The translations under genes and the position numbers were made by a program. A model generated the notes under the pieces. It was given only the letters and a program-made list of their open reading frames with translations. It searched no databases and was not told the origin of the DNA. Below, one piece after another: positions 1 to 36,765 of a stretch of DNA of 36,765 nucleotides (the stretch's first letter is position 1; every line of letters begins with the position of its first letter). This stretch comes from a virus. The stretch is from the IMG/VR virus record IMGVR_UViG_3300009104_000056, positions 1 to 36,765 of that record; one strand, written 5' to 3'.

Positions 1-2
1 AC

Positions 3-557
3 GGTGAGGCATGGGTCGGCCTGAATACGAAGACGCTGACCTCGGACACGGCATACGTCACGTTCACATCAGGGTACAACGACGCTGGGGCTGACGTAGG
101 CGGCGTACAGGCGTGGGACCAATACATGGACCTTGTTGTGATTACATACGGGAGGACCGCTACGCCTGTTGCTCAGGACAACATTTGGATGCGGTTCAAC
201 GGCGACACGACCAACGGCAACTACGCGGGCCAGTACTTGGAAGGCAACGGTTCGGCTACGACGGCGGCTGTTGAGGCTCAACCGATTGTTGGAATCCTGC
301 CAGCCAACTCAGCGACAGCGAACATTTTTGGCAGCATGGTGTCGCACCTGTTCGATGTGAACTCTGGGAAATATAAGAGTTCGGTGCACCAGTCGGCGTG
401 TGATACCGATGGCAGCGGGTATGTCTGGTTGCACGCGATGACATGGAAGAACCAGTCACCGATTACGTCCGTTCAGGTGATTTCTAAGAACGCAGGCAAC
501 TTGAAGGACGGCTCGATGATTTCGTTGTTTGGTGTTCTCCCCAGGATGGTTGCCTGA
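3..557 (+). CDS. Tail-fibre-like protein, 5'-truncated by the window edge
   Basis: The frame is open from the first bases, and the readable product lacks its true start; the first internal ATG is at 126 but coding clearly begins earlier. The visible residues (GEAWVGLNTKTL, then YMDLVVITYGRT) align in layout with the two following genes: an N-terminal strand-rich stretch, a central Gly/Ser/Asn-rich part and a C-terminal strand ending SLFGV, against TLYGL and TLYGV in the neighbours. The three are therefore tandem paralogues, probably beta-rich receptor-binding or fibre subunits. The stop overlaps the next ATG (TGATG). I infer about 5-15 residues are missing upstream. Function is inferred from position next to tail genes and repetition, not from a recognised domain. 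Confidence 0.7.
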   Translation, partial: GEAWVGLNTKTLTSDTAYVTFTSGYNDAGADVGGVQAWDQYMDLVVITYGRTATPVAQDNIWMRFNGDTTNGNYAGQYLEGNGSATTAAVEAQPIVGILPANSATANIFGSMVSHLFDVNSGKYKSSVHQSACDTDGSGYVWLHAMTWKNQSPITSVQVISKNAGNLKDGSMISLFGVLPRMVA

Positions 558-1105
558 TGGCTGTGATCGAAGCAATCGCCACAACGTATTTGGAGGCTGA
601 TGCTGCGTCGGTGACGTTCTCGTCTATTCCTGCGACGTATGAGCATCTTCAGATTCGGGGCACTCATCGGGCCGATACGAGTCCGACCGCTACTGGTGGC
701 CTTGCGTTCTTTATCCAACTGGGGGGGGCGAGCGATTCGCCCGTGGACACGGGGGCCAACTATTCGTCACATCACCTAGTCGGGGCTTCGTCCAGCGCGT
801 CCGATGGGGCGCGAACAGGCGACAGTTACATCTACATCTACGACATGATCCACGGCAGCGGTGTGAACGCTGCCGAATACGCCACGTTGATAATGGACAT
901 TTTGGATTATGCGAACACAAACAAGAACACGACGGTGGCTATCCACGCCGCCAACGCTCTCACCCACGGCGACATACGGGTGATGTTTGTTTCTGGTTTG
1001 TGGGACGACACCGAAGCAGTCACGGATATCAAACTGTTTTCTTCAGGTAGCAAGAATCTGGTTCGGGGTTCCGAATACACCCTCTACGGATTGAATAGTT
1101 CCTGA
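557..1105 (+). CDS. Tail-fibre-like paralogue 2 (182 aa)
   Basis: Complete paralogue of the flanking genes. It starts MAVIEAIATTYLEADAAS, has a short conserved unit near residues 20-40 (SIPATYEHLQIRG; the next protein has SIPSSYDHLYLCW) and ends EYTLYGLNSS. The sequence is rich in Ser, Thr, Gly and Ala with regularly spaced hydrophobics, as expected for a beta-sandwich fibre or capsid-decoration domain. There is no signal peptide or membrane segment. The ATG shares its A with the preceding stop codon, and the following gene starts the same way, so the three are translationally coupled. A role in host binding or tail-tip decoration is inferred from context. Confidence 0.75.
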   Translation: MAVIEAIATTYLEADAASVTFSSIPATYEHLQIRGTHRADTSPTATGGLAFFIQLGGASDSPVDTGANYSSHHLVGASSSASDGARTGDSYIYIYDMIHGSGVNAAEYATLIMDILDYANTNKNTTVAIHAANALTHGDIRVMFVSGLWDDTEAVTDIKLFSSGSKNLVRGSEYTLYGLNSS

Positions 1106-1635
1106 TGGCTGTTTTCACTGTTATCGACCACGAAGAACTCACAGGCACCACAGCGTCGTGGAGCAAGACTTCGATCCCGTCGTCGTATGACCACCTGTAC
1201 CTGTGCTGGTCGGCGCGCAGCGACCATGCGGACTACCGCGACGCTATCTACTGCAACGTCAACAGCGATACGAGCAGCAGCGACTATTCGATGACGCACC
1301 TGTTCACAGGATCAGCCACTCCGTCGTCGTATCGGACGAGCGGCGTGTCAGCGTGGACAGACTTCGCCGACAACCCTGCGGCCAACGTTCTTGCCGACAC
1401 GTTCGGTACTGGTTTCATGTGGCTCCCGCACTACTCCAACTCGGCGAACTTCAAGCAGTGCTACGCGAACAGCGCGACGGAGAACAACTCCACGACCGAC
1501 TACCGCTGGGGGATGCAGGTCATCGCAGGGCTGTGGACCAACACGGACGCGGTAACCGCTCTCGCGTTGACCCTGCAAAACGGGGACTTCGTTCAGTATT
1601 CATCGTTCACCCTCTACGGAGTAACAGGAGCATAG
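1105..1635 (+). CDS. Tail-fibre-like paralogue 3 (176 aa)
   Basis: Third member of the tandem family. The junctions at 554-566 and 1102-1114 share nearly the same DNA (CCTGATGGCTGT), which supports gene duplication. The protein begins MAVFTVIDHEELTGTTAS, carries SIPSSYDHLYLCW near residues 27-40 and ends FTLYGVTGA. The middle (residues 60-130) differs completely from paralogue 2, as expected when fibre subunits diversify under host-receptor selection. No enzymatic motif is visible. A chaperone-like gene follows two bases downstream. Confidence 0.75.
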   Translation: MAVFTVIDHEELTGTTASWSKTSIPSSYDHLYLCWSARSDHADYRDAIYCNVNSDTSSSDYSMTHLFTGSATPSSYRTSGVSAWTDFADNPAANVLADTFGTGFMWLPHYSNSANFKQCYANSATENNSTTDYRWGMQVIAGLWTNTDAVTALALTLQNGDFVQYSSFTLYGVTGA

Positions 1636-1637
1636 AA

Positions 1638-2036
1638 ATGGCAAGACAGAAGGTTGTCAACGGGGTCTACATAAATCTCACGGAATCCGAAGAAGCAGAG
1701 TTGGAAGCACGGGCTGAGGCTGCGGATCTGGACCTGAGCGATGTGCGGAGTCGGCGTGACGGCATGTTGCGTGGCTCCGACTGGACACAGATCGGTGACG
1801 CAGCGTTGGGTGACCATACTGCTGAGGAGTGGGCGACATACCGTCAGGAACTACGGGATCTGCCCCAGACATACAGCCGCGTGTCCGAAGTGGTGTGGCC
1901 TGAAGATCCACCCACGGCGAAGATCACTCGGAAGAAGGCAGCGGGTGACGCTGCTGCTATTGCGGTGAGAGACAGCGGTGGGACACCTGAGGAAGCACAG
2001 GCGGCTTACGACACGGCTTACGCTGCCGCTGAGTAA
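1638..2036 (+). CDS. Phage tail assembly chaperone-like protein (132 aa)
   Basis: Start ATG 1638 follows a weak AGGAG; the same frame is open further upstream, but that part is antisense-like shadow over paralogue 3. The diagnostic stretch is near residues 45-75: SDWTQIGDAALGDHT, then a W and YRQELRDLPQ. This SDWTQ...W..YRQ.LRDLP pattern is known from small tail-fibre assembly or tail assembly chaperone proteins (Phage_tail_APC type), commonly encoded just after fibre genes. The C-terminus is Ala-rich and helical. The position directly after three fibre-like genes fits a role in fibre folding or attachment. The family assignment is by motif memory only. Confidence 0.65.
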   Translation: MARQKVVNGVYINLTESEEAELEARAEAADLDLSDVRSRRDGMLRGSDWTQIGDAALGDHTAEEWATYRQELRDLPQTYSRVSEVVWPEDPPTAKITRKKAAGDAAAIAVRDSGGTPEEAQAAYDTAYAAAE

Positions 2037-2380
2037 TGAGCACTCCCACCGACATCCGCCAAGTCAAGATCCCGACCATCGCGGTCGGACTGATCCTGTC
2101 CGTGGCGGTAATCGCTGGGACCATTACTTGGTCTTCTGCCCGCACGGTGGCTCGCATCGACCGTCTTGAAGAGTCGGTCGAAGCGATCGAAGACTCGATG
2201 GACATGAACGCCTACGCGCGGGTGGAGGACATACGGGAGCTGGAGACACGCCTGGTGGCGATGGAGGAGATGTGCAACCGCGTAGACGAGATGGAAGCAC
2301 TCGTCGCAGGCATCGCTTCTTCCGTTAGCGCCTTGTTGATGGAGGCGGAACAGGAGTGGTGGCCTGATGCCGAAGACTGA
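2036..2380 (+). CDS. Small membrane-anchored coiled-coil protein (114 aa)
   Basis: A short N-terminal cytoplasmic segment is followed by one hydrophobic helix at about residues 13-30 (PTIAVGLILSVAVIAGTITW), then a charged heptad-like region at about 38-95 (IDRLEESVEAIEDSMDM and ELETRLVAMEEMCNRVDEME). The architecture (N-terminal anchor plus periplasm- or surface-facing coiled coil) resembles spanin-like or lysis-accessory proteins, but the gene lies among tail genes and far from the endolysin, so a membrane factor for adsorption or ejection is equally possible. The ATG overlaps the previous TAA by one base. Confidence 0.6.
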   Translation: MSTPTDIRQVKIPTIAVGLILSVAVIAGTITWSSARTVARIDRLEESVEAIEDSMDMNAYARVEDIRELETRLVAMEEMCNRVDEMEALVAGIASSVSALLMEAEQEWWPDAED

Positions 2381-2519
2381 ATACAGGCCGACGCACAGGT
2401 TTTTGGGACAGAACGCTGTGTCTATTGAGTACGAACTTCGCAAGCTGTCCCAGACGTTGGCAGCGCAGGTCGCGGAGATGGACGCAAACAGGTTAGGGAT
2501 TTTCGGGAGGCGAGATTAG
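2367..2519 (+). CDS. Small hypothetical protein (50 aa)
   Basis: Begins at ATG 2367, overlapping the previous gene by 14 bases, and ends one base before the next ATG. The product starts MPKTEYRPTHRFLGQNAVS and continues as a charged amphipathic helix (IEYELRKLSQTLAAQVAEMD). Tight packing between two good genes is the main support. No function recognised. Confidence 0.55.
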   Translation: MPKTEYRPTHRFLGQNAVSIEYELRKLSQTLAAQVAEMDANRLGIFGRRD

Positions 2520-2804
2520 ATGGGTGTTCGCAGATCAGCCGCAGAGTATGGGTCGGCGGTTGGTGACCAGCAGTTGACTGTTGCTGGGACTGCCGTCGCG
2601 TTGACGGTCCCCAGTGGGGCCGTCGCGGCGATGGTCACGAATGGTGCCGAGCCGATCAGGGTCAGGTGGGGTACCCCCACGGCTTCGGTTGGGCACTATT
2701 TGAATCCCTACAGCGTGTTGGACTTGTACCAGGACGATTTGAGCGATGTGAAGTTTATTCGCGTGTCGTCTAGCAGCACCGTCGATGTCACCTACTTCGG
2801 GTAA
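2520..2804 (+). CDS. Small beta-rich virion-associated protein (94 aa)
   Basis: Starts MGVRRSAAEYGSAVGD and immediately follows the previous stop. The sequence is made of short strands and turns (VALTVPSGAVAAMVTNG, VKFIRVSSSSTVDVTYFG), a composition typical of small capsid-decoration or tail-accessory folds. No catalytic motif, membrane segment or cysteines. It sits between the coiled-coil protein and the KGD-module protein in the tail region, so a structural role is likely but unproven. Confidence 0.55.
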   Translation: MGVRRSAAEYGSAVGDQQLTVAGTAVALTVPSGAVAAMVTNGAEPIRVRWGTPTASVGHYLNPYSVLDLYQDDLSDVKFIRVSSSSTVDVTYFG

Positions 2805-2815
2805 GGAGAGCGACG

Positions 2816-3193
2816 ATGCCGTCGAGGATCACACAGAGGATCGACCAGGTTCCGACGGGGGACATTACCGCTGTTACTGCGGGGTCGGGGCTGGCTGGTG
2901 GGGGCACCACGGGTGCGGTGACCCTTACTGTCGATACGGACGCCAAAGGGGATCTCATTGTCGGCACGGGTGCCGACGCTGCGACCAAACTGAGCGTTGG
3001 TACGAATACGTATGTTCTTACTGCCGATTCAAGCACAGCGAGTGGGTTGACTTGGGCCGCCCCCACTACGGGGGACATCACGGGTGTCACTGCGGGCACC
3101 GCCATCAGTGGCGGTGGTAGCAGTGGGACGGTGACTGTGAACGTAAACGTCGAGACTGGGACGCTGTTGTTGGCGGGCCAGGTTTTTGGTTAG
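2816..3193 (+). CDS. Short tail-fibre-type protein with KGD module (125 aa)
   Basis: GGAG at 2806-2809 precedes ATG 2816. The protein carries a fibre-type unit near residues 42-78: DAKGDLIVGTGADAATKLSV, then VLTADSS and GLTWAAP. A looser repeat GDITAVTAGSGLAGGGT (about 15-31) and GDITGVTAGTAISGGGS (about 83-99) brackets it. Such KGD...VGT...LTADSS...GLKW units are widespread in phage tail fibres and tip proteins. The C-terminus (LLLAGQVFG) resembles the end of the 36110-36409 product (IIANQVFS), which shares the same module, so the two are related short fibre or collar proteins. Confidence 0.65.
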   Translation: MPSRITQRIDQVPTGDITAVTAGSGLAGGGTTGAVTLTVDTDAKGDLIVGTGADAATKLSVGTNTYVLTADSSTASGLTWAAPTTGDITGVTAGTAISGGGSSGTVTVNVNVETGTLLLAGQVFG

Positions 3194-3202
3194 GAGCAAG
3201 AA

Positions 3203-3793
3203 ATGGCTTTGATGGGATCCGATCAGGCGAAACTGGAGCAGGACGAGCAGGCGCGTGCCGTGCTCGACTGGTTGGGGACGCAGGGCGCGCAGGCTTTGTT
3301 GCAGCAGGTGGCTGCCGACAGGGCGCAGCGGGCTGATCAGCCTGATATTCAGCGTGGCCAGGAGGAGGTGCAGCGGCGCCGCGATCAGGCTGTGCATGAC
3401 TGGTTGAACACTCCTGAGGCGCAGCGGTTCTTGATGGGCCGTGAGGATGCCGATATTGCTATGCGTCAGCAGGCGCAGCGTGGCCCTGGTACGGGCGCTG
3501 GTCCGCAACCTCAGCCTGCTCCTGCGCCTCAAAGCGGGGGGCATTGGCGCCCGCATCCACAGCGTGATCGGATGATCGAGGGCGTTCTGGCGAATCAGGG
3601 CGGAGGCTTTCCCTTTACGGAAAGTGCCCCGCCAGTACCCATGTTGTCGCCTTCCACGCGGAGGCCGTCGCCTGGCCAACTGTCAGGGATGCGGTACCAG
3701 CGTGTGGCAGAAAACCAATTTGCCCCGCAGCGTGGCCGATACGACGCCCAGCAGGTACCACAACAGGGTCCGCGATACTTTATGGGGCGCTAG
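3203..3793 (+). CDS. Virion-internal protein candidate A, modular (196 aa)
   Basis: AGGAG precedes ATG 3203. The helical N-terminal half has two copies of a short motif: VLDWLGTQGAQALL (about residues 20-33) and VHDWLNTPEAQRFLMG. The second half is low-complexity Pro/Gln/Gly, followed by SPGQLSGMRYQRVAENQF. Both the W-L-x-T-P-E-A-Q-x-F-L motif and the GMRYQR motif recur in the next, 560-aa protein, so the genes share modules. Location between tail genes and the giant virion protein, plus disordered Gln/Pro-rich composition, suggests an ejected internal virion protein. This is inference; no known family was recognised. Confidence 0.6.
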   Translation: MALMGSDQAKLEQDEQARAVLDWLGTQGAQALLQQVAADRAQRADQPDIQRGQEEVQRRRDQAVHDWLNTPEAQRFLMGREDADIAMRQQAQRGPGTGAGPQPQPAPAPQSGGHWRPHPQRDRMIEGVLANQGGGFPFTESAPPVPMLSPSTRRPSPGQLSGMRYQRVAENQFAPQRGRYDAQQVPQQGPRYFMGR

Positions 3794-3802
3794 GAGACTC
3801 TG

Positions 3803-5485
3803 ATGCCCCCTTGGGGAGCAGGCTCGAAGCCTAAGAAGACGCCAGCGGATACGGTCAAGAACTCGACGTTTTCTACGTCGAACCGTTTCGGCGGCCCTCC
3901 TGGGACTAGATCCCAGAGTGTGCCAGGATCTCAGCATAAACAAGCCCCGACTAGGGCACCAGTCGGGCTTCCTCCAGCGGGTGGCCCTCCTGGTAGTGGG
4001 CGGGCCTCTCAGATCAGTCGTCCTGCTTTGGCGGCTGCGGTGACGGCCTCGAATCGGGGGTACGTGTCGCCTGCGGCGGTGGATCGCAGGGCGACTACGC
4101 CGCCGTCGAACGCTGCCGACAGGAACATGGTTGCTCAGGCTCGACGGGCGGGTTCGGGGGCGCCCCCCCGTCCGTCGGAGTCGGCCTTGTCGGCGCAACG
4201 CTATGCGGCGGCAGCGGAGGCTTATAAAGATCCCGCCACGTATGCCAAGTCTCAGGCGACGCCTCCGTCGCCGAACGAGTTGGCGGGGATGCGGTACCAA
4301 CGTGCGGCAAAAACCTATACGAAGGATCCTGCCGCGTACGCTAAGGCGCAGGCCGCGCCGACGTTCGGCACGACTGGCGCTATGGGGTGGCAGCCGTCGC
4401 AGCAGGAACTGATGCGAGCTGCCACGTCTGGTGCGGCTACGGCCCCTGCTGCTTCCAGGGTCGCGCAGAAGCCACCTGCTGCTCCGTCGTTTTCGCAGGA
4501 GGAGTTGATGAGGGCTGCTACGTCGGGGGCTGCTACGCATCCTGCGGCGCAGGCTGTGCAGCAGCCGTCTCCTGCTCCGACGCCGATGCCGAGAGTGGTT
4601 CCTGGGCCGTCTCCGACGCAGCTCGCTGAGGGGTCGCAGGGTGCACGGGAGCAGGAGGTTTACAGGTGGTTGGGTACTCCTGAGGCTCAAGAGTTTCTGG
4701 GGATCACCGAGCCTGCGCCAGCCGCTGCCCCTGCGCCTGCGTGGGATCCTGCAAACAACGATGCGCCGATCACTGGCCCTGTTGGCATGTGGACTGATCC
4801 GAATGACGGCGGTCAGATGCCTGATCCTGCCGACGCTGACGCGTGGCAGGCGATGCAGGACGCTGTTGATAAGGAGTTCGGTCCTGGTCAAAGCATTTAT
4901 AACCCCACGTACAGCGGCGGGGGTGATCCACTTGTTGCCGACCCAGACTGGTACTACGGGGGGTCAGATCCGAACTTCGGGAGCGGCCCTAGTGCGGGTT
5001 TGGGGACGTTCAATCCGAACACGGGCGAATACCTTCAGTTCGGGTTGGATCTGGCGCAGAACACTTCCGACTACGGCAAGGTCGGGGAGGGTCGAGCGTT
5101 TTGGAATCAGGCGCAAGACCGCAAGTGGGATGAGTACAACCGAGGCCTTCCTGGCCAGTTCAACAGCCGTGGGATGATTGATTCTGGCCTGTTGGGCCGC
5201 GCTCAGGGGTTGGCTGCGAGCGACAGGCAATTCGAGACGGATGTGCGCCAATGGTCGGACAACGAGCGGCGCGCGGAGTTGGAGCGTCAACGCATGAATC
5301 TGTACGGCGCCTTCGAGGGCGGTTTGACGCGGGGTTTGGTGGACAACTATTTGGCTGGGACACTGGTCATGGACGATCCGCTTACCGCCCTAGATGAGGC
5401 TATGGGTTCTGGCGCTGGTGGTTATATGCGTTCGGGGATCATGGACCGCAAGATCCCGACGTGGGGTTCTGGGGTGGGGCGCTAA
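3803..5485 (+). CDS. Virion-internal protein candidate B, repeat-rich (560 aa)
   Basis: The first 300 residues are disordered and repetitive. Two units read DPATYAKSQATPPSPNE and DPAAYAKAQAAP; GMRYQRAAKTYTKDP occurs once, and two copies resemble QELMRAATSGAAT. DNA at 4286-4312 closely matches 3687-3713 in the previous gene, showing recent duplication. Near residue 285 is EVYRWLGTPEAQEFLG, the same motif found twice in the previous protein. The C-terminal 200 residues look folded: a QFGLDLAQNTSDYGKVGEG segment, then charged helices ending KIPTWGSGVGR. This combination suits an internal or ejection protein stored in the capsid and translocated at infection. The function is inferred from context. 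The stop overlaps the next ATG (TAATG). Confidence 0.6.
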   Translation: MPPWGAGSKPKKTPADTVKNSTFSTSNRFGGPPGTRSQSVPGSQHKQAPTRAPVGLPPAGGPPGSGRASQISRPALAAAVTASNRGYVSPAAVDRRATTPPSNAADRNMVAQARRAGSGAPPRPSESALSAQRYAAAAEAYKDPATYAKSQATPPSPNELAGMRYQRAAKTYTKDPAAYAKAQAAPTFGTTGAMGWQPSQQELMRAATSGAATAPAASRVAQKPPAAPSFSQEELMRAATSGAATHPAAQAVQQPSPAPTPMPRVVPGPSPTQLAEGSQGAREQEVYRWLGTPEAQEFLGITEPAPAAAPAPAWDPANNDAPITGPVGMWTDPNDGGQMPDPADADAWQAMQDAVDKEFGPGQSIYNPTYSGGGDPLVADPDWYYGGSDPNFGSGPSAGLGTFNPNTGEYLQFGLDLAQNTSDYGKVGEGRAFWNQAQDRKWDEYNRGLPGQFNSRGMIDSGLLGRAQGLAASDRQFETDVRQWSDNERRAELERQRMNLYGAFEGGLTRGLVDNYLAGTLVMDDPLTALDEAMGSGAGGYMRSGIMDRKIPTWGSGVGR

Positions 5486-7059
5486 TGGGTTGGCGAGACT
5501 GGGCTGGTTCAGCTTGGGATAATACGGGCGGCAAAGTTTGGGATGCTATTGAGCCTGTCGTCATGTACGGCCCCGACGACATGTTTCCTGAGGACGCTCC
5601 GATAAACGAGTTCCTACAGGGCATTTCTGATGTGCCAGGGAACATCGCTGGCGGTTGGGCTGACGCTATGGCGAATCAGCCTGGGTGGGCGCAGGCGATA
5701 AACCCGTTGACCGCTGGCGGCTACGTGGCGGGAAAGTGGGATGAGTGGACAAGTTCCCCCACCCCCGACTTCTCCCCGCAGCAGACAGCCCTGATAGAGC
5801 AGGGGGGCCGCGACGGTGCGGATTGGGACAGAGGTGATCTGGACGAATCGGGCAGCCAGATCTTCCCCAACGAAATGTACTTGGACGAGTACGGCGTTAC
5901 GCCGTACGAGACGTTCACGCAACCCGAGTTTGATCCGACAGGGGTATCGGCGCCATACGACACGTATCTCAGCATGCTGGAGGGTCTGTATACGACCCCT
6001 CAGACGGGCCGTATCCAAGAAATGCTTGAGTTGGGGCAGGGGGAGGCGCGTCGTCGGATGGAAACCGCCGACGCTTGGGCGGCAACTGAGGGCGCCCGTT
6101 TGGATGCTTCCGACGAGGCGTTGGACGCCACGTTGCTCAACATGCAAGACAAGTTTGGTGAACGGCTGGCGACTATACGGGAGGGTGTGTCTGAGCGTCA
6201 GGCGGAGACGGCTGACCTGCGCGAAGGACTTATCGAGGCGACGGCTGGCGAGTTGGGTGAGGCTGGTGCCGCTTTCCTGGTTTCGGCTACCCGTACGGGT
6301 GACGTTCTGGAGTCGCAGCGGTCCCGTAACGAACAGCACATAGCCGACATGGACGGCTTGTATTCGATGTGGTCGTTGGATCGTTCGATGCAGGCTGCTG
6401 GGATGAAGCGGAAGGCCCGTGAGGATCTCGCTGACGACGTGTTGGCTATGAAGGAACTCGTTCACGAGTTCGATTACGGCATCCAGATGGCGAACCTTGA
6501 GCGTTTGCAGCAGGCCGAACAGTTTTCTCAGGGGCAGAACAGGCAGTTGGCGCAGACGTTGGCGCAGATTGGCCTACAGAGGGATCTTGCGGTCCAGTCG
6601 GCGTCGAGCGAAGCCGACGACGACTGGGAGCGCGCTAACGCTTGGTTGTCGAATCCGACTACGGGCTGGGCGTTTGAGGGTATGACTCCTGAGCAGGTGA
6701 TGGGGATGTCTGATGCTCAGATGGAGATGCTGTATGAGCAGGCGATCAGGGAGTCGGAGCAGATCGAGGTTGCTCCTGGCGTGTTTGTTGATGCTGAGAC
6801 AGCTTGGTTGAATAGCCAGCAGACGGCGGACCCGACCATAAACGTTGGGGGCGCCGCTTTGGATCTTCCCACGACGCCAACGGAAGTCCAAAACATGTCG
6901 CAGTTGATGGTGGATGCGCTGGCTAATCCCGACGTGGCAGCGGTCTTGGAGGGGGTTGGCACCGTTCAGGGGGGCTTGGGTACTCCCGAGGCGCCCGTTG
7001 TTATCAACACCGACAAGGGCGACCCGTGGTATACCCAGTGGAACTGGGGGCTGTGGTAA
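5485..7059 (+). CDS. Virion-internal protein candidate C, helical (524 aa)
   Basis: The frame is open from 5461, but ATG 5485 sharing a base with the preceding TAA is the natural start (MGWRDWAGSAWDNTGGKVWD). The first 110 residues are Trp/Gly-rich. From about 180 to 400 the protein is long charged helices (GRIQEMLELGQGEARRRMET, RERLATIREG-like runs, LERLQQAEQFSQGQNRQLAQ), probably coiled coil. The tail (about 430-524) is Asp/Pro/Val-rich and ends DPWYTQWNWGLW, with an unusual cluster of four Trp. A long helical internal protein next to a giant partner recalls the ejectosome proteins of podoviruses, but no direct homology is claimed. Confidence 0.6.
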   Translation: MGWRDWAGSAWDNTGGKVWDAIEPVVMYGPDDMFPEDAPINEFLQGISDVPGNIAGGWADAMANQPGWAQAINPLTAGGYVAGKWDEWTSSPTPDFSPQQTALIEQGGRDGADWDRGDLDESGSQIFPNEMYLDEYGVTPYETFTQPEFDPTGVSAPYDTYLSMLEGLYTTPQTGRIQEMLELGQGEARRRMETADAWAATEGARLDASDEALDATLLNMQDKFGERLATIREGVSERQAETADLREGLIEATAGELGEAGAAFLVSATRTGDVLESQRSRNEQHIADMDGLYSMWSLDRSMQAAGMKRKAREDLADDVLAMKELVHEFDYGIQMANLERLQQAEQFSQGQNRQLAQTLAQIGLQRDLAVQSASSEADDDWERANAWLSNPTTGWAFEGMTPEQVMGMSDAQMEMLYEQAIRESEQIEVAPGVFVDAETAWLNSQQTADPTINVGGAALDLPTTPTEVQNMSQLMVDALANPDVAAVLEGVGTVQGGLGTPEAPVVINTDKGDPWYTQWNWGLW

Positions 7060-7062
7060 CAA

Positions 7063-10000
7063 ATGGTTGCCATCCCCCGTTCAACAATGGCACGGGCACT
7101 AAGCGCCCCAAGACCGAGACGATTCTCAACGCCCGCCCCTAGCGGGTGGATGGCGTCTGCCGCCAACCAAGTGGGTCAACAGCAGTTCGATCTACTGGAA
7201 GCCAATCGTGAGCCTGAGAAGGCGTGGTGGCAGAAAGCCCTGTCCCCTGTCTTGGAGGGGCCGATTGGTGCAGGGCTGAACCTGCTTGACACTGGGCGCC
7301 GCGCAGCGGTGTCCACCTTGAAGGAAACCATCGACCTTGTGCAGGGCGAGGGTTTCTCTGGCACCGACTGGGGCAACCAGATCGCTTCCCATTACGGGTT
7401 TGGCGACATTCTCCGTGACGAGAATGTCGATCTGGGCAAATGGGGCAACCGTATAGTCGGCTTCGTAGGCGATGTGGCGTTGGATCCGATCACCTATTTG
7501 ACGTTCGGTTCGGGTGCTTTGGCAAAGCAGAGTTGGCGTCAGGTCGCTGACGAGTTGATGGGTGCGGCGAATGGGGCGAAGACGGCTGCGGAGCGGGCAG
7601 CGTTCAATGCGGCGCGGCAGCGTGTGGCTCGTACGGGGTCGAAGATGGCTGCGGGGCCGAGCGCGTTGCGTGGCATCGGCTATGAGGTCGGGTTGGGCTT
7701 CTCGATGCCTGGTACGGGCATGTTCGGGCGTCTTGTCGGCATGGACAAGGCTTTGGATGCGATCACTGGCGGGGCCGTGTCGGCGCGCCGTGCAGCAGAG
7801 TGGGCGCCTGCGTTTCAGGCGGCTGGCGCCAAGTACGGGTTGGATGCCGCCCAGTCAACGAAGTTGTTTGAGCGGGCTGTCCGTTTGGGCCGTGACGATG
7901 CACGCAAACTGTTTGAGGAAGAAGCGCGCGTGTTGGCGGGGAAGCGTCCAGGTTTCGCAGACGAGGGGTTTGCCGTGGGCGCAGCGGGCGACGCTGTGCC
8001 GACGGGAGAAGCGGCTCGTTCATTCATCGAGGAGACTGCCGACGAGCTGTTGGGGGTCGCCCAACGGGCGAGTAAGTCTCGAACGGAACTGTTTTGGCGT
8101 AACGGTCAGGCGTCGTTGGAGGCTCCGAACTGGGAGCGGTATGTGGCTGTCCCTGGGATGCGTCAGACGGTTGGGGTTGGCAGGCAGGTTGCCCGTGGCG
8201 CCGAGGAGTTGACGGACACGGGGCTGGGTGTCGTTATCCGTACGGTTACGTCGGCTCCTGGGCGTGGCGTGCAGAGGGCGTTGCAGTCCAATGTTGCTAA
8301 GAACCTGTCGTCAAAGTTGTCTAGGGATGACTTGTTGCGGACATGGTTGCAGTCGGACAACCCTGTGAAGTATTGGGCAGGGCGGATGGTTGAGACGGGC
8401 GAATCCATCGGGTTCGCCAACGCTGGCAAGTATTCCAACATGTTTGATTCGTTGCAGGCACAGATGCTCGACATGGCCCACAAGGGCGGCTTCGACATAT
8501 CCGAGACTGGCCTTGGCCCTGTTCAGAAGTTGATTCCTGGGATGGCGGAGACGGAGGCTATGGCGATGCGCCGTGAGGCGTCTCGCATCTTGCAGGATGC
8601 GATGGATGAGCCTTGGGAATATGTTGATGAGGCTGGCAACGTCATACCCAATGATGTCAGCAGGCATTTGGACGAGTTCAAGGATTGGGTGATAGCCAAC
8701 GGCGATGGGACGGTCACAGCGCAGCAACTCCACGAGGAGTTGCGTAGGTTCTGGAACGACATCAGCACGGGTTGGGAAGAAATCGCCAAGCGGTCGATAC
8801 GTCAAGAGTTGAAGCCCAACGAGGTTTATGTCACGCGCCGCGTCTCAGCGGAAGCCCGCAAGGTGTACACGGACCCCAAGTACACGAAAGCGCACGAGGC
8901 GGGGGAGCGCCTAGCCGACGAGGGCGCAGGGGCGGGGAAGGGCAAACCGAAGCGCGACCAGTCGTATGCGACGAAGGAACGGGTCTTCGCGCCAGGGGAG
9001 AAGTTCACTTGGAACCGCAAGGGTGGCCCGACGCGTGCTTCGTTTGAGATCGTTGAACCTGGCAGGCCGTTGCAGATCGGTACACGCCAGTTGGCTCACG
9101 CCCCGTCGGTTCGCAAGCAGATCGAAATGTTTGTCCGCGAGGTGGACCCCGAGTGGGCTGCGAACAACACGTTCTTTGAGACGGATGTTGCGAAACTGAT
9201 CGACGGGTACAAGTCGGCTCAGGGCCGTGAACTGATTTGGGCTGGGATGGAGGACCATCTGGCAGCGCAGGGGATCTTCGTTGAGGCCGCAACCTTGGAC
9301 GAGGTGAAGGCTTTCTTCAACGACTTGACGAAAGCGTCGTCGAAGGCCCGCACCGCCCAGAAGAACATGGGTAAAGCGGCTGGGAGGAAGTACGACTCAG
9401 CGCGCCGAGCAGCAGCCAGAGCGCACAATTACGAGCAGCGGGCTACGGCGGCTGATGCGGCCAGGGTGAAGGCCACGGAAGACATGTGGGGGTTGGATCC
9501 GCAGATCAGGAAGATCCAAATGTCGATGATGGATCTGATCGAAGACGTGAACGCTTCCACGATTCGTGCTTCTCGAACGGGGCGGTTCCGTACCGCCCCT
9601 GAGGCACAAACGGCGATGGAAGATCTGCTCGACATGGCTGTCGGCTTGGAAGTGACGGGCCGTATGGCTAAGGCTTTGAGGTCGATCAGCGAAACCTTGG
9701 GTGGCGTGGACGATCTGGGCTTCACCCCTGCTCTGGACGAGGCGTACGCCCACATCACGCAGCAGTTGGCGATTGCCCGTGACACGTTGGAGGTGGCAAA
9801 GAACGCTGCCGCCCGTTTGGGCGGTCAGGACCAGACGATCAGGGACTTGGAGTCTTTGATCAGCGGGTTGGAGAAGGGATTTGTTTCGGAGGGAACTCCC
9901 AGTGTCATACGGGATTATGTCGATCAGGTGCATGAGGTCGGCAGGTTGGCTGCCGAACTGGAGGCGCCGATCACGTTCAACAGCGGGTACAGGATCCCTG

Positions 10001-12108
10001 TGTCCCAAGCGGACATAGCGAACCGTCCTTGGGCGGTGAAGGCTAGGCAAGCCTTAGCGGAAGCGCAAGAGAAAGAAGTCCGACGCCTTGTTCGAGAAGA
10101 AAAGCGGACGCTGGGGCCAGGGCGGAAACTGGAACCTGACGCTACGGATGCGTTAGAGGACATCGCTGACACGTTCGAGCGGGGCGCCGAACGTATACCG
10201 TTGTTGGAGGTGGAGGCGAGGCGTCGAACCCTCCTGTGGGTGCAGGAGGAGTTCGACAGGCAGACCGTTGATCTCAGCAACAGGGCACAACGCCACATGG
10301 GGACGTATGTGAACGACCCTGTGAAGAACAATTACAACAGGTTCGCTGCCGAGGCGTTGGATCTTGACGCGCAACGGAACGCGATGGAAGCGAACTTCCA
10401 TCGCATGCCCGACGAGTTGGGTGAGATTCTTGAAACGGATTTGGGTGTCTTCCAAGACGCTGACAACATGTTCGGTCGGTTGCTTGATCCGACGGGGACA
10501 CGACCGAGAAGGATGACGCCTGGTGGGGAGTTTGAGCCAGGGTTTGAAACCAACATCGGGGCGCTGAAGGCGGGTCTTGACGATGGGGCTTTGCCGTTCG
10601 GCCCCGCCTACATGAAGGGCACGCTGGGTGATCCTGAACTCAATAGACAGTTGGGGGATTTGCTGCGTTCACGTATGAACGCTGGGCGTGGCGAGATTGG
10701 CGAACTGCTTCAAGCTTGGGATTCGGTCACTGGCTACTTCAAGGCTCAGGCGGTGGCGCGCCCCGCGTTCATCCAACGCAACGGGTTGGGCGCCTTGTTC
10801 AACAACATGTTGGCAGGCATGGACTTGAAGAACGCTGCACGGTTTATGGCGTTGCGTGGTCGTGCCATCAAGGCGGGGTGGGAGGACGCGTTGAAGGAGG
10901 TCGGGTTGACCCCCGAGCAAGTCCGCAACGTGGAAGGTTCCAAACAGTTCATGCGGACACGCCCCGTGGCATTGAAGCGGCGAGCCGCCAAACTGGGGGC
11001 AGAAAAGTTGGCCGCTCAGGGCGACGGGGCGATGCGTGACCTTCGCAGGGTGTACCGTTCGGGCGCTATCGGTGCGGGTCAGGCTGCTTCCGAGGTGGCG
11101 CAGTCGTTCCGACTGCATGGTGCCACGACCGTTGACAGGTACGGGCGTCCCATCAGGTGGAACCCGTTGCGGCGCGACAACGTGTGGAACACGGCGATTC
11201 GTAACGGCAACTCTGAGATGGAAGAGTTTGTTCGTGGGTCGTTGGCGTTGGACAGCATCGTCAACGGCATGAGCGACGCTGAAGCGATCTTCCGCGTCAA
11301 CCAGTTCCACTTCAACTACTCCAAGGAAGGGATGACCGACTGGGAACGCAACCTTGGCGCCAGAGCGTACCCGTTCTATACGTGGACACGGAACTCGTTG
11401 CCTTTGATGGCGACACAGTTGCTGTATAACCCGAAGCCGTTCGTCAGATACCTCCAGTTGAAGAACAACATCGAACTGGGGGTGCAGGAAGATCGTACGA
11501 CGCCAGCGTGGTACGGGAAACGGTGGGGTATCGACCTGTCGGGCCTGATGGGCAACCCGAACCAGGGTGCCCGCACTTGGGCGTTCCCTGACCTGCCGTT
11601 CATGGATCTCATCGAGTTTGCCGACATGCCGCTCCAAGACATGGAGCGCCCCTTCGGCGGCTTGACCCGTCTCGCTGAGGGGTTGGCCCCTCAGATCAAG
11701 TTCCCTGTTGAGACGGTGATGGGCGCCCAGATATTCAGGAACATCCCGATCTCAACGGAGTATGTGAAACCTCCTCCGATGTTCGACATCCCAGGGTTGT
11801 TGCCGTTCTTGTCTAAGATGCCTGGTGACATGGTGGCAAAGAACAGTCGAGGCAAGTACGGGATACGTGAGAATGTCCTGTACGGATTGGGCACGTTCGT
11901 GCCGTACCTGTCTCAGGCGAGGCGTCTGATCCCCCGTGAGGATCGTTACAAGGATGACGACAAACTGTTTTCAGCGTGGCTGAGTTGGGCGATGCCCATT
12001 GGCATCCGTAGGCAGGGGCCACGGGATACGCGGGGTGCGCGGATGCAGCGTGATCGGGAGCGGTCGATGTCTAGGTCGGAGATACGGTCGTTGGAGCGGA
12101 TCAGGTGA
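7063..12108 (+). CDS. Giant virion-internal / ejection protein (1681 aa)
   Basis: This gene occupies 14% of the window. Near residues 120-150 is GKWGNRIVGFVGDVALDPITYLTFGSG, a Gly/Asp/Pro pattern I associate with large phage structural proteins injected with DNA. Most of the rest is mixed charged helices, with probable coiled coils around 760-1130 (KATEDMWGLDPQIRKIQMSM, RRLVREEKRTLGPGRKLE). The last 300 residues become aromatic and hydrophobic (FNYSKEGMTDWERNLGARAY, then PFYTWTRNSLPLMATQLLYN), which could contact a membrane. The C-terminus is strongly basic (RMQRDRERSMSRSEIRSLER). There is no clear lysozyme, transglycosylase or protease motif. It is not a tape measure, because the tail genes are of short-tail type. 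The stop overlaps the endolysin GTG by four bases (GTGA), linking it to lysis expression. Confidence 0.7.
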   Translation: MVAIPRSTMARALSAPRPRRFSTPAPSGWMASAANQVGQQQFDLLEANREPEKAWWQKALSPVLEGPIGAGLNLLDTGRRAAVSTLKETIDLVQGEGFSGTDWGNQIASHYGFGDILRDENVDLGKWGNRIVGFVGDVALDPITYLTFGSGALAKQSWRQVADELMGAANGAKTAAERAAFNAARQRVARTGSKMAAGPSALRGIGYEVGLGFSMPGTGMFGRLVGMDKALDAITGGAVSARRAAEWAPAFQAAGAKYGLDAAQSTKLFERAVRLGRDDARKLFEEEARVLAGKRPGFADEGFAVGAAGDAVPTGEAARSFIEETADELLGVAQRASKSRTELFWRNGQASLEAPNWERYVAVPGMRQTVGVGRQVARGAEELTDTGLGVVIRTVTSAPGRGVQRALQSNVAKNLSSKLSRDDLLRTWLQSDNPVKYWAGRMVETGESIGFANAGKYSNMFDSLQAQMLDMAHKGGFDISETGLGPVQKLIPGMAETEAMAMRREASRILQDAMDEPWEYVDEAGNVIPNDVSRHLDEFKDWVIANGDGTVTAQQLHEELRRFWNDISTGWEEIAKRSIRQELKPNEVYVTRRVSAEARKVYTDPKYTKAHEAGERLADEGAGAGKGKPKRDQSYATKERVFAPGEKFTWNRKGGPTRASFEIVEPGRPLQIGTRQLAHAPSVRKQIEMFVREVDPEWAANNTFFETDVAKLIDGYKSAQGRELIWAGMEDHLAAQGIFVEAATLDEVKAFFNDLTKASSKARTAQKNMGKAAGRKYDSARRAAARAHNYEQRATAADAARVKATEDMWGLDPQIRKIQMSMMDLIEDVNASTIRASRTGRFRTAPEAQTAMEDLLDMAVGLEVTGRMAKALRSISETLGGVDDLGFTPALDEAYAHITQQLAIARDTLEVAKNAAARLGGQDQTIRDLESLISGLEKGFVSEGTPSVIRDYVDQVHEVGRLAAELEAPITFNSGYRIPVSQADIANRPWAVKARQALAEAQEKEVRRLVREEKRTLGPGRKLEPDATDALEDIADTFERGAERIPLLEVEARRRTLLWVQEEFDRQTVDLSNRAQRHMGTYVNDPVKNNYNRFAAEALDLDAQRNAMEANFHRMPDELGEILETDLGVFQDADNMFGRLLDPTGTRPRRMTPGGEFEPGFETNIGALKAGLDDGALPFGPAYMKGTLGDPELNRQLGDLLRSRMNAGRGEIGELLQAWDSVTGYFKAQAVARPAFIQRNGLGALFNNMLAGMDLKNAARFMALRGRAIKAGWEDALKEVGLTPEQVRNVEGSKQFMRTRPVALKRRAAKLGAEKLAAQGDGAMRDLRRVYRSGAIGAGQAASEVAQSFRLHGATTVDRYGRPIRWNPLRRDNVWNTAIRNGNSEMEEFVRGSLALDSIVNGMSDAEAIFRVNQFHFNYSKEGMTDWERNLGARAYPFYTWTRNSLPLMATQLLYNPKPFVRYLQLKNNIELGVQEDRTTPAWYGKRWGIDLSGLMGNPNQGARTWAFPDLPFMDLIEFADMPLQDMERPFGGLTRLAEGLAPQIKFPVETVMGAQIFRNIPISTEYVKPPPMFDIPGLLPFLSKMPGDMVAKNSRGKYGIRENVLYGLGTFVPYLSQARRLIPREDRYKDDDKLFSAWLSWAMPIGIRRQGPRDTRGARMQRDRERSMSRSEIRSLERIR

Positions 12109-12878
12109 GGGCCGCTTACGTTTCCCGTGAAGAATGGGGAGCGACCGAACCCACCAAGAAATGGACGTTCCTCAACCCCAAACGAGTCGAAGGCATCGTC
12201 ATCCACCACAGCGGCGTCGTAGACGGCCCCACGGGGGCCACCGCCGTGCAAGCCTTCGAGCGTCACCACATGCGGGTGCGCGGCTGGTCGTCCATCGCAT
12301 ACAACTGGATGGTGGACGTGGACGGCACCATCTACGAGGGGCGGCGCCTCGGCGCCGTGGGTGGTGCGACGAAGAACTGGAACTTCAAGACGGAGGCCGT
12401 CTCGTACATCGGGAACGGTAGCCAGCCGTTGAGTTTGGAAGCCCAAGAGGGCTTCCGCACCGTCATCGACGGGCTGCAACATACGTATGGTGGCGGGCTG
12501 TGGATCAAGGGCCACCGTGATTTGGCTTCCACGAGCTGCCCTGGCGACTGGCTGTACGACTGGGTGATGTCGGGGGCGGCGCATGAGCCGCCTCCTGGCG
12601 CGCATGTCCCGCATGTCGATTGGGACGGCGTGGTCGCCTATTTGAGGTCGCTGGGCGGCGGGTTGGATGCCAACCCGTTGAAGCGCAGGATGCGTGGCGA
12701 CAAGGTTCGTATGGTGCAGGCGATTCTTCCACGTTGGAAGTGCGATCCTGGTCCTGCGGACGGGATCTTTGGTTGGCGGACGAAGGCTGCGGTGCGGTTG
12801 TTTCAACGGCAGCGAGGCTTTTTGAAGCCGAACGGCGAAGTGAACAAGGCGACGTGGGACGCCTTGTTCTTTATGTAG
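12105..12878 (+). CDS. Endolysin: N-acetylmuramoyl-L-alanine amidase with peptidoglycan-binding domain (257 aa)
   Basis: Cleaves the amide bond between MurNAc and L-Ala of peptidoglycan to release progeny. GTG start at 12105 (GTGA overlap). The N-terminal Amidase_2 / T7-lysozyme-type domain (residues 1-150) shows IVIHHSG with zinc ligand His34, SIAYNWMVDVDG with likely catalytic Tyr66, and KGHRDLASTSCPGD with His137 and Cys145 as the other zinc ligands. A Pro-rich linker (about 155-175) leads to a PG_binding_1-type domain (about 190-257; KVRMVQAILPRW, GPADGIFGWRTKAAVRLFQ). All key residues are intact. There is no signal peptide, so export depends on the downstream holin. Confidence 0.93.
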   Translation: MRAAYVSREEWGATEPTKKWTFLNPKRVEGIVIHHSGVVDGPTGATAVQAFERHHMRVRGWSSIAYNWMVDVDGTIYEGRRLGAVGGATKNWNFKTEAVSYIGNGSQPLSLEAQEGFRTVIDGLQHTYGGGLWIKGHRDLASTSCPGDWLYDWVMSGAAHEPPPGAHVPHVDWDGVVAYLRSLGGGLDANPLKRRMRGDKVRMVQAILPRWKCDPGPADGIFGWRTKAAVRLFQRQRGFLKPNGEVNKATWDALFFM

Positions 12879-12891
12879 GAGGTGCATTTCG

Positions 12892-13077
12892 ATGCCCAAG
12901 GGTAAGGGATACGAGACGTTCGAGGCCACGTTCGGCAGCCAGGATGAGCAGCCGTACGACTCTTCGTCGTCGTTCAACATGTGGGACATGTCGCAGCAGG
13001 CGAAGAAGGCTGCTGCGTATCTTCGTTCCACGAAGCTCGGCAACGCCAACAGTGGCGGACGCCCGTTCGGAAAGTAG
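12892..13077 (+). CDS. Small hypothetical protein (61 aa)
   Basis: A strong ribosome-binding site (AGGAGGT, eight bases before ATG 12892) marks a highly translated gene. The product starts MPKGKGYETFEATFGSQDEQ, has a helical centre (MSQQAKKAAAYLRSTKLGN) and a basic Gly-rich end. It lies between endolysin and holin with several other tiny basic proteins. Possible virion or lysis accessory; no family recognised. Confidence 0.6.
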   Translation: MPKGKGYETFEATFGSQDEQPYDSSSSFNMWDMSQQAKKAAAYLRSTKLGNANSGGRPFGK

Positions 13078-13083
13078 AACGCC

Positions 13084-13215
13084 ATGAAGGATGGTTCAAC
13101 GCCGCGCCTGGTGAAGGCAGACAAGGTGCTTGTCACTACGGTGAAGACTGGCGGCGGTATCGGTTCTGTCGGTTCGCCGTCCAAGAGCGGTGCCCGCAAG
13201 GCCCTGCGTGACTGA
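13084..13215 (+). CDS. Small basic protein (43 aa)
   Basis: ATG 13084 lies seven bases after the previous stop. The sequence starts MKDGSTPRLVKADKVLVTT, has a Gly/Ser-rich centre (KTGGGIGSVGSPSKSGARK) and ends ALRD. It is basic and probably nucleic-acid- or capsid-associated. Support is packing between two genes and plausible composition only. Confidence 0.45.
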   Translation: MKDGSTPRLVKADKVLVTTVKTGGGIGSVGSPSKSGARKALRD

Positions 13216-13254
13216 TGCCTGGGAAGAAGAAGCCTCGACGCCCACGGTACTGAC

Positions 13255-13392
13255 ATGCCGTTGAAGCGCGGGTCGTCTCAGAACGCCATCAACACGAACA
13301 TTGGGCGCCTCATCAACGAGGGGTATCCGCGTGATCAGGCGGTCGCTATCGCCCATGATCACGCCAAGCGATCTAAGAAGGGGAAGAAATGA
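13255..13392 (+). CDS. Small conserved-type phage protein (45 aa)
   Basis: Starts MPLKRGSSQNAINTNIGRLI and continues NEGYPRDQAVAIAHDHAKRS with a Lys-rich tail. The pattern MPLK.G.S...I..NI..L...G....QAVAIA...A is one I recognise from many phage genomes, often near lysis genes; its function is unknown. The stop overlaps the holin ATG by four bases (ATGA). Only 39 bases separate it from the preceding gene. Confidence 0.65.
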   Translation: MPLKRGSSQNAINTNIGRLINEGYPRDQAVAIAHDHAKRSKKGKK

Positions 13393-13583
13393 CTGCCATG
13401 ACTTCAGGTAGTTGGTCCGACAAGATTGAGCGGCTCGTCGCCACTGCGTTGCAGGCTGGCCTCAGCGTCCTCGTTTTGACGGACGTGTCCACGGTGAAGA
13501 CTGCGGTGGTTGCTGCGGCTGCTGCCGCTTTGGCTGTCGTCAAGGCTTGGGCGAAGGAAGCTTTGGATAAGCGGGCACGCTGA
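13389..13583 (+). CDS. Holin (64 aa)
   Basis: A short N-terminus precedes a hydrophobic stretch at about residues 17-53 (ALQAGLSVLVLTDVSTVKTA, then VVAAAAAALAVVKAW), which can form two short membrane helices around a small turn, followed by a basic C-terminal tail (KEALDKRAR). Size, topology and position about 500 bases after the endolysin match actinophage holins. The role would be timed opening of the inner membrane to let the signal-less amidase reach the wall. ATG 13389 overlaps the previous gene; an alternative ATG is at 13398, so the dual-start holin/antiholin possibility exists. Confidence 0.75.
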   Translation: MTAMTSGSWSDKIERLVATALQAGLSVLVLTDVSTVKTAVVAAAAAALAVVKAWAKEALDKRAR

Positions 13584-13888
13584 TGCCTGATGAATGGGAG
13601 ACGTTTCTAGCCGAGCACGGCGACGACATCACGTCTTCTGTTCACGAAAGCATGATGCGCGAGGCGCATCTGTTCGACATCGAGGACGGCACTCACGCTG
13701 GGTGGTGTGGCGACAAGCTCGGGGTTCTCATCGTCTTGACGGAGGAGGAGGCCGAGGGGTTGGTGTCGGAGGATTGGCGCGCCCAGCACGGGTTCATTGT
13801 GCATCCCGTGTTCAAAGAATTTTTCGGCAGGCTGATTCAGGACATGACGTTGCGGGCGTTGGACGCCCGCCCCGACCCTGAGATCTAG
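13583..13888 (+). CDS. Acidic hypothetical protein, last gene of the rightward block (101 aa)
   Basis: Starts MPDEWETFLAEHGDDITSSV with TGATG coupling to the holin. The centre has a strand-like hydrophobic segment (KLGVLIVLTEEEAEGLVSED), the C-terminal part is helical, and the overall charge is acidic. No known domain recognised. Its stop TAG (13886-13888) is part of CTAG, which also supplies the stop of the convergent gene on the other strand, so the two opposing blocks meet with no spacer. Confidence 0.65.
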   Translation: MPDEWETFLAEHGDDITSSVHESMMREAHLFDIEDGTHAGWCGDKLGVLIVLTEEEAEGLVSEDWRAQHGFIVHPVFKEFFGRLIQDMTLRALDARPDPEI

Positions 13889-14307
13889 TCGAGATAGTCG
13901 TCTAGGTAGTATTTGTCTGCCAGTTCAGGCATCTTGCGTTTCAGGATTTCCGCTAGAAGCCTGGGTGCTTCGTCGCGTTTGCGCGCCACCGTCGTTTTCG
14001 GTATGCCCGTGTGACGTTGCGCTTCCCTGAGCGACATGCCTGCGACCCAGATCGCTTCGATGGCGAGGCGGTGCGCTTCGGGGAGTTCCATCAGGGCGTC
14101 GATGACGACCTGATCTTGAGGAGTCGGCTTTCTGTTGCACGCCGACAGGATGCGGGGGCCACGGCTGGGGGGCGCCTCCATGAGGGCGGCGGACGAGTTG
14201 AGCGGCCTGTTCATGTCTCCCAGGGGGAGCACCGCACGGTAAAAGTCTTCCGCTAGGGCTTCGTCAAGCAGCCAACTGGATGGGTCTACGTTGACTGTTT
14301 TCGGCAC
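13885..14307 (-). CDS. Sigma-region-4-like HTH protein (140 aa)
   Basis: GTG start at 14307. The C-terminal half has a sigma-70 region 4 / HTH layout: VIDALMELPEAHRLAIEAIW (about residues 68-87) followed by MSLREAQRHTGIPKTTVARK (91-110), the recognition helix being near TTVARK. The N-terminal 60 residues are variable and contain no region-2-like motif, so it is not a full sigma factor. As the last gene of the early block it is a good candidate for a late-gene activator or transcription adaptor; that role is inference. The stop shares CTAG with the convergent gene. Confidence 0.65.
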   Translation of the reverse strand: MPKTVNVDPSSWLLDEALAEDFYRAVLPLGDMNRPLNSSAALMEAPPSRGPRILSACNRKPTPQDQVVIDALMELPEAHRLAIEAIWVAGMSLREAQRHTGIPKTTVARKRDEAPRLLAEILKRKMPELADKYYLDDYLD

Positions 14308-14310
14308 CGA

Positions 14311-14757
14311 CTACCCCAAGAGTGACCATACCTCCCCTGCGTTGATCGCATAGTACTCGTTGCCTTCGGGGAACGTGCGAACTTCCGCCTTGTCCACTAG
14401 GGGGCGTAGTTTCTTGATCGGGAACATGAGTTGCCGATCATGGTGCGAGTCGTGGAGGAACAGGTGGACGGGCATGACGTTGCGGTCCCACCACAGGAGC
14501 GCCTGCCACTTGTCTAACTTCATGTGGACGATCTGTTTGCGTCCGAAGCCTTGCACCTCGACCAGATAGTCGGAAGTCAAATAGTCGGGTGTGTAACGGA
14601 TCCGTGGGGGGAGTTTCCACATCGCCAGGGGCGGCCTGTTCAGGCCGAACCGCACGAAGTTGACGAGGCTCCATTCCTCGAAGACGCCTTCAGCCAGGTC
14701 ACCCATCCCGTCGAAGCGTTTCCCAAACTCTTGTTCGGAGAACTGGGCGTTGCTCAC
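14311..14757 (-). CDS. PD-(D/E)XK-like endonuclease (148 aa)
   Basis: Residues 54-69 read RYTPDYLTSDYLVEVQ: Asp58 and Glu67-x-Gln69 fit the PD...(D/E)-x-K core of T7-endonuclease-I/resolvase-like nucleases, with Gln in place of the usual Lys. Helical FGRKQIVHMKLDKWQALLWW follows with conserved-looking Lys residues, then a strand MPVHLFLHDS. GTG start 14757 overlaps the RusA-like gene's stop by four bases. Proposed role: structure-specific DNA cleavage in recombination or packaging preparation. The Gln substitution could mean altered or lost catalysis. Confidence 0.6.
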   Translation of the reverse strand: MSNAQFSEQEFGKRFDGMGDLAEGVFEEWSLVNFVRFGLNRPPLAMWKLPPRIRYTPDYLTSDYLVEVQGFGRKQIVHMKLDKWQALLWWDRNVMPVHLFLHDSHHDRQLMFPIKKLRPLVDKAEVRTFPEGNEYYAINAGEVWSLLG

Positions 14758-15101
14758 AGCTTTGTCGCCTCGACGTGGTACACGAGCCTGTCATCAGGGT
14801 AGGCGATGCCGTTCAAACCGTCCAGCGTCGCCTTGATGGCGTTGTCCAAGTCGAAACGTAGTTTCGACGTGGCGTCAGGCATCTCTTCGATCTCGATGGT
14901 CTGATAGTCGGGGGTGTATGCGATCCTCATAAGGATCGGCCCTTCAAACCAGGGGCCGTCGTACGCTTCGGCGATTGTCGCCTCGTACTCCAACGTGTCC
15001 TTCGGCGTGTAGACACGGCCACGCCGTGTCATGCGGGGACGCCCCTTTGGTTTGGGACGCCCCTCAACGATAAAGGCGTGTTCTTTTTTCCGCTTCGGCA
15101 T
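14754..15101 (-). CDS. rusA: RusA-family Holliday junction resolvase (115 aa)
   Basis: Resolves four-way DNA junctions by paired nicking. The N-terminus has the family's basic entry motif (GRPKPKGRPRMTRRGRVYTP, residues 14-33). The acidic active site is complete: FDLDNAIKATLDGL gives Asp84, Asp86, Asn87 and Lys90, and YPDDRLV supplies Asp103/Asp104, matching the Asp70, Asp72, Lys76 and Asp91 set known for E. coli RusA. Length is typical. It starts inside the 3' end of the primase gene (38-base overlap) and is followed by another nuclease gene, forming a recombination unit. Confidence 0.9.
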   Translation of the reverse strand: MPKRKKEHAFIVEGRPKPKGRPRMTRRGRVYTPKDTLEYEATIAEAYDGPWFEGPILMRIAYTPDYQTIEIEEMPDATSKLRFDLDNAIKATLDGLNGIAYPDDRLVYHVEATKL

Positions 15102-16125
15102 CTCGGAAGGCTTTCTCCGCTAGGTGCTGTAACTGGCGGTGCTGGTCGGGTTGTGGTTTCCCGTTGTAATAGAACTTGCGGGTGAACCTGTCGTCTAGTT
15201 CGATGAGCCACCCCACCACCGCATCCACCGTATGTCCGTCTCGGCACGCAAACGCAGCGAACTTGTACAGCCACCCGTGCCTGCCCTTGCCTGCGCCTTG
15301 GTTCTCGGTGAACGCTGAGATCGGTGGCCCTTCCTCGAACATTTCTCTGAGGCGTCCACGCAGTTTCCCTGAGGCCCTCCGACTTTCATGTGAAAGTCGT
15401 GGGGTGGGCGTCGGCGGTGGCGCCTTCAGCAACGCAGCAGCCTTGATGTCTGCGACCTTGGCACGGTTGGCGTTCGCTTCATGGAGGAAGTCTTCCAACC
15501 GTATGGGCGTGCCGTCTTCTTCGATGGCGACCTGCCTGTCCATGCGGGCACGGTTCCCGTAGTAGGGGAGCCTCACGAAGTTCCCTGGCGGTCCTGGTAG
15601 CGATTCGCTCTTCGGGAACGGGGAGTCGGTCGGCACCCCTGCGATCTGTTCTGTCGCTTGCAGGCATCGCCGCATGTCGGCGGTTGAGCACCATGTGTCG
15701 GGGAACACCCATACGTGTGCGCCACCTGAGCGGGTGCGTTCCACCCAAGCGGGGATGCTTTGCGCTGCGAGTACAGCGACGAGGCTGAACGCATAGTCGG
15801 CTACCTCGTCTTCGGTGCCTTGCCCCTTGTGGGATTCGGACTGGGCGTCAATGTCGATGCACCCCCAACTGCACACCCACAGTTCGGGCCGCATGTCAGG
15901 GTACCGTCGGTCGTCGTCCCATCCCCGTGGACCCACATGCTTGTTGGTGGGGTCGTACACCATCGGGTAGATCCCCAACGGCGCCTCCCCGTCGAGGTGC
16001 CGTCGGAAGTGGGCGAGCGTCAGGTCTTCCCAGATTGCTCGGGGACGGTCACCTGCTTCTCCCCATGCGTGGGGGAACCCGTGGAACGTCATGTGGAACC
16101 ATGACGCCAGATCGCTAACCGTCAC
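15064..16125 (-). CDS. Archaeo-eukaryotic-type primase / primase-polymerase (353 aa)
   Basis: The frame is open to 16176, but GTG 16125 has AAGGA six bases upstream and overlaps the preceding small gene by 11 bases, so it is preferred. Core AEP motifs are present in order: CIDIDAQ with Asp91 and Asp93 (metal binding), RSGGAHVWVF with Gly134-Gly135 and His137, PKSE with Lys172, and NFVRLPYYG (182-190). A C-terminal helical region (about 270-353) resembles a PriCT-like accessory domain (KFAAFACRDGHTVDAVVGWL). It would make primers and possibly extend DNA. Adjacent helicase and resolvase genes place it in the replication module. No separate DNA polymerase gene is visible. Confidence 0.85.
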   Translation of the reverse strand: MTVSDLASWFHMTFHGFPHAWGEAGDRPRAIWEDLTLAHFRRHLDGEAPLGIYPMVYDPTNKHVGPRGWDDDRRYPDMRPELWVCSWGCIDIDAQSESHKGQGTEDEVADYAFSLVAVLAAQSIPAWVERTRSGGAHVWVFPDTWCSTADMRRCLQATEQIAGVPTDSPFPKSESLPGPPGNFVRLPYYGNRARMDRQVAIEEDGTPIRLEDFLHEANANRAKVADIKAAALLKAPPPTPTPRLSHESRRASGKLRGRLREMFEEGPPISAFTENQGAGKGRHGWLYKFAAFACRDGHTVDAVVGWLIELDDRFTRKFYYNGKPQPDQHRQLQHLAEKAFRDAEAEKRTRLYR

Positions 16126-16282
16126 GATGTTCCTTCTGTTCCTGTATGTCGGCGGCTCTGAGTCGTGCCGCCACATAGTCGGCGTGCCAGCCGACGGACA
16201 CGTCGTCGTCCCACACCACCCAGCCTGTGCGCGTCAACCCTGCGCCCAGGTAGATGGTTTGCCTCTCCACGGTGACACCCAT
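16115..16282 (-). CDS. Small hypothetical protein (55 aa)
   Basis: Starts MGVTVERQTIYLGAGLTRTG, has a Trp/Asp-rich centre (WVVWDDDVSVGWHADYVAAR) and ends in a charged helix. It begins two bases after the previous stop and overlaps the primase GTG by 11 bases, so coupling is likely. No family recognised. Confidence 0.55.
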   Translation of the reverse strand: MGVTVERQTIYLGAGLTRTGWVVWDDDVSVGWHADYVAARLRAADIQEQKEHRDG

Positions 16283-16283
16283 G

Positions 16284-16559
16284 TCATCCCGCTCCCTGCT
16301 TGGCCAGGATCGCTTCCTTCGTCATCGGCTTGTCCTTTGGCACCTCCGTACCATCCCGATAGGTGGGGAACGGGGAGGGTTTCAGGTCGCCAGCACACAT
16401 GTTCCCGATGTAGTAGCGGCGCAACTGGACGTTGCCGACGACACGGGTCAGGTAATGATCCCCTTCTTCACGGTTACTTACCGTGAACGTCAGGCGCCCG
16501 TCGTCGCAGGCGTACATCGCTACGGTCCAATCGTCTAAGTGCACTTTGTATGGTTCCAT
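16284..16559 (-). CDS. Small hypothetical protein in the replication cluster (91 aa)
   Basis: The open frame reaches 16607, but ATG 16559 overlaps the helicase stop (TGATG) and gives MEPYKVHLDDWTVAMYACDD. Strand-rich N-terminal half (RLTFTVSNREEGDHYLTRVV), Lys/Pro-rich C-terminus ending MTKEAILAKQGAG. Position between helicase and primase suggests a replication accessory, but nothing in the sequence names it. Confidence 0.6.
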   Translation of the reverse strand: MEPYKVHLDDWTVAMYACDDGRLTFTVSNREEGDHYLTRVVGNVQLRRYYIGNMCAGDLKPSPFPTYRDGTEVPKDKPMTKEAILAKQGAG

Positions 16560-17596
16560 CAAAACTCCCCCTGATCGAGACGGTGCTGGATGACTGTTTC
16601 CTCCCACGGATCCAACAGCTTGCCCGCCTCGGTGATCTCCATGTTCAACGTGACCTTCTTGCCGTCGAACCTCTTGTTCTTCACCAAGGCTATACCGAAC
16701 ATGTTTTCCAGATGAGCACGCTCATCGGCAGGCAACGAATCGTCCTCGTGGGGGCGCCACACCGTCAACATGAAGTGCGCCAGATCCTCGCCGCCGTAAC
16801 GGCCAGACTCGATGCCCAACGCAGAGCCACGGGAACCCGAACCACGAGAAGCCTGGTGGACGATGATGGTGACCGCATCGTGACGCATACCCAGCGACTT
16901 CAACGCTGAGATGCGGGACGGGTCGTCGCCCAGTTCAGGGTCGTCTAGTTGCGATGCGAAGTCCCAGATGAACACGTCGGCGGGGCGCCCGTATTCTGCG
17001 GGCGTCCACTCTCCGAGGATGTGGTCCGCTACGTCTATCGGCCCTTCGACGTGGTGGCCTGACCGCCGCATCTGTTCGCCGTACTTGGAGAAGGCGGCAC
17101 GGTCAACGATCCGCAGGTTCCGCAGATCCGTCTCCGACTGGTGACGGATCGCGTTCAAGATCTGTTCGTCGCCCTTGCGGGCCAGGTCGTACACGACACG
17201 GGGGCTCTTGTTCAACCTGATACTCAGGATGCGTGACAGAACCATCAGGTCTGGTTCGTCGGGCGTCATCCACATGACAAGGTTGTTCGGGTTGCGGGCC
17301 ACAGCGTTGATGATCAACACCGTCTTGCCCGTGTGCGCCTTCCCCGCCACGATCATGCACTCGCGCTTCTTCAACCCGCCGCCCAAGGCGTCGTCTATGT
17401 CGTGTACCCCGAGGGGCCACTTGTTCGACAGGTCGGCGGCGTCTTCGATGAGACGCTCCGCTATGTCGAGGCAGGTCGGCAGGCTAGGGACGGCGACAGG
17501 GCGGGCTGGTTCATCGGGGGAGAGAGGACTCGAATCCCCAGCCCGCGCCTGTCGCACCCGCGCCTGAGCCTCATCGAGGGTCAGCCGCGTGGTCAT
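16559..17596 (-). CDS. DnaB-like replicative helicase ATPase (345 aa)
   Basis: RecA-fold helicase core. Walker A is GKAHTGKT (residues 85-92), Walker B VFIWD (208-212), sensor-like VTIIVHQASRG (242-252) with His247-Gln248, and a C-terminal EDLAHFMLTVWRP with LVKNKRFDGKKV, typical of DnaB/RadA-type C-terminal domains. The N-terminal 55 residues are short and disordered, so the usual DnaB N-terminal primase-interaction domain is missing. The likely role is unwinding at the phage replication fork together with the nearby AEP primase. ATG 17596 has GAGGTGAC immediately upstream; the upstream gene ends one base before it. Confidence 0.87.
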   Translation of the reverse strand: MTTRLTLDEAQARVRQARAGDSSPLSPDEPARPVAVPSLPTCLDIAERLIEDAADLSNKWPLGVHDIDDALGGGLKKRECMIVAGKAHTGKTVLIINAVARNPNNLVMWMTPDEPDLMVLSRILSIRLNKSPRVVYDLARKGDEQILNAIRHQSETDLRNLRIVDRAAFSKYGEQMRRSGHHVEGPIDVADHILGEWTPAEYGRPADVFIWDFASQLDDPELGDDPSRISALKSLGMRHDAVTIIVHQASRGSGSRGSALGIESGRYGGEDLAHFMLTVWRPHEDDSLPADERAHLENMFGIALVKNKRFDGKKVTLNMEITEAGKLLDPWEETVIQHRLDQGEF

Positions 17597-17597
17597 G

Positions 17598-18185
17598 TCA
17601 CCTCACGTAGGCGGGAGGCCGCGTGAACGATGACGGGAGTTTTCCGAAGTCGATGGCGTAGCCAGCGTACTCCACCAGAGACGGCCCCCACTCGCCATTC
17701 AGGCGGTCGGCGGGCTTGACCTTGGCGTCGGGGTAGGTCGCCACGTTGGTGATCTTTCGACCGTTGACCTCGCCGACAGACTTGGCGCTCTGGTTGCAGT
17801 AGAAGTTCGAGTCTCCCGACCCGAACGTGATGCCGCTGAGGCGCTCGTACTCGATGGCGTTCGTCACCGTGTCGAAGGCGTCCTCCCTGATCCAGTTGGA
17901 CTTGGGGCGGGCACCGCTGGAAGGCGCTGAGGGCGGCGTAGGAGCCGCCTGAGGCGCCGCTGGCGGCGTCGGTGGGGTCGGGGCTGCCTGAACCCCTGGG
18001 ATCGCCTGAGCGACGATCTGTGTGGCTACGGCGGCAAACGTGTTTTCGTTCACGATGCCGTGCATGTCAGCCCAGTTCGCACGCACGTCTTCATACGCGA
18101 AGACGCCCGCGCCCACCAGGGCTGCCATTACCTGTGCCGTCGCAGAGTTACAGTTCTGCGCGACAATGAGCTTGTCCTTATCCAT
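17598..18185 (-). CDS. Hypothetical protein between helicase and Cas4-like nuclease (195 aa)
   Basis: The frame extends to 18269, but GGAGG six bases before ATG 18185 decides the start (MDKDKLIVAQNCNSATAQVM). Three parts are visible: a helical N-terminal domain (1-75), a Pro/Ala-rich linker (about 75-105, PTPPTPPAAPQAAPTPPSAP), and a C-terminal domain (about 108-195) with FDTVTNAIEYERLSGITFGS, one Cys, and KITNVATYPDAKVKPADRLN. A two-domain linker architecture beside a helicase and nuclease fits a DNA-binding or loading accessory, perhaps an SSB-like role, but no family is recognised. The start overlaps the nuclease stop by eight bases. Confidence 0.6.
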   Translation of the reverse strand: MDKDKLIVAQNCNSATAQVMAALVGAGVFAYEDVRANWADMHGIVNENTFAAVATQIVAQAIPGVQAAPTPPTPPAAPQAAPTPPSAPSSGARPKSNWIREDAFDTVTNAIEYERLSGITFGSGDSNFYCNQSAKSVGEVNGRKITNVATYPDAKVKPADRLNGEWGPSLVEYAGYAIDFGKLPSSFTRPPAYVR

Positions 18186-19020
18186 TCGCATCCTCCGATG
18201 CTGCTGTGCTTCCTTTGCAAACAGACCAGCACGGCGCCCACTTCTCTGAGCACCACCAGCCTGCATCATTCAACGGCCAAACCTTCAGGCTTGGCTGTTC
18301 CACGAGGCGGCTCGCCGCCTCGACCTTGCGTCGCAGGAACTGGAAGTCCTGCTCGCCTCGTTCAATCGTCATGGACGACACTTCACCCTTCGTGCCGTGC
18401 ATCACGTAGAACGTCATCGTGTCACGTCCCGTCGCCCAACAGTACGTAGTGGACTGGATGTCCCACCTGTCGTACTCCCACCTGTTCCTCGTATAGTCGC
18501 GCTTCGGGAACTTCCAATCGACCAGACCCATGTTGCTATCTATCAGGTCGATTCGTCCCGTCAGCCGAACGACACGCTCGTCGTCCTCGAACAGCACCTG
18601 GTCGAAGCCGACCTCAACGCCGACAGGGGTCAACCCTGGATACACCTGCTCGTACCACGAGTCCAACTTGGTGGCGCCGACCTCCTCAAGGTCGGCGCGA
18701 GACTTGTAACTGTTCCACTTGGTGATCGTCGGAACGAGTTCATCCAACTCGTGGCCGAACCGCTCATGGAGGGCGGTATAGGTTTCGTCGCCGAGGTGGA
18801 TCGGGGCAGCATCCATCCCCTCAGGGATGGTGATGAGGTACTCGACGGCGTTGTGACATGCCGTACCCAGCACCGAAGCGTCCCCTTCGGGATCGTCCAC
18901 AGCGCCCGTCCACACCAGGCGTGCCCGTTCAGGGCACATGTCCAACGTCTTCAGGTCAGACTGATGCCACGTATGATGCCAGCGTTCGTCTTCGGCATCG
19001 AAGTAATGCTCTTCGTTCAT
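18178..19020 (-). CDS. Cas4/RecB-like PD-(D/E)XK nuclease with probable Fe-S cluster (280 aa)
   Basis: Motifs run in family order: GTACHNAVE with His56, LTGRIDLID with Asp158, LVDWKFP with Asp168-x-Lys170, and QSTTYCWA with Gln189 and Tyr193. One N-terminal cysteine (MCPERA, Cys29) plus three near the C-terminus (Cys257, Cys264, Cys268) reproduce the 1+3 cysteine layout that binds a 4Fe-4S cluster in Cas4 and AddB-type nucleases. Likely a 5'-3' exonuclease for recombination or host DNA degradation. The ATG is preceded by GGAG and a GA run. No cas genes or repeats are nearby, so it is a phage recombination enzyme rather than part of a CRISPR system. Confidence 0.87.
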   Translation of the reverse strand: MNEEHYFDAEDERWHHTWHQSDLKTLDMCPERARLVWTGAVDDPEGDASVLGTACHNAVEYLITIPEGMDAAPIHLGDETYTALHERFGHELDELVPTITKWNSYKSRADLEEVGATKLDSWYEQVYPGLTPVGVEVGFDQVLFEDDERVVRLTGRIDLIDSNMGLVDWKFPKRDYTRNRWEYDRWDIQSTTYCWATGRDTMTFYVMHGTKGEVSSMTIERGEQDFQFLRRKVEAASRLVEQPSLKVWPLNDAGWWCSEKWAPCWSVCKGSTAASEDANG

Positions 19021-19135
19021 CTCTCTCTCTCCTATAGGCTAGGGCTAGCAGGCCCACCCCCGAAGGGGTGGGCCGCTGGCCTGCTTGCCTGCTAGCAGCC
19101 AGTATAACGCGGGCTGGTGACAGGCTGGTGGATGG
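19021..19135. other. Intergenic hairpin region with nested inverted repeats
   Basis: No gene here. GGCCCACCCC (19051-19060), loop CGAA, GGGGTGGGCC (19065-19074) form a perfect 10-bp stem. Outside it, GCTAGCAGGC (19044-19053) pairs with GCCTGCTAGC (19087-19096), an alternative or larger structure that shares bases with the inner stem. Neither strand shows a T-run after the stem, so it is not a classical terminator. On the minus strand it lies in the leader of the Cas4-like nuclease gene, followed by TATAGGAG and a GA run. On the same strand TATACT (19102-19107) just upstream could be a -10 element, with no good -35. Confidence 0.6.
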
Positions 19136-19531
19136 TTACAGGTTCGCCGTCTCTCGCGCTTCGTGGGTGGGGCGTGTCGGCACCTCATACGGTGCGTCGG
19201 TGCGGCCCGTTGGGCGATGCGGCAGGAACCGCATCCCGAGGGTGTGGCCGAAGTGGTGTTCCTCCGCCCACGCCTCGATCATCCCGACGGCACCCAACGC
19301 CTGGATGGCGTTGTTGACAGTCCCCTGCCTGCCCCGTCGGATGCGTGACGCATCGACCACGGCGTCCCTGCGTCGGTCATAGGTGACCGACGTGGACGAC
19401 AGGGCTTCGCCTGGCTTGTTGACGGCGGCTTGAGCGAGGCGCCACAGCGCCTTGGTTCGTGCCGTCTTGTACCCTCGTTGCCTGTCCGACCCGTGGGGGA
19501 CGGAGTTGGATGGAATGATTTCGTTACTCAC
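19136..19531 (-). CDS. Hypothetical, possibly DNA-binding protein (131 aa)
   Basis: The open frame begins at 19633, but GTG 19531 with GGGAG seven bases upstream is preferred, because the longer form would overlap the next gene by 59 bases. Product starts MSNEIIPSNSVPHGSDRQRG. A basic central region (TYDRRRDAVVDASRIRRGRQ) precedes GTVNNAIQALGAVGMIEAWA, which could be a winged-helix-type segment. Basic and His-rich overall. It heads the recombination genes and may be a replication or regulatory factor; no known family identified. Confidence 0.5.
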   Translation of the reverse strand: MSNEIIPSNSVPHGSDRQRGYKTARTKALWRLAQAAVNKPGEALSSTSVTYDRRRDAVVDASRIRRGRQGTVNNAIQALGAVGMIEAWAEEHHFGHTLGMRFLPHRPTGRTDAPYEVPTRPTHEARETANL

Positions 19532-19574
19532 TGTTGTTCTCCCTTCAAGGAAGTGTCGTTGTCGTTTCATCAGG

Positions 19575-19799
19575 TCATTCATCTTCGGTCGGGAACGTGA
19601 TGATCTCAGCTCCCTCTTCGTCATTTCGTGCAAGGTGCTGCTTCACTTCTTCCACCACCTTGCCTTGCACTTCGAGGAAGTCCCCGAGGCGCATTGTCAT
19701 GTCGTGAACCAGGTCGAGTAACCCGATCCACATGGAGGGGATGACGTGGGCGTAGAACGCTTCCATCGACATCTCTTCCTCTTCTTCTTCGTCACTCAT
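19575..19799 (-). CDS. Acidic small protein (74 aa)
   Basis: Starts MSDEEEEEEMSMEAFYAHVI. The middle is a long amphipathic helix (DLVHDMTMRLGDFLEVQGKV, VVEEVKQHLARND) and the end is acidic (EEGAEIITFPTEDE). Strong negative charge suggests a DNA-mimic or protein-binding inhibitor, as seen in several anti-defence proteins, but that is speculation. The ATG overlaps the previous gene by eight bases. Confidence 0.6.
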   Translation of the reverse strand: MSDEEEEEEMSMEAFYAHVIPSMWIGLLDLVHDMTMRLGDFLEVQGKVVEEVKQHLARNDEEGAEIITFPTEDE

Positions 19800-19944
19800 C
19801 TTCTGTCACCTCCAGTGACACCACCTGTGCTCTCGATGTCTGCCATCGGCCAGTCACCACGCCCCCGTCTTCATCGACGTGGAACGGGATCATCCCCGAT
19901 AGCAGCACCTCGTACTTCAGTTGCAGGTTCTTCTTCTGGCTCAT
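19792..19944 (-). CDS. Small hypothetical protein (50 aa)
   Basis: Reads MSQKKNLQLKYEVLLSGMIP then strands FHVDEDGGVVTGRWQTSRAQ and VVSLEVTEDE. Overlaps its downstream neighbour by eight bases. GGAGAG lies upstream of ATG 19944. The beta-strand alternation looks like a real folded peptide; function unknown. Confidence 0.6.
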   Translation of the reverse strand: MSQKKNLQLKYEVLLSGMIPFHVDEDGGVVTGRWQTSRAQVVSLEVTEDE

Positions 19945-20050
19945 CCTCTCCCTTCCATTTCTTCCTCAGCATTATTGCGTCGGCTTCTCGTAGCGCAAGC
20001 AGTTGGTTGCGTGTCAGCGTCGTGTCCTCGCCTGTCGGACGAATCGTCAT
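19871..20050 (-). CDS. Small hypothetical protein, overlapping neighbours (59 aa)
   Basis: ATG 20050 has AAGGA seven bases upstream. The product begins MTIRPTGEDTTLTRNQLLAL and continues READAIMLRKKWKGEDEPEE, a convincing charged helix. It overlaps the 50-aa gene by 74 bases and the next candidate by about 110 bases in another frame, so one member of this trio may be spurious. I favour this frame on composition. Confidence 0.45.
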   Translation of the reverse strand: MTIRPTGEDTTLTRNQLLALREADAIMLRKKWKGEDEPEEEPATEVRGAAIGDDPVPRR

Positions 20051-20129
20051 CGTTGTTCCTTTCCCATGAGTGGTGCCACCGTCGTGGCTTTCCGTCGGGT
20101 TCGTTCAGGTCGCACGGCCTGTCAGTCAT
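19941..20129 (-). CDS. Small basic/acidic hypothetical protein, competing frame (62 aa)
   Basis: ATG 20129 has GGAG six bases upstream and its stop makes an ATGA junction with the 50-aa gene, both good signs. N-terminus MTDRPCDLNEPDGKPRRWHH is plausible; the second half is unusual in composition (DDDSSDRRGHDADTQPTACA), which may mean it is out of frame with the overlapping 59-aa candidate. Either this gene or the overlapping one is likely real, possibly both. Confidence 0.4.
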   Translation of the reverse strand: MTDRPCDLNEPDGKPRRWHHSWERNNDDDSSDRRGHDADTQPTACATRSRRNNAEEEMEGRG

Positions 20130-20131
20130 CG

Positions 20132-20359
20132 TCACTCCTCGTCTATCTCTGCGAACATCTTGTCCCAACATGGGCCACAGAAGTACCCGAACCCGTTGCG
20201 GGCACCCATCACCACCTCCCTCTCCTGGAGCGACAGATCGGGAAACAGATTCTGCACCAGCCCCTCCCTGAGTTGGAACTTGTTCCACGCCGTGTCGTCA
20301 ATCGTGACCGCCGCCTTGGCGCCACACATGCCGCACTTCGCCCCGACCGTCTCCATCAT
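20132..20359 (-). CDS. Small zinc-ribbon protein (75 aa)
   Basis: GGAGG lies four bases before ATG 20359 and seven before the alternative ATG 20356; the frame further upstream is shadow. The product has CGMCG near residue 9 and CGPC near residue 62, a two-knuckle zinc ribbon enclosing a helical insert (WNKFQLREGLVQNLFPDLSL). The zinc pairs are similar to those in small phage nucleic-acid- or protein-binding factors. One of several zinc peptides in this block. Confidence 0.65.
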   Translation of the reverse strand: MMETVGAKCGMCGAKAAVTIDDTAWNKFQLREGLVQNLFPDLSLQEREVVMGARNGFGYFCGPCWDKMFAEIDEE

Positions 20360-20457
20360 CCGTCCTCCCAGCCTTCTTCGTTTTCCTTCTGCGCCTTCAC
20401 CGCAAGGTCCGCCTGCTCTCCCAGCAGGTACTCCACATCCTCGTCGTCGAGGTTCAT
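20356..20457 (-). CDS. Acidic micro-protein (33 aa)
   Basis: Reads MNLDDEDVEYLLGEQADLAV and ends KAQKENEEGWEDG. AGGAGA seven bases upstream of ATG 20457. The start overlaps the methyltransferase stop (ATGA) and the stop overlaps the next start, so it is fully embedded in the operon. Function unknown. Confidence 0.55.
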   Translation of the reverse strand: MNLDDEDVEYLLGEQADLAVKAQKENEEGWEDG

Positions 20458-21401
20458 GCCTTCTCTCCTGTCTGTTCGAGCAGCCACCCGTATGCGGCTG
20501 CCGCTTGTTGCGGGACAACACCGTTGCCCAACATCTTCAACTCCTGCGTGCGTGACAGACCCATGTCGCACACCCACCCACTAGGCAGCCCCATCATCCA
20601 CTCCACGAACCAGGTGGACACACCCTTCTCGTCGGTGGGCGGCGGCGCTACCCGTCCAAGCCGCTGCTCCCATCGTCTGATGGCAGGTTCATAAGCACCG
20701 AAGCAACTGAGTCGGCGTGCTTCTCCGCCCGCTTCTTCCAATCCACGTTCGGGCCGAAGCTCTTGTGGTCCCACGCCTGCGGCGTCGGCAACAGGCGCTG
20801 CACCTCTATCGACAGGCTCTTGCCGTGCCCGTTGCCGTTGCGATGCTTCTCCCTCTGCTCCGCCGTCCACGCATCCCACTGGGAAACCGTCTTGCCCGCC
20901 CCCATGTCGTTCACCACAGGCGTAGGCAACACAGAACCAGCGTTCCCTGCGATGGCAGGCACCCACAGACTGGTCGGCTCGTATACATGCCCACTCCGCA
21001 TCGAACCCTCCGTCGGCCAACGCATCGAGGACTTGCCCGAAGGCGACACCTTGGTTGGCGGTGAGCACACCCCGCACGTTCTCCAAGAACAACCATTGTG
21101 CGCCTGCTCGTTCTGCCACAGAGACGACATCCCTGATCAACCACCTTTCATCATCTATACCTGCCCGCCTCCCAGCATGGGACACGGGCTGACACGGGAA
21201 CCCCGCCGTGATCGCATCCACCTGTGGTGGATCGGCGATCTCGGTCAGGTCACCCAAGTTCGGTACCCCGAACCGTGCATCCAACACGACCGAAGCATGC
21301 TTGTCTGTCTCCGACACCCACACCAGGTCAGTGTCGATGCCTGCCAGTTGCAGCCCTAGTTCGAGGCCGCCGTACCCTGCACACAGGGCCCCTACCCGCA
21401 C
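20454..21401 (-). CDS. DNA (cytosine-5)-methyltransferase (315 aa)
   Basis: Transfers a methyl group from S-adenosylmethionine to cytosine C5. The frame is open upstream, but GTG 21401, sharing a base with the preceding TAG, gives MRVGALCAGYGGLELGL, which places motif I at the N-terminus as usual. Motif IV is GFPCQPVSHAGRRAG with nucleophile Cys70; motif VI is LENVRG (Glu107-Asn108-Val109); motif VIII is HRRERWFCVA; motif X is ELKMLGNGVVPQ near the C-terminus. All core motifs are intact. The region between VIII and IX is short and Gly/Glu-rich, so target specificity cannot be read. No restriction endonuclease gene is adjacent, so it is probably an orphan enzyme protecting phage DNA or marking it. 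Confidence 0.92.
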   Translation of the reverse strand: MRVGALCAGYGGLELGLQLAGIDTDLVWVSETDKHASVVLDARFGVPNLGDLTEIADPPQVDAITAGFPCQPVSHAGRRAGIDDERWLIRDVVSVAERAGAQWLFLENVRGVLTANQGVAFGQVLDALADGGFDAEWACIRADQSVGACHRRERWFCVAYACGERHGGGQDGFPVGCVDGGAEGEASQRQRARQEPVDRGAAPVADAAGVGPQELRPERGLEEAGGEARRLSCFGAYEPAIRRWEQRLGRVAPPPTDEKGVSTWFVEWMMGLPSGWVCDMGLSRTQELKMLGNGVVPQQAAAAYGWLLEQTGEKA

Positions 21402-21832
21402 TACCCCTTCACCTCCACCCACTCGACTGGCTTCGGGAAGAATTCCTTCACCCCGTCGGGGCCGAACTCCCACCTCCACCTGGCGCCGTCCTCACCAGAC
21501 CACTCCATGTAGCCCGTCATCAGATCGGCGATGGTGAAGATGAACAAGTGTTCCTGCCCCGACTTGGAGTCATAGTCGTCGAACACCAAGTCATCGGACT
21601 TGTCGCTGAACCAGAACCCCAAGTCCGCGAGGATGGCTTTCGCATCAGCGCACGTCTCGGGATAGTTCGGGTCCATCCACGCAAACCACTTCTGCTCTCC
21701 GTCGGGGCCAAAACTGCCGCCACGCTTGTACTCGTCGTGGTCATTCAGCGCACACATGCGTTCGTATGCCTCCGCATGGTGCTTCTTCGGGAGCACAGCG
21801 GTGCTGTCCTCCAACCTCACGTAGTAACCCAC
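21401..21832 (-). CDS. Hypothetical acidic protein (143 aa)
   Basis: GTG 21832 (GGAGAGAG upstream) starts MGYYVRLEDSTAVLPKKHHA. The protein is Trp/Phe/Asp-rich with a compact look: KWFAWMDPNYPETCADAKAI, ADLGFWFSDKSDDLVFDDYD, SGQEHLFIFTIADLMTGYME. I recall similar proteins in actinophage genomes without assigned function. It is translationally joined to the methyltransferase by a one-base overlap; a functional link is possible but not shown. Confidence 0.65.
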   Translation of the reverse strand: MGYYVRLEDSTAVLPKKHHAEAYERMCALNDHDEYKRGGSFGPDGEQKWFAWMDPNYPETCADAKAILADLGFWFSDKSDDLVFDDYDSKSGQEHLFIFTIADLMTGYMEWSGEDGARWRWEFGPDGVKEFFPKPVEWVEVKG

Positions 21833-21853
21833 GTCACTCTCTCCTTTGTTTGG

Positions 21854-22090
21854 TTATCCCGTCCACCGTTCGGTGAACGCTTCCTCGGCCCGCTCGATGG
21901 TGGAGTGGTAGTCCCCACCGAAGCAGTCCCAAGACTGGTTGTCATCCGACGCCATGCTCCACACCACATACGGATGAAGGTCATTGTTCGGAAGGTGCGC
22001 CAACACCTTCCCCAGGTAGGCGCGCAGACCGTCGCCCCCCATGCGGACAGACCACATCAACGGCTGCCCGCCGTTCGCTAGCACAATCAT
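21854..22090 (-). CDS. Small hypothetical protein (78 aa)
   Basis: The frame reaches 22147, but GGGAGAGAG before ATG 22090 supports MIVLANGGQPLMWSVRMGGD. One mixed helical/strand domain with several Trp; ends ERAEEAFTERWTG. Not recognised. Twenty-one bases separate it from the next gene. Confidence 0.55.
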   Translation of the reverse strand: MIVLANGGQPLMWSVRMGGDGLRAYLGKVLAHLPNNDLHPYVVWSMASDDNQSWDCFGGDYHSTIERAEEAFTERWTG

Positions 22091-22110
22091 GCCACTCTCT
22101 CCCTTGTTTG

Positions 22111-22314
22111 TCAGCCGACCTGCATCAAATCGCCACAGATCGAACACGAATAGGCGTCACCCAACGGGCCATCAGTTGTCTCGTGATCCCACGGCACCTC
22201 ATAGCAGTTGTGTTCAGCCACCTTCCTGGCCCTGATGCGGGCCAGCGCCTCTGCCCTGTCGTCATCCAACATCTGTTGGACTGACGGATCAGACATGTCC
22301 ATGTACCTACCCAT
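22111..22314 (-). CDS. Small protein with CxxC motif (67 aa)
   Basis: Starts MGRYMDMSDPSVQQMLDDDR, a helical N-terminus with a basic helix (AEALARIRARKVAEHN), and ends GDAYSCSICGDLMQVG with a CSIC pair. An N-terminal Cys/His (HNCYEVPWDH) could complete a zinc site. ATG 22314 overlaps the next gene by eight bases. Function unknown. Confidence 0.55.
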   Translation of the reverse strand: MGRYMDMSDPSVQQMLDDDRAEALARIRARKVAEHNCYEVPWDHETTDGPLGDAYSCSICGDLMQVG

Positions 22315-22489
22315 GGCAGATCACCCCCTCGCATCCGCCGTAGATATCCACGCAACTAACGGTGCTGGCGTCCACGTTGTCGTGGTGCAGCCCGTACTCG
22401 CAGAACTCCTCGGCCTCATCGGCACTCTCGGCCTCCACCTGAACGATGAACGTGGCCTCTGAGTGGAACAGCACGCTGTATTCAGGCAT
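22307..22489 (-). CDS. Small hypothetical protein (60 aa)
   Basis: AGGAGGAAG before ATG 22489 decides the start over the longer frame. MPEYSVLFHSEATFIVQVEA followed by ESADEAEEFCEYGLHHD resembles small beta-alpha domains of the ESADEAEE kind seen in actinobacterial and phage proteins. Four cysteines are spread through it. Overlaps the next gene by eight bases. Confidence 0.6.
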   Translation of the reverse strand: MPEYSVLFHSEATFIVQVEAESADEAEEFCEYGLHHDNVDASTVSCVDIYGGCEGVICHG

Positions 22490-22613
22490 CGTCTTCCTCC
22501 TCACGGCGGCGCAGTTCTTCACGCCCCTCGTTGACCTTCTCCTGATAGTCGTCGCACAGATCCTCCAAGGTTTCTGCGTCCATGAGTGTCAGGTCTTCCA
22601 GCCACATGCTCAT
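22482..22613 (-). CDS. Micro-protein, charged helix (43 aa)
   Basis: Reads MSMWLEDLTLMDAETLEDLC then DDYQEKVNEGREELRRREEE. A single amphipathic helix, probably partnering another protein. It overlaps both neighbours by 8 and 4 bases. Confidence 0.5.
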   Translation of the reverse strand: MSMWLEDLTLMDAETLEDLCDDYQEKVNEGREELRRREEEDDA

Positions 22614-22741
22614 AGCCAGTCCACCAGGTCGCCGTCAGCAATCTCGCTGTAGTCCAGCCCCTTCCAATCAGCGATGGCCTGCCACACCGACTCCTCCGTA
22701 TAAGGACGGTCGGGATCGTGGTAATCCTGCCAACTCTCCAT
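22610..22741 (-). CDS. Micro-protein (43 aa)
   Basis: Reads MESWQDYHDPDRPYTEESVW then QAIADWKGLDYSEIADGDLV. AGGAGAGAG upstream of ATG 22741. Acidic with five Trp/Tyr in 25 residues. ATGA junction with the next gene. Function unknown. Confidence 0.55.
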   Translation of the reverse strand: MESWQDYHDPDRPYTEESVWQAIADWKGLDYSEIADGDLVDWL

Positions 22742-22750
22742 GTCTCTCTC

Positions 22751-23629
22751 CTATCTTTCTTGTGCGAAACGCACATTGTTGATTCCCTTCGGGCACATGC
22801 CACACTCGACACACGCCCCCACTCCGACACGATCAGGCGGGCGCTTCACGCCCGCCGCCATCGCATCAGACCTACGGGCAGCCCGCTCCTCATCGGACTC
22901 CCACACAATCAAAGGCACCTTGCCCGTCAACTCGGGACAGCGAGGCCCCTTGCGCTGCTTCGGGAACAAGGCAGCGATCTCCTCCGTCTCCTGCCACGTC
23001 TCCCCGCAGAAGGCGTACTTCACCCACCCCTTCGGGTCCACCTCCTGAACCTGACGGGCCGTGTCCACGTTGTGCCTGTCCACCGACAGGTACACCACGA
23101 AGTTCGGTGCGGGCACACAGTTACCTATGAAGGTACGCACCAGCAGGTGCCCCCTCGTATACAGAAACACCTGCATGTCAGGGTGGTACCTCGCCACCTG
23201 ATCCCACGCCTGCAACTCCTCGAACGAATCCAACTCACCATCCCAATGCGGACGGTAGAACCTGTCCGATACAGGCACGCCACGCTTGATCATCTGGACC
23301 TCAGCATCATGGACGAGGCGGTCGAACAGCGGCACCAACTCATCGAACGACCTACCCCTAGTCAGGTCTGTGTTGTGCGTCAGCAGAGCGTGGACATTCG
23401 GGTACACCTCGGCGTCGCCCGCATAGCACCCCTCGCAGAACGGGGTCGTCCACTTACACTCAGAGCTGAGGGTGCCGAACGAGTTCTTCACCACCACCTC
23501 AGCGTGATGCCCGCCCGCCTTCTTCTGATGCTGCCAGGGCGACAACTTCCTGTTACCGCTCGGCTTGAGTGGGACGGGTGCCCACACCTTCCCGATGTGG
23601 ACAGCCTGCTCGCTAGTAGTAGAGGTCAT
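22751..23629 (-). CDS. Gp88-like cysteine-rich protein (292 aa)
   Basis: GGAGGAAGGGG precedes ATG 23629. The N-terminal third has a cysteine motif C58-x6-C65-x2-C68 followed by Tyr-Ala-Gly (SECKWTTPFCEGCYAG), similar to the C...CYA signature of the mycobacteriophage Gp88 family, whose members carry a radical-SAM-like fold. DRFYRPHWDGELDSFEELQA and YHPDMQVFLYTRGH (about 120-160) match the family's second block (D.F.S...YI.AW...P....AYTRS). An extra C-terminal cluster, CVECGMC (273-279), is unusual. The family's function is not established to my knowledge. It is the largest gene in the small-gene half of the early block. Confidence 0.7.
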   Translation of the reverse strand: MTSTTSEQAVHIGKVWAPVPLKPSGNRKLSPWQHQKKAGGHHAEVVVKNSFGTLSSECKWTTPFCEGCYAGDAEVYPNVHALLTHNTDLTRGRSFDELVPLFDRLVHDAEVQMIKRGVPVSDRFYRPHWDGELDSFEELQAWDQVARYHPDMQVFLYTRGHLLVRTFIGNCVPAPNFVVYLSVDRHNVDTARQVQEVDPKGWVKYAFCGETWQETEEIAALFPKQRKGPRCPELTGKVPLIVWESDEERAARRSDAMAAGVKRPPDRVGVGACVECGMCPKGINNVRFAQER

Positions 23630-23837
23630 ACAGTTTCCCCTTCCTCCATCCCAGCATCCACCCCGACGTGTTCAACTCGGGGTCACCAGACGGCCACAAC
23701 TTCGAGCCGTCATCCAACAGGACACAGACAGCACCCTCGTCCTGCCAATCCTCCCAACCACAGGCGTCCATCTCCGACTTGTGGAGTGGACGCACCGCAA
23801 TAATGCGTCGGCCTATCGGCCATTCCTGATTGCTCAT
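23613..23837 (-). CDS. Small hypothetical protein (74 aa)
   Basis: Starts MSNQEWPIGRRIIAVRPLHK and ends WMLGWRKGKLYDLYY. Centre is EGAVCVLLDDGSKLWPSGDP, a strand-turn-strand. Preceded by a long GA dinucleotide run (23838-23855 on the plus strand, read as CT). Overlaps the Gp88-like gene by 17 bases. Not recognised. Confidence 0.6.
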   Translation of the reverse strand: MSNQEWPIGRRIIAVRPLHKSEMDACGWEDWQDEGAVCVLLDDGSKLWPSGDPELNTSGWMLGWRKGKLYDLYY

Positions 23838-23855
23838 CTCTCTCTCTCTCTCTCC
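23838..23855 (-). repeat. GA dinucleotide run between Shine-Dalgarno and start codon
   Basis: Plus strand reads eight CT units then CC, ending in the complement of GGAG. On the minus-strand mRNA this is GGAG followed by a run of AG units directly before ATG 23837, so the exact repeat number sets the distance from Shine-Dalgarno to start. Confidence 0.7.
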
Positions 23856-24008
23856 TCATACTCGCGGATCAGTAGACCAGTAGTAGTCGTCGGCCATCTG
23901 CTTATCGCACAGGTGACAGCCCTCGTCGTCACACTCCTCGCACGGATCGTCAACGTCCGTGTACGGGGCTTCCAACCATGCGTCATAGTTTGCCCACGCA
24001 TCAACCAT
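23856..24008 (-). CDS. Small zinc-binding-type protein (50 aa)
   Basis: Reads MVDAWANYDAWLEAPYTDVD then DPCEECDDEGCHLCDKQMAD. CxxC and CxxC spaced by four residues make a compact zinc knuckle. Very acidic. ATG 24008 overlaps the next gene by eight bases. Confidence 0.6.
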   Translation of the reverse strand: MVDAWANYDAWLEAPYTDVDDPCEECDDEGCHLCDKQMADDYYWSTDPRV

Positions 24009-24261
24009 CAGGTGCCTCCTTATAGTACCTAGTCATGGCGTCCATGTACGAGTCGAACAGGGGCGACGACTTCGACAAGTCACAGATGAACTCGTCCAAC
24101 TCCCGCTGCTCCTCCGTATGGGTGCGAGACTTCCACACCCTCGCCTCCTCAATCCGCAGGATGGCGGCGTTCGCCTCCTCCTGGCGGAGACGATCCACCT
24201 CGCATGAATCGTCACAGTCCTGCGGGTCGCCACAAAAGCGACACGCATCTACTTCACTCAT
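24001..24261 (-). CDS. Small Cys-rich helical protein (86 aa)
   Basis: GAGGAG upstream of ATG 24261 sets the start at MSEVDACRFCGDPQDCDDSC. Four cysteines within 20 residues (CRFC, DC, SC) form a probable zinc knuckle, followed by a long charged helix (EVDRLRQEEANAAILRIEEA). The C-terminus is helical (FDSYMDAMTRYYKEAPDG). Could be a nucleic-acid- or protein-binding accessory. Confidence 0.6.
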   Translation of the reverse strand: MSEVDACRFCGDPQDCDDSCEVDRLRQEEANAAILRIEEARVWKSRTHTEEQRELDEFICDLSKSSPLFDSYMDAMTRYYKEAPDG

Positions 24262-24367
24262 CTTCTTCTCCTCTCTCCAAGAACCAGAGCACAGAGCCAA
24301 CCACCACAGTCAGCACCGCCCCCCAAAACATGATGAACAGAAACCCCTCATAGGTGAGTTGGTTCAT
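24254..24367 (-). CDS. Single-pass membrane micro-protein (37 aa)
   Basis: Reads MNQLTYEGFLFIMFWGAVLT then VVVGSVLWFLERGEEDE. One membrane helix (residues 9-30) with an acidic C-terminal tail. GGGAGAGGA upstream of ATG 24367. Too short for usual gene callers. Could act in lysis inhibition or superinfection exclusion; speculative. Confidence 0.6.
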   Translation of the reverse strand: MNQLTYEGFLFIMFWGAVLTVVVGSVLWFLERGEEDE

Positions 24368-24390
24368 GCCTCATTCCTCTCCCTCTGATC

Positions 24391-24406
24391 GTTGCCGCAC
24401 GGCAAC
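24391..24406. repeat. Small hairpin
   Basis: GTTGCC-GCAC-GGCAAC lies between the 24-aa and 37-aa genes. No T-run follows on either strand, so a weak transcript-processing or pause structure is more likely than a terminator. Confidence 0.45.
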
Positions 24407-24412
24407 AATCAC

Positions 24413-24487
24413 CTAGTTGCGCCCCTTCGGGGTGGTCCGTCCACCTTTGGGCCGCATGTTGTACGGCCTCTTACGCTTCGCGCTCAT
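24413..24487 (-). CDS. Basic micro-protein (24 aa)
   Basis: Reads MSAKRKRPYNMRPKGGRTTP then KGRN. AGGGAGGAGG precedes it, an unusually strong ribosome-binding site for so short a frame. The product is highly basic and could bind nucleic acid. Small sizes make the call uncertain. Confidence 0.45.
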   Translation of the reverse strand: MSAKRKRPYNMRPKGGRTTPKGRN

Positions 24488-24632
24488 CATCCTCCTCCCT
24501 CCCACTAGACGCCAGTTTACCAGACAAGGGGGCACCGTTCAAGGATGCGCGGCACCTGGCCAACCACACCCGCGCCTCCTCCACGGACACAGGCTCCCCC
24601 ACCACGGGAAACAAACGATCCTGGTCACCCAT
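24471..24632 (-). CDS. Small hypothetical protein (53 aa)
   Basis: Start ATG 24632 follows AGGAGG at about nine bases. MGDQDRLFPVVGEPVSVEEA then RVWLARCRASLNGAPLSGKL, ending in a charged tail. Overlaps both neighbours by 8-17 bases. No function recognised. Confidence 0.5.
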   Translation of the reverse strand: MGDQDRLFPVVGEPVSVEEARVWLARCRASLNGAPLSGKLASSGREEDDEREA

Positions 24633-24777
24633 AAGCCTGCCCCTCCTCGAACTCCTCAACAGAAAACCGACCATCCACCGTCACCAACGGTGGCCGATAC
24701 TCCTCACCCTCATACACAAAGAACCGACCCTCACGAATCGCCTCCTCATACCGTGCTATCTGCTCCTTAGTCAGCAT
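24625..24777 (-). CDS. Small acidic protein (50 aa)
   Basis: AGGAGG six bases before ATG 24777. MLTKEQIARYEEAIREGRFF followed by strands VYEGEEYRPPLVTVDGRFSV and acidic end. Compact helix-plus-hairpin look; function unknown. Confidence 0.6.
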   Translation of the reverse strand: MLTKEQIARYEEAIREGRFFVYEGEEYRPPLVTVDGRFSVEEFEEGQAYG

Positions 24778-24937
24778 CCTGCTCCTCCTGCTCGATGTGC
24801 TCGTTGTGATCACGACGCACCCACTGCTCCGTGGCGCGCCACCTGGTAGAGAACCAATCGCACCCATCAGGGCACGAACACTTCCCACCTACTCCTAGTG
24901 AGCCAGCGGGAATCAGAACCAGTTGATGACTACTCAT
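24767..24937 (-). CDS. C2H2-type small zinc protein, first gene of the early block (56 aa)
   Basis: Reads MSSHQLVLIPAGSLGVGGKC then SCPDGCDWFSTRWRATEQWV. Cys22-x3-Cys26 and His44-x2-His47 give a C2H2-like pattern with a helix between, plus Cys20. AGGAGGTGG lies upstream of ATG 24937, and the 12-base string ACTAGGAGGTGG is repeated 22 bases further upstream. As the promoter-proximal gene it would be the first early protein made. Confidence 0.6.
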   Translation of the reverse strand: MSSHQLVLIPAGSLGVGGKCSCPDGCDWFSTRWRATEQWVRRDHNEHIEQEEQDAD

Positions 24938-24978
24938 ACCGTCCACCTCCTAGTGGATATGCGGCCACCTCCTAGTCG

Positions 24979-24996
24979 TTGTGCCACGTAGCACAA
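24979..24996. promoter_or_regulatory. Palindromic operator, copy 1
   Basis: TTGTGCCACGTAGCACAA, inside a larger near-palindrome with 10-bp arms GTCGTTGTGC and GCACAACGAC (24975-25000). It overlaps the expected -10 of the candidate early promoter and lies upstream of the first early gene. Same core occurs twice more on the other side of the regulator gene. Confidence 0.8.
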
Positions 24997-25017
24997 CGAC
25001 GACCAGGCGACCGTCAA
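24989..25017 (-). promoter_or_regulatory. Candidate early promoter
   Basis: On the minus strand TTGACG (25017-25012) is a good -35. Seventeen bases on, GTGCTA (24994-24989) is a poor -10 but lies inside operator copy 1. A regulator bound there would cover the -10. It directs transcription toward 24.9-13.9 kb, immediately after the terminator of the regulator gene. Confidence 0.4.
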
Positions 25018-25020
25018 TAA

Positions 25021-25058
25021 AAAGAAAACAAGAAAAGGCGGACCCTTTCGGGTCCGCC
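25021..25058 (-). terminator. Intrinsic terminator of the regulator gene
   Basis: GGCGGACCC (25037-25045), loop TTTC, GGGTCCGCC (25050-25058) form a perfect 9-bp stem. On the minus strand it is followed by TTTTCTTGTTTTCTTT. It lies 19 bases after the stop of the 250-aa regulator, so that gene is transcribed as a single unit, separated from the early block. Confidence 0.88.
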
Positions 25059-25076
25059 CTCTCTCTGTGTGTGTGG

Positions 25077-25829
25077 TCAGTCAGTACCGTCCGACAGGAT
25101 GCCCGCCATAATCTCGGCGGTGCAATCCATGTCCACGTGGACCAGCTCGGTATCCGTCGGAACGGCCCCGAGCGTCTCGCCGATAATCTCCCAATCCCTC
25201 CCGATAATCGGGAGGAACTCGGCGAAGGCGTCGGGGTCCCCACGGAAGGCAACGGCGAAGGCCGTAAGGCCCGCCACCTTGCCTTCGGGGTCCGTCGGCT
25301 CGGCTTTCAAGTCGTGTCCGTTGGGCTTGGACTTGGACTTGGACTTGGACTCGGTATCCGTGTCCACGACGCCTTTACGCATGGTGCGTACTGCCGTCGC
25401 ATGATCCCGAGCCGACTCGGCCGTAAGCGTGCCCGCCTTCCGAGCCTCGGCAATCCACTCCACTATCTGAGTGCGCCGAGCCCCACCATCCGCCCATGCC
25501 TCGGCCTGCAAGGCCTTGTACACAGAGAACGGAACGGACACGAGGCGGACAGACTTCGGGAACGAAGCGGCCGTGTTGCGGGCCGCCACGAGCGTCGTCC
25601 TGTCCATGCCCGCTTGGGCGCCGAGCCGAGAAAGGATCTCGGATTCCGTGGTCTCGGCCCCGTCTCGGGAAGTCCAGCGGACCTTGGTCCGTGGGAACTC
25701 CACGAGCAGAGCGTCGCCCATCTTGAACATGGCCGACCCAACGGCCTTGATGGCTTTCACCAACGGGCCGTATTCCTTCCGAGTCTTCTCGGTGCGTTCG
25801 GGTACTGACTGACTGCCTTCGGTACTCAT
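25077..25829 (-). CDS. Putative DNA-binding transcriptional regulator (250 aa)
   Basis: ATG 25829 has GGGAGGGAG upstream; the open frame continues to 25976 but without support. Residues 60-105 (ESEILSRLGAQAGMDRTTLV, AARNTAASFPKSVRLVSVPF) resemble the HTH-containing segment of actinophage and Streptomyces proteins of the layout 'L..y..vA..WP...R...s...H..La', so a DNA-binding role is likely. A Lys/Ser linker (KSKSKSKS, 162-168) encoded by tandem TTGGAC hexamers separates it from an acidic C-terminal domain (about 185-250). Its own terminator, and three palindromic sites flanking it, suggest an autoregulated repressor of the early block. Without an integrase, the phage may be lytic, plasmid-like, or regulate timing only. 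Confidence 0.65.
   Translation of the reverse strand: MSTEGSQSVPERTEKTRKEYGPLVKAIKAVGSAMFKMGDALLVEFPRTKVRWTSRDGAETTESEILSRLGAQAGMDRTTLVAARNTAASFPKSVRLVSVPFSVYKALQAEAWADGGARRTQIVEWIAEARKAGTLTAESARDHATAVRTMRKGVVDTDTESKSKSKSKPNGHDLKAEPTDPEGKVAGLTAFAVAFRGDPDAFAEFLPIIGRDWEIIGETLGAVPTDTELVHVDMDCTAEIMAGILSDGTD
25327..25350. repeat. Tandem hexamer repeat in the regulator gene
   Basis: Four units of TTGGAC on the plus strand encode the Ser-Lys linker of the regulator. In-frame copy-number changes would lengthen or shorten the linker without frameshift. Confidence 0.8.
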
Positions 25830-25865
25830 GGTCTCTCCCTCCCATAGGGCGAGAGCATCGAGCAC

Positions 25866-25883
25866 TTGTGCCACGTGGCACAA
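25866..25883. promoter_or_regulatory. Palindromic operator, copy 2
   Basis: TTGTGCCACGTGGCACAA, a perfect palindrome extending to 20 bp (25865-25884). It lies 36 bases upstream of the regulator's start codon, in position for autorepression. Confidence 0.82.
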
Positions 25884-25997
25884 GGCCCGAGGCAGTCGCT
25901 CTATGGAGTTGGTAAGTAGCAAGTGCCCGCCTATCTGACGGACATACCAATTCTCGCATAGTCCCAATCCATACACAAGGACCGACTAGGGCCGACC

Positions 25998-26015
25998 TTG
26001 TGCCACGTAGCACAA
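25998..26015. promoter_or_regulatory. Palindromic operator, copy 3
   Basis: TTGTGCCACGTAGCACAA, identical to copy 1. It lies 24 bases before the TTGACT of the rightward candidate promoter and about 170 bases upstream of the regulator gene, so it could affect both directions. Confidence 0.8.
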
Positions 26016-26039
26016 GAGGGTGCCCGCTAGGTGTCGGGC

Positions 26040-26068
26040 TTGACTTTTCGGCGACCATCGACTAAGCG
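26040..26068 (+). promoter_or_regulatory. Candidate rightward promoter 1
   Basis: TTGACT (26040-26045), 17-base spacer, TAAGCG (26063-26068). The -35 is strong and the -10 weak. The first GRGAA inverted repeat begins nine bases later, near the expected start of transcription. Confidence 0.4.
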
Positions 26069-26077
26069 CCTGGAAAC

Positions 26078-26090
26078 GAGAACCATTCTC
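26078..26090. promoter_or_regulatory. Inverted-repeat box 1
   Basis: GAGAACCATTCTC: arms GAGAA/TTCTC around CCA. Same design as the next two boxes. Flanked by AAAC on the left and AAAA on the right. Confidence 0.75.
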
Positions 26091-26108
26091 AAAAGCGCAG
26101 GTTCCGAT

Positions 26109-26137
26109 TTGACAGCAGCCCGAAAACCTGCTAGCGA
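26109..26137 (+). promoter_or_regulatory. Candidate rightward promoter 2
   Basis: TTGACA (26109-26114) is a perfect -35; 17 bases later TAGCGA is a partial -10. The second inverted-repeat box follows three bases after, so it would cover the transcription start. Confidence 0.45.
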
Positions 26138-26140
26138 CCT

Positions 26141-26153
26141 GGGAATCATTCCC
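26141..26153. promoter_or_regulatory. Inverted-repeat box 2
   Basis: GGGAATCATTCCC, extending to TGGGAATCATTCCCA. Arms are GGGAA/TTCCC with centre TCA. Immediately downstream of candidate promoter 2. Confidence 0.75.
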
Positions 26154-26164
26154 AAAACGAAAAC

Positions 26165-26177
26165 GAGAACGATTCTC
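26165..26177. promoter_or_regulatory. Inverted-repeat box 3
   Basis: GAGAACGATTCTC, one base different from box 1. It is preceded by AAAACGAAAAC. Centre-to-centre spacings are 63 bp (box 1 to 2) and 24 bp (box 2 to 3). Confidence 0.75.
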
Positions 26178-26500
26178 AGCTCAGCCGTCGCCCAGCCGTC
26201 GGGCGGGGCACCCCCACGGGGGGCGGGGGCCAAGCCACCCCCCATGTATAGATATGGATTCCCGATGCGTTCGAGTCTGCGTTGCCCGCGTGCCGTGTAA
26301 CTTTGCGGGACTATACACTGTATTGATTTGCGGGGGCTCGGCCCAGTCCTTGGGGGGCCTGGGCCTCGCTGCTAGCGGCTGGAGGGCGACGCTCCGCGTC
26401 GCCCGTGCCTAGCCCTTTTTTCATTAGCGGGGGTTGTCCCACTGCGCCGTTTCAGGCATGTAGCGTGGGACAGGGTTCGGGTGTTTGTGGAGGTGGTTTG
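26178..26500. other. Late-gene leader region without a gene
   Basis: No convincing coding frame. It is GC-rich with C/G homopolymer runs (26200-26250). TTTGCGGG occurs twice, 25 bases apart (26302-26309, 26327-26334), around ACTATACACTGTATTGA, a possible further promoter. GGCCCAG (26340-26346) and CTGGGCC (26359-26365) can pair. TGTCCCAC (26435-26442) and GTGGGACA (26465-26472) form a longer-range inverted repeat just before the small terminase ribosome-binding site. Confidence 0.6.
26384..26421 (+). terminator. Terminator-like hairpin in the late leader
   Basis: GGGCGACGC (26384-26392), loop TCC, GCGTCGCCC (26396-26404) make a 9-bp stem. A run of six T (26416-26421) follows after 11 bases, further away than in a classical terminator. 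It sits between the candidate rightward promoters and the first late gene, so it may act as an attenuator. Confidence 0.5.
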
Positions 26501-26959
26501 ATGCCGCAGAATGGTGGAGGCAAGGGTTGGAGGACTGATCCTGAGACGGGCGAGAAGGTGATGCCTGATTCGTGGAAGGCGTTTTTGGATTGGGTTCTTC
26601 AGGGGCCTGCCAGGGTTCCTGAGCACCAGTATGAGTGGGCGCGTGAGAATGGTGTCCATGAGGATTCGGTGCGTCGGTGGAAGCGTGATCCTAGGTTTGT
26701 GAAGGAGTGGGATCGTCGTGCCGCCGAGTTGAACATTCATCCTGAGCGTACGCAGTCGGTGATTGATGCGTTGCATCAGCAGGCGGTGGCTGGTTCGACG
26801 CAGGCTGCGTCGTTGTATTTGCAGTACATCGAGAAGTTCACGCCGAAGCGTCGTGTCGTTGTTGATGATGAGCGTGAGGTGGCTGGTTTGTCGGATTTGG
26901 AGTTGGCTGACGAGTTGGCTGGTTTGGTCGCGGAGTTTCGCGGGGAGGATGTTCGGTGA
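26501..26959 (+). CDS. terS: Terminase small subunit (152 aa)
   Basis: GGAGGT eight bases before ATG 26501 decides the start over the longer frame from 26405. Residues 25-65 (SWKAFLDWVLQGPARVPEHQ, YEWARENGVHEDSVRRWKRD) form an HTH-like DNA-recognition domain of the kind seen in phBC6A51-type small terminases. It is followed by helices (IDALHQQAVAGSTQAASLYL) and the frequent small-terminase ending EKFTPKRRVVVDDER, then an acidic tail. It would recognise the packaging site and feed DNA to the large subunit. It heads the late block, with the large subunit genes about 580 bases downstream. Confidence 0.85.
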   Translation: MPQNGGGKGWRTDPETGEKVMPDSWKAFLDWVLQGPARVPEHQYEWARENGVHEDSVRRWKRDPRFVKEWDRRAAELNIHPERTQSVIDALHQQAVAGSTQAASLYLQYIEKFTPKRRVVVDDEREVAGLSDLELADELAGLVAEFRGEDVR

Positions 26960-27177
26960 GTGGTGTTTGGTTCCCGTATGCTGAGGAGCGTGCGGAGCAG
27001 CGTTTCGATCCTGATGGGGATTTGTTTTGGCGTGAGGAGGCTTTTGGGGAGCGTCCCATGTTGGGTCCGTGGGGCGATCCGATCCACGACCTTGATGCCG
27101 AGCCGCATTCTTGGTTGTCTGATGAGGTGTTGGAGTGTGGTTTGGAGAACCCTGAGGTGTGTGAGGCGTGCGATTGA
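26956..27177 (+). CDS. Small hypothetical protein (73 aa)
   Basis: GTG 26956 overlaps the small terminase stop (GTGA). Starts MSGVWFPYAEERAEQRFDPD, continues LFWREEAFGERPMLGPWGDP and ends with three cysteines (ECGLENPEVCEACD), so it could bind a metal. Next gene starts in its stop (TTGA). No family recognised. Confidence 0.6.
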   Translation: MSGVWFPYAEERAEQRFDPDGDLFWREEAFGERPMLGPWGDPIHDLDAEPHSWLSDEVLECGLENPEVCEACD

Positions 27178-27272
27178 AGTGGGTCGTGTGCCTTTCGGTC
27201 ACGGCGGCGTTTATGTCTGTGGCATTTCTGGTTTGGGGATTGGGCCAGACGTTTCGGTCGTTGTTCGAGTAG
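27174..27272 (+). CDS. Single-pass membrane peptide before the ferredoxin (32 aa)
   Basis: TTG 27174 overlaps the previous stop (TTGA) and the stop TAG ends directly before the ferredoxin ATG. Reads MKWVVCLSVTAAFMSVAFLV then WGLGQTFRSLFE: one membrane helix with a short basic/acidic tail. The exact fit between two genes supports it; the uncommon TTG start lowers confidence. If it is made, it could anchor or partner the ferredoxin at the membrane. Confidence 0.5.
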   Translation: MKWVVCLSVTAAFMSVAFLVWGLGQTFRSLFE

Positions 27273-27542
27273 ATGAAAGTTTGGATTGACCAGGATCTTT
27301 GCACGGGGGACGGGATTTGTGTTGAGATTTGTCCGTCGGTGTTCGACATGCACGAGGATGGTTTGGCGTATGTCAAGGAAGCCGACTGGCCTACCCTCTG
27401 TGGGCCAGATGGCAGCCCACGGGGTGAACCCGTTTATCAGATGGCCGAAGGGCGGGCGGTAGTTCCTGAAGGGGATGTTGATGCCGCTATTGAGGCTGCT
27501 GAGGAATGTCCTGGCGAGTGCATTTTTCTTGAGGTCGAGTAG
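27273..27542 (+). CDS. Ferredoxin, Asp-containing single-cluster type (89 aa)
   Basis: A small soluble electron carrier. The N-terminus MKVWIDQDLCTGDGICVEIC is a classic ferredoxin start: Cys10, Asp13, Cys16 and Cys20-Pro21 follow the CxxDxxCxxxCP spacing in which Asp replaces the second cysteine, as in Pyrococcus furiosus ferredoxin. The distal Cys79-Pro80 (AAIEAAEECPGECIFLE) completes the site. A 3Fe-4S cluster or an Asp-ligated 4Fe-4S cluster is therefore expected. A 25-residue insert (about 37-63, with Cys43) lengthens the central loop. It lies between terminase genes with direct start-after-stop packing, so it is co-expressed with packaging proteins. A ferredoxin in this place is unusual; the partner enzyme is not in the window. 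Confidence 0.92.
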   Translation: MKVWIDQDLCTGDGICVEICPSVFDMHEDGLAYVKEADWPTLCGPDGSPRGEPVYQMAEGRAVVPEGDVDAAIEAAEECPGECIFLEVE

Positions 27543-28430
27543 GTGAGCCGTCTCGGCGAGCTGCGCCAGGAGGCCGAGTGGCGTAAGTGCGTTCGTGACG
27601 AAAAGTATTTTTTGCGGACGTATTGGCATATTGCGCATCCTGCGCATGGCCGCATCTTGTTTGATTTGAGGCGTGCTCAGGCTGCCGCCATCGACCATTG
27701 GGATAGTAACCGTTATTCTTTGACGTTGAAGGCCCGTCAGATCGGCTGGTCTACGTTGGTGGCGGCGCACCAGTTTTGGTTGGCGTTTTTTCATCCTGAT
27801 CAGAACATTATTGATTTGTCTCGTACGGAACGTGAGGCTGTCCAGTTGTTGCGGAAGACGAAGTACGGGTTTTCGCATTTGCCGAGGTGGATGGTTGATC
27901 GCGGCCCCAGGCAGCTTGTTGAGCATCAGCAACGCATGTTTTTCGGTAATGGTTCCCAGATTGTTTCGATGCCGTCAGCGTCGGATCCTGCGCGTGGCGA
28001 GTCCGCCACGCTTATCGTGGTGGACGAGTGGGCGTTCTTGCCGAACCCCGAGGAGGCGTGGGCTTCTATCGAGCCTGTCGCGGATGTTGGAGGGCGGATC
28101 ATTGGGTTATCGACCGCGAATGGATCAGGAAACTTTTTTCACCATCTTTGGGTGGGGGCGAGCACGGGGAACAACAAGTTTGAACCCATGTTCTACCCGT
28201 GGTCTGCCACGGAGGATCGTGACGATTCGTGGTATGAATCGAAGGTTGAGTCGATGTTGCCGTGGCAGTTGGCTCAGGAGTATCCGACGACGCCTGAGGA
28301 GGCGTTTGTAAAGTCGGGGAATCCCGTGTTCGATTTGGATGTGTTGGACGACATGATGGTGCGTTGCCGCCCTGGGTTGTCGGGGTATTTGCACGAGTTG
28401 TCGGCCAGGTCTGTGGAGTTCAGGTCGTGA
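27543..28430 (+). CDS. terL: Terminase large subunit, ATPase part (295 aa)
   Basis: DNA-translocating motor domain only. GTG 27543 follows the ferredoxin stop directly. Walker A-like LKARQIGWST (62-71) with Lys63, Arg65 and Thr71 is of the K.RQ.G.ST form usual in large terminases. Walker B is LIVVDEWAF (157-165), with Glu162 as catalytic base. The coupling motif is GLSTANGSG (188-196). The protein ends at ...SGNPVFDLDVLDDMMVRCRP plus about 20 residues, where intact terminases continue into the nuclease domain; here the nuclease is a separate gene. The stop overlaps a small zinc-ribbon GTG (GTGA). Confidence 0.9.
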   Translation: MSRLGELRQEAEWRKCVRDEKYFLRTYWHIAHPAHGRILFDLRRAQAAAIDHWDSNRYSLTLKARQIGWSTLVAAHQFWLAFFHPDQNIIDLSRTEREAVQLLRKTKYGFSHLPRWMVDRGPRQLVEHQQRMFFGNGSQIVSMPSASDPARGESATLIVVDEWAFLPNPEEAWASIEPVADVGGRIIGLSTANGSGNFFHHLWVGASTGNNKFEPMFYPWSATEDRDDSWYESKVESMLPWQLAQEYPTTPEEAFVKSGNPVFDLDVLDDMMVRCRPGLSGYLHELSARSVEFRS

Positions 28431-28561
28431 ATTGTTGGCGTTGTGACTCCGAGTTGGTGTGGCAGGGGGATTACGACTTTCCAGATCACGGCGACGAGGT
28501 GACGGTCACCCGTTTGGATTGTTTTGGTTGCGATGCTCACGTCGAGGTGTATTTGCCGTGA
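28427..28561 (+). CDS. Zinc-ribbon protein between terminase halves (44 aa)
   Basis: GTG 28427 overlaps the ATPase stop and its own stop overlaps the nuclease GTG (both GTGA), so all three are translationally coupled. Reads MNCWRCDSELVWQGDYDFPD then HGDEVTVTRLDCFGCDAHVE. CxxC (residues 3-6) and CxxC (32-35) make a zinc ribbon. Such peptides (C..C...L.W.GD.......C..C...VE.Y) are met as separate small genes in other phages. It may structurally bridge the two terminase parts. Confidence 0.75.
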   Translation: MNCWRCDSELVWQGDYDFPDHGDEVTVTRLDCFGCDAHVEVYLP

Positions 28562-29232
28562 GTTTGGAGGTTTGGTGTAAGCCTCAGGGGGATCACGCGT
28601 ACGTGTTGGGGGTGGACACGGCTGAGGGTTTGGGCCACGGCGACTATTCGTGCGTTCAGGTGCTGGACGTGAACACGGGCGAGCAGGCGGCAATATGGCA
28701 CGGCCATATTCCGCCCGACGAGTTGGCTGCCGAGGTGATGCGGGTCGGCTTGTGGTATCGGGATGCGTTGTGTTGCGTCGAGTCGAACAATCATGGTTTG
28801 ACGACGATCACGATGCTGCGCCAGTTGGGGTATCCGCGTCTGTTTCGGAAGCGGTCGCTGAACCAGGCGACGGCGAAGGTGTCGATGGAGTTTGGTTGGC
28901 GTACGACGCGCACGTCGAAGCCGTTGATGATCGACGATTTGGGGATGGCGTTACGCAACGAGGAACTTCAACTGTTTGACCGTCATACCGTGGGGGAGTT
29001 GCGGACGTTTACCCGCAACGAGCGGGGCACGATGTCGGGGTCACCGTATGACGACAGGGTGATGGCGTTGGCGTTGGCGAACCAGATGCGAAAGTATGCT
29101 CACGCCCCCGAGTATGTTGAACATCCCGACGATTATTGGACGGTCGAGTGGTTTCGGAGGCTTGCGGTGGCCGATGACCACGACTCTGGGGGTTACAGGA
29201 TCGGGGCGAGCAGTGTCCGTGGGACACCCTGA
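28558..29232 (+). CDS. Terminase large subunit, nuclease part (224 aa)
   Basis: RNase-H-fold packaging nuclease. The frame is open from 28459, but the N-terminal 33 residues of that longer form are a shadow of the zinc-ribbon gene; GTG 28558 gives MSLEVWCKPQGDHAYVLGVD. Metal-binding acids are all present: Asp20 (LGVDTAEGLGHGDYS), Glu75 (CCVESNNHG) and Asp165/166 (GSPYDDRVMALALANQ). It would cut concatemers into unit lengths. With the preceding ATPase gene it reconstitutes a full-length TerL of normal size (about 520 aa). Confidence 0.88.
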   Translation: MSLEVWCKPQGDHAYVLGVDTAEGLGHGDYSCVQVLDVNTGEQAAIWHGHIPPDELAAEVMRVGLWYRDALCCVESNNHGLTTITMLRQLGYPRLFRKRSLNQATAKVSMEFGWRTTRTSKPLMIDDLGMALRNEELQLFDRHTVGELRTFTRNERGTMSGSPYDDRVMALALANQMRKYAHAPEYVEHPDDYWTVEWFRRLAVADDHDSGGYRIGASSVRGTP

Positions 29233-29242
29233 GCCGTGTATG

Positions 29243-29254
29243 TAGACATGTCTA
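29243..29254. promoter_or_regulatory. 12-bp perfect palindrome in a 46-base intergenic gap
   Basis: TAGACATGTCTA lies between the terminase nuclease gene and the next gene. It is the only spacer longer than 40 bases between the start of the late block and the portal gene. Possible operator or processing site; could be chance. Confidence 0.4.
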
Positions 29255-29278
29255 TCCACTTCACTCAGGAGTATTTTT

Positions 29279-29563
29279 ATGGCTAGGTTCGTTTCCTTTA
29301 CCAACGGCACGCAGACTGTCGATGGTGCGAAGGGTCAGAACAACAAGATGGAGCGCGGCGGGTCGGTTTCTGCGAACCCGATCTGGGAGCCTGGTGGCGC
29401 CAATTCGCCGAAGCAGCGGTTTGATTCCCCGAAGGTGAACAACCAGACGGGCGGCTACGGCCAGGTTTCGGTGCGCGACACGCCGTTCAATCAGCATGGC
29501 GAGACGGGCAAGGTTGAGCCTGCGAAGCCGCAGCCGAACCTCAAGGGTCATAACGCCCGCTAG
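29279..29563 (+). CDS. Small virion-type hypothetical protein (94 aa)
   Basis: AGGAG nine bases before ATG 29279. Starts MARFVSFTNGTQTVDGAKGQ, then Gly/Asn/Pro-rich without clear helices (NPIWEPGGANSPKQRFDSPK), ending KPQPNLKGHNAR. Low complexity and basic; probably disordered, perhaps bound to DNA or portal. Stop shares a base with the next GTG. Not recognised. Confidence 0.6.
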   Translation: MARFVSFTNGTQTVDGAKGQNNKMERGGSVSANPIWEPGGANSPKQRFDSPKVNNQTGGYGQVSVRDTPFNQHGETGKVEPAKPQPNLKGHNAR

Positions 29564-29835
29564 TGGCCGTATTGCCCCCTAGGGCTTCGTTCGAGGAGTT
29601 CTGCTCGTACGTTCGTGGCATCAACGATGATGTCCACGACGACGAGCTGGACGACTTGTGGGAGTGGCGCCAGAAACTACTTGGTGTCCGAATAGACACT
29701 GGGCGCGGCTACCGCTCGACGCTGCCCCCCGACGAGCAGCATTTGTCCCGCGAGGAACGCGGGTTGAAGGCTCAACAGGAAGCGTTGTCCCAGGGGCGGA
29801 ATATCGAAAGGTTGCCTGACAAGGCGTACTTCTGA
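29563..29835 (+). CDS. Small hypothetical protein before portal (90 aa)
   Basis: GTG 29563 overlaps the previous TAG by one base. MAVLPPRASFEEFCSYVRGI then acidic helix NDDVHDDELDDLWEWRQKLL, a disordered middle and helix LSREERGLKAQQEALSQGRN. TGATG junction with portal. Might help portal or terminase docking; no family recognised. Confidence 0.6.
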   Translation: MAVLPPRASFEEFCSYVRGINDDVHDDELDDLWEWRQKLLGVRIDTGRGYRSTLPPDEQHLSREERGLKAQQEALSQGRNIERLPDKAYF

Positions 29836-31733
29836 TGGCTCGTAAGACACGCAGTGAACTGCTGGACGATTACCAGCATCGGCTGAACCTGTCGCGCCGT
29901 TGGCGCGATGAGGAAGGCTACGACAGGACGTGGCGTCGTTTGATCGACTTGTACAGGGGTAAGCATTGGCCTCGTACGTCGTCTGCGGAGCGCGATTTGA
30001 TCGCGGTGAACTTGTCGTTTTCGACGGTGAACGTGATTGCGCCGTCGGTTGCTGTGAACCATCCGAAGATCGTGGTGAAGGCGAACCATCCTGGCGACGA
30101 GGCGAACGCTTCGTTTGTCGAGGCGGTCGTGAACCATTTGTGGCGTCATCACGATTTCCGCAAGCCTTTCCGCCGCGCCGTCAAAGATTTCCTGATCTTG
30201 GGGCACGGCTGGTTGAAGGTTGGTTGGCGGTTCGTGGAGCAGGAACGCTCTTTGGGCGAGGGGGAGCGCGCCGAGATTTTCGATCAGGCCGTGTCGGAGG
30301 CGAACGCTTTCGCCTTTGAGGAGCCGTTTTTGGCGTCCGATTTGCCGTCTGACGAGGAGATTGAGGCGAATCTGCCGACGACGCAGATGACGATTGTCGA
30401 GGATCAGCCGTTTGTGGAGCGCGTGTCGCCGTTCGACATGTTCGTGGATCCTGAGGCGACCTGCATCGAGGATGCGATGTGGATTGCCCAGCGGATTGTC
30501 CGCCCGTTGAAGGAGGCGCAGGACGACAAGCGTTATTCGCCTTCGGTGCGGAAGGGTTTGGCGGCGAACGCTGGCGTGAACCCGATGTATGCGGACGGCT
30601 ACTACGAGGACACGTTGGAGCGGTACGTGGAGGATGACCGTGTGGTCATCTGGGAGTATTACGACGTGCCGTCGAACACCATGTCGGTGTTCGCCGATCA
30701 GGGCGACGGGTTCCTGGTGCCGCCGACGGTGATGCCGTATGCGTTTGGGCAGCCGTTTGTGATGATGCGGAACTATGACGTTCCTGACGTGTTTTATCCG
30801 ATTGGCGATTTGGAGCCGATCGAGTCGTTGCAGTTGGAGTTGGATAAGACTCGTTCCCAGTTGATGAACGACAGGAAACGGTACGCACGCAAGTACCTGT
30901 ACCACGAGAGGTCGTTTGGCCCTGAGGGCCGTGAGGCTTTGGAGGCCGACGAGGATGGCCGTCTCGTCCCTGTGGTGGATGAGAACAAGCCGTTGTCGGA
31001 GGTTGTCGTCCCGATGCCTCAGATCCCGATTTCAAACGACATTTACGCGTACTCGAACATTATTGAGGAAGACATCAACACGGTGTCGGGCATTTCGGAG
31101 TATGCGCGGGGTGCGATGCCTGAGATTCGTCGTACGGCGACGGAGGCCAGCATTATCGCTGACGCGCAGAACGCCAGGGCTGCCGACAAGTTGGCTTTGG
31201 TTGAGATTGCCATTTCGCATATTGGCCGTCGCGTGTTGCAACTCGTTCAGCAGTACATGACGGGTGAGGCGATGGCGCGTGTCGCTTTGAAGGGCGGCGA
31301 ATCGTTGTATGTGCCGTACACGAGGGAAGAGATTCTCGGCGAGTACGACTTCAGCGTGGAGGGCGGTTCTACGCAGCCGATCAATGACACGATCCGCAAG
31401 CAGCAGGCGGTGTCGTTGATGAACGCTGTTGCGCCTTTGATTGGCACGGTGATTGATCCGACGGCGTTGGCGATGCACATTCTCGAAGAGGGATTCGACG
31501 TGAAGGATCCGATGAAGTTCTTGATACAGCAGCCTGCGACCCCTGAGGAGCAGGCTGTCGCTGGGCAAACCCCGCCGCCGCCCGAGCAGGCCCCGCCGCC
31601 GCTACCCGACATGGGTGGCGTGCCGTTGCCGCAGGGGCCAGATATGGGGGCGTTTGCCCCGACTGGCGGGGTACCGCCCGAGTTGTTGGCGCAGTTGCAG
31701 AACCAGATGGGGTTGGAATTGCCTGCGCTTTGA
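29835..31733 (+). CDS. Portal protein (632 aa)
   Basis: Forms the dodecameric ring at the capsid vertex for DNA passage. The N-terminal part (RRWRDEEGYDRTWRRLIDLY, RDLIAVNLSFSTVNVIAPSV, NHPKIVVKAN) and the following helical wing with a FLILGHGWLKVGWRFV strand are of phage portal type. Residues 330-450 contain the stem-like helices (ESLQLELDKTRSQLMNDRKR, VSGISEYARGAMPEIRRTAT). The C-terminus is Pro/Gln-rich and disordered (QTPPPPEQAPPPLPDMGGVP). Position between terminase and scaffold is canonical. Confidence 0.9.
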   Translation: MARKTRSELLDDYQHRLNLSRRWRDEEGYDRTWRRLIDLYRGKHWPRTSSAERDLIAVNLSFSTVNVIAPSVAVNHPKIVVKANHPGDEANASFVEAVVNHLWRHHDFRKPFRRAVKDFLILGHGWLKVGWRFVEQERSLGEGERAEIFDQAVSEANAFAFEEPFLASDLPSDEEIEANLPTTQMTIVEDQPFVERVSPFDMFVDPEATCIEDAMWIAQRIVRPLKEAQDDKRYSPSVRKGLAANAGVNPMYADGYYEDTLERYVEDDRVVIWEYYDVPSNTMSVFADQGDGFLVPPTVMPYAFGQPFVMMRNYDVPDVFYPIGDLEPIESLQLELDKTRSQLMNDRKRYARKYLYHERSFGPEGREALEADEDGRLVPVVDENKPLSEVVVPMPQIPISNDIYAYSNIIEEDINTVSGISEYARGAMPEIRRTATEASIIADAQNARAADKLALVEIAISHIGRRVLQLVQQYMTGEAMARVALKGGESLYVPYTREEILGEYDFSVEGGSTQPINDTIRKQQAVSLMNAVAPLIGTVIDPTALAMHILEEGFDVKDPMKFLIQQPATPEEQAVAGQTPPPPEQAPPPLPDMGGVPLPQGPDMGAFAPTGGVPPELLAQLQNQMGLELPAL

Positions 31734-31737
31734 TCTG

Positions 31738-31756
31738 CGGTGGGACAGTCCCGCCG
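31738..31756 (+). other. Hairpin between portal and scaffold genes
   Basis: CGGTGGG, loop ACAGT, CCCGCCG pair over seven positions (one G-U in RNA). It begins five bases after the portal stop, with no T-run. It may pause transcription, or protect the downstream scaffold-capsid mRNA, whose products are needed in bulk. Confidence 0.5.
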
Positions 31757-31798
31757 TAACTAATAGGAGCAACCGTCGAGGACTCCCAGGAGGCAGAA

Positions 31799-32521
31799 GT
31801 GCCCGAAGAAAACATGGAAGCAACAGAATCCGCTTTGGCGGACAGTCCAGAGCTTTCAGCAACGGAACCGACAGGAACCAGCGACTATACCGTCAAGATC
31901 GACGGGGAAGAGCAGCAGGTCAGCCTAGAGGAACTACAAAACGGCTATCAGCGGCAGGCGGATTACACCCGTAAGACGCAGGAGTTGGCAGCCGAACGTC
32001 AGCGTCTACAACAGGCAGAAACCATCGTGTCGGCCCTTGAGGCCGACCCGCACGGTACTTTGGCCGCGTTGGGAAACGCTTTGGGCGTGGAGGACACCCC
32101 CGTGCCCCAAGACGACGTGTCGTCTTGGGAGGACGAGGATCCAACCGCTCAGAGGGTCGCCCATCTCGAAGCCCAGGTTGCCCGTCAGGCGCAGGCGCAG
32201 AGAAAGCAGGCGTTGGACAAAGAAGTTTCACGTTTGAAGAGCCAGTACGGCAATTTTGATGAGCAGGTGCTGTTCAAGCATGCCCTGGACAACAAGATCG
32301 CCAACTTGGAGGCCGCTTACACCCACATGAACTTCAATGGTCTGGCTGGTTACGCTGGGAAACTCCAGCGGGACCAGGAGGCTTTGGAAGCGAAGCGTGG
32401 GGGTGCCCCTGTCGAGGGCGGGAAGACCGTCCAGCAGGGCGCTGTGGTGGGCGATGCCAACAAGAAGGTTTCTTCGCTGCGTGAAGCGTTTGCCCTTGCC
32501 AAACAAGAATTAGGCACCTAA
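31799..32521 (+). CDS. Capsid scaffolding protein (240 aa)
   Basis: AGGAGG ahead of GTG 31799. Acidic N-terminus, then YTVKIDGEEQQVSLEELQNG (a short domain often found in scaffolds), long charged helices from about 65 (TRKTQELAAERQRLQQAETI) to 170 (QAQAQRKQALDKEVSRLKSQ), and a basic helical C-terminus (KKVSSLREAFALAKQELGT) that would contact the capsid protein. Coiled-coil character, acidity, length and position just before the capsid gene are typical of a scaffold that directs procapsid assembly and then exits. Confidence 0.85.
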   Translation: MPEENMEATESALADSPELSATEPTGTSDYTVKIDGEEQQVSLEELQNGYQRQADYTRKTQELAAERQRLQQAETIVSALEADPHGTLAALGNALGVEDTPVPQDDVSSWEDEDPTAQRVAHLEAQVARQAQAQRKQALDKEVSRLKSQYGNFDEQVLFKHALDNKIANLEAAYTHMNFNGLAGYAGKLQRDQEALEAKRGGAPVEGGKTVQQGAVVGDANKKVSSLREAFALAKQELGT

Positions 32522-32541
32522 ACCTTTGAAGGGGGTTTCAC

Positions 32542-33492
32542 ATGGCTGCTGGTAACAGCAACTTTGACGAGATTCTCTCCACCACGCTCAAGAACTACAT
32601 TCCGAAGCTGACGGACAACATCTTCAGCGCTCGGCCCTTGTTCTACGCGTTGACGAACGGTCAGACCATTCGTCGCATCAGCGGTGGGGCGAAGATCGTT
32701 GTTCCCGTGATTTACGGGACCAACTCAACCGCTGGTTCGTACAGCGGTACCGACACTATTTCCGTGACGGCTCAGACAGGCATTTCGGCTGCTGAGTACG
32801 ACTGGAAGCAGTACGCGGCAACTGTGACGATCAATGGTATTGAGGAAGCCAAGAACAACGGCGAAGCTCAGATCATTGACCTTCTGGAAGGCAAGATTTT
32901 CCAGACGCAGGAAACCATCATCGAGAACATGAACACCATGTTCTTCGGCAACGGCACTGGCAACAGCAGCAAGGACTGGTTGGGGCTGAGTGCCCTAGTT
33001 GGTTCCACGGGTTCTCCTGGTGGCATTGATGCCACCGATTCGGACAACTCGTGGTGGCGTTCAGCGGTAACCAACCAGGGCGGTGCAATCACCGTCGCTG
33101 CGATGGCTACCCTGTACAACAACTGCTCAGTTGGCAACGACCAGCCGACTATCATCATCACGGGTCAGAACCAGTACGAGGCTTACGAGGCTCTGCTGGA
33201 TGGTCAGATCCGCTACACCGACACCGACATGGCTGACGGTGGCTTCCAGAACCTTCTGTTCAAGGGCGCCCCGATCACCTTCGATGGCACCTTGGCAGGT
33301 GAGGGCAAGCTTTACATGCTCAACACCAAGTACCTGCAACTGGTCGCCCATTCGGATGTCTGGTTCAAGCCGACGCCGTTCGTGCGTCCAACCAACCAGG
33401 ATGCGGTGTTCTCGCAGTTGCTTTGCTACGGCGAGTTGACCACTTCCAACCGTGCCCGCCAGGGCTACATGTACGGGATCACGCCTGCTTAG
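32542..33492 (+). CDS. Major capsid protein, HK97-type (316 aa)
   Basis: GAAGGGGG precedes ATG 32542. The N-arm (FDEILSTTLKNYIPKLTDNI) leads into an E-loop/P-domain region (ISGGAKIVVPVIYGTNSTAG, EYDWKQYAATVTINGIEEAK), a spine helix (EAQIIDLLEGKIFQTQETII), and an A-domain (QPTIIITGQNQYEAYEALLD). It ends with a strand set (FKGAPITFDGTLAGEGKLYM, then PTPFVRP) and a short tail. Length and pattern match HK97-fold capsid proteins of podo- and siphoviruses. No protease gene lies upstream and the N-terminus is short, so no delta-domain cleavage is expected. Confidence 0.9.
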   Translation: MAAGNSNFDEILSTTLKNYIPKLTDNIFSARPLFYALTNGQTIRRISGGAKIVVPVIYGTNSTAGSYSGTDTISVTAQTGISAAEYDWKQYAATVTINGIEEAKNNGEAQIIDLLEGKIFQTQETIIENMNTMFFGNGTGNSSKDWLGLSALVGSTGSPGGIDATDSDNSWWRSAVTNQGGAITVAAMATLYNNCSVGNDQPTIIITGQNQYEAYEALLDGQIRYTDTDMADGGFQNLLFKGAPITFDGTLAGEGKLYMLNTKYLQLVAHSDVWFKPTPFVRPTNQDAVFSQLLCYGELTTSNRARQGYMYGITPA

Positions 33493-33520
33493 GCACCGTA
33501 CCTGACTTCTTAGGAGCATC

Positions 33521-33778
33521 ATGGGACGAGGTTTCGCATACGCACATAAGGCAGGGCAACGCCCCTATGGGCAGCCCGCCGACGGCTACCGTGACGCTTC
33601 GCCTCGACCCCAAACTGTGGGTTCGTCGCGGAATGTTCAACGAGTCCAGCGTATCGCCACTTCCGTTCCCGCTCCTGAGGTCATCATGTGCAGCGCGCTG
33701 ACTCGTAGCGGGGCACCCTGTAAGGGGCGCCCCGTTACGGGCAGCGACCTGTGCGTCTTCCACACCGAAAAGGAGTAG
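33521..33778 (+). CDS. Small protein with C-terminal zinc motif (85 aa)
   Basis: AGGAG before ATG 33521. A disordered basic N-terminal half (MGRGFAYAHKAGQRPYGQPA) is followed by MCSALTRSGAPCKGRPVTGS then DLCVFH: Cys-x9-Cys-x11-Cys-x2-His, a zinc-knuckle pattern often seen in phage and actinobacterial small proteins (C...T..G.PC......C..H). Lies between capsid and adaptor genes; perhaps a capsid-associated or minor head protein. Confidence 0.65.
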   Translation: MGRGFAYAHKAGQRPYGQPADGYRDASPRPQTVGSSRNVQRVQRIATSVPAPEVIMCSALTRSGAPCKGRPVTGSDLCVFHTEKE

Positions 33779-33781
33779 CGG

Positions 33782-34486
33782 GTGGACATTTCCACCATGC
33801 GCTCGTATATCCGCTCGGTGGTGGATATTGACTCGTCCGACATTACGGACGACACCCTGAACCGTTTCCTCGGCGAGGGGTACGACAAGATCGTTTATTC
33901 GGAGAAGCGTTGGCCTTTCTACGAGGTGTCCACCACGTTCAGCACCGTTGCCGACACGAAGGACTATACGTTGGCGACGGTTGGCGCTTCGGTCACGAAC
34001 GGGCTCCGCGAGATAGCGGCGCTACGCACCGATGACCATGTGGTTACCTTCGTGGGCCGCGACGACGGCGATGTCGTGTATCCGCTGGATACGACGACGA
34101 CGGGTGATCCGTGGTGGTGGTCGTTCTGGGCAGAAACAGTGCGGCTGTATCCGACCCCAGGTTCGGCGTCCACCGTGTATGTGCGGGGCTACCAGAACCC
34201 GTCCTCGTTCGGGGCGGCTTCGTCGGACACGACGGAACCGTCCGATCTGCCGAATCCGTTTCATGTTCTGATCGCCACCTATGGGATCGCCCGCGCTTAT
34301 GAGCAGCAGGAAGACCCTGGGATGGCAGCCCAGTATTTCGCCTTGTTCGAGGGCGAACTGGACAATTTGAAGGATCGGTACGTGGACATGCCTGCTCCGC
34401 AGCCGATTGTGCTCAACGGGCGTTTGGCTTCGCGTTGGCGGTCGCAGGTCATCTTGCCGAATCGTCTCCGCTACTCTTGGGAGTAG
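33782..34486 (+). CDS. Head-tail adaptor / neck protein (234 aa)
   Basis: AAGGAG before GTG 33782. The N-terminal helical part (MDISTMRSYIRSVVDIDSSD, ITDDTLNRFLGEGYDKIVYS) leads to a beta-domain (FYEVSTTFSTVADTKDYTLA) and a C-terminal helical part (HVLIATYGIARAYEQQEDPG, AAQYFALFEGELDNLKDRYV). This helix-beta-helix plan is known from podovirus adaptors of the gp11/tail tubular A or P22 gp4-like class. Position between capsid and nozzle supports that it bridges the portal and the tail. Confidence 0.75.
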   Translation: MDISTMRSYIRSVVDIDSSDITDDTLNRFLGEGYDKIVYSEKRWPFYEVSTTFSTVADTKDYTLATVGASVTNGLREIAALRTDDHVVTFVGRDDGDVVYPLDTTTTGDPWWWSFWAETVRLYPTPGSASTVYVRGYQNPSSFGAASSDTTEPSDLPNPFHVLIATYGIARAYEQQEDPGMAAQYFALFEGELDNLKDRYVDMPAPQPIVLNGRLASRWRSQVILPNRLRYSWE

Positions 34487-34489
34487 CGG

Positions 34490-36109
34490 ATGGCTAGGGG
34501 CGCTGGAGCGCGCGGTTCTGGCTTCAAGCTTGCCGCGCTGGAATCGTTTTCGGGCGGTTTGAACCTCAGGTCGGATCAGTTCAACCTGGCTCCGAACGAG
34601 TCCCCCGACTTGTTGAACGTTGTCGTTGACCCTCGTGGCGGCGTTCGGATGCGCGACGGCGTGGACCGCCGCAATTCGACCGCTTTGTCGGCTGACGTGA
34701 AGGGCATGTGGGGGTTTCACACGTCGAGCGGCACGAACGCTTTGATGGTGAACTACGGCACGAGTGTCGCCCATTCGGTGAGCGGCAATTTCACTGACCT
34801 GTCGGGTATCACGGCGCGGACGAACGGGTCGCGGGTGTACGGGATGACGATGAACGATGTCGCCTACGGGGTGTCGTATGACAAGCCGTCGTTCAAGTGG
34901 GATGGTTCTTCGGCAGCCGATCTCGGCACCACGTTTGACGGGACGACAGGCAACTTTCCGCAAGCCCAGTATGTGGCGTTCTGGAACAACTTTGCGTGGG
35001 CCGCCCATACGTATGAGGGGTCTACGGCGCACAAGTCAAGGGTTCGTTGGTCGAACGCCAACGAACCTGAAAAGTGGGGTGAGGCGGGGTCTGCCAGCCC
35101 AGATTCGGACTATGTGGACATCGACCTGGGGGAGCACGGCGACTACATAACGGGTTTGGCGTCGTTCGGGGATCGCCTGCTCGTGTTCAAGTCGAACTCG
35201 ACGTATGCGATCTTCGGCTACGACTCTGATTCGTTCCAGGTGCAGTTACAGTCGGCTTCGGTGGGGATGATTCCGTTGTCGTCGCCTGCGATCACGCCGA
35301 ACGGCGTGTTCTTCTGGTCGGCGCACGAAGGCGTGTACCTGTACAACGGGCAACAGTTCGTCTATTTGTTCTCGAAGTTGCAGCCCGCCATCGACGACGG
35401 GCGGATTACGTTCAGCAATCCGCCGCAGCTCGCCTGGGGCGACAACCGCCTGTACGTGTCGTTGGATTGGACGGAGAACGGTTCCACGGCGCGTCGAACG
35501 CTGATCTTTGATCCGACGATTGGCGAGTCGGGCGCTTGGACGATGACCGATATTGATGCTGGACCGTTGGTTGCGTATCGGCCTCCGAACCAGGGGGCGT
35601 CAGTGTTGGCGGGTTGTGTCGCCAACACGGGGTGTGTTGTCGATGTCGAGGACGAGCAGAACCGCAACTCCGACCGTTACACGGGTTCAACGGAGACGCA
35701 CATTTCGTCGCATTTCGTTACTCCGTGGTTGACGGGTAACGATCCGATTACGAAGAAACGGTGGGGTAAGCCGAGGTTTATCACGTTGGCCGAGTCTTCG
35801 ATCACGATGCCCGTGCAGGTGTACAAGAACTATGACAAGTCGTCGCAGACGACGACGTTTGACGTGAACGTCACGGGGAAGACTTCCGATTCGCTGTGGA
35901 ACACGGCGAAGTGGGATGACGCCGATCCGACCTCCGACTATTACGCGGCGTGGGACGCTATTGCCCAAGATCTGGTCGCCGATGTGGTCAGGTTGCCCAC
36001 GATTGGGACAGCGCAGGCTATTTCTTTGAAGGTCAACGGTCCCTCCACGAACAACCACTGGGAGGTGAACGCTATGGCGTTCACATACAACCCGAGGAGA
36101 TTGCGCTAG
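34490..36109 (+). CDS. Tail nozzle / tail-tube B-like protein (539 aa)
   Basis: GGGAG before ATG 34490. The N-terminus ALESFSGGLNLRSDQFNLAP followed by NESPDLLNVVVDPRGGVRMR is the hallmark start of podovirus nozzle proteins. About 100-450 are repeated WxxN or beta-blade-like strands (YVAFWNNFAWAAHTYEGSTA, YITGLASFGDRLLVFKSNST, AITPNGVFFWSAHEGVYLYN), consistent with a beta-propeller-based tail nozzle. A C-terminal beta-domain (KKRWGKPRFITLAESSITMP) follows. It would form the short tail distal to the adaptor. Two short fibre-type genes follow. Confidence 0.85.
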   Translation: MARGAGARGSGFKLAALESFSGGLNLRSDQFNLAPNESPDLLNVVVDPRGGVRMRDGVDRRNSTALSADVKGMWGFHTSSGTNALMVNYGTSVAHSVSGNFTDLSGITARTNGSRVYGMTMNDVAYGVSYDKPSFKWDGSSAADLGTTFDGTTGNFPQAQYVAFWNNFAWAAHTYEGSTAHKSRVRWSNANEPEKWGEAGSASPDSDYVDIDLGEHGDYITGLASFGDRLLVFKSNSTYAIFGYDSDSFQVQLQSASVGMIPLSSPAITPNGVFFWSAHEGVYLYNGQQFVYLFSKLQPAIDDGRITFSNPPQLAWGDNRLYVSLDWTENGSTARRTLIFDPTIGESGAWTMTDIDAGPLVAYRPPNQGASVLAGCVANTGCVVDVEDEQNRNSDRYTGSTETHISSHFVTPWLTGNDPITKKRWGKPRFITLAESSITMPVQVYKNYDKSSQTTTFDVNVTGKTSDSLWNTAKWDDADPTSDYYAAWDAIAQDLVADVVRLPTIGTAQAISLKVNGPSTNNHWEVNAMAFTYNPRRLR

Positions 36110-36409
36110 ATGGCGACACTGGCTGTTACCAACGATTTTTCGGCAGGCACCACGATTGTGGCTGCCGACATGAACACGAACTTTTCCGACATCGAGACGT
36201 TTGTGAACTCGTCCCCTGGGCTGGTTCAGAACACTTTGGTGGATGCGAAGGGCGACATTCTCGCGGCTTCTGCCGACAACACGGTTGTTCGCGTCGGCGT
36301 TGGCGCGAACGGGACGTTTCTGGTGGCGGATTCCAGCGCGACCCCTGGGGTTGCGTGGGTGACGACTGCTGTGGACGACAACATCATCGCAAACCAAGTT
36401 TTCTCATAG
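36110..36409 (+). CDS. Short tail protein with KGD module (99 aa)
   Basis: ATG 36110 follows the nozzle stop directly. MATLAVTNDFSAGTTIVAAD then MNTNFSDIETFVNSSPG is a fibre-anchor-type N-terminus that would bind the tail. DAKGDILAASADNTVVRVGV followed by FLVADSS and GVAW is the KGD module also seen in the 2816-3193 product, and it ends IIANQVFS. It is an anchor-like short fibre with the distal part absent. Confidence 0.7.
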   Translation: MATLAVTNDFSAGTTIVAADMNTNFSDIETFVNSSPGLVQNTLVDAKGDILAASADNTVVRVGVGANGTFLVADSSATPGVAWVTTAVDDNIIANQVFS

Positions 36410-36421
36410 AGGAAAGGCATT

Positions 36422-36765
36422 ATGGCAACGTATTCAAAGGAGTTCCTGTCGCATAGTTCAAACGGCAGGAACATCTCCATTACCTCGACGACGGCTGGAT
36501 CGCCTGTGTCGATTCACACCGCTGGTTCGGGTACTTCCAACAGGGACGAGATCTGGGTTTACGCCTGCAACACTTCCGCTTCTGCGGTCGTGTTGACCGT
36601 CCAGTATGGCGGCACGACCGACCAGGACGACTACATCGAGTTGGAGCTGGCAGCCGATTCGGGGATGACGTTGATCGTTCCTGGGTTCCTGTTGGACAAC
36701 AGCCTGATTGTGAAGGCGCACGCTGCGACGGCGAACGTCATCAACGTCAACGGTTTCGTGAACCG
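36422..36765 (+). CDS. Small tail-associated protein, 3'-truncated by window edge (at least 114 aa)
   Basis: GAGG upstream of ATG 36422. Starts MATYSKEFLSHSSNGRNISI and continues TSTTAGSPVSIHTAGSGTSN, then EIWVYACNTSASAVVLTVQY, strands and turns of a small beta-sandwich. The last readable residues are NVINVNGFVN. From memory, proteins of this kind end soon after a GFVNR-type motif, so only a few residues are probably missing. Likely a minor tail or fibre-decoration protein. Confidence 0.65.
   Translation, partial: MATYSKEFLSHSSNGRNISITSTTAGSPVSIHTAGSGTSNRDEIWVYACNTSASAVVLTVQYGGTTDQDDYIELELAADSGMTLIVPGFLLDNSLIVKAHAATANVINVNGFVN

Follow-up and report, generated by a model that had tools for sequence, protein, structure and literature searches.

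A 250-aa protein encoded at the junction of the two main gene blocks of a phage genome is probably a sequence-specific DNA-binding regulator, and three copies of an 18-bp palindrome around its gene would be its operators, the whole forming an exchangeable module of ~1 kb. The window, that is, the stretch of DNA that was analyzed, comprises an entire virus record (36,765 bases). Its right-going strand encodes large terminase, portal, scaffold, capsid protein, and endolysin together with a weakly matched small terminase, and its left-going block encodes RusA, primase, DnaB-like helicase, exonuclease, and DNA methyltransferase. The regulator gene (25077–25829, minus strand) and the palindromes occupy the junction of these blocks. 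A ferredoxin-like gene (27273–27542; Fer4_15, E = 2.8e-17) stands between the genes for small and large terminase, with a similar frame in L024 (2078–2353; L numbers denote the loci and contigs that were compared). The large terminase is seemingly split into two frames (27543–28430 and 28459–29232), the first of which encodes a part of 295 aa, a length that recurs in L012, L018, and L046.

Three Palindromes around the Regulator Gene

The palindrome TTGTGCCACGTRGCACAA occurs at 24979–24996 (copy A), 25866–25883 (copy B), and 25998–26015 (copy C). Copies A and C are identical, copy B differs by one base that makes it a perfect palindrome, and the gap between copy B and the ATG of the regulator gene (25829) is exactly 36 bases. 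These observations confirm the first-pass annotation, which had also seen no copy elsewhere. The latter holds for TTGTGCCACGTRGCACAA itself: the window contains no fourth site at up to three mismatches (mean expected by chance 0.05 over 100 dinucleotide shuffles, largest count in any shuffle 2), and a query with the perfect palindrome at up to five mismatches returned the same three sites and none further. It needs the addition that a related, different palindrome, GTTGCCGCACGGCAAC, is present at 24391–24406. Among viral contigs, the exact TTGTGCCACGTRGCACAA pattern was found in two only, L004, which is the window's own phage (99.96% identity), and L005, where it was rejected as a chance occurrence because the contig shows no similarity to the window and the site falls within a reading frame.

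Copy A is located between the first early leftward genes and an intrinsic-terminator-like hairpin of 16 pairs (25030–25065, minus strand), which lies 3' of the regulator gene and sets it apart from copy A and the early block. The ribosome-binding word CCACCTCCTA (minus strand TAGGAGGTGG) occurs twice at 24943–24974, upstream of the first early leftward genes, and is also found in L012, L018, L089, L113, and L124; we take it to resemble the start-associated sequences of Cluster K phages.

A Candidate Regulator Family

For the 250-aa product, Pfam gave no match at E values up to 5, the PDB no sequence match, and PHROG only two chance-level matches. Annotated phage records contained no relative (tblastn with E up to 0.01, and likewise a DNA search), and plasmids gave a single weak match (E = 0.5). 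Matches of the family profile to RecA fusion chains in the PDB (best E = 4e-5, summed over repeats) and of single family members to Pfam (best E = 0.009) were judged spurious. Homologues were identified by tblastn in L012, L013, L018, L024, and L085, within a set consisting of the best 80 of 142 relatives retrieved through the portal protein and one phage genome. A second set of loci was retrieved through the small terminase (best 80 of 233 relatives). In 80 loci with at least 400 bases upstream of the terminase, frames on the minus strand (90 residues or longer, no farther than 3 kb upstream) were searched with a profile, which gave 18 matches, window included, representing 14 distinct sequences. 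The 11 loci with a complete regulator gene were used for comparison; L087 (the window's phage), L093 and L094 (same protein as L018), L013 and L090 (the same contig, cut, like L012), and L085 and L122 (both cut) were dropped. The comparisons suggest that the 250-aa protein represents a new regulator family with co-diverging operators.

Palindromes Change with the Regulator

For each locus, the most alike pair of near-palindromes was sought in the 200 bases past the stop and the 250 bases before the start of the regulator gene. Ten of the 11 loci contain a pair that flanks the gene and differs at 0–2 of 16 bases, and no such pair appeared in 300 shuffles of each of the ten. The upstream copy is located 34–190 bases before the start and the downstream copy 68–104 bases past the stop, beginning 97–104 bases past it in eight loci, 73 in L024, and 68 in L155. 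An upstream copy is also present in the cut loci L013, L085, and L122, and the three-site geometry of the window is common to L018 and L091. Loss of the palindrome from a relative that keeps the regulator was found in L089 only, a distant homologue (25% identical in the DNA-binding region) without such a repeated palindrome (its best pair is equalled in 87 of 300 shuffles).

Four palindrome types occur within the one protein family, TTGTGCCACGTRGCACAA in the window (16-base word TGTGCCACGTAGCACA) versus GTTGCCACGTGGCAAC, GTTGCCGYACGGCAAC, and GATCTACATAGATC elsewhere. GTTGCCACGTGGCAAC and close variants are found in L018, L091, L113, L124, and L125, the GTTGCCGYACGGCAAC type in L012 and L088, and TGATCTACATAGATCA and close variants in L024 and L155. 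Specificity appears to follow regulator similarity, though not strictly: L018/L091 and L113/L124/L125 share a near-identical palindrome with regulators that are 22–35% identical in the DNA-binding region. A further point against the operator reading is that only 5 of the 25 copies in the ten loci are perfect 16-bp palindromes. The kept positions, the co-divergence, and the block difference and predicted fold described below all argue for the earlier proposal that the protein binds the palindromes.

The arms of the palindromes co-vary between phages, as an RNA stem would, and a very improbable reading takes them as RNA hairpins acting as attenuators, processing elements, or termination elements. 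Copy A stands directly ahead of a ribosome-binding sequence, and the central four bases, which would form the RNA loop, are self-complementary in only 13 of the 25 copies in the ten loci. However, the centre is self-complementary in all three copies of the window, a T-run follows none of them, and the same word is found on both sides of the regulator gene.

A scan of bacterial genomes (terminase alignment and two peptide patterns) detected one relative, L163, on a contig of an Acidimicrobiaceae TMED189 assembly, which may be a phage contig binned with that assembly. In L163, the slot is occupied by a different protein, and a strict repeated palindrome is absent. The host may be a marine actinobacterium, a guess from this contig and from the assembly name TMED189. 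The TMED189 genome encodes ParB and contains an exact parS (TGTTTCACGTGAAACA), as would suit a host protein such as a chromosomal ParB that binds the palindromes next to an unrelated phage gene. This is scarcely credible, since the palindromes vary with the phage regulator, and one host factor would presumably demand one sequence.

The Regulator and Its Sites Differ as One Block

The regulator and its three sites differ as one block from L089. Matches between the window and L089 stop at 24959 and restart at 26029, and the block between them (24960–26028) holds the regulator gene and all three palindromes, the outer two lying 19 and 13 bases inside its ends. The left boundary depends on one 25-base match (24935–24959), and the flank to its left is itself mosaic, since only 51 bases match L089 between 24262 and 24934.

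The small terminase of L088 is 100% identical to that of the window, and the three longest DNA matches between the two show 95.2%, 92.8%, and 96.7% identity. In the DNA-binding region, the two regulators share 41% identity, and the L088 palindromes are of another type. The junctions are less sharp than in L089: the stretch 24854–25073 matches at 78.5% though the palindrome has changed, and on the right side the match restarts only at 26184. The palindrome GTTGCCGCACGGCAAC (24391–24406) is of the type found in L088 and L012, whose regulators are different. Its surroundings can be aligned with L088 at position 3793, and we read this palindrome as an orphan operator of an earlier regulator. It may also be a functional second site, because L155 carries a word of this type where the sequences do not align; the GTTGCCGCACGGCAA copy in L155 was rejected as a relic, as its sequence is not alignable with that of the window.

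A Predicted ParB-Like DNA-Binding Fold

The regulator gene product is predicted to have a DNA-binding fold like that of ParB, Noc, and KorB, without the CTPase domain. An AlphaFold2 model built on the 11-row family alignment has pLDDT block means of 82–94 for residues 11–150 and low values beyond (overall 69.9, pTM 0.56). The best 19 rows (10 entries) of a Foldseek search against the PDB were all ParB, Spo0J, or SopB, with a best E value of 0.047 at probability 1.00, none at or below 0.001, and TM-scores of 0.26–0.35 by query length. VIA-align gave Z scores of 8.4 to 6y93 (Noc with its site; 111 residues, 3.1 Å), 8.3 to Noc, 8.0 to 4umk (Spo0J with parS), and 6.2 to 1r71 (KorB), and of 9.2 to Raf1, which is outside the ParB/Noc family. 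The predicted fold is a lead and not a proof, since helical folds can reach such Z scores without kinship. Among predicted structures of viral proteins, a fold search had no match with E below 0.001 (best 1.0e-3, an uncharacterised phage protein).

The N-terminal ParB/CTPase domain is absent, ParB families of Pfam gave no match, and there is no room for a CTPase domain because the DNA-binding match starts at residues 12–33 (ParB, Noc, and KorB rows). At E values of 10 or less, the HTH_ParB profile PF17762 matched none of five phage records (the window among them); the host-lineage genome had two matches. A profile comparison with 12 ParB proteins of the candidate host lineage gave E values of 0.12–0.31, against 0.05–0.1 for reversed controls. 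A profile–profile match over 115 columns (28% identity, E = 1.4e-6; reversed control E = 0.87) was found to WP_331749703.1, a Streptomyces antimycoticus plasmid protein of the DUF6192 family (PF19691). The matched region (21–141) is largely N-terminal to its Pfam domain (93–336), and PF19691 was not matched by the phage protein in Pfam at E up to 5. As a lead, the central domain of the model resembles the DNA-binding domains of proteins that bind palindromes of 16–18 bp.

The sites can be compared with parS as well. Copy B (TGTGCCACGTGGCACA) agrees with parS (TGTTTCACGTGAAACA) at 12 of 16 positions and copies A and C at 11 of 16; the sites of other family members are less parS-like. It is nevertheless improbable that the palindromes are centromere-like sites and the protein a ParT-like partition protein that keeps an extrachromosomal prophage. 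Such a role would suit the predicted fold similarity to ParB/Noc domains, the 12 of 16 positions shared by copy B and the parS consensus (PMC7383237), the integrase not found in the window, and the example of ParT, which binds an 18-bp inverted repeat without having a CTPase domain (PMC12260392). Yet the palindromes stand at gene boundaries, the GATCTACATAGATC type is unlike parS, and the ParA-type ATPase PF13614 was found in none of 12 phage records, window included, which may be fragments.

A bolder and rather doubtful extension of the predicted fold is a ParB-like clamp without CTPase, serving the virus as a transcription switch, that would load at the palindromes at both module ends, spread over the intervening DNA without nucleotide, and silence both divergent blocks. 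Uncultured phages, perhaps of marine Actinobacteria, would then have diversified this clamp into numerous regulator/operator pairs, blind to one another and exchanged through recombination.

A Proposed Switch between Early and Late Genes

The first-pass annotation had placed one palindrome over the candidate early promoter and another near rightward promoters. A strict promoter scan returned none of the promoters it had named, whereas a permissive scan, which listed many other matches and had no null, places weak candidates at these positions. On the minus strand, TTGACG lies near copy A (25017), with the centre of copy A at about −4 of this weak promoter candidate. The rightward candidates are TTGACT-N17-TAAGCG (26040–26068, plus strand; a consensus match only, with no null) and TTGACA-N17-TAGCGA, and the same scan found TTGAC[TA]-N17-TATGGG at a comparable place in L018, L091, and L113. 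Copy C is thereby located 68–80 bases upstream of a predicted rightward start in four of 10 phages (the window, at ~68, and these three), and no such promoter adjoins copy C in L012, L088, L124, or L125 in the permissive scan. In L018 and L091, a copy lies 35 and 34 bases before the regulator start, respectively, with its centre at about +2 (L018) and +4 (L091) of a TTGACA promoter candidate.

In the preferred reading, the regulator/operator module has the leftward early block on one side and the rightward late block on the other, and a symmetric dimer of the 250-aa protein most likely binds each palindrome. Bound at copy B, the protein would limit its own synthesis; from copy A it would shut off the early genes, and from copy C it would affect the rightward promoter, although the position of copy C suits activation or looping just as well as occlusion. 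Related phages would carry versions of the module with other specificities. The arrangement is probably an autoregulated phage switch in which the early block is repressed, repression being read from position only; its purpose may be lysogeny or mere early-to-late timing. The sign of each regulatory effect is inferred, because the promoter scan was permissive and had no null.

A less probable account, which overlaps with the preferred one, holds that the phage is strictly lytic and that the protein is an activator or timing factor and not an immunity repressor, turning on the late genes from palindrome C and limiting the early genes. The distance between copy C and the candidate rightward start in the four phages would suit an activator, and the search for recombinases would suit a lytic phage: among records that may be fragments, tyrosine integrase (PF00589) was found in one of 20 and serine recombinase (PF00239) in none of 12, and neither was found in the window. 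Integrase could, however, be missed because the records may be incomplete, the rightward promoter beside copy C was not found in L012, L088, L124, and L125, and private specificities suggest selection for immunity, which would be more typical of temperate phages.

Other Regulators and Elements around the Slot

A wider survey took in the 48 loci in which 1500 bases or more precede the terminase, grouped into 44 clusters at 95%. A repeated strict palindrome was found upstream of the terminase in 15 of the 44 clusters, with three or more copies in 11, and in none of the other 29; 20 shuffles per locus gave none. Downstream stretches of equal length had a repeated palindrome in 0 of 26, against 8 upstream of the same 26, a control that is not matched for intergenic content because virion genes fill the downstream side. 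L113, L124, and L125 escape the strict count. Six of the 15 palindrome clusters have the 250-aa regulator family and 9 do not. Among these 9, slot proteins without a family-profile match occur in L046 (TATGTCACGTGACATA), L099 (ATTAACCGTGGTTAAT), L128 (CTTATCCTAGGATAAC), and L157 (CACGCACCAGTGCGTG). An alignment of other slot regulators showed no profile relation to the 250-aa family, and the structure predicted from it was poor (mean pLDDT 55). The slot is occupied by an AAA ATPase of the AAA_5/MoxR type in L039 (4714–5871, from a profile scan) and in L037 (117–1373, judged by sequence).

Several further elements were observed around the slot. In the leader of the regulator gene, L012 (2001–2021), L085, L113, L124, and L125 contain an inverted repeat whose arms change together (CACGGGTCAGCGTGACCCGTG, CATAGGTCAGCGTGACCTACG, CACGGGCCAGCGTGGCCCGT), possibly an attenuator or a second operator. 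A second set of small palindromes, GAGAAYSATTCTC / GGGAATCATTCCC, adjoins the rightward promoter candidates of the window (26078–26090, 26141–26153, and 26165–26177); it is common to L089 despite the different regulator, and partly to L012, and the palindromes are probably sites of another regulator. Of 80 related loci, 69 contain the element ATGTATAGATA (26244–26254 in the window) in the 450 bases that precede the small terminase; it has 0 copies on either strand in 803,690 other bases of small-terminase loci (not dereplicated), which makes it a strong candidate for a late promoter or packaging element. As a guess, it might be served by an HTH protein encoded at the end of the left-going block (13885–14307; HTH_psq above the cut-off, sigma-70 region 4 below). 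Just ahead of the small terminase gene, an inverted repeat GTCCCAC...GTGGGAC (26436–26471) may form an RNA hairpin or a packaging site; GTCCCA-N10-40-TGGGAC is present in 41 of 80 related loci.

Comparison with Known Systems

The family offers likely binding sites together with natural specificity variants, so that the rules of recognition are directly testable. Uncultured phages may carry exchangeable immunity-like modules, and if the ParB-like fold holds, ParB proteins without a CTPase domain extend from plasmid partition to virus gene control. No phage regulator of this kind was found among the matches listed for ParB-like phage repressors, DUF6192, and ParT in the open-licence literature of PubMed Central.

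ParT of the Streptomyces plasmid SCP2 likewise has a ParB-type DNA-binding domain without a CTPase domain, followed by a flexible linker and a C-terminal part, and its site is an 18-bp inverted repeat, as the phage sites would be (PMC12260392). The system studied here belongs to a phage and differs in that no ParA gene was found, several boundary sites surround the gene, and the sites change with the regulator. The ParT study states that ParT homologues are mostly actinobacterial and that structural homologues may have functions beyond segregation (PMC12260392). KorB of plasmid RK2 is a transcription repressor with a DNA-binding fold that the model resembles, but it is a CTPase sliding clamp that works with KorA (PMC11790492), whereas a CTPase domain would not fit into the phage protein. 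ParB and Noc, which rank with the closest structural neighbours of the model, bind the 16-bp palindromic sites parS and NBS and have shifted specificity within one fold (PMC7383237). In contrast, the phage protein has no detected sequence homology to them and no CTPase domain, and its sites are placed as for regulation, those of ParB/Noc presumably as for segregation. A survey of the ParB-CTPase fold that includes phages covers proteins having that domain (PMC12704722). The DUF6192 protein matches the phage protein by profile, yet largely outside the PF19691 domain.

The repressor of Cluster A mycobacteriophages has another fold. It too has several sites and a group-specific, co-diverging specificity, but its stoperators are 13 bp long (PMC6550527), numerous in each genome, and reportedly asymmetric (PMC9283540). 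The operator of the phage BPs repressor has a 12-bp palindrome as one of its halves (PMC4557955). Like immunity-repressor modules, the phage regulator appears to have its own sites near its start and at the early block and a private specificity. Its functional kind, a phage regulator/operator module, is already known, and its fold is possibly unusual.

Follow-up and report, generated by a model that had tools for sequence, protein, structure and literature searches.

Layout of the packaging operon

The window, that is, the whole stretch of DNA that was analysed, comprises 36,765 bases and is itself a virus record. Its plus strand carries a packaging operon whose large terminase (TerL) is encoded by an ATPase gene and a nuclease gene with a short zinc-ribbon gene between them, each of the three in its own reading frame. 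In tailed phages, TerL serves as the packaging motor and as the standard marker; descriptions give it as one chain of ATPase, hinge and nuclease, and to our knowledge almost every known phage has it in this single-chain form. The features discussed are listed below; the last one lies on a related contig.

26405-26959, plus strand: probable small terminase (TerS), 184 amino acids, helix-turn-helix (Pfam HTH_Tnp_1_2, E 3e-6; PHROG terminase small subunit, E 7e-4)
27273-27542, plus strand: 4Fe-4S ferredoxin gene, passenger insert in the terminase operon (Pfam Fer4_15, E 3e-17)
27543-28430, plus strand: TerL ATPase gene, GTG at 27543 to TGA at 28430, 295 amino acids
27729-27755, plus strand: Walker A-like motif KARQIGWST of the ATPase, kept across the clade
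28011-28028, plus strand: Walker B and catalytic Glu, LIVVDE; D161 and E162 are invariant
28104-28124, plus strand: motif III (coupling), GLSTANG, invariant or almost so
28413-28424, plus strand: C-terminal VEFR of the ATPase, equivalent to strand 1 of the predicted hairpin of fused TerL (fused sisters: EFREDGGELAVW); E292 and R294 are nearly invariant
28427-28430, plus strand: GTGA stop/start overlap from ATPase to zinc ribbon, seen in the sequence
28427-28561, plus strand: zinc-ribbon gene, GTG at 28427 to TGA at 28561, 44 amino acids, CWRC...CFGC
28558-28561, plus strand: GTGA stop/start overlap from zinc ribbon to nuclease, seen in the sequence
28558-29232, plus strand: TerL nuclease gene, GTG at 28558 to TGA at 29232, 224 amino acids
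28561-28575, plus strand: N-terminal SLEVW of the nuclease, equivalent to predicted hairpin strand 2 (fused sisters: ELAVW); V5 and W6 are nearly invariant
28615-28617, plus strand: nuclease Asp 20, aligned to gp17 D401 (gp17 residue: PMC3012670)
28780-28782, plus strand: nuclease Glu 75, aligned to gp17 E458 (gp17 residue: PMC3012670)
29050-29055, plus strand: nuclease Asp 165/166, aligned to the gp17 D542 region (gp17 residue: PMC3012670)
L367, 12689-12820, minus strand: another allele of the zinc ribbon, located at the TerL junction as in the window and found by a junction pattern

The ATPase matches Pfam Terminase_6N above the cut-off (E 9e-8) as well as PHROG TerL families (E down to 1e-28), and its profile matches residues 108-321 of T4 gp17 (E 1.5e-31). 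The nuclease matches Terminase_6C barely above the cut-off (E 6e-5) and phrog_24361, 'terminase' (E 3e-19), and its profile matches residues 387-571 of T4 gp17 and the nuclease of RB49 gp17, 3c6a (E 1e-10). T4 gp17 (PDB 3cpe, 3ezk) is the best solved relative by sequence and has the same ATPase and RNase H-type nuclease domains, with the same motifs in the same order. Of the characteristics of a T4-type large terminase, the ATPase motifs are present, as is the RNase H-type nuclease with its three metal-binding acids, and the catalytic residues of both proteins are conserved throughout the clade described below; however, the two domains do not form one polypeptide with a hinge but are found on two ORFs at every locus of this clade, the interdomain hinge being retained on the ATPase chain. 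Judged from these sequence features, the two-gene TerL is a variant of the T4-type terminase.

A first-pass annotation, made from the letters of the window, had already placed the Walker A, Walker B and coupling motifs in the first gene, all three nuclease acids in the last and a 44-residue zinc ribbon in the third frame, with GTGA overlaps on both sides; the motifs, the alignment to gp17 and the ORFs confirm this. Its statement that the parts add up to a normal TerL length holds too: they sum to 519 amino acids, and the fused sisters mostly have 528-569.

The split TerL and its origin

When IMG/VR was searched with the ATPase and the best 80 of 561 related stretches were kept, the ATPase and nuclease genes were separate and adjacent wherever both were visible. 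A second search, started from a divergent member, listed 80 further loci, all of them split. Altogether, TerL is split in 162 of 162 clade loci examined and fused in none; the loci represent 159 distinct contigs, as three contigs are present twice. The two ORFs overlap directly in all 152 complete pairs without an insert: by 4 nucleotides (NTGA, -1 phase) in 73 loci, by 20 nucleotides including an ATG (+1 phase) in 77 loci and by 26-29 nucleotides in the remaining two, which brings the +1 phase to 79 loci. Start codons sit at the 4- and 20-nucleotide overlaps in nearly all split loci. By the dN/dS of about 0.1-0.2 in both ATPase and nuclease and by the correlation of their distances (Mantel r 0.79), the two are functional, co-inherited genes under purifying selection. 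An exchange of partners was also considered: there are close ATPases with distant nucleases, yet synonymous divergence is unchanged at the junction and no swap is claimed.

A literature search found no natural two-gene TerL, although absence from the papers searched is no proof. The names of the P2 proteins gpP and gpM ('ATPase' and 'endonuclease' subunits) hint at separated functions, but gpP has both Terminase_6N and Terminase_6C and gpM belongs to a small-terminase family, and the pair was rejected as a split TerL. For annotation, the consequence is that surveys requiring a full-length TerL miss or mislabel the split clade. Split TerL genes are also found in two metagenome-assembled genomes (L174 and L175) with conflicting hosts, Acidimicrobiaceae TMED189 and Euryarchaeota SAT11, and no host is claimed.

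As close outgroup we used the 80 loci listed when the fused TerL of MW202803 served as the search centre. All 80 are fused, and their ATPases are 48-60% identical to the ATPase of the window. These outgroup proteins (MW202803, L286-L365) have the same EFR...L.VW flanks around the break but, unlike the split clade, consist of a single ORF and have no zinc ribbon near TerL; a fused TerL with the zinc sequence as internal insert, the case that the first-pass annotation had named as speaking against its reading, was thus not found among the fused relatives. In the tree built from the ATPases, all split loci group together as a clade (support 100/100) that is nested among the fused TerL proteins and requires one change, with the fused L291/L292 as sister group (99/92). 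A first tree with very distant fused outgroups, in which MW202803 and L257 fell among the split rows, probably by long branches, was replaced by the tree with the 80 outgroup loci.

In 75 of the 80 fused sisters, the break point coincides with a GG turn between two strand-like stretches, the sequence being EFR-EDGG-ELAVW (typically V-Y-E-F-R-E-D-G-G-E-L-A-V-W). Split ATPases end at VEFR plus 1-10 residues and split nucleases begin with (S)L[E/T]VW: the variants are ...VEFRS and stop, paired with (M)SLEVW..., or ...VEFREDAHSLA and stop, paired with MLTVWREP.... Both flanks are kept in the split lineages and the residues ED in one of them. Because split members retain the EFR and L.VW flanks of the fused sisters, the fission is best described as having removed or shifted the turn with both strands left in place; compared with the fused sequence, the VEFR end and the (S)L[E/T]VW start put the break at the turn of a predicted beta-hairpin downstream of the interdomain hinge. 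The window has the -1 arrangement, which seems to branch from inside the +1 arrangement; as some +1 members keep ED, the -1 arrangement is probably the later one.

The crystallised ATPase domain of gp17 ends at residue 360 (2o0h: 385 residues, offset 25), and the split nuclease begins at the equivalent of gp17 residue 382 or thereabouts. The break lies past the crystallised domain (1-360) and the hinge, and the ATPase chain therefore holds the hinge together with the beginning of the nuclease domain. An AlphaFold2 model of the fused protein L257 is a gp17-like TerL (pLDDT 82; best fold match 3ezk, E 5.5e-26) in which NVEFV (326-330) and GELAV (342-346) form strands; confidence is low in this region (block means 46-78) and the loop is longer than in the nearest sisters. 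A large clade with a TerL split since one fission event would show where the chain can break without loss of the motor.

The zinc-ribbon gene and other inserts

The inserted DNA at the TerL junction is 131 nucleotides long (28427-28557, the exact register being free within the CGTGA repeat) and has CGTGA at both ends. It is a clean indel against L002 (flanks 96.7% identical in nucleotides), L003 and L005, all without a zinc ribbon at this position. A zinc ribbon between ATPase and nuclease is known from three records: the window, L001, which is almost a copy of it (5,345 bases with 2 mismatches), and L367. L367 is 98.3% identical to the window over 8.4 kb, but the zinc ribbons are just 57% identical, and dS is 0.94 for the zinc ribbon, 0.10 for the nuclease and 0.01 for the capsid gene; by these distances, L367 has an exchanged or separately acquired allele, a difference at strain level. 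On the first ATPase tree, the presence of the zinc ribbon requires four changes. The zinc-ribbon gene is a later, recent and polymorphic insertion, an exchangeable passenger that is by all appearances dispensable.

The first-pass annotation had seen in the three genes a fixed packaging motor, with the zinc ribbon as a possible dock between ATPase and nuclease. This would fit the position of the zinc ribbon between both genes with its tight overlaps, the second allele at the same site in L367 and the presence of a zinc ribbon near TerL in 18 of the 162 split loci, including 17 with the gene upstream of the ATPase (directly adjacent to about 960 nucleotides away). However, the 96.7% identical L002 has no zinc ribbon there, 144 of the 162 split loci have none near TerL, and the gene is absent from whole 34-38 kb contigs of the split clade. 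The alleles at the same site differ at 43% of residues between nearly identical TerL genes, and in phages, members of the family adjoin gp45, helicase and other genes. Of the proposed motor, the division into ATPase and nuclease genes stands as fixed, while the zinc ribbon is not a fixed part of the order in related contigs and its function as a dock is very improbable.

The zinc-ribbon family is widespread, with at least 546 confirmed stretches from cyanophages, pelagiphages and others. C3, W4, C6, W12, D15, C32 and C35 are invariant in 54 sequences of the family, and the zinc ribbon of the window has the family pattern (two CxxC, the start MNCW.C...L.W..D and the end.CP.C..VEVY), with F33 replacing the usual P; its PHROG match to phrog_2816 is weak (E 0.007). 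It has the two CxxC motifs and the length of the phrog_2816 / T4-like GC 651 family of marine phages, at 36-50% identity in isolates and 57% at best in contigs, but members of this family are usually away from terminase genes, whereas the window copy is inserted at the TerL junction. An AlphaFold2 model is three-stranded (pLDDT 89), and the nearest solved folds, NrdR (best, E 0.12) and RNA polymerase zinc ribbons, are not significant matches. Our guess is that the protein is most likely a general nucleic-acid-binding accessory, unneeded for packaging. The family is named 'protease' in phrog_2816 and in RefSeq records (L083, L084, L089, L090), a name for which the sequence gives no reason. In 43 of 80 unrelated zinc-ribbon contigs (L094-L173; upstream ORFs counted from 60 amino acids), the gene starts in a 4-nucleotide stop/start overlap with its upstream neighbour, and the sequences suggest that zinc-ribbon genes travel into stop/start junctions.

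The ferredoxin gene directly abuts the ATPase on one side and an ORF for a small membrane protein on the other and is flanked by CGAGTAG at 27266-27272 and 27536-27542. It is absent in L003, L004, L005 and L012, the alignment of close relatives jumping from 27276 to 27535, and present in L002 and some relatives of the +1 phase (L187, L198, L217, L219). Together, the zinc-ribbon and ferredoxin inserts indicate that stop/start junctions of the packaging operon gain small cargo genes at strain level. The slot just upstream of the ATPase start is a hot spot for cargo (L001-L255; names assigned by eye): its occupants are ferredoxin, zinc ribbon, small membrane proteins, a secreted-looking protein of 271 amino acids and a PAPS-reductase-like protein of 265 amino acids. 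Elsewhere in the window, the minus strand has genes for a primase-like protein (15064-16176; match to an AEP-TOTE domain, E 3e-12) and a C-5 cytosine DNA methylase (20454-21479; E 7e-36).

Models for a two-chain motor

The locus probably encodes a natural two-chain TerL, known here from metagenomic contigs alone, with coupled translation, beta pairing across the chains and the zinc ribbon as a passenger. The sequences show that, in a single clade of uncultured phages, the gene of a T4-type TerL was broken within the loop that separates EFR from ELAVW. In the model, the overlapping stop and start would couple translation, and the two chains would be made near each other and in similar amounts. 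ATPase and nuclease would then rejoin by beta pairing of VEFR and LEVW between the molecules; this pairing would restore the track from hinge to nuclease that T4 gp17 needs, and the rejoined complex would package and cut DNA as gp17 does. It is likely, on the evidence of the genes, that the two chains act together. Docking of the chains through VEFR and LEVW is put forward as a hypothesis, because the loop between the strands is modelled with low confidence in L257. More tentatively, a working motor may have its translocating ATPase and its headful nuclease on two chains, perhaps interchangeable ones, that a beta-hairpin formed between the molecules keeps together, with the covalent link dispensable if the break avoids the hinge.

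T4 gp17 is one chain, and when it is cut at the linker, ATPase and nuclease activity are kept but translocation is lost (PMC3012670; PMC9958956). A split motor is for this reason not expected to work unless the cut site matters, and the natural break of the clade is about 20 residues further, at the predicted hairpin turn. The loss of translocation in cut gp17 therefore makes the split clade a testable exception, and covalent coupling of ATPase and nuclease becomes directly accessible to experiments. The two chains could also do without stable docking, the ATPase translocating alone and the nuclease acting as a free enzyme only for initiation and headful cutting. Two separate genes would suit this reading, as would the phi29 motor, which still packages with a vestigial C-terminal nuclease domain (PMC7672431), and nuclease-dead T4 gp17, by which linear DNA is still packaged (PMC3012670). 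We consider it unlikely, given that the C-domain of T4 holds the translocation groove and both domains are needed for translocation (PMC9958956), and that the conserved VEFR tail past the hinge and the LxVW of the nuclease would be superfluous for a free enzyme.

Two further readings would restore a single chain. Programmed ribosomal frameshifting at the overlap could yield a fused TerL, as the frames overlap and the phase is constant inside each subclade. However, one subclade has the -1 phase and the other the +1 phase, and the stop in the nuclease frame leaves a stretch of just 4 nucleotides in 3 loci of the -1 group and of 7 nucleotides in at least 7. With the phase differing by subclade and almost no room between the stops in several loci, frameshifting has very little probability; furthermore, no conserved slippery heptamer was found at the junctions, and with the zinc ribbon in place, the ribosome would have to shift twice in succession and would build the zinc ribbon into the product. 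An intron, an intein or a sequencing error masking a normal TerL is the least probable reading of all. Split inteins do interrupt other phage genes ('fractured genes'). Phage terL introns are known as well: terL of the Vibrio phage ICP1 is interrupted by a spliced intron (PMC10448857) and is in two pieces as here, but ICP1 joins them by RNA splicing whereas here the ORFs overlap and an intron has no room. As the first-pass annotation had already noted, there is no sign of either element: the genes overlap directly in nearly all relatives with no intervening sequence, Rfam has no match at E<=1 in 26000-30000, and the proteins lack intein-sized extensions, the ATPase ending 1-10 residues past VEFR and the nuclease starting at a conserved strand. 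Without the 131-nucleotide insert, the window would be arranged like L002, where TerL is split as well, and the agreement of hundreds of contigs excludes a sequencing error.

Fission of an essential phage enzyme has a parallel in another enzyme, ribonucleotide reductase, which works as two peptides after its gene was split by a homing endonuclease, according to work cited in PMC10448857. No homing endonuclease gene was recognised at the TerL junction or in its immediate surroundings. As a separate observation, the nuclease ends (29200-29229) in a ...RGT- motif that hardly varies in the clade, perhaps a contact site for portal or TerS.
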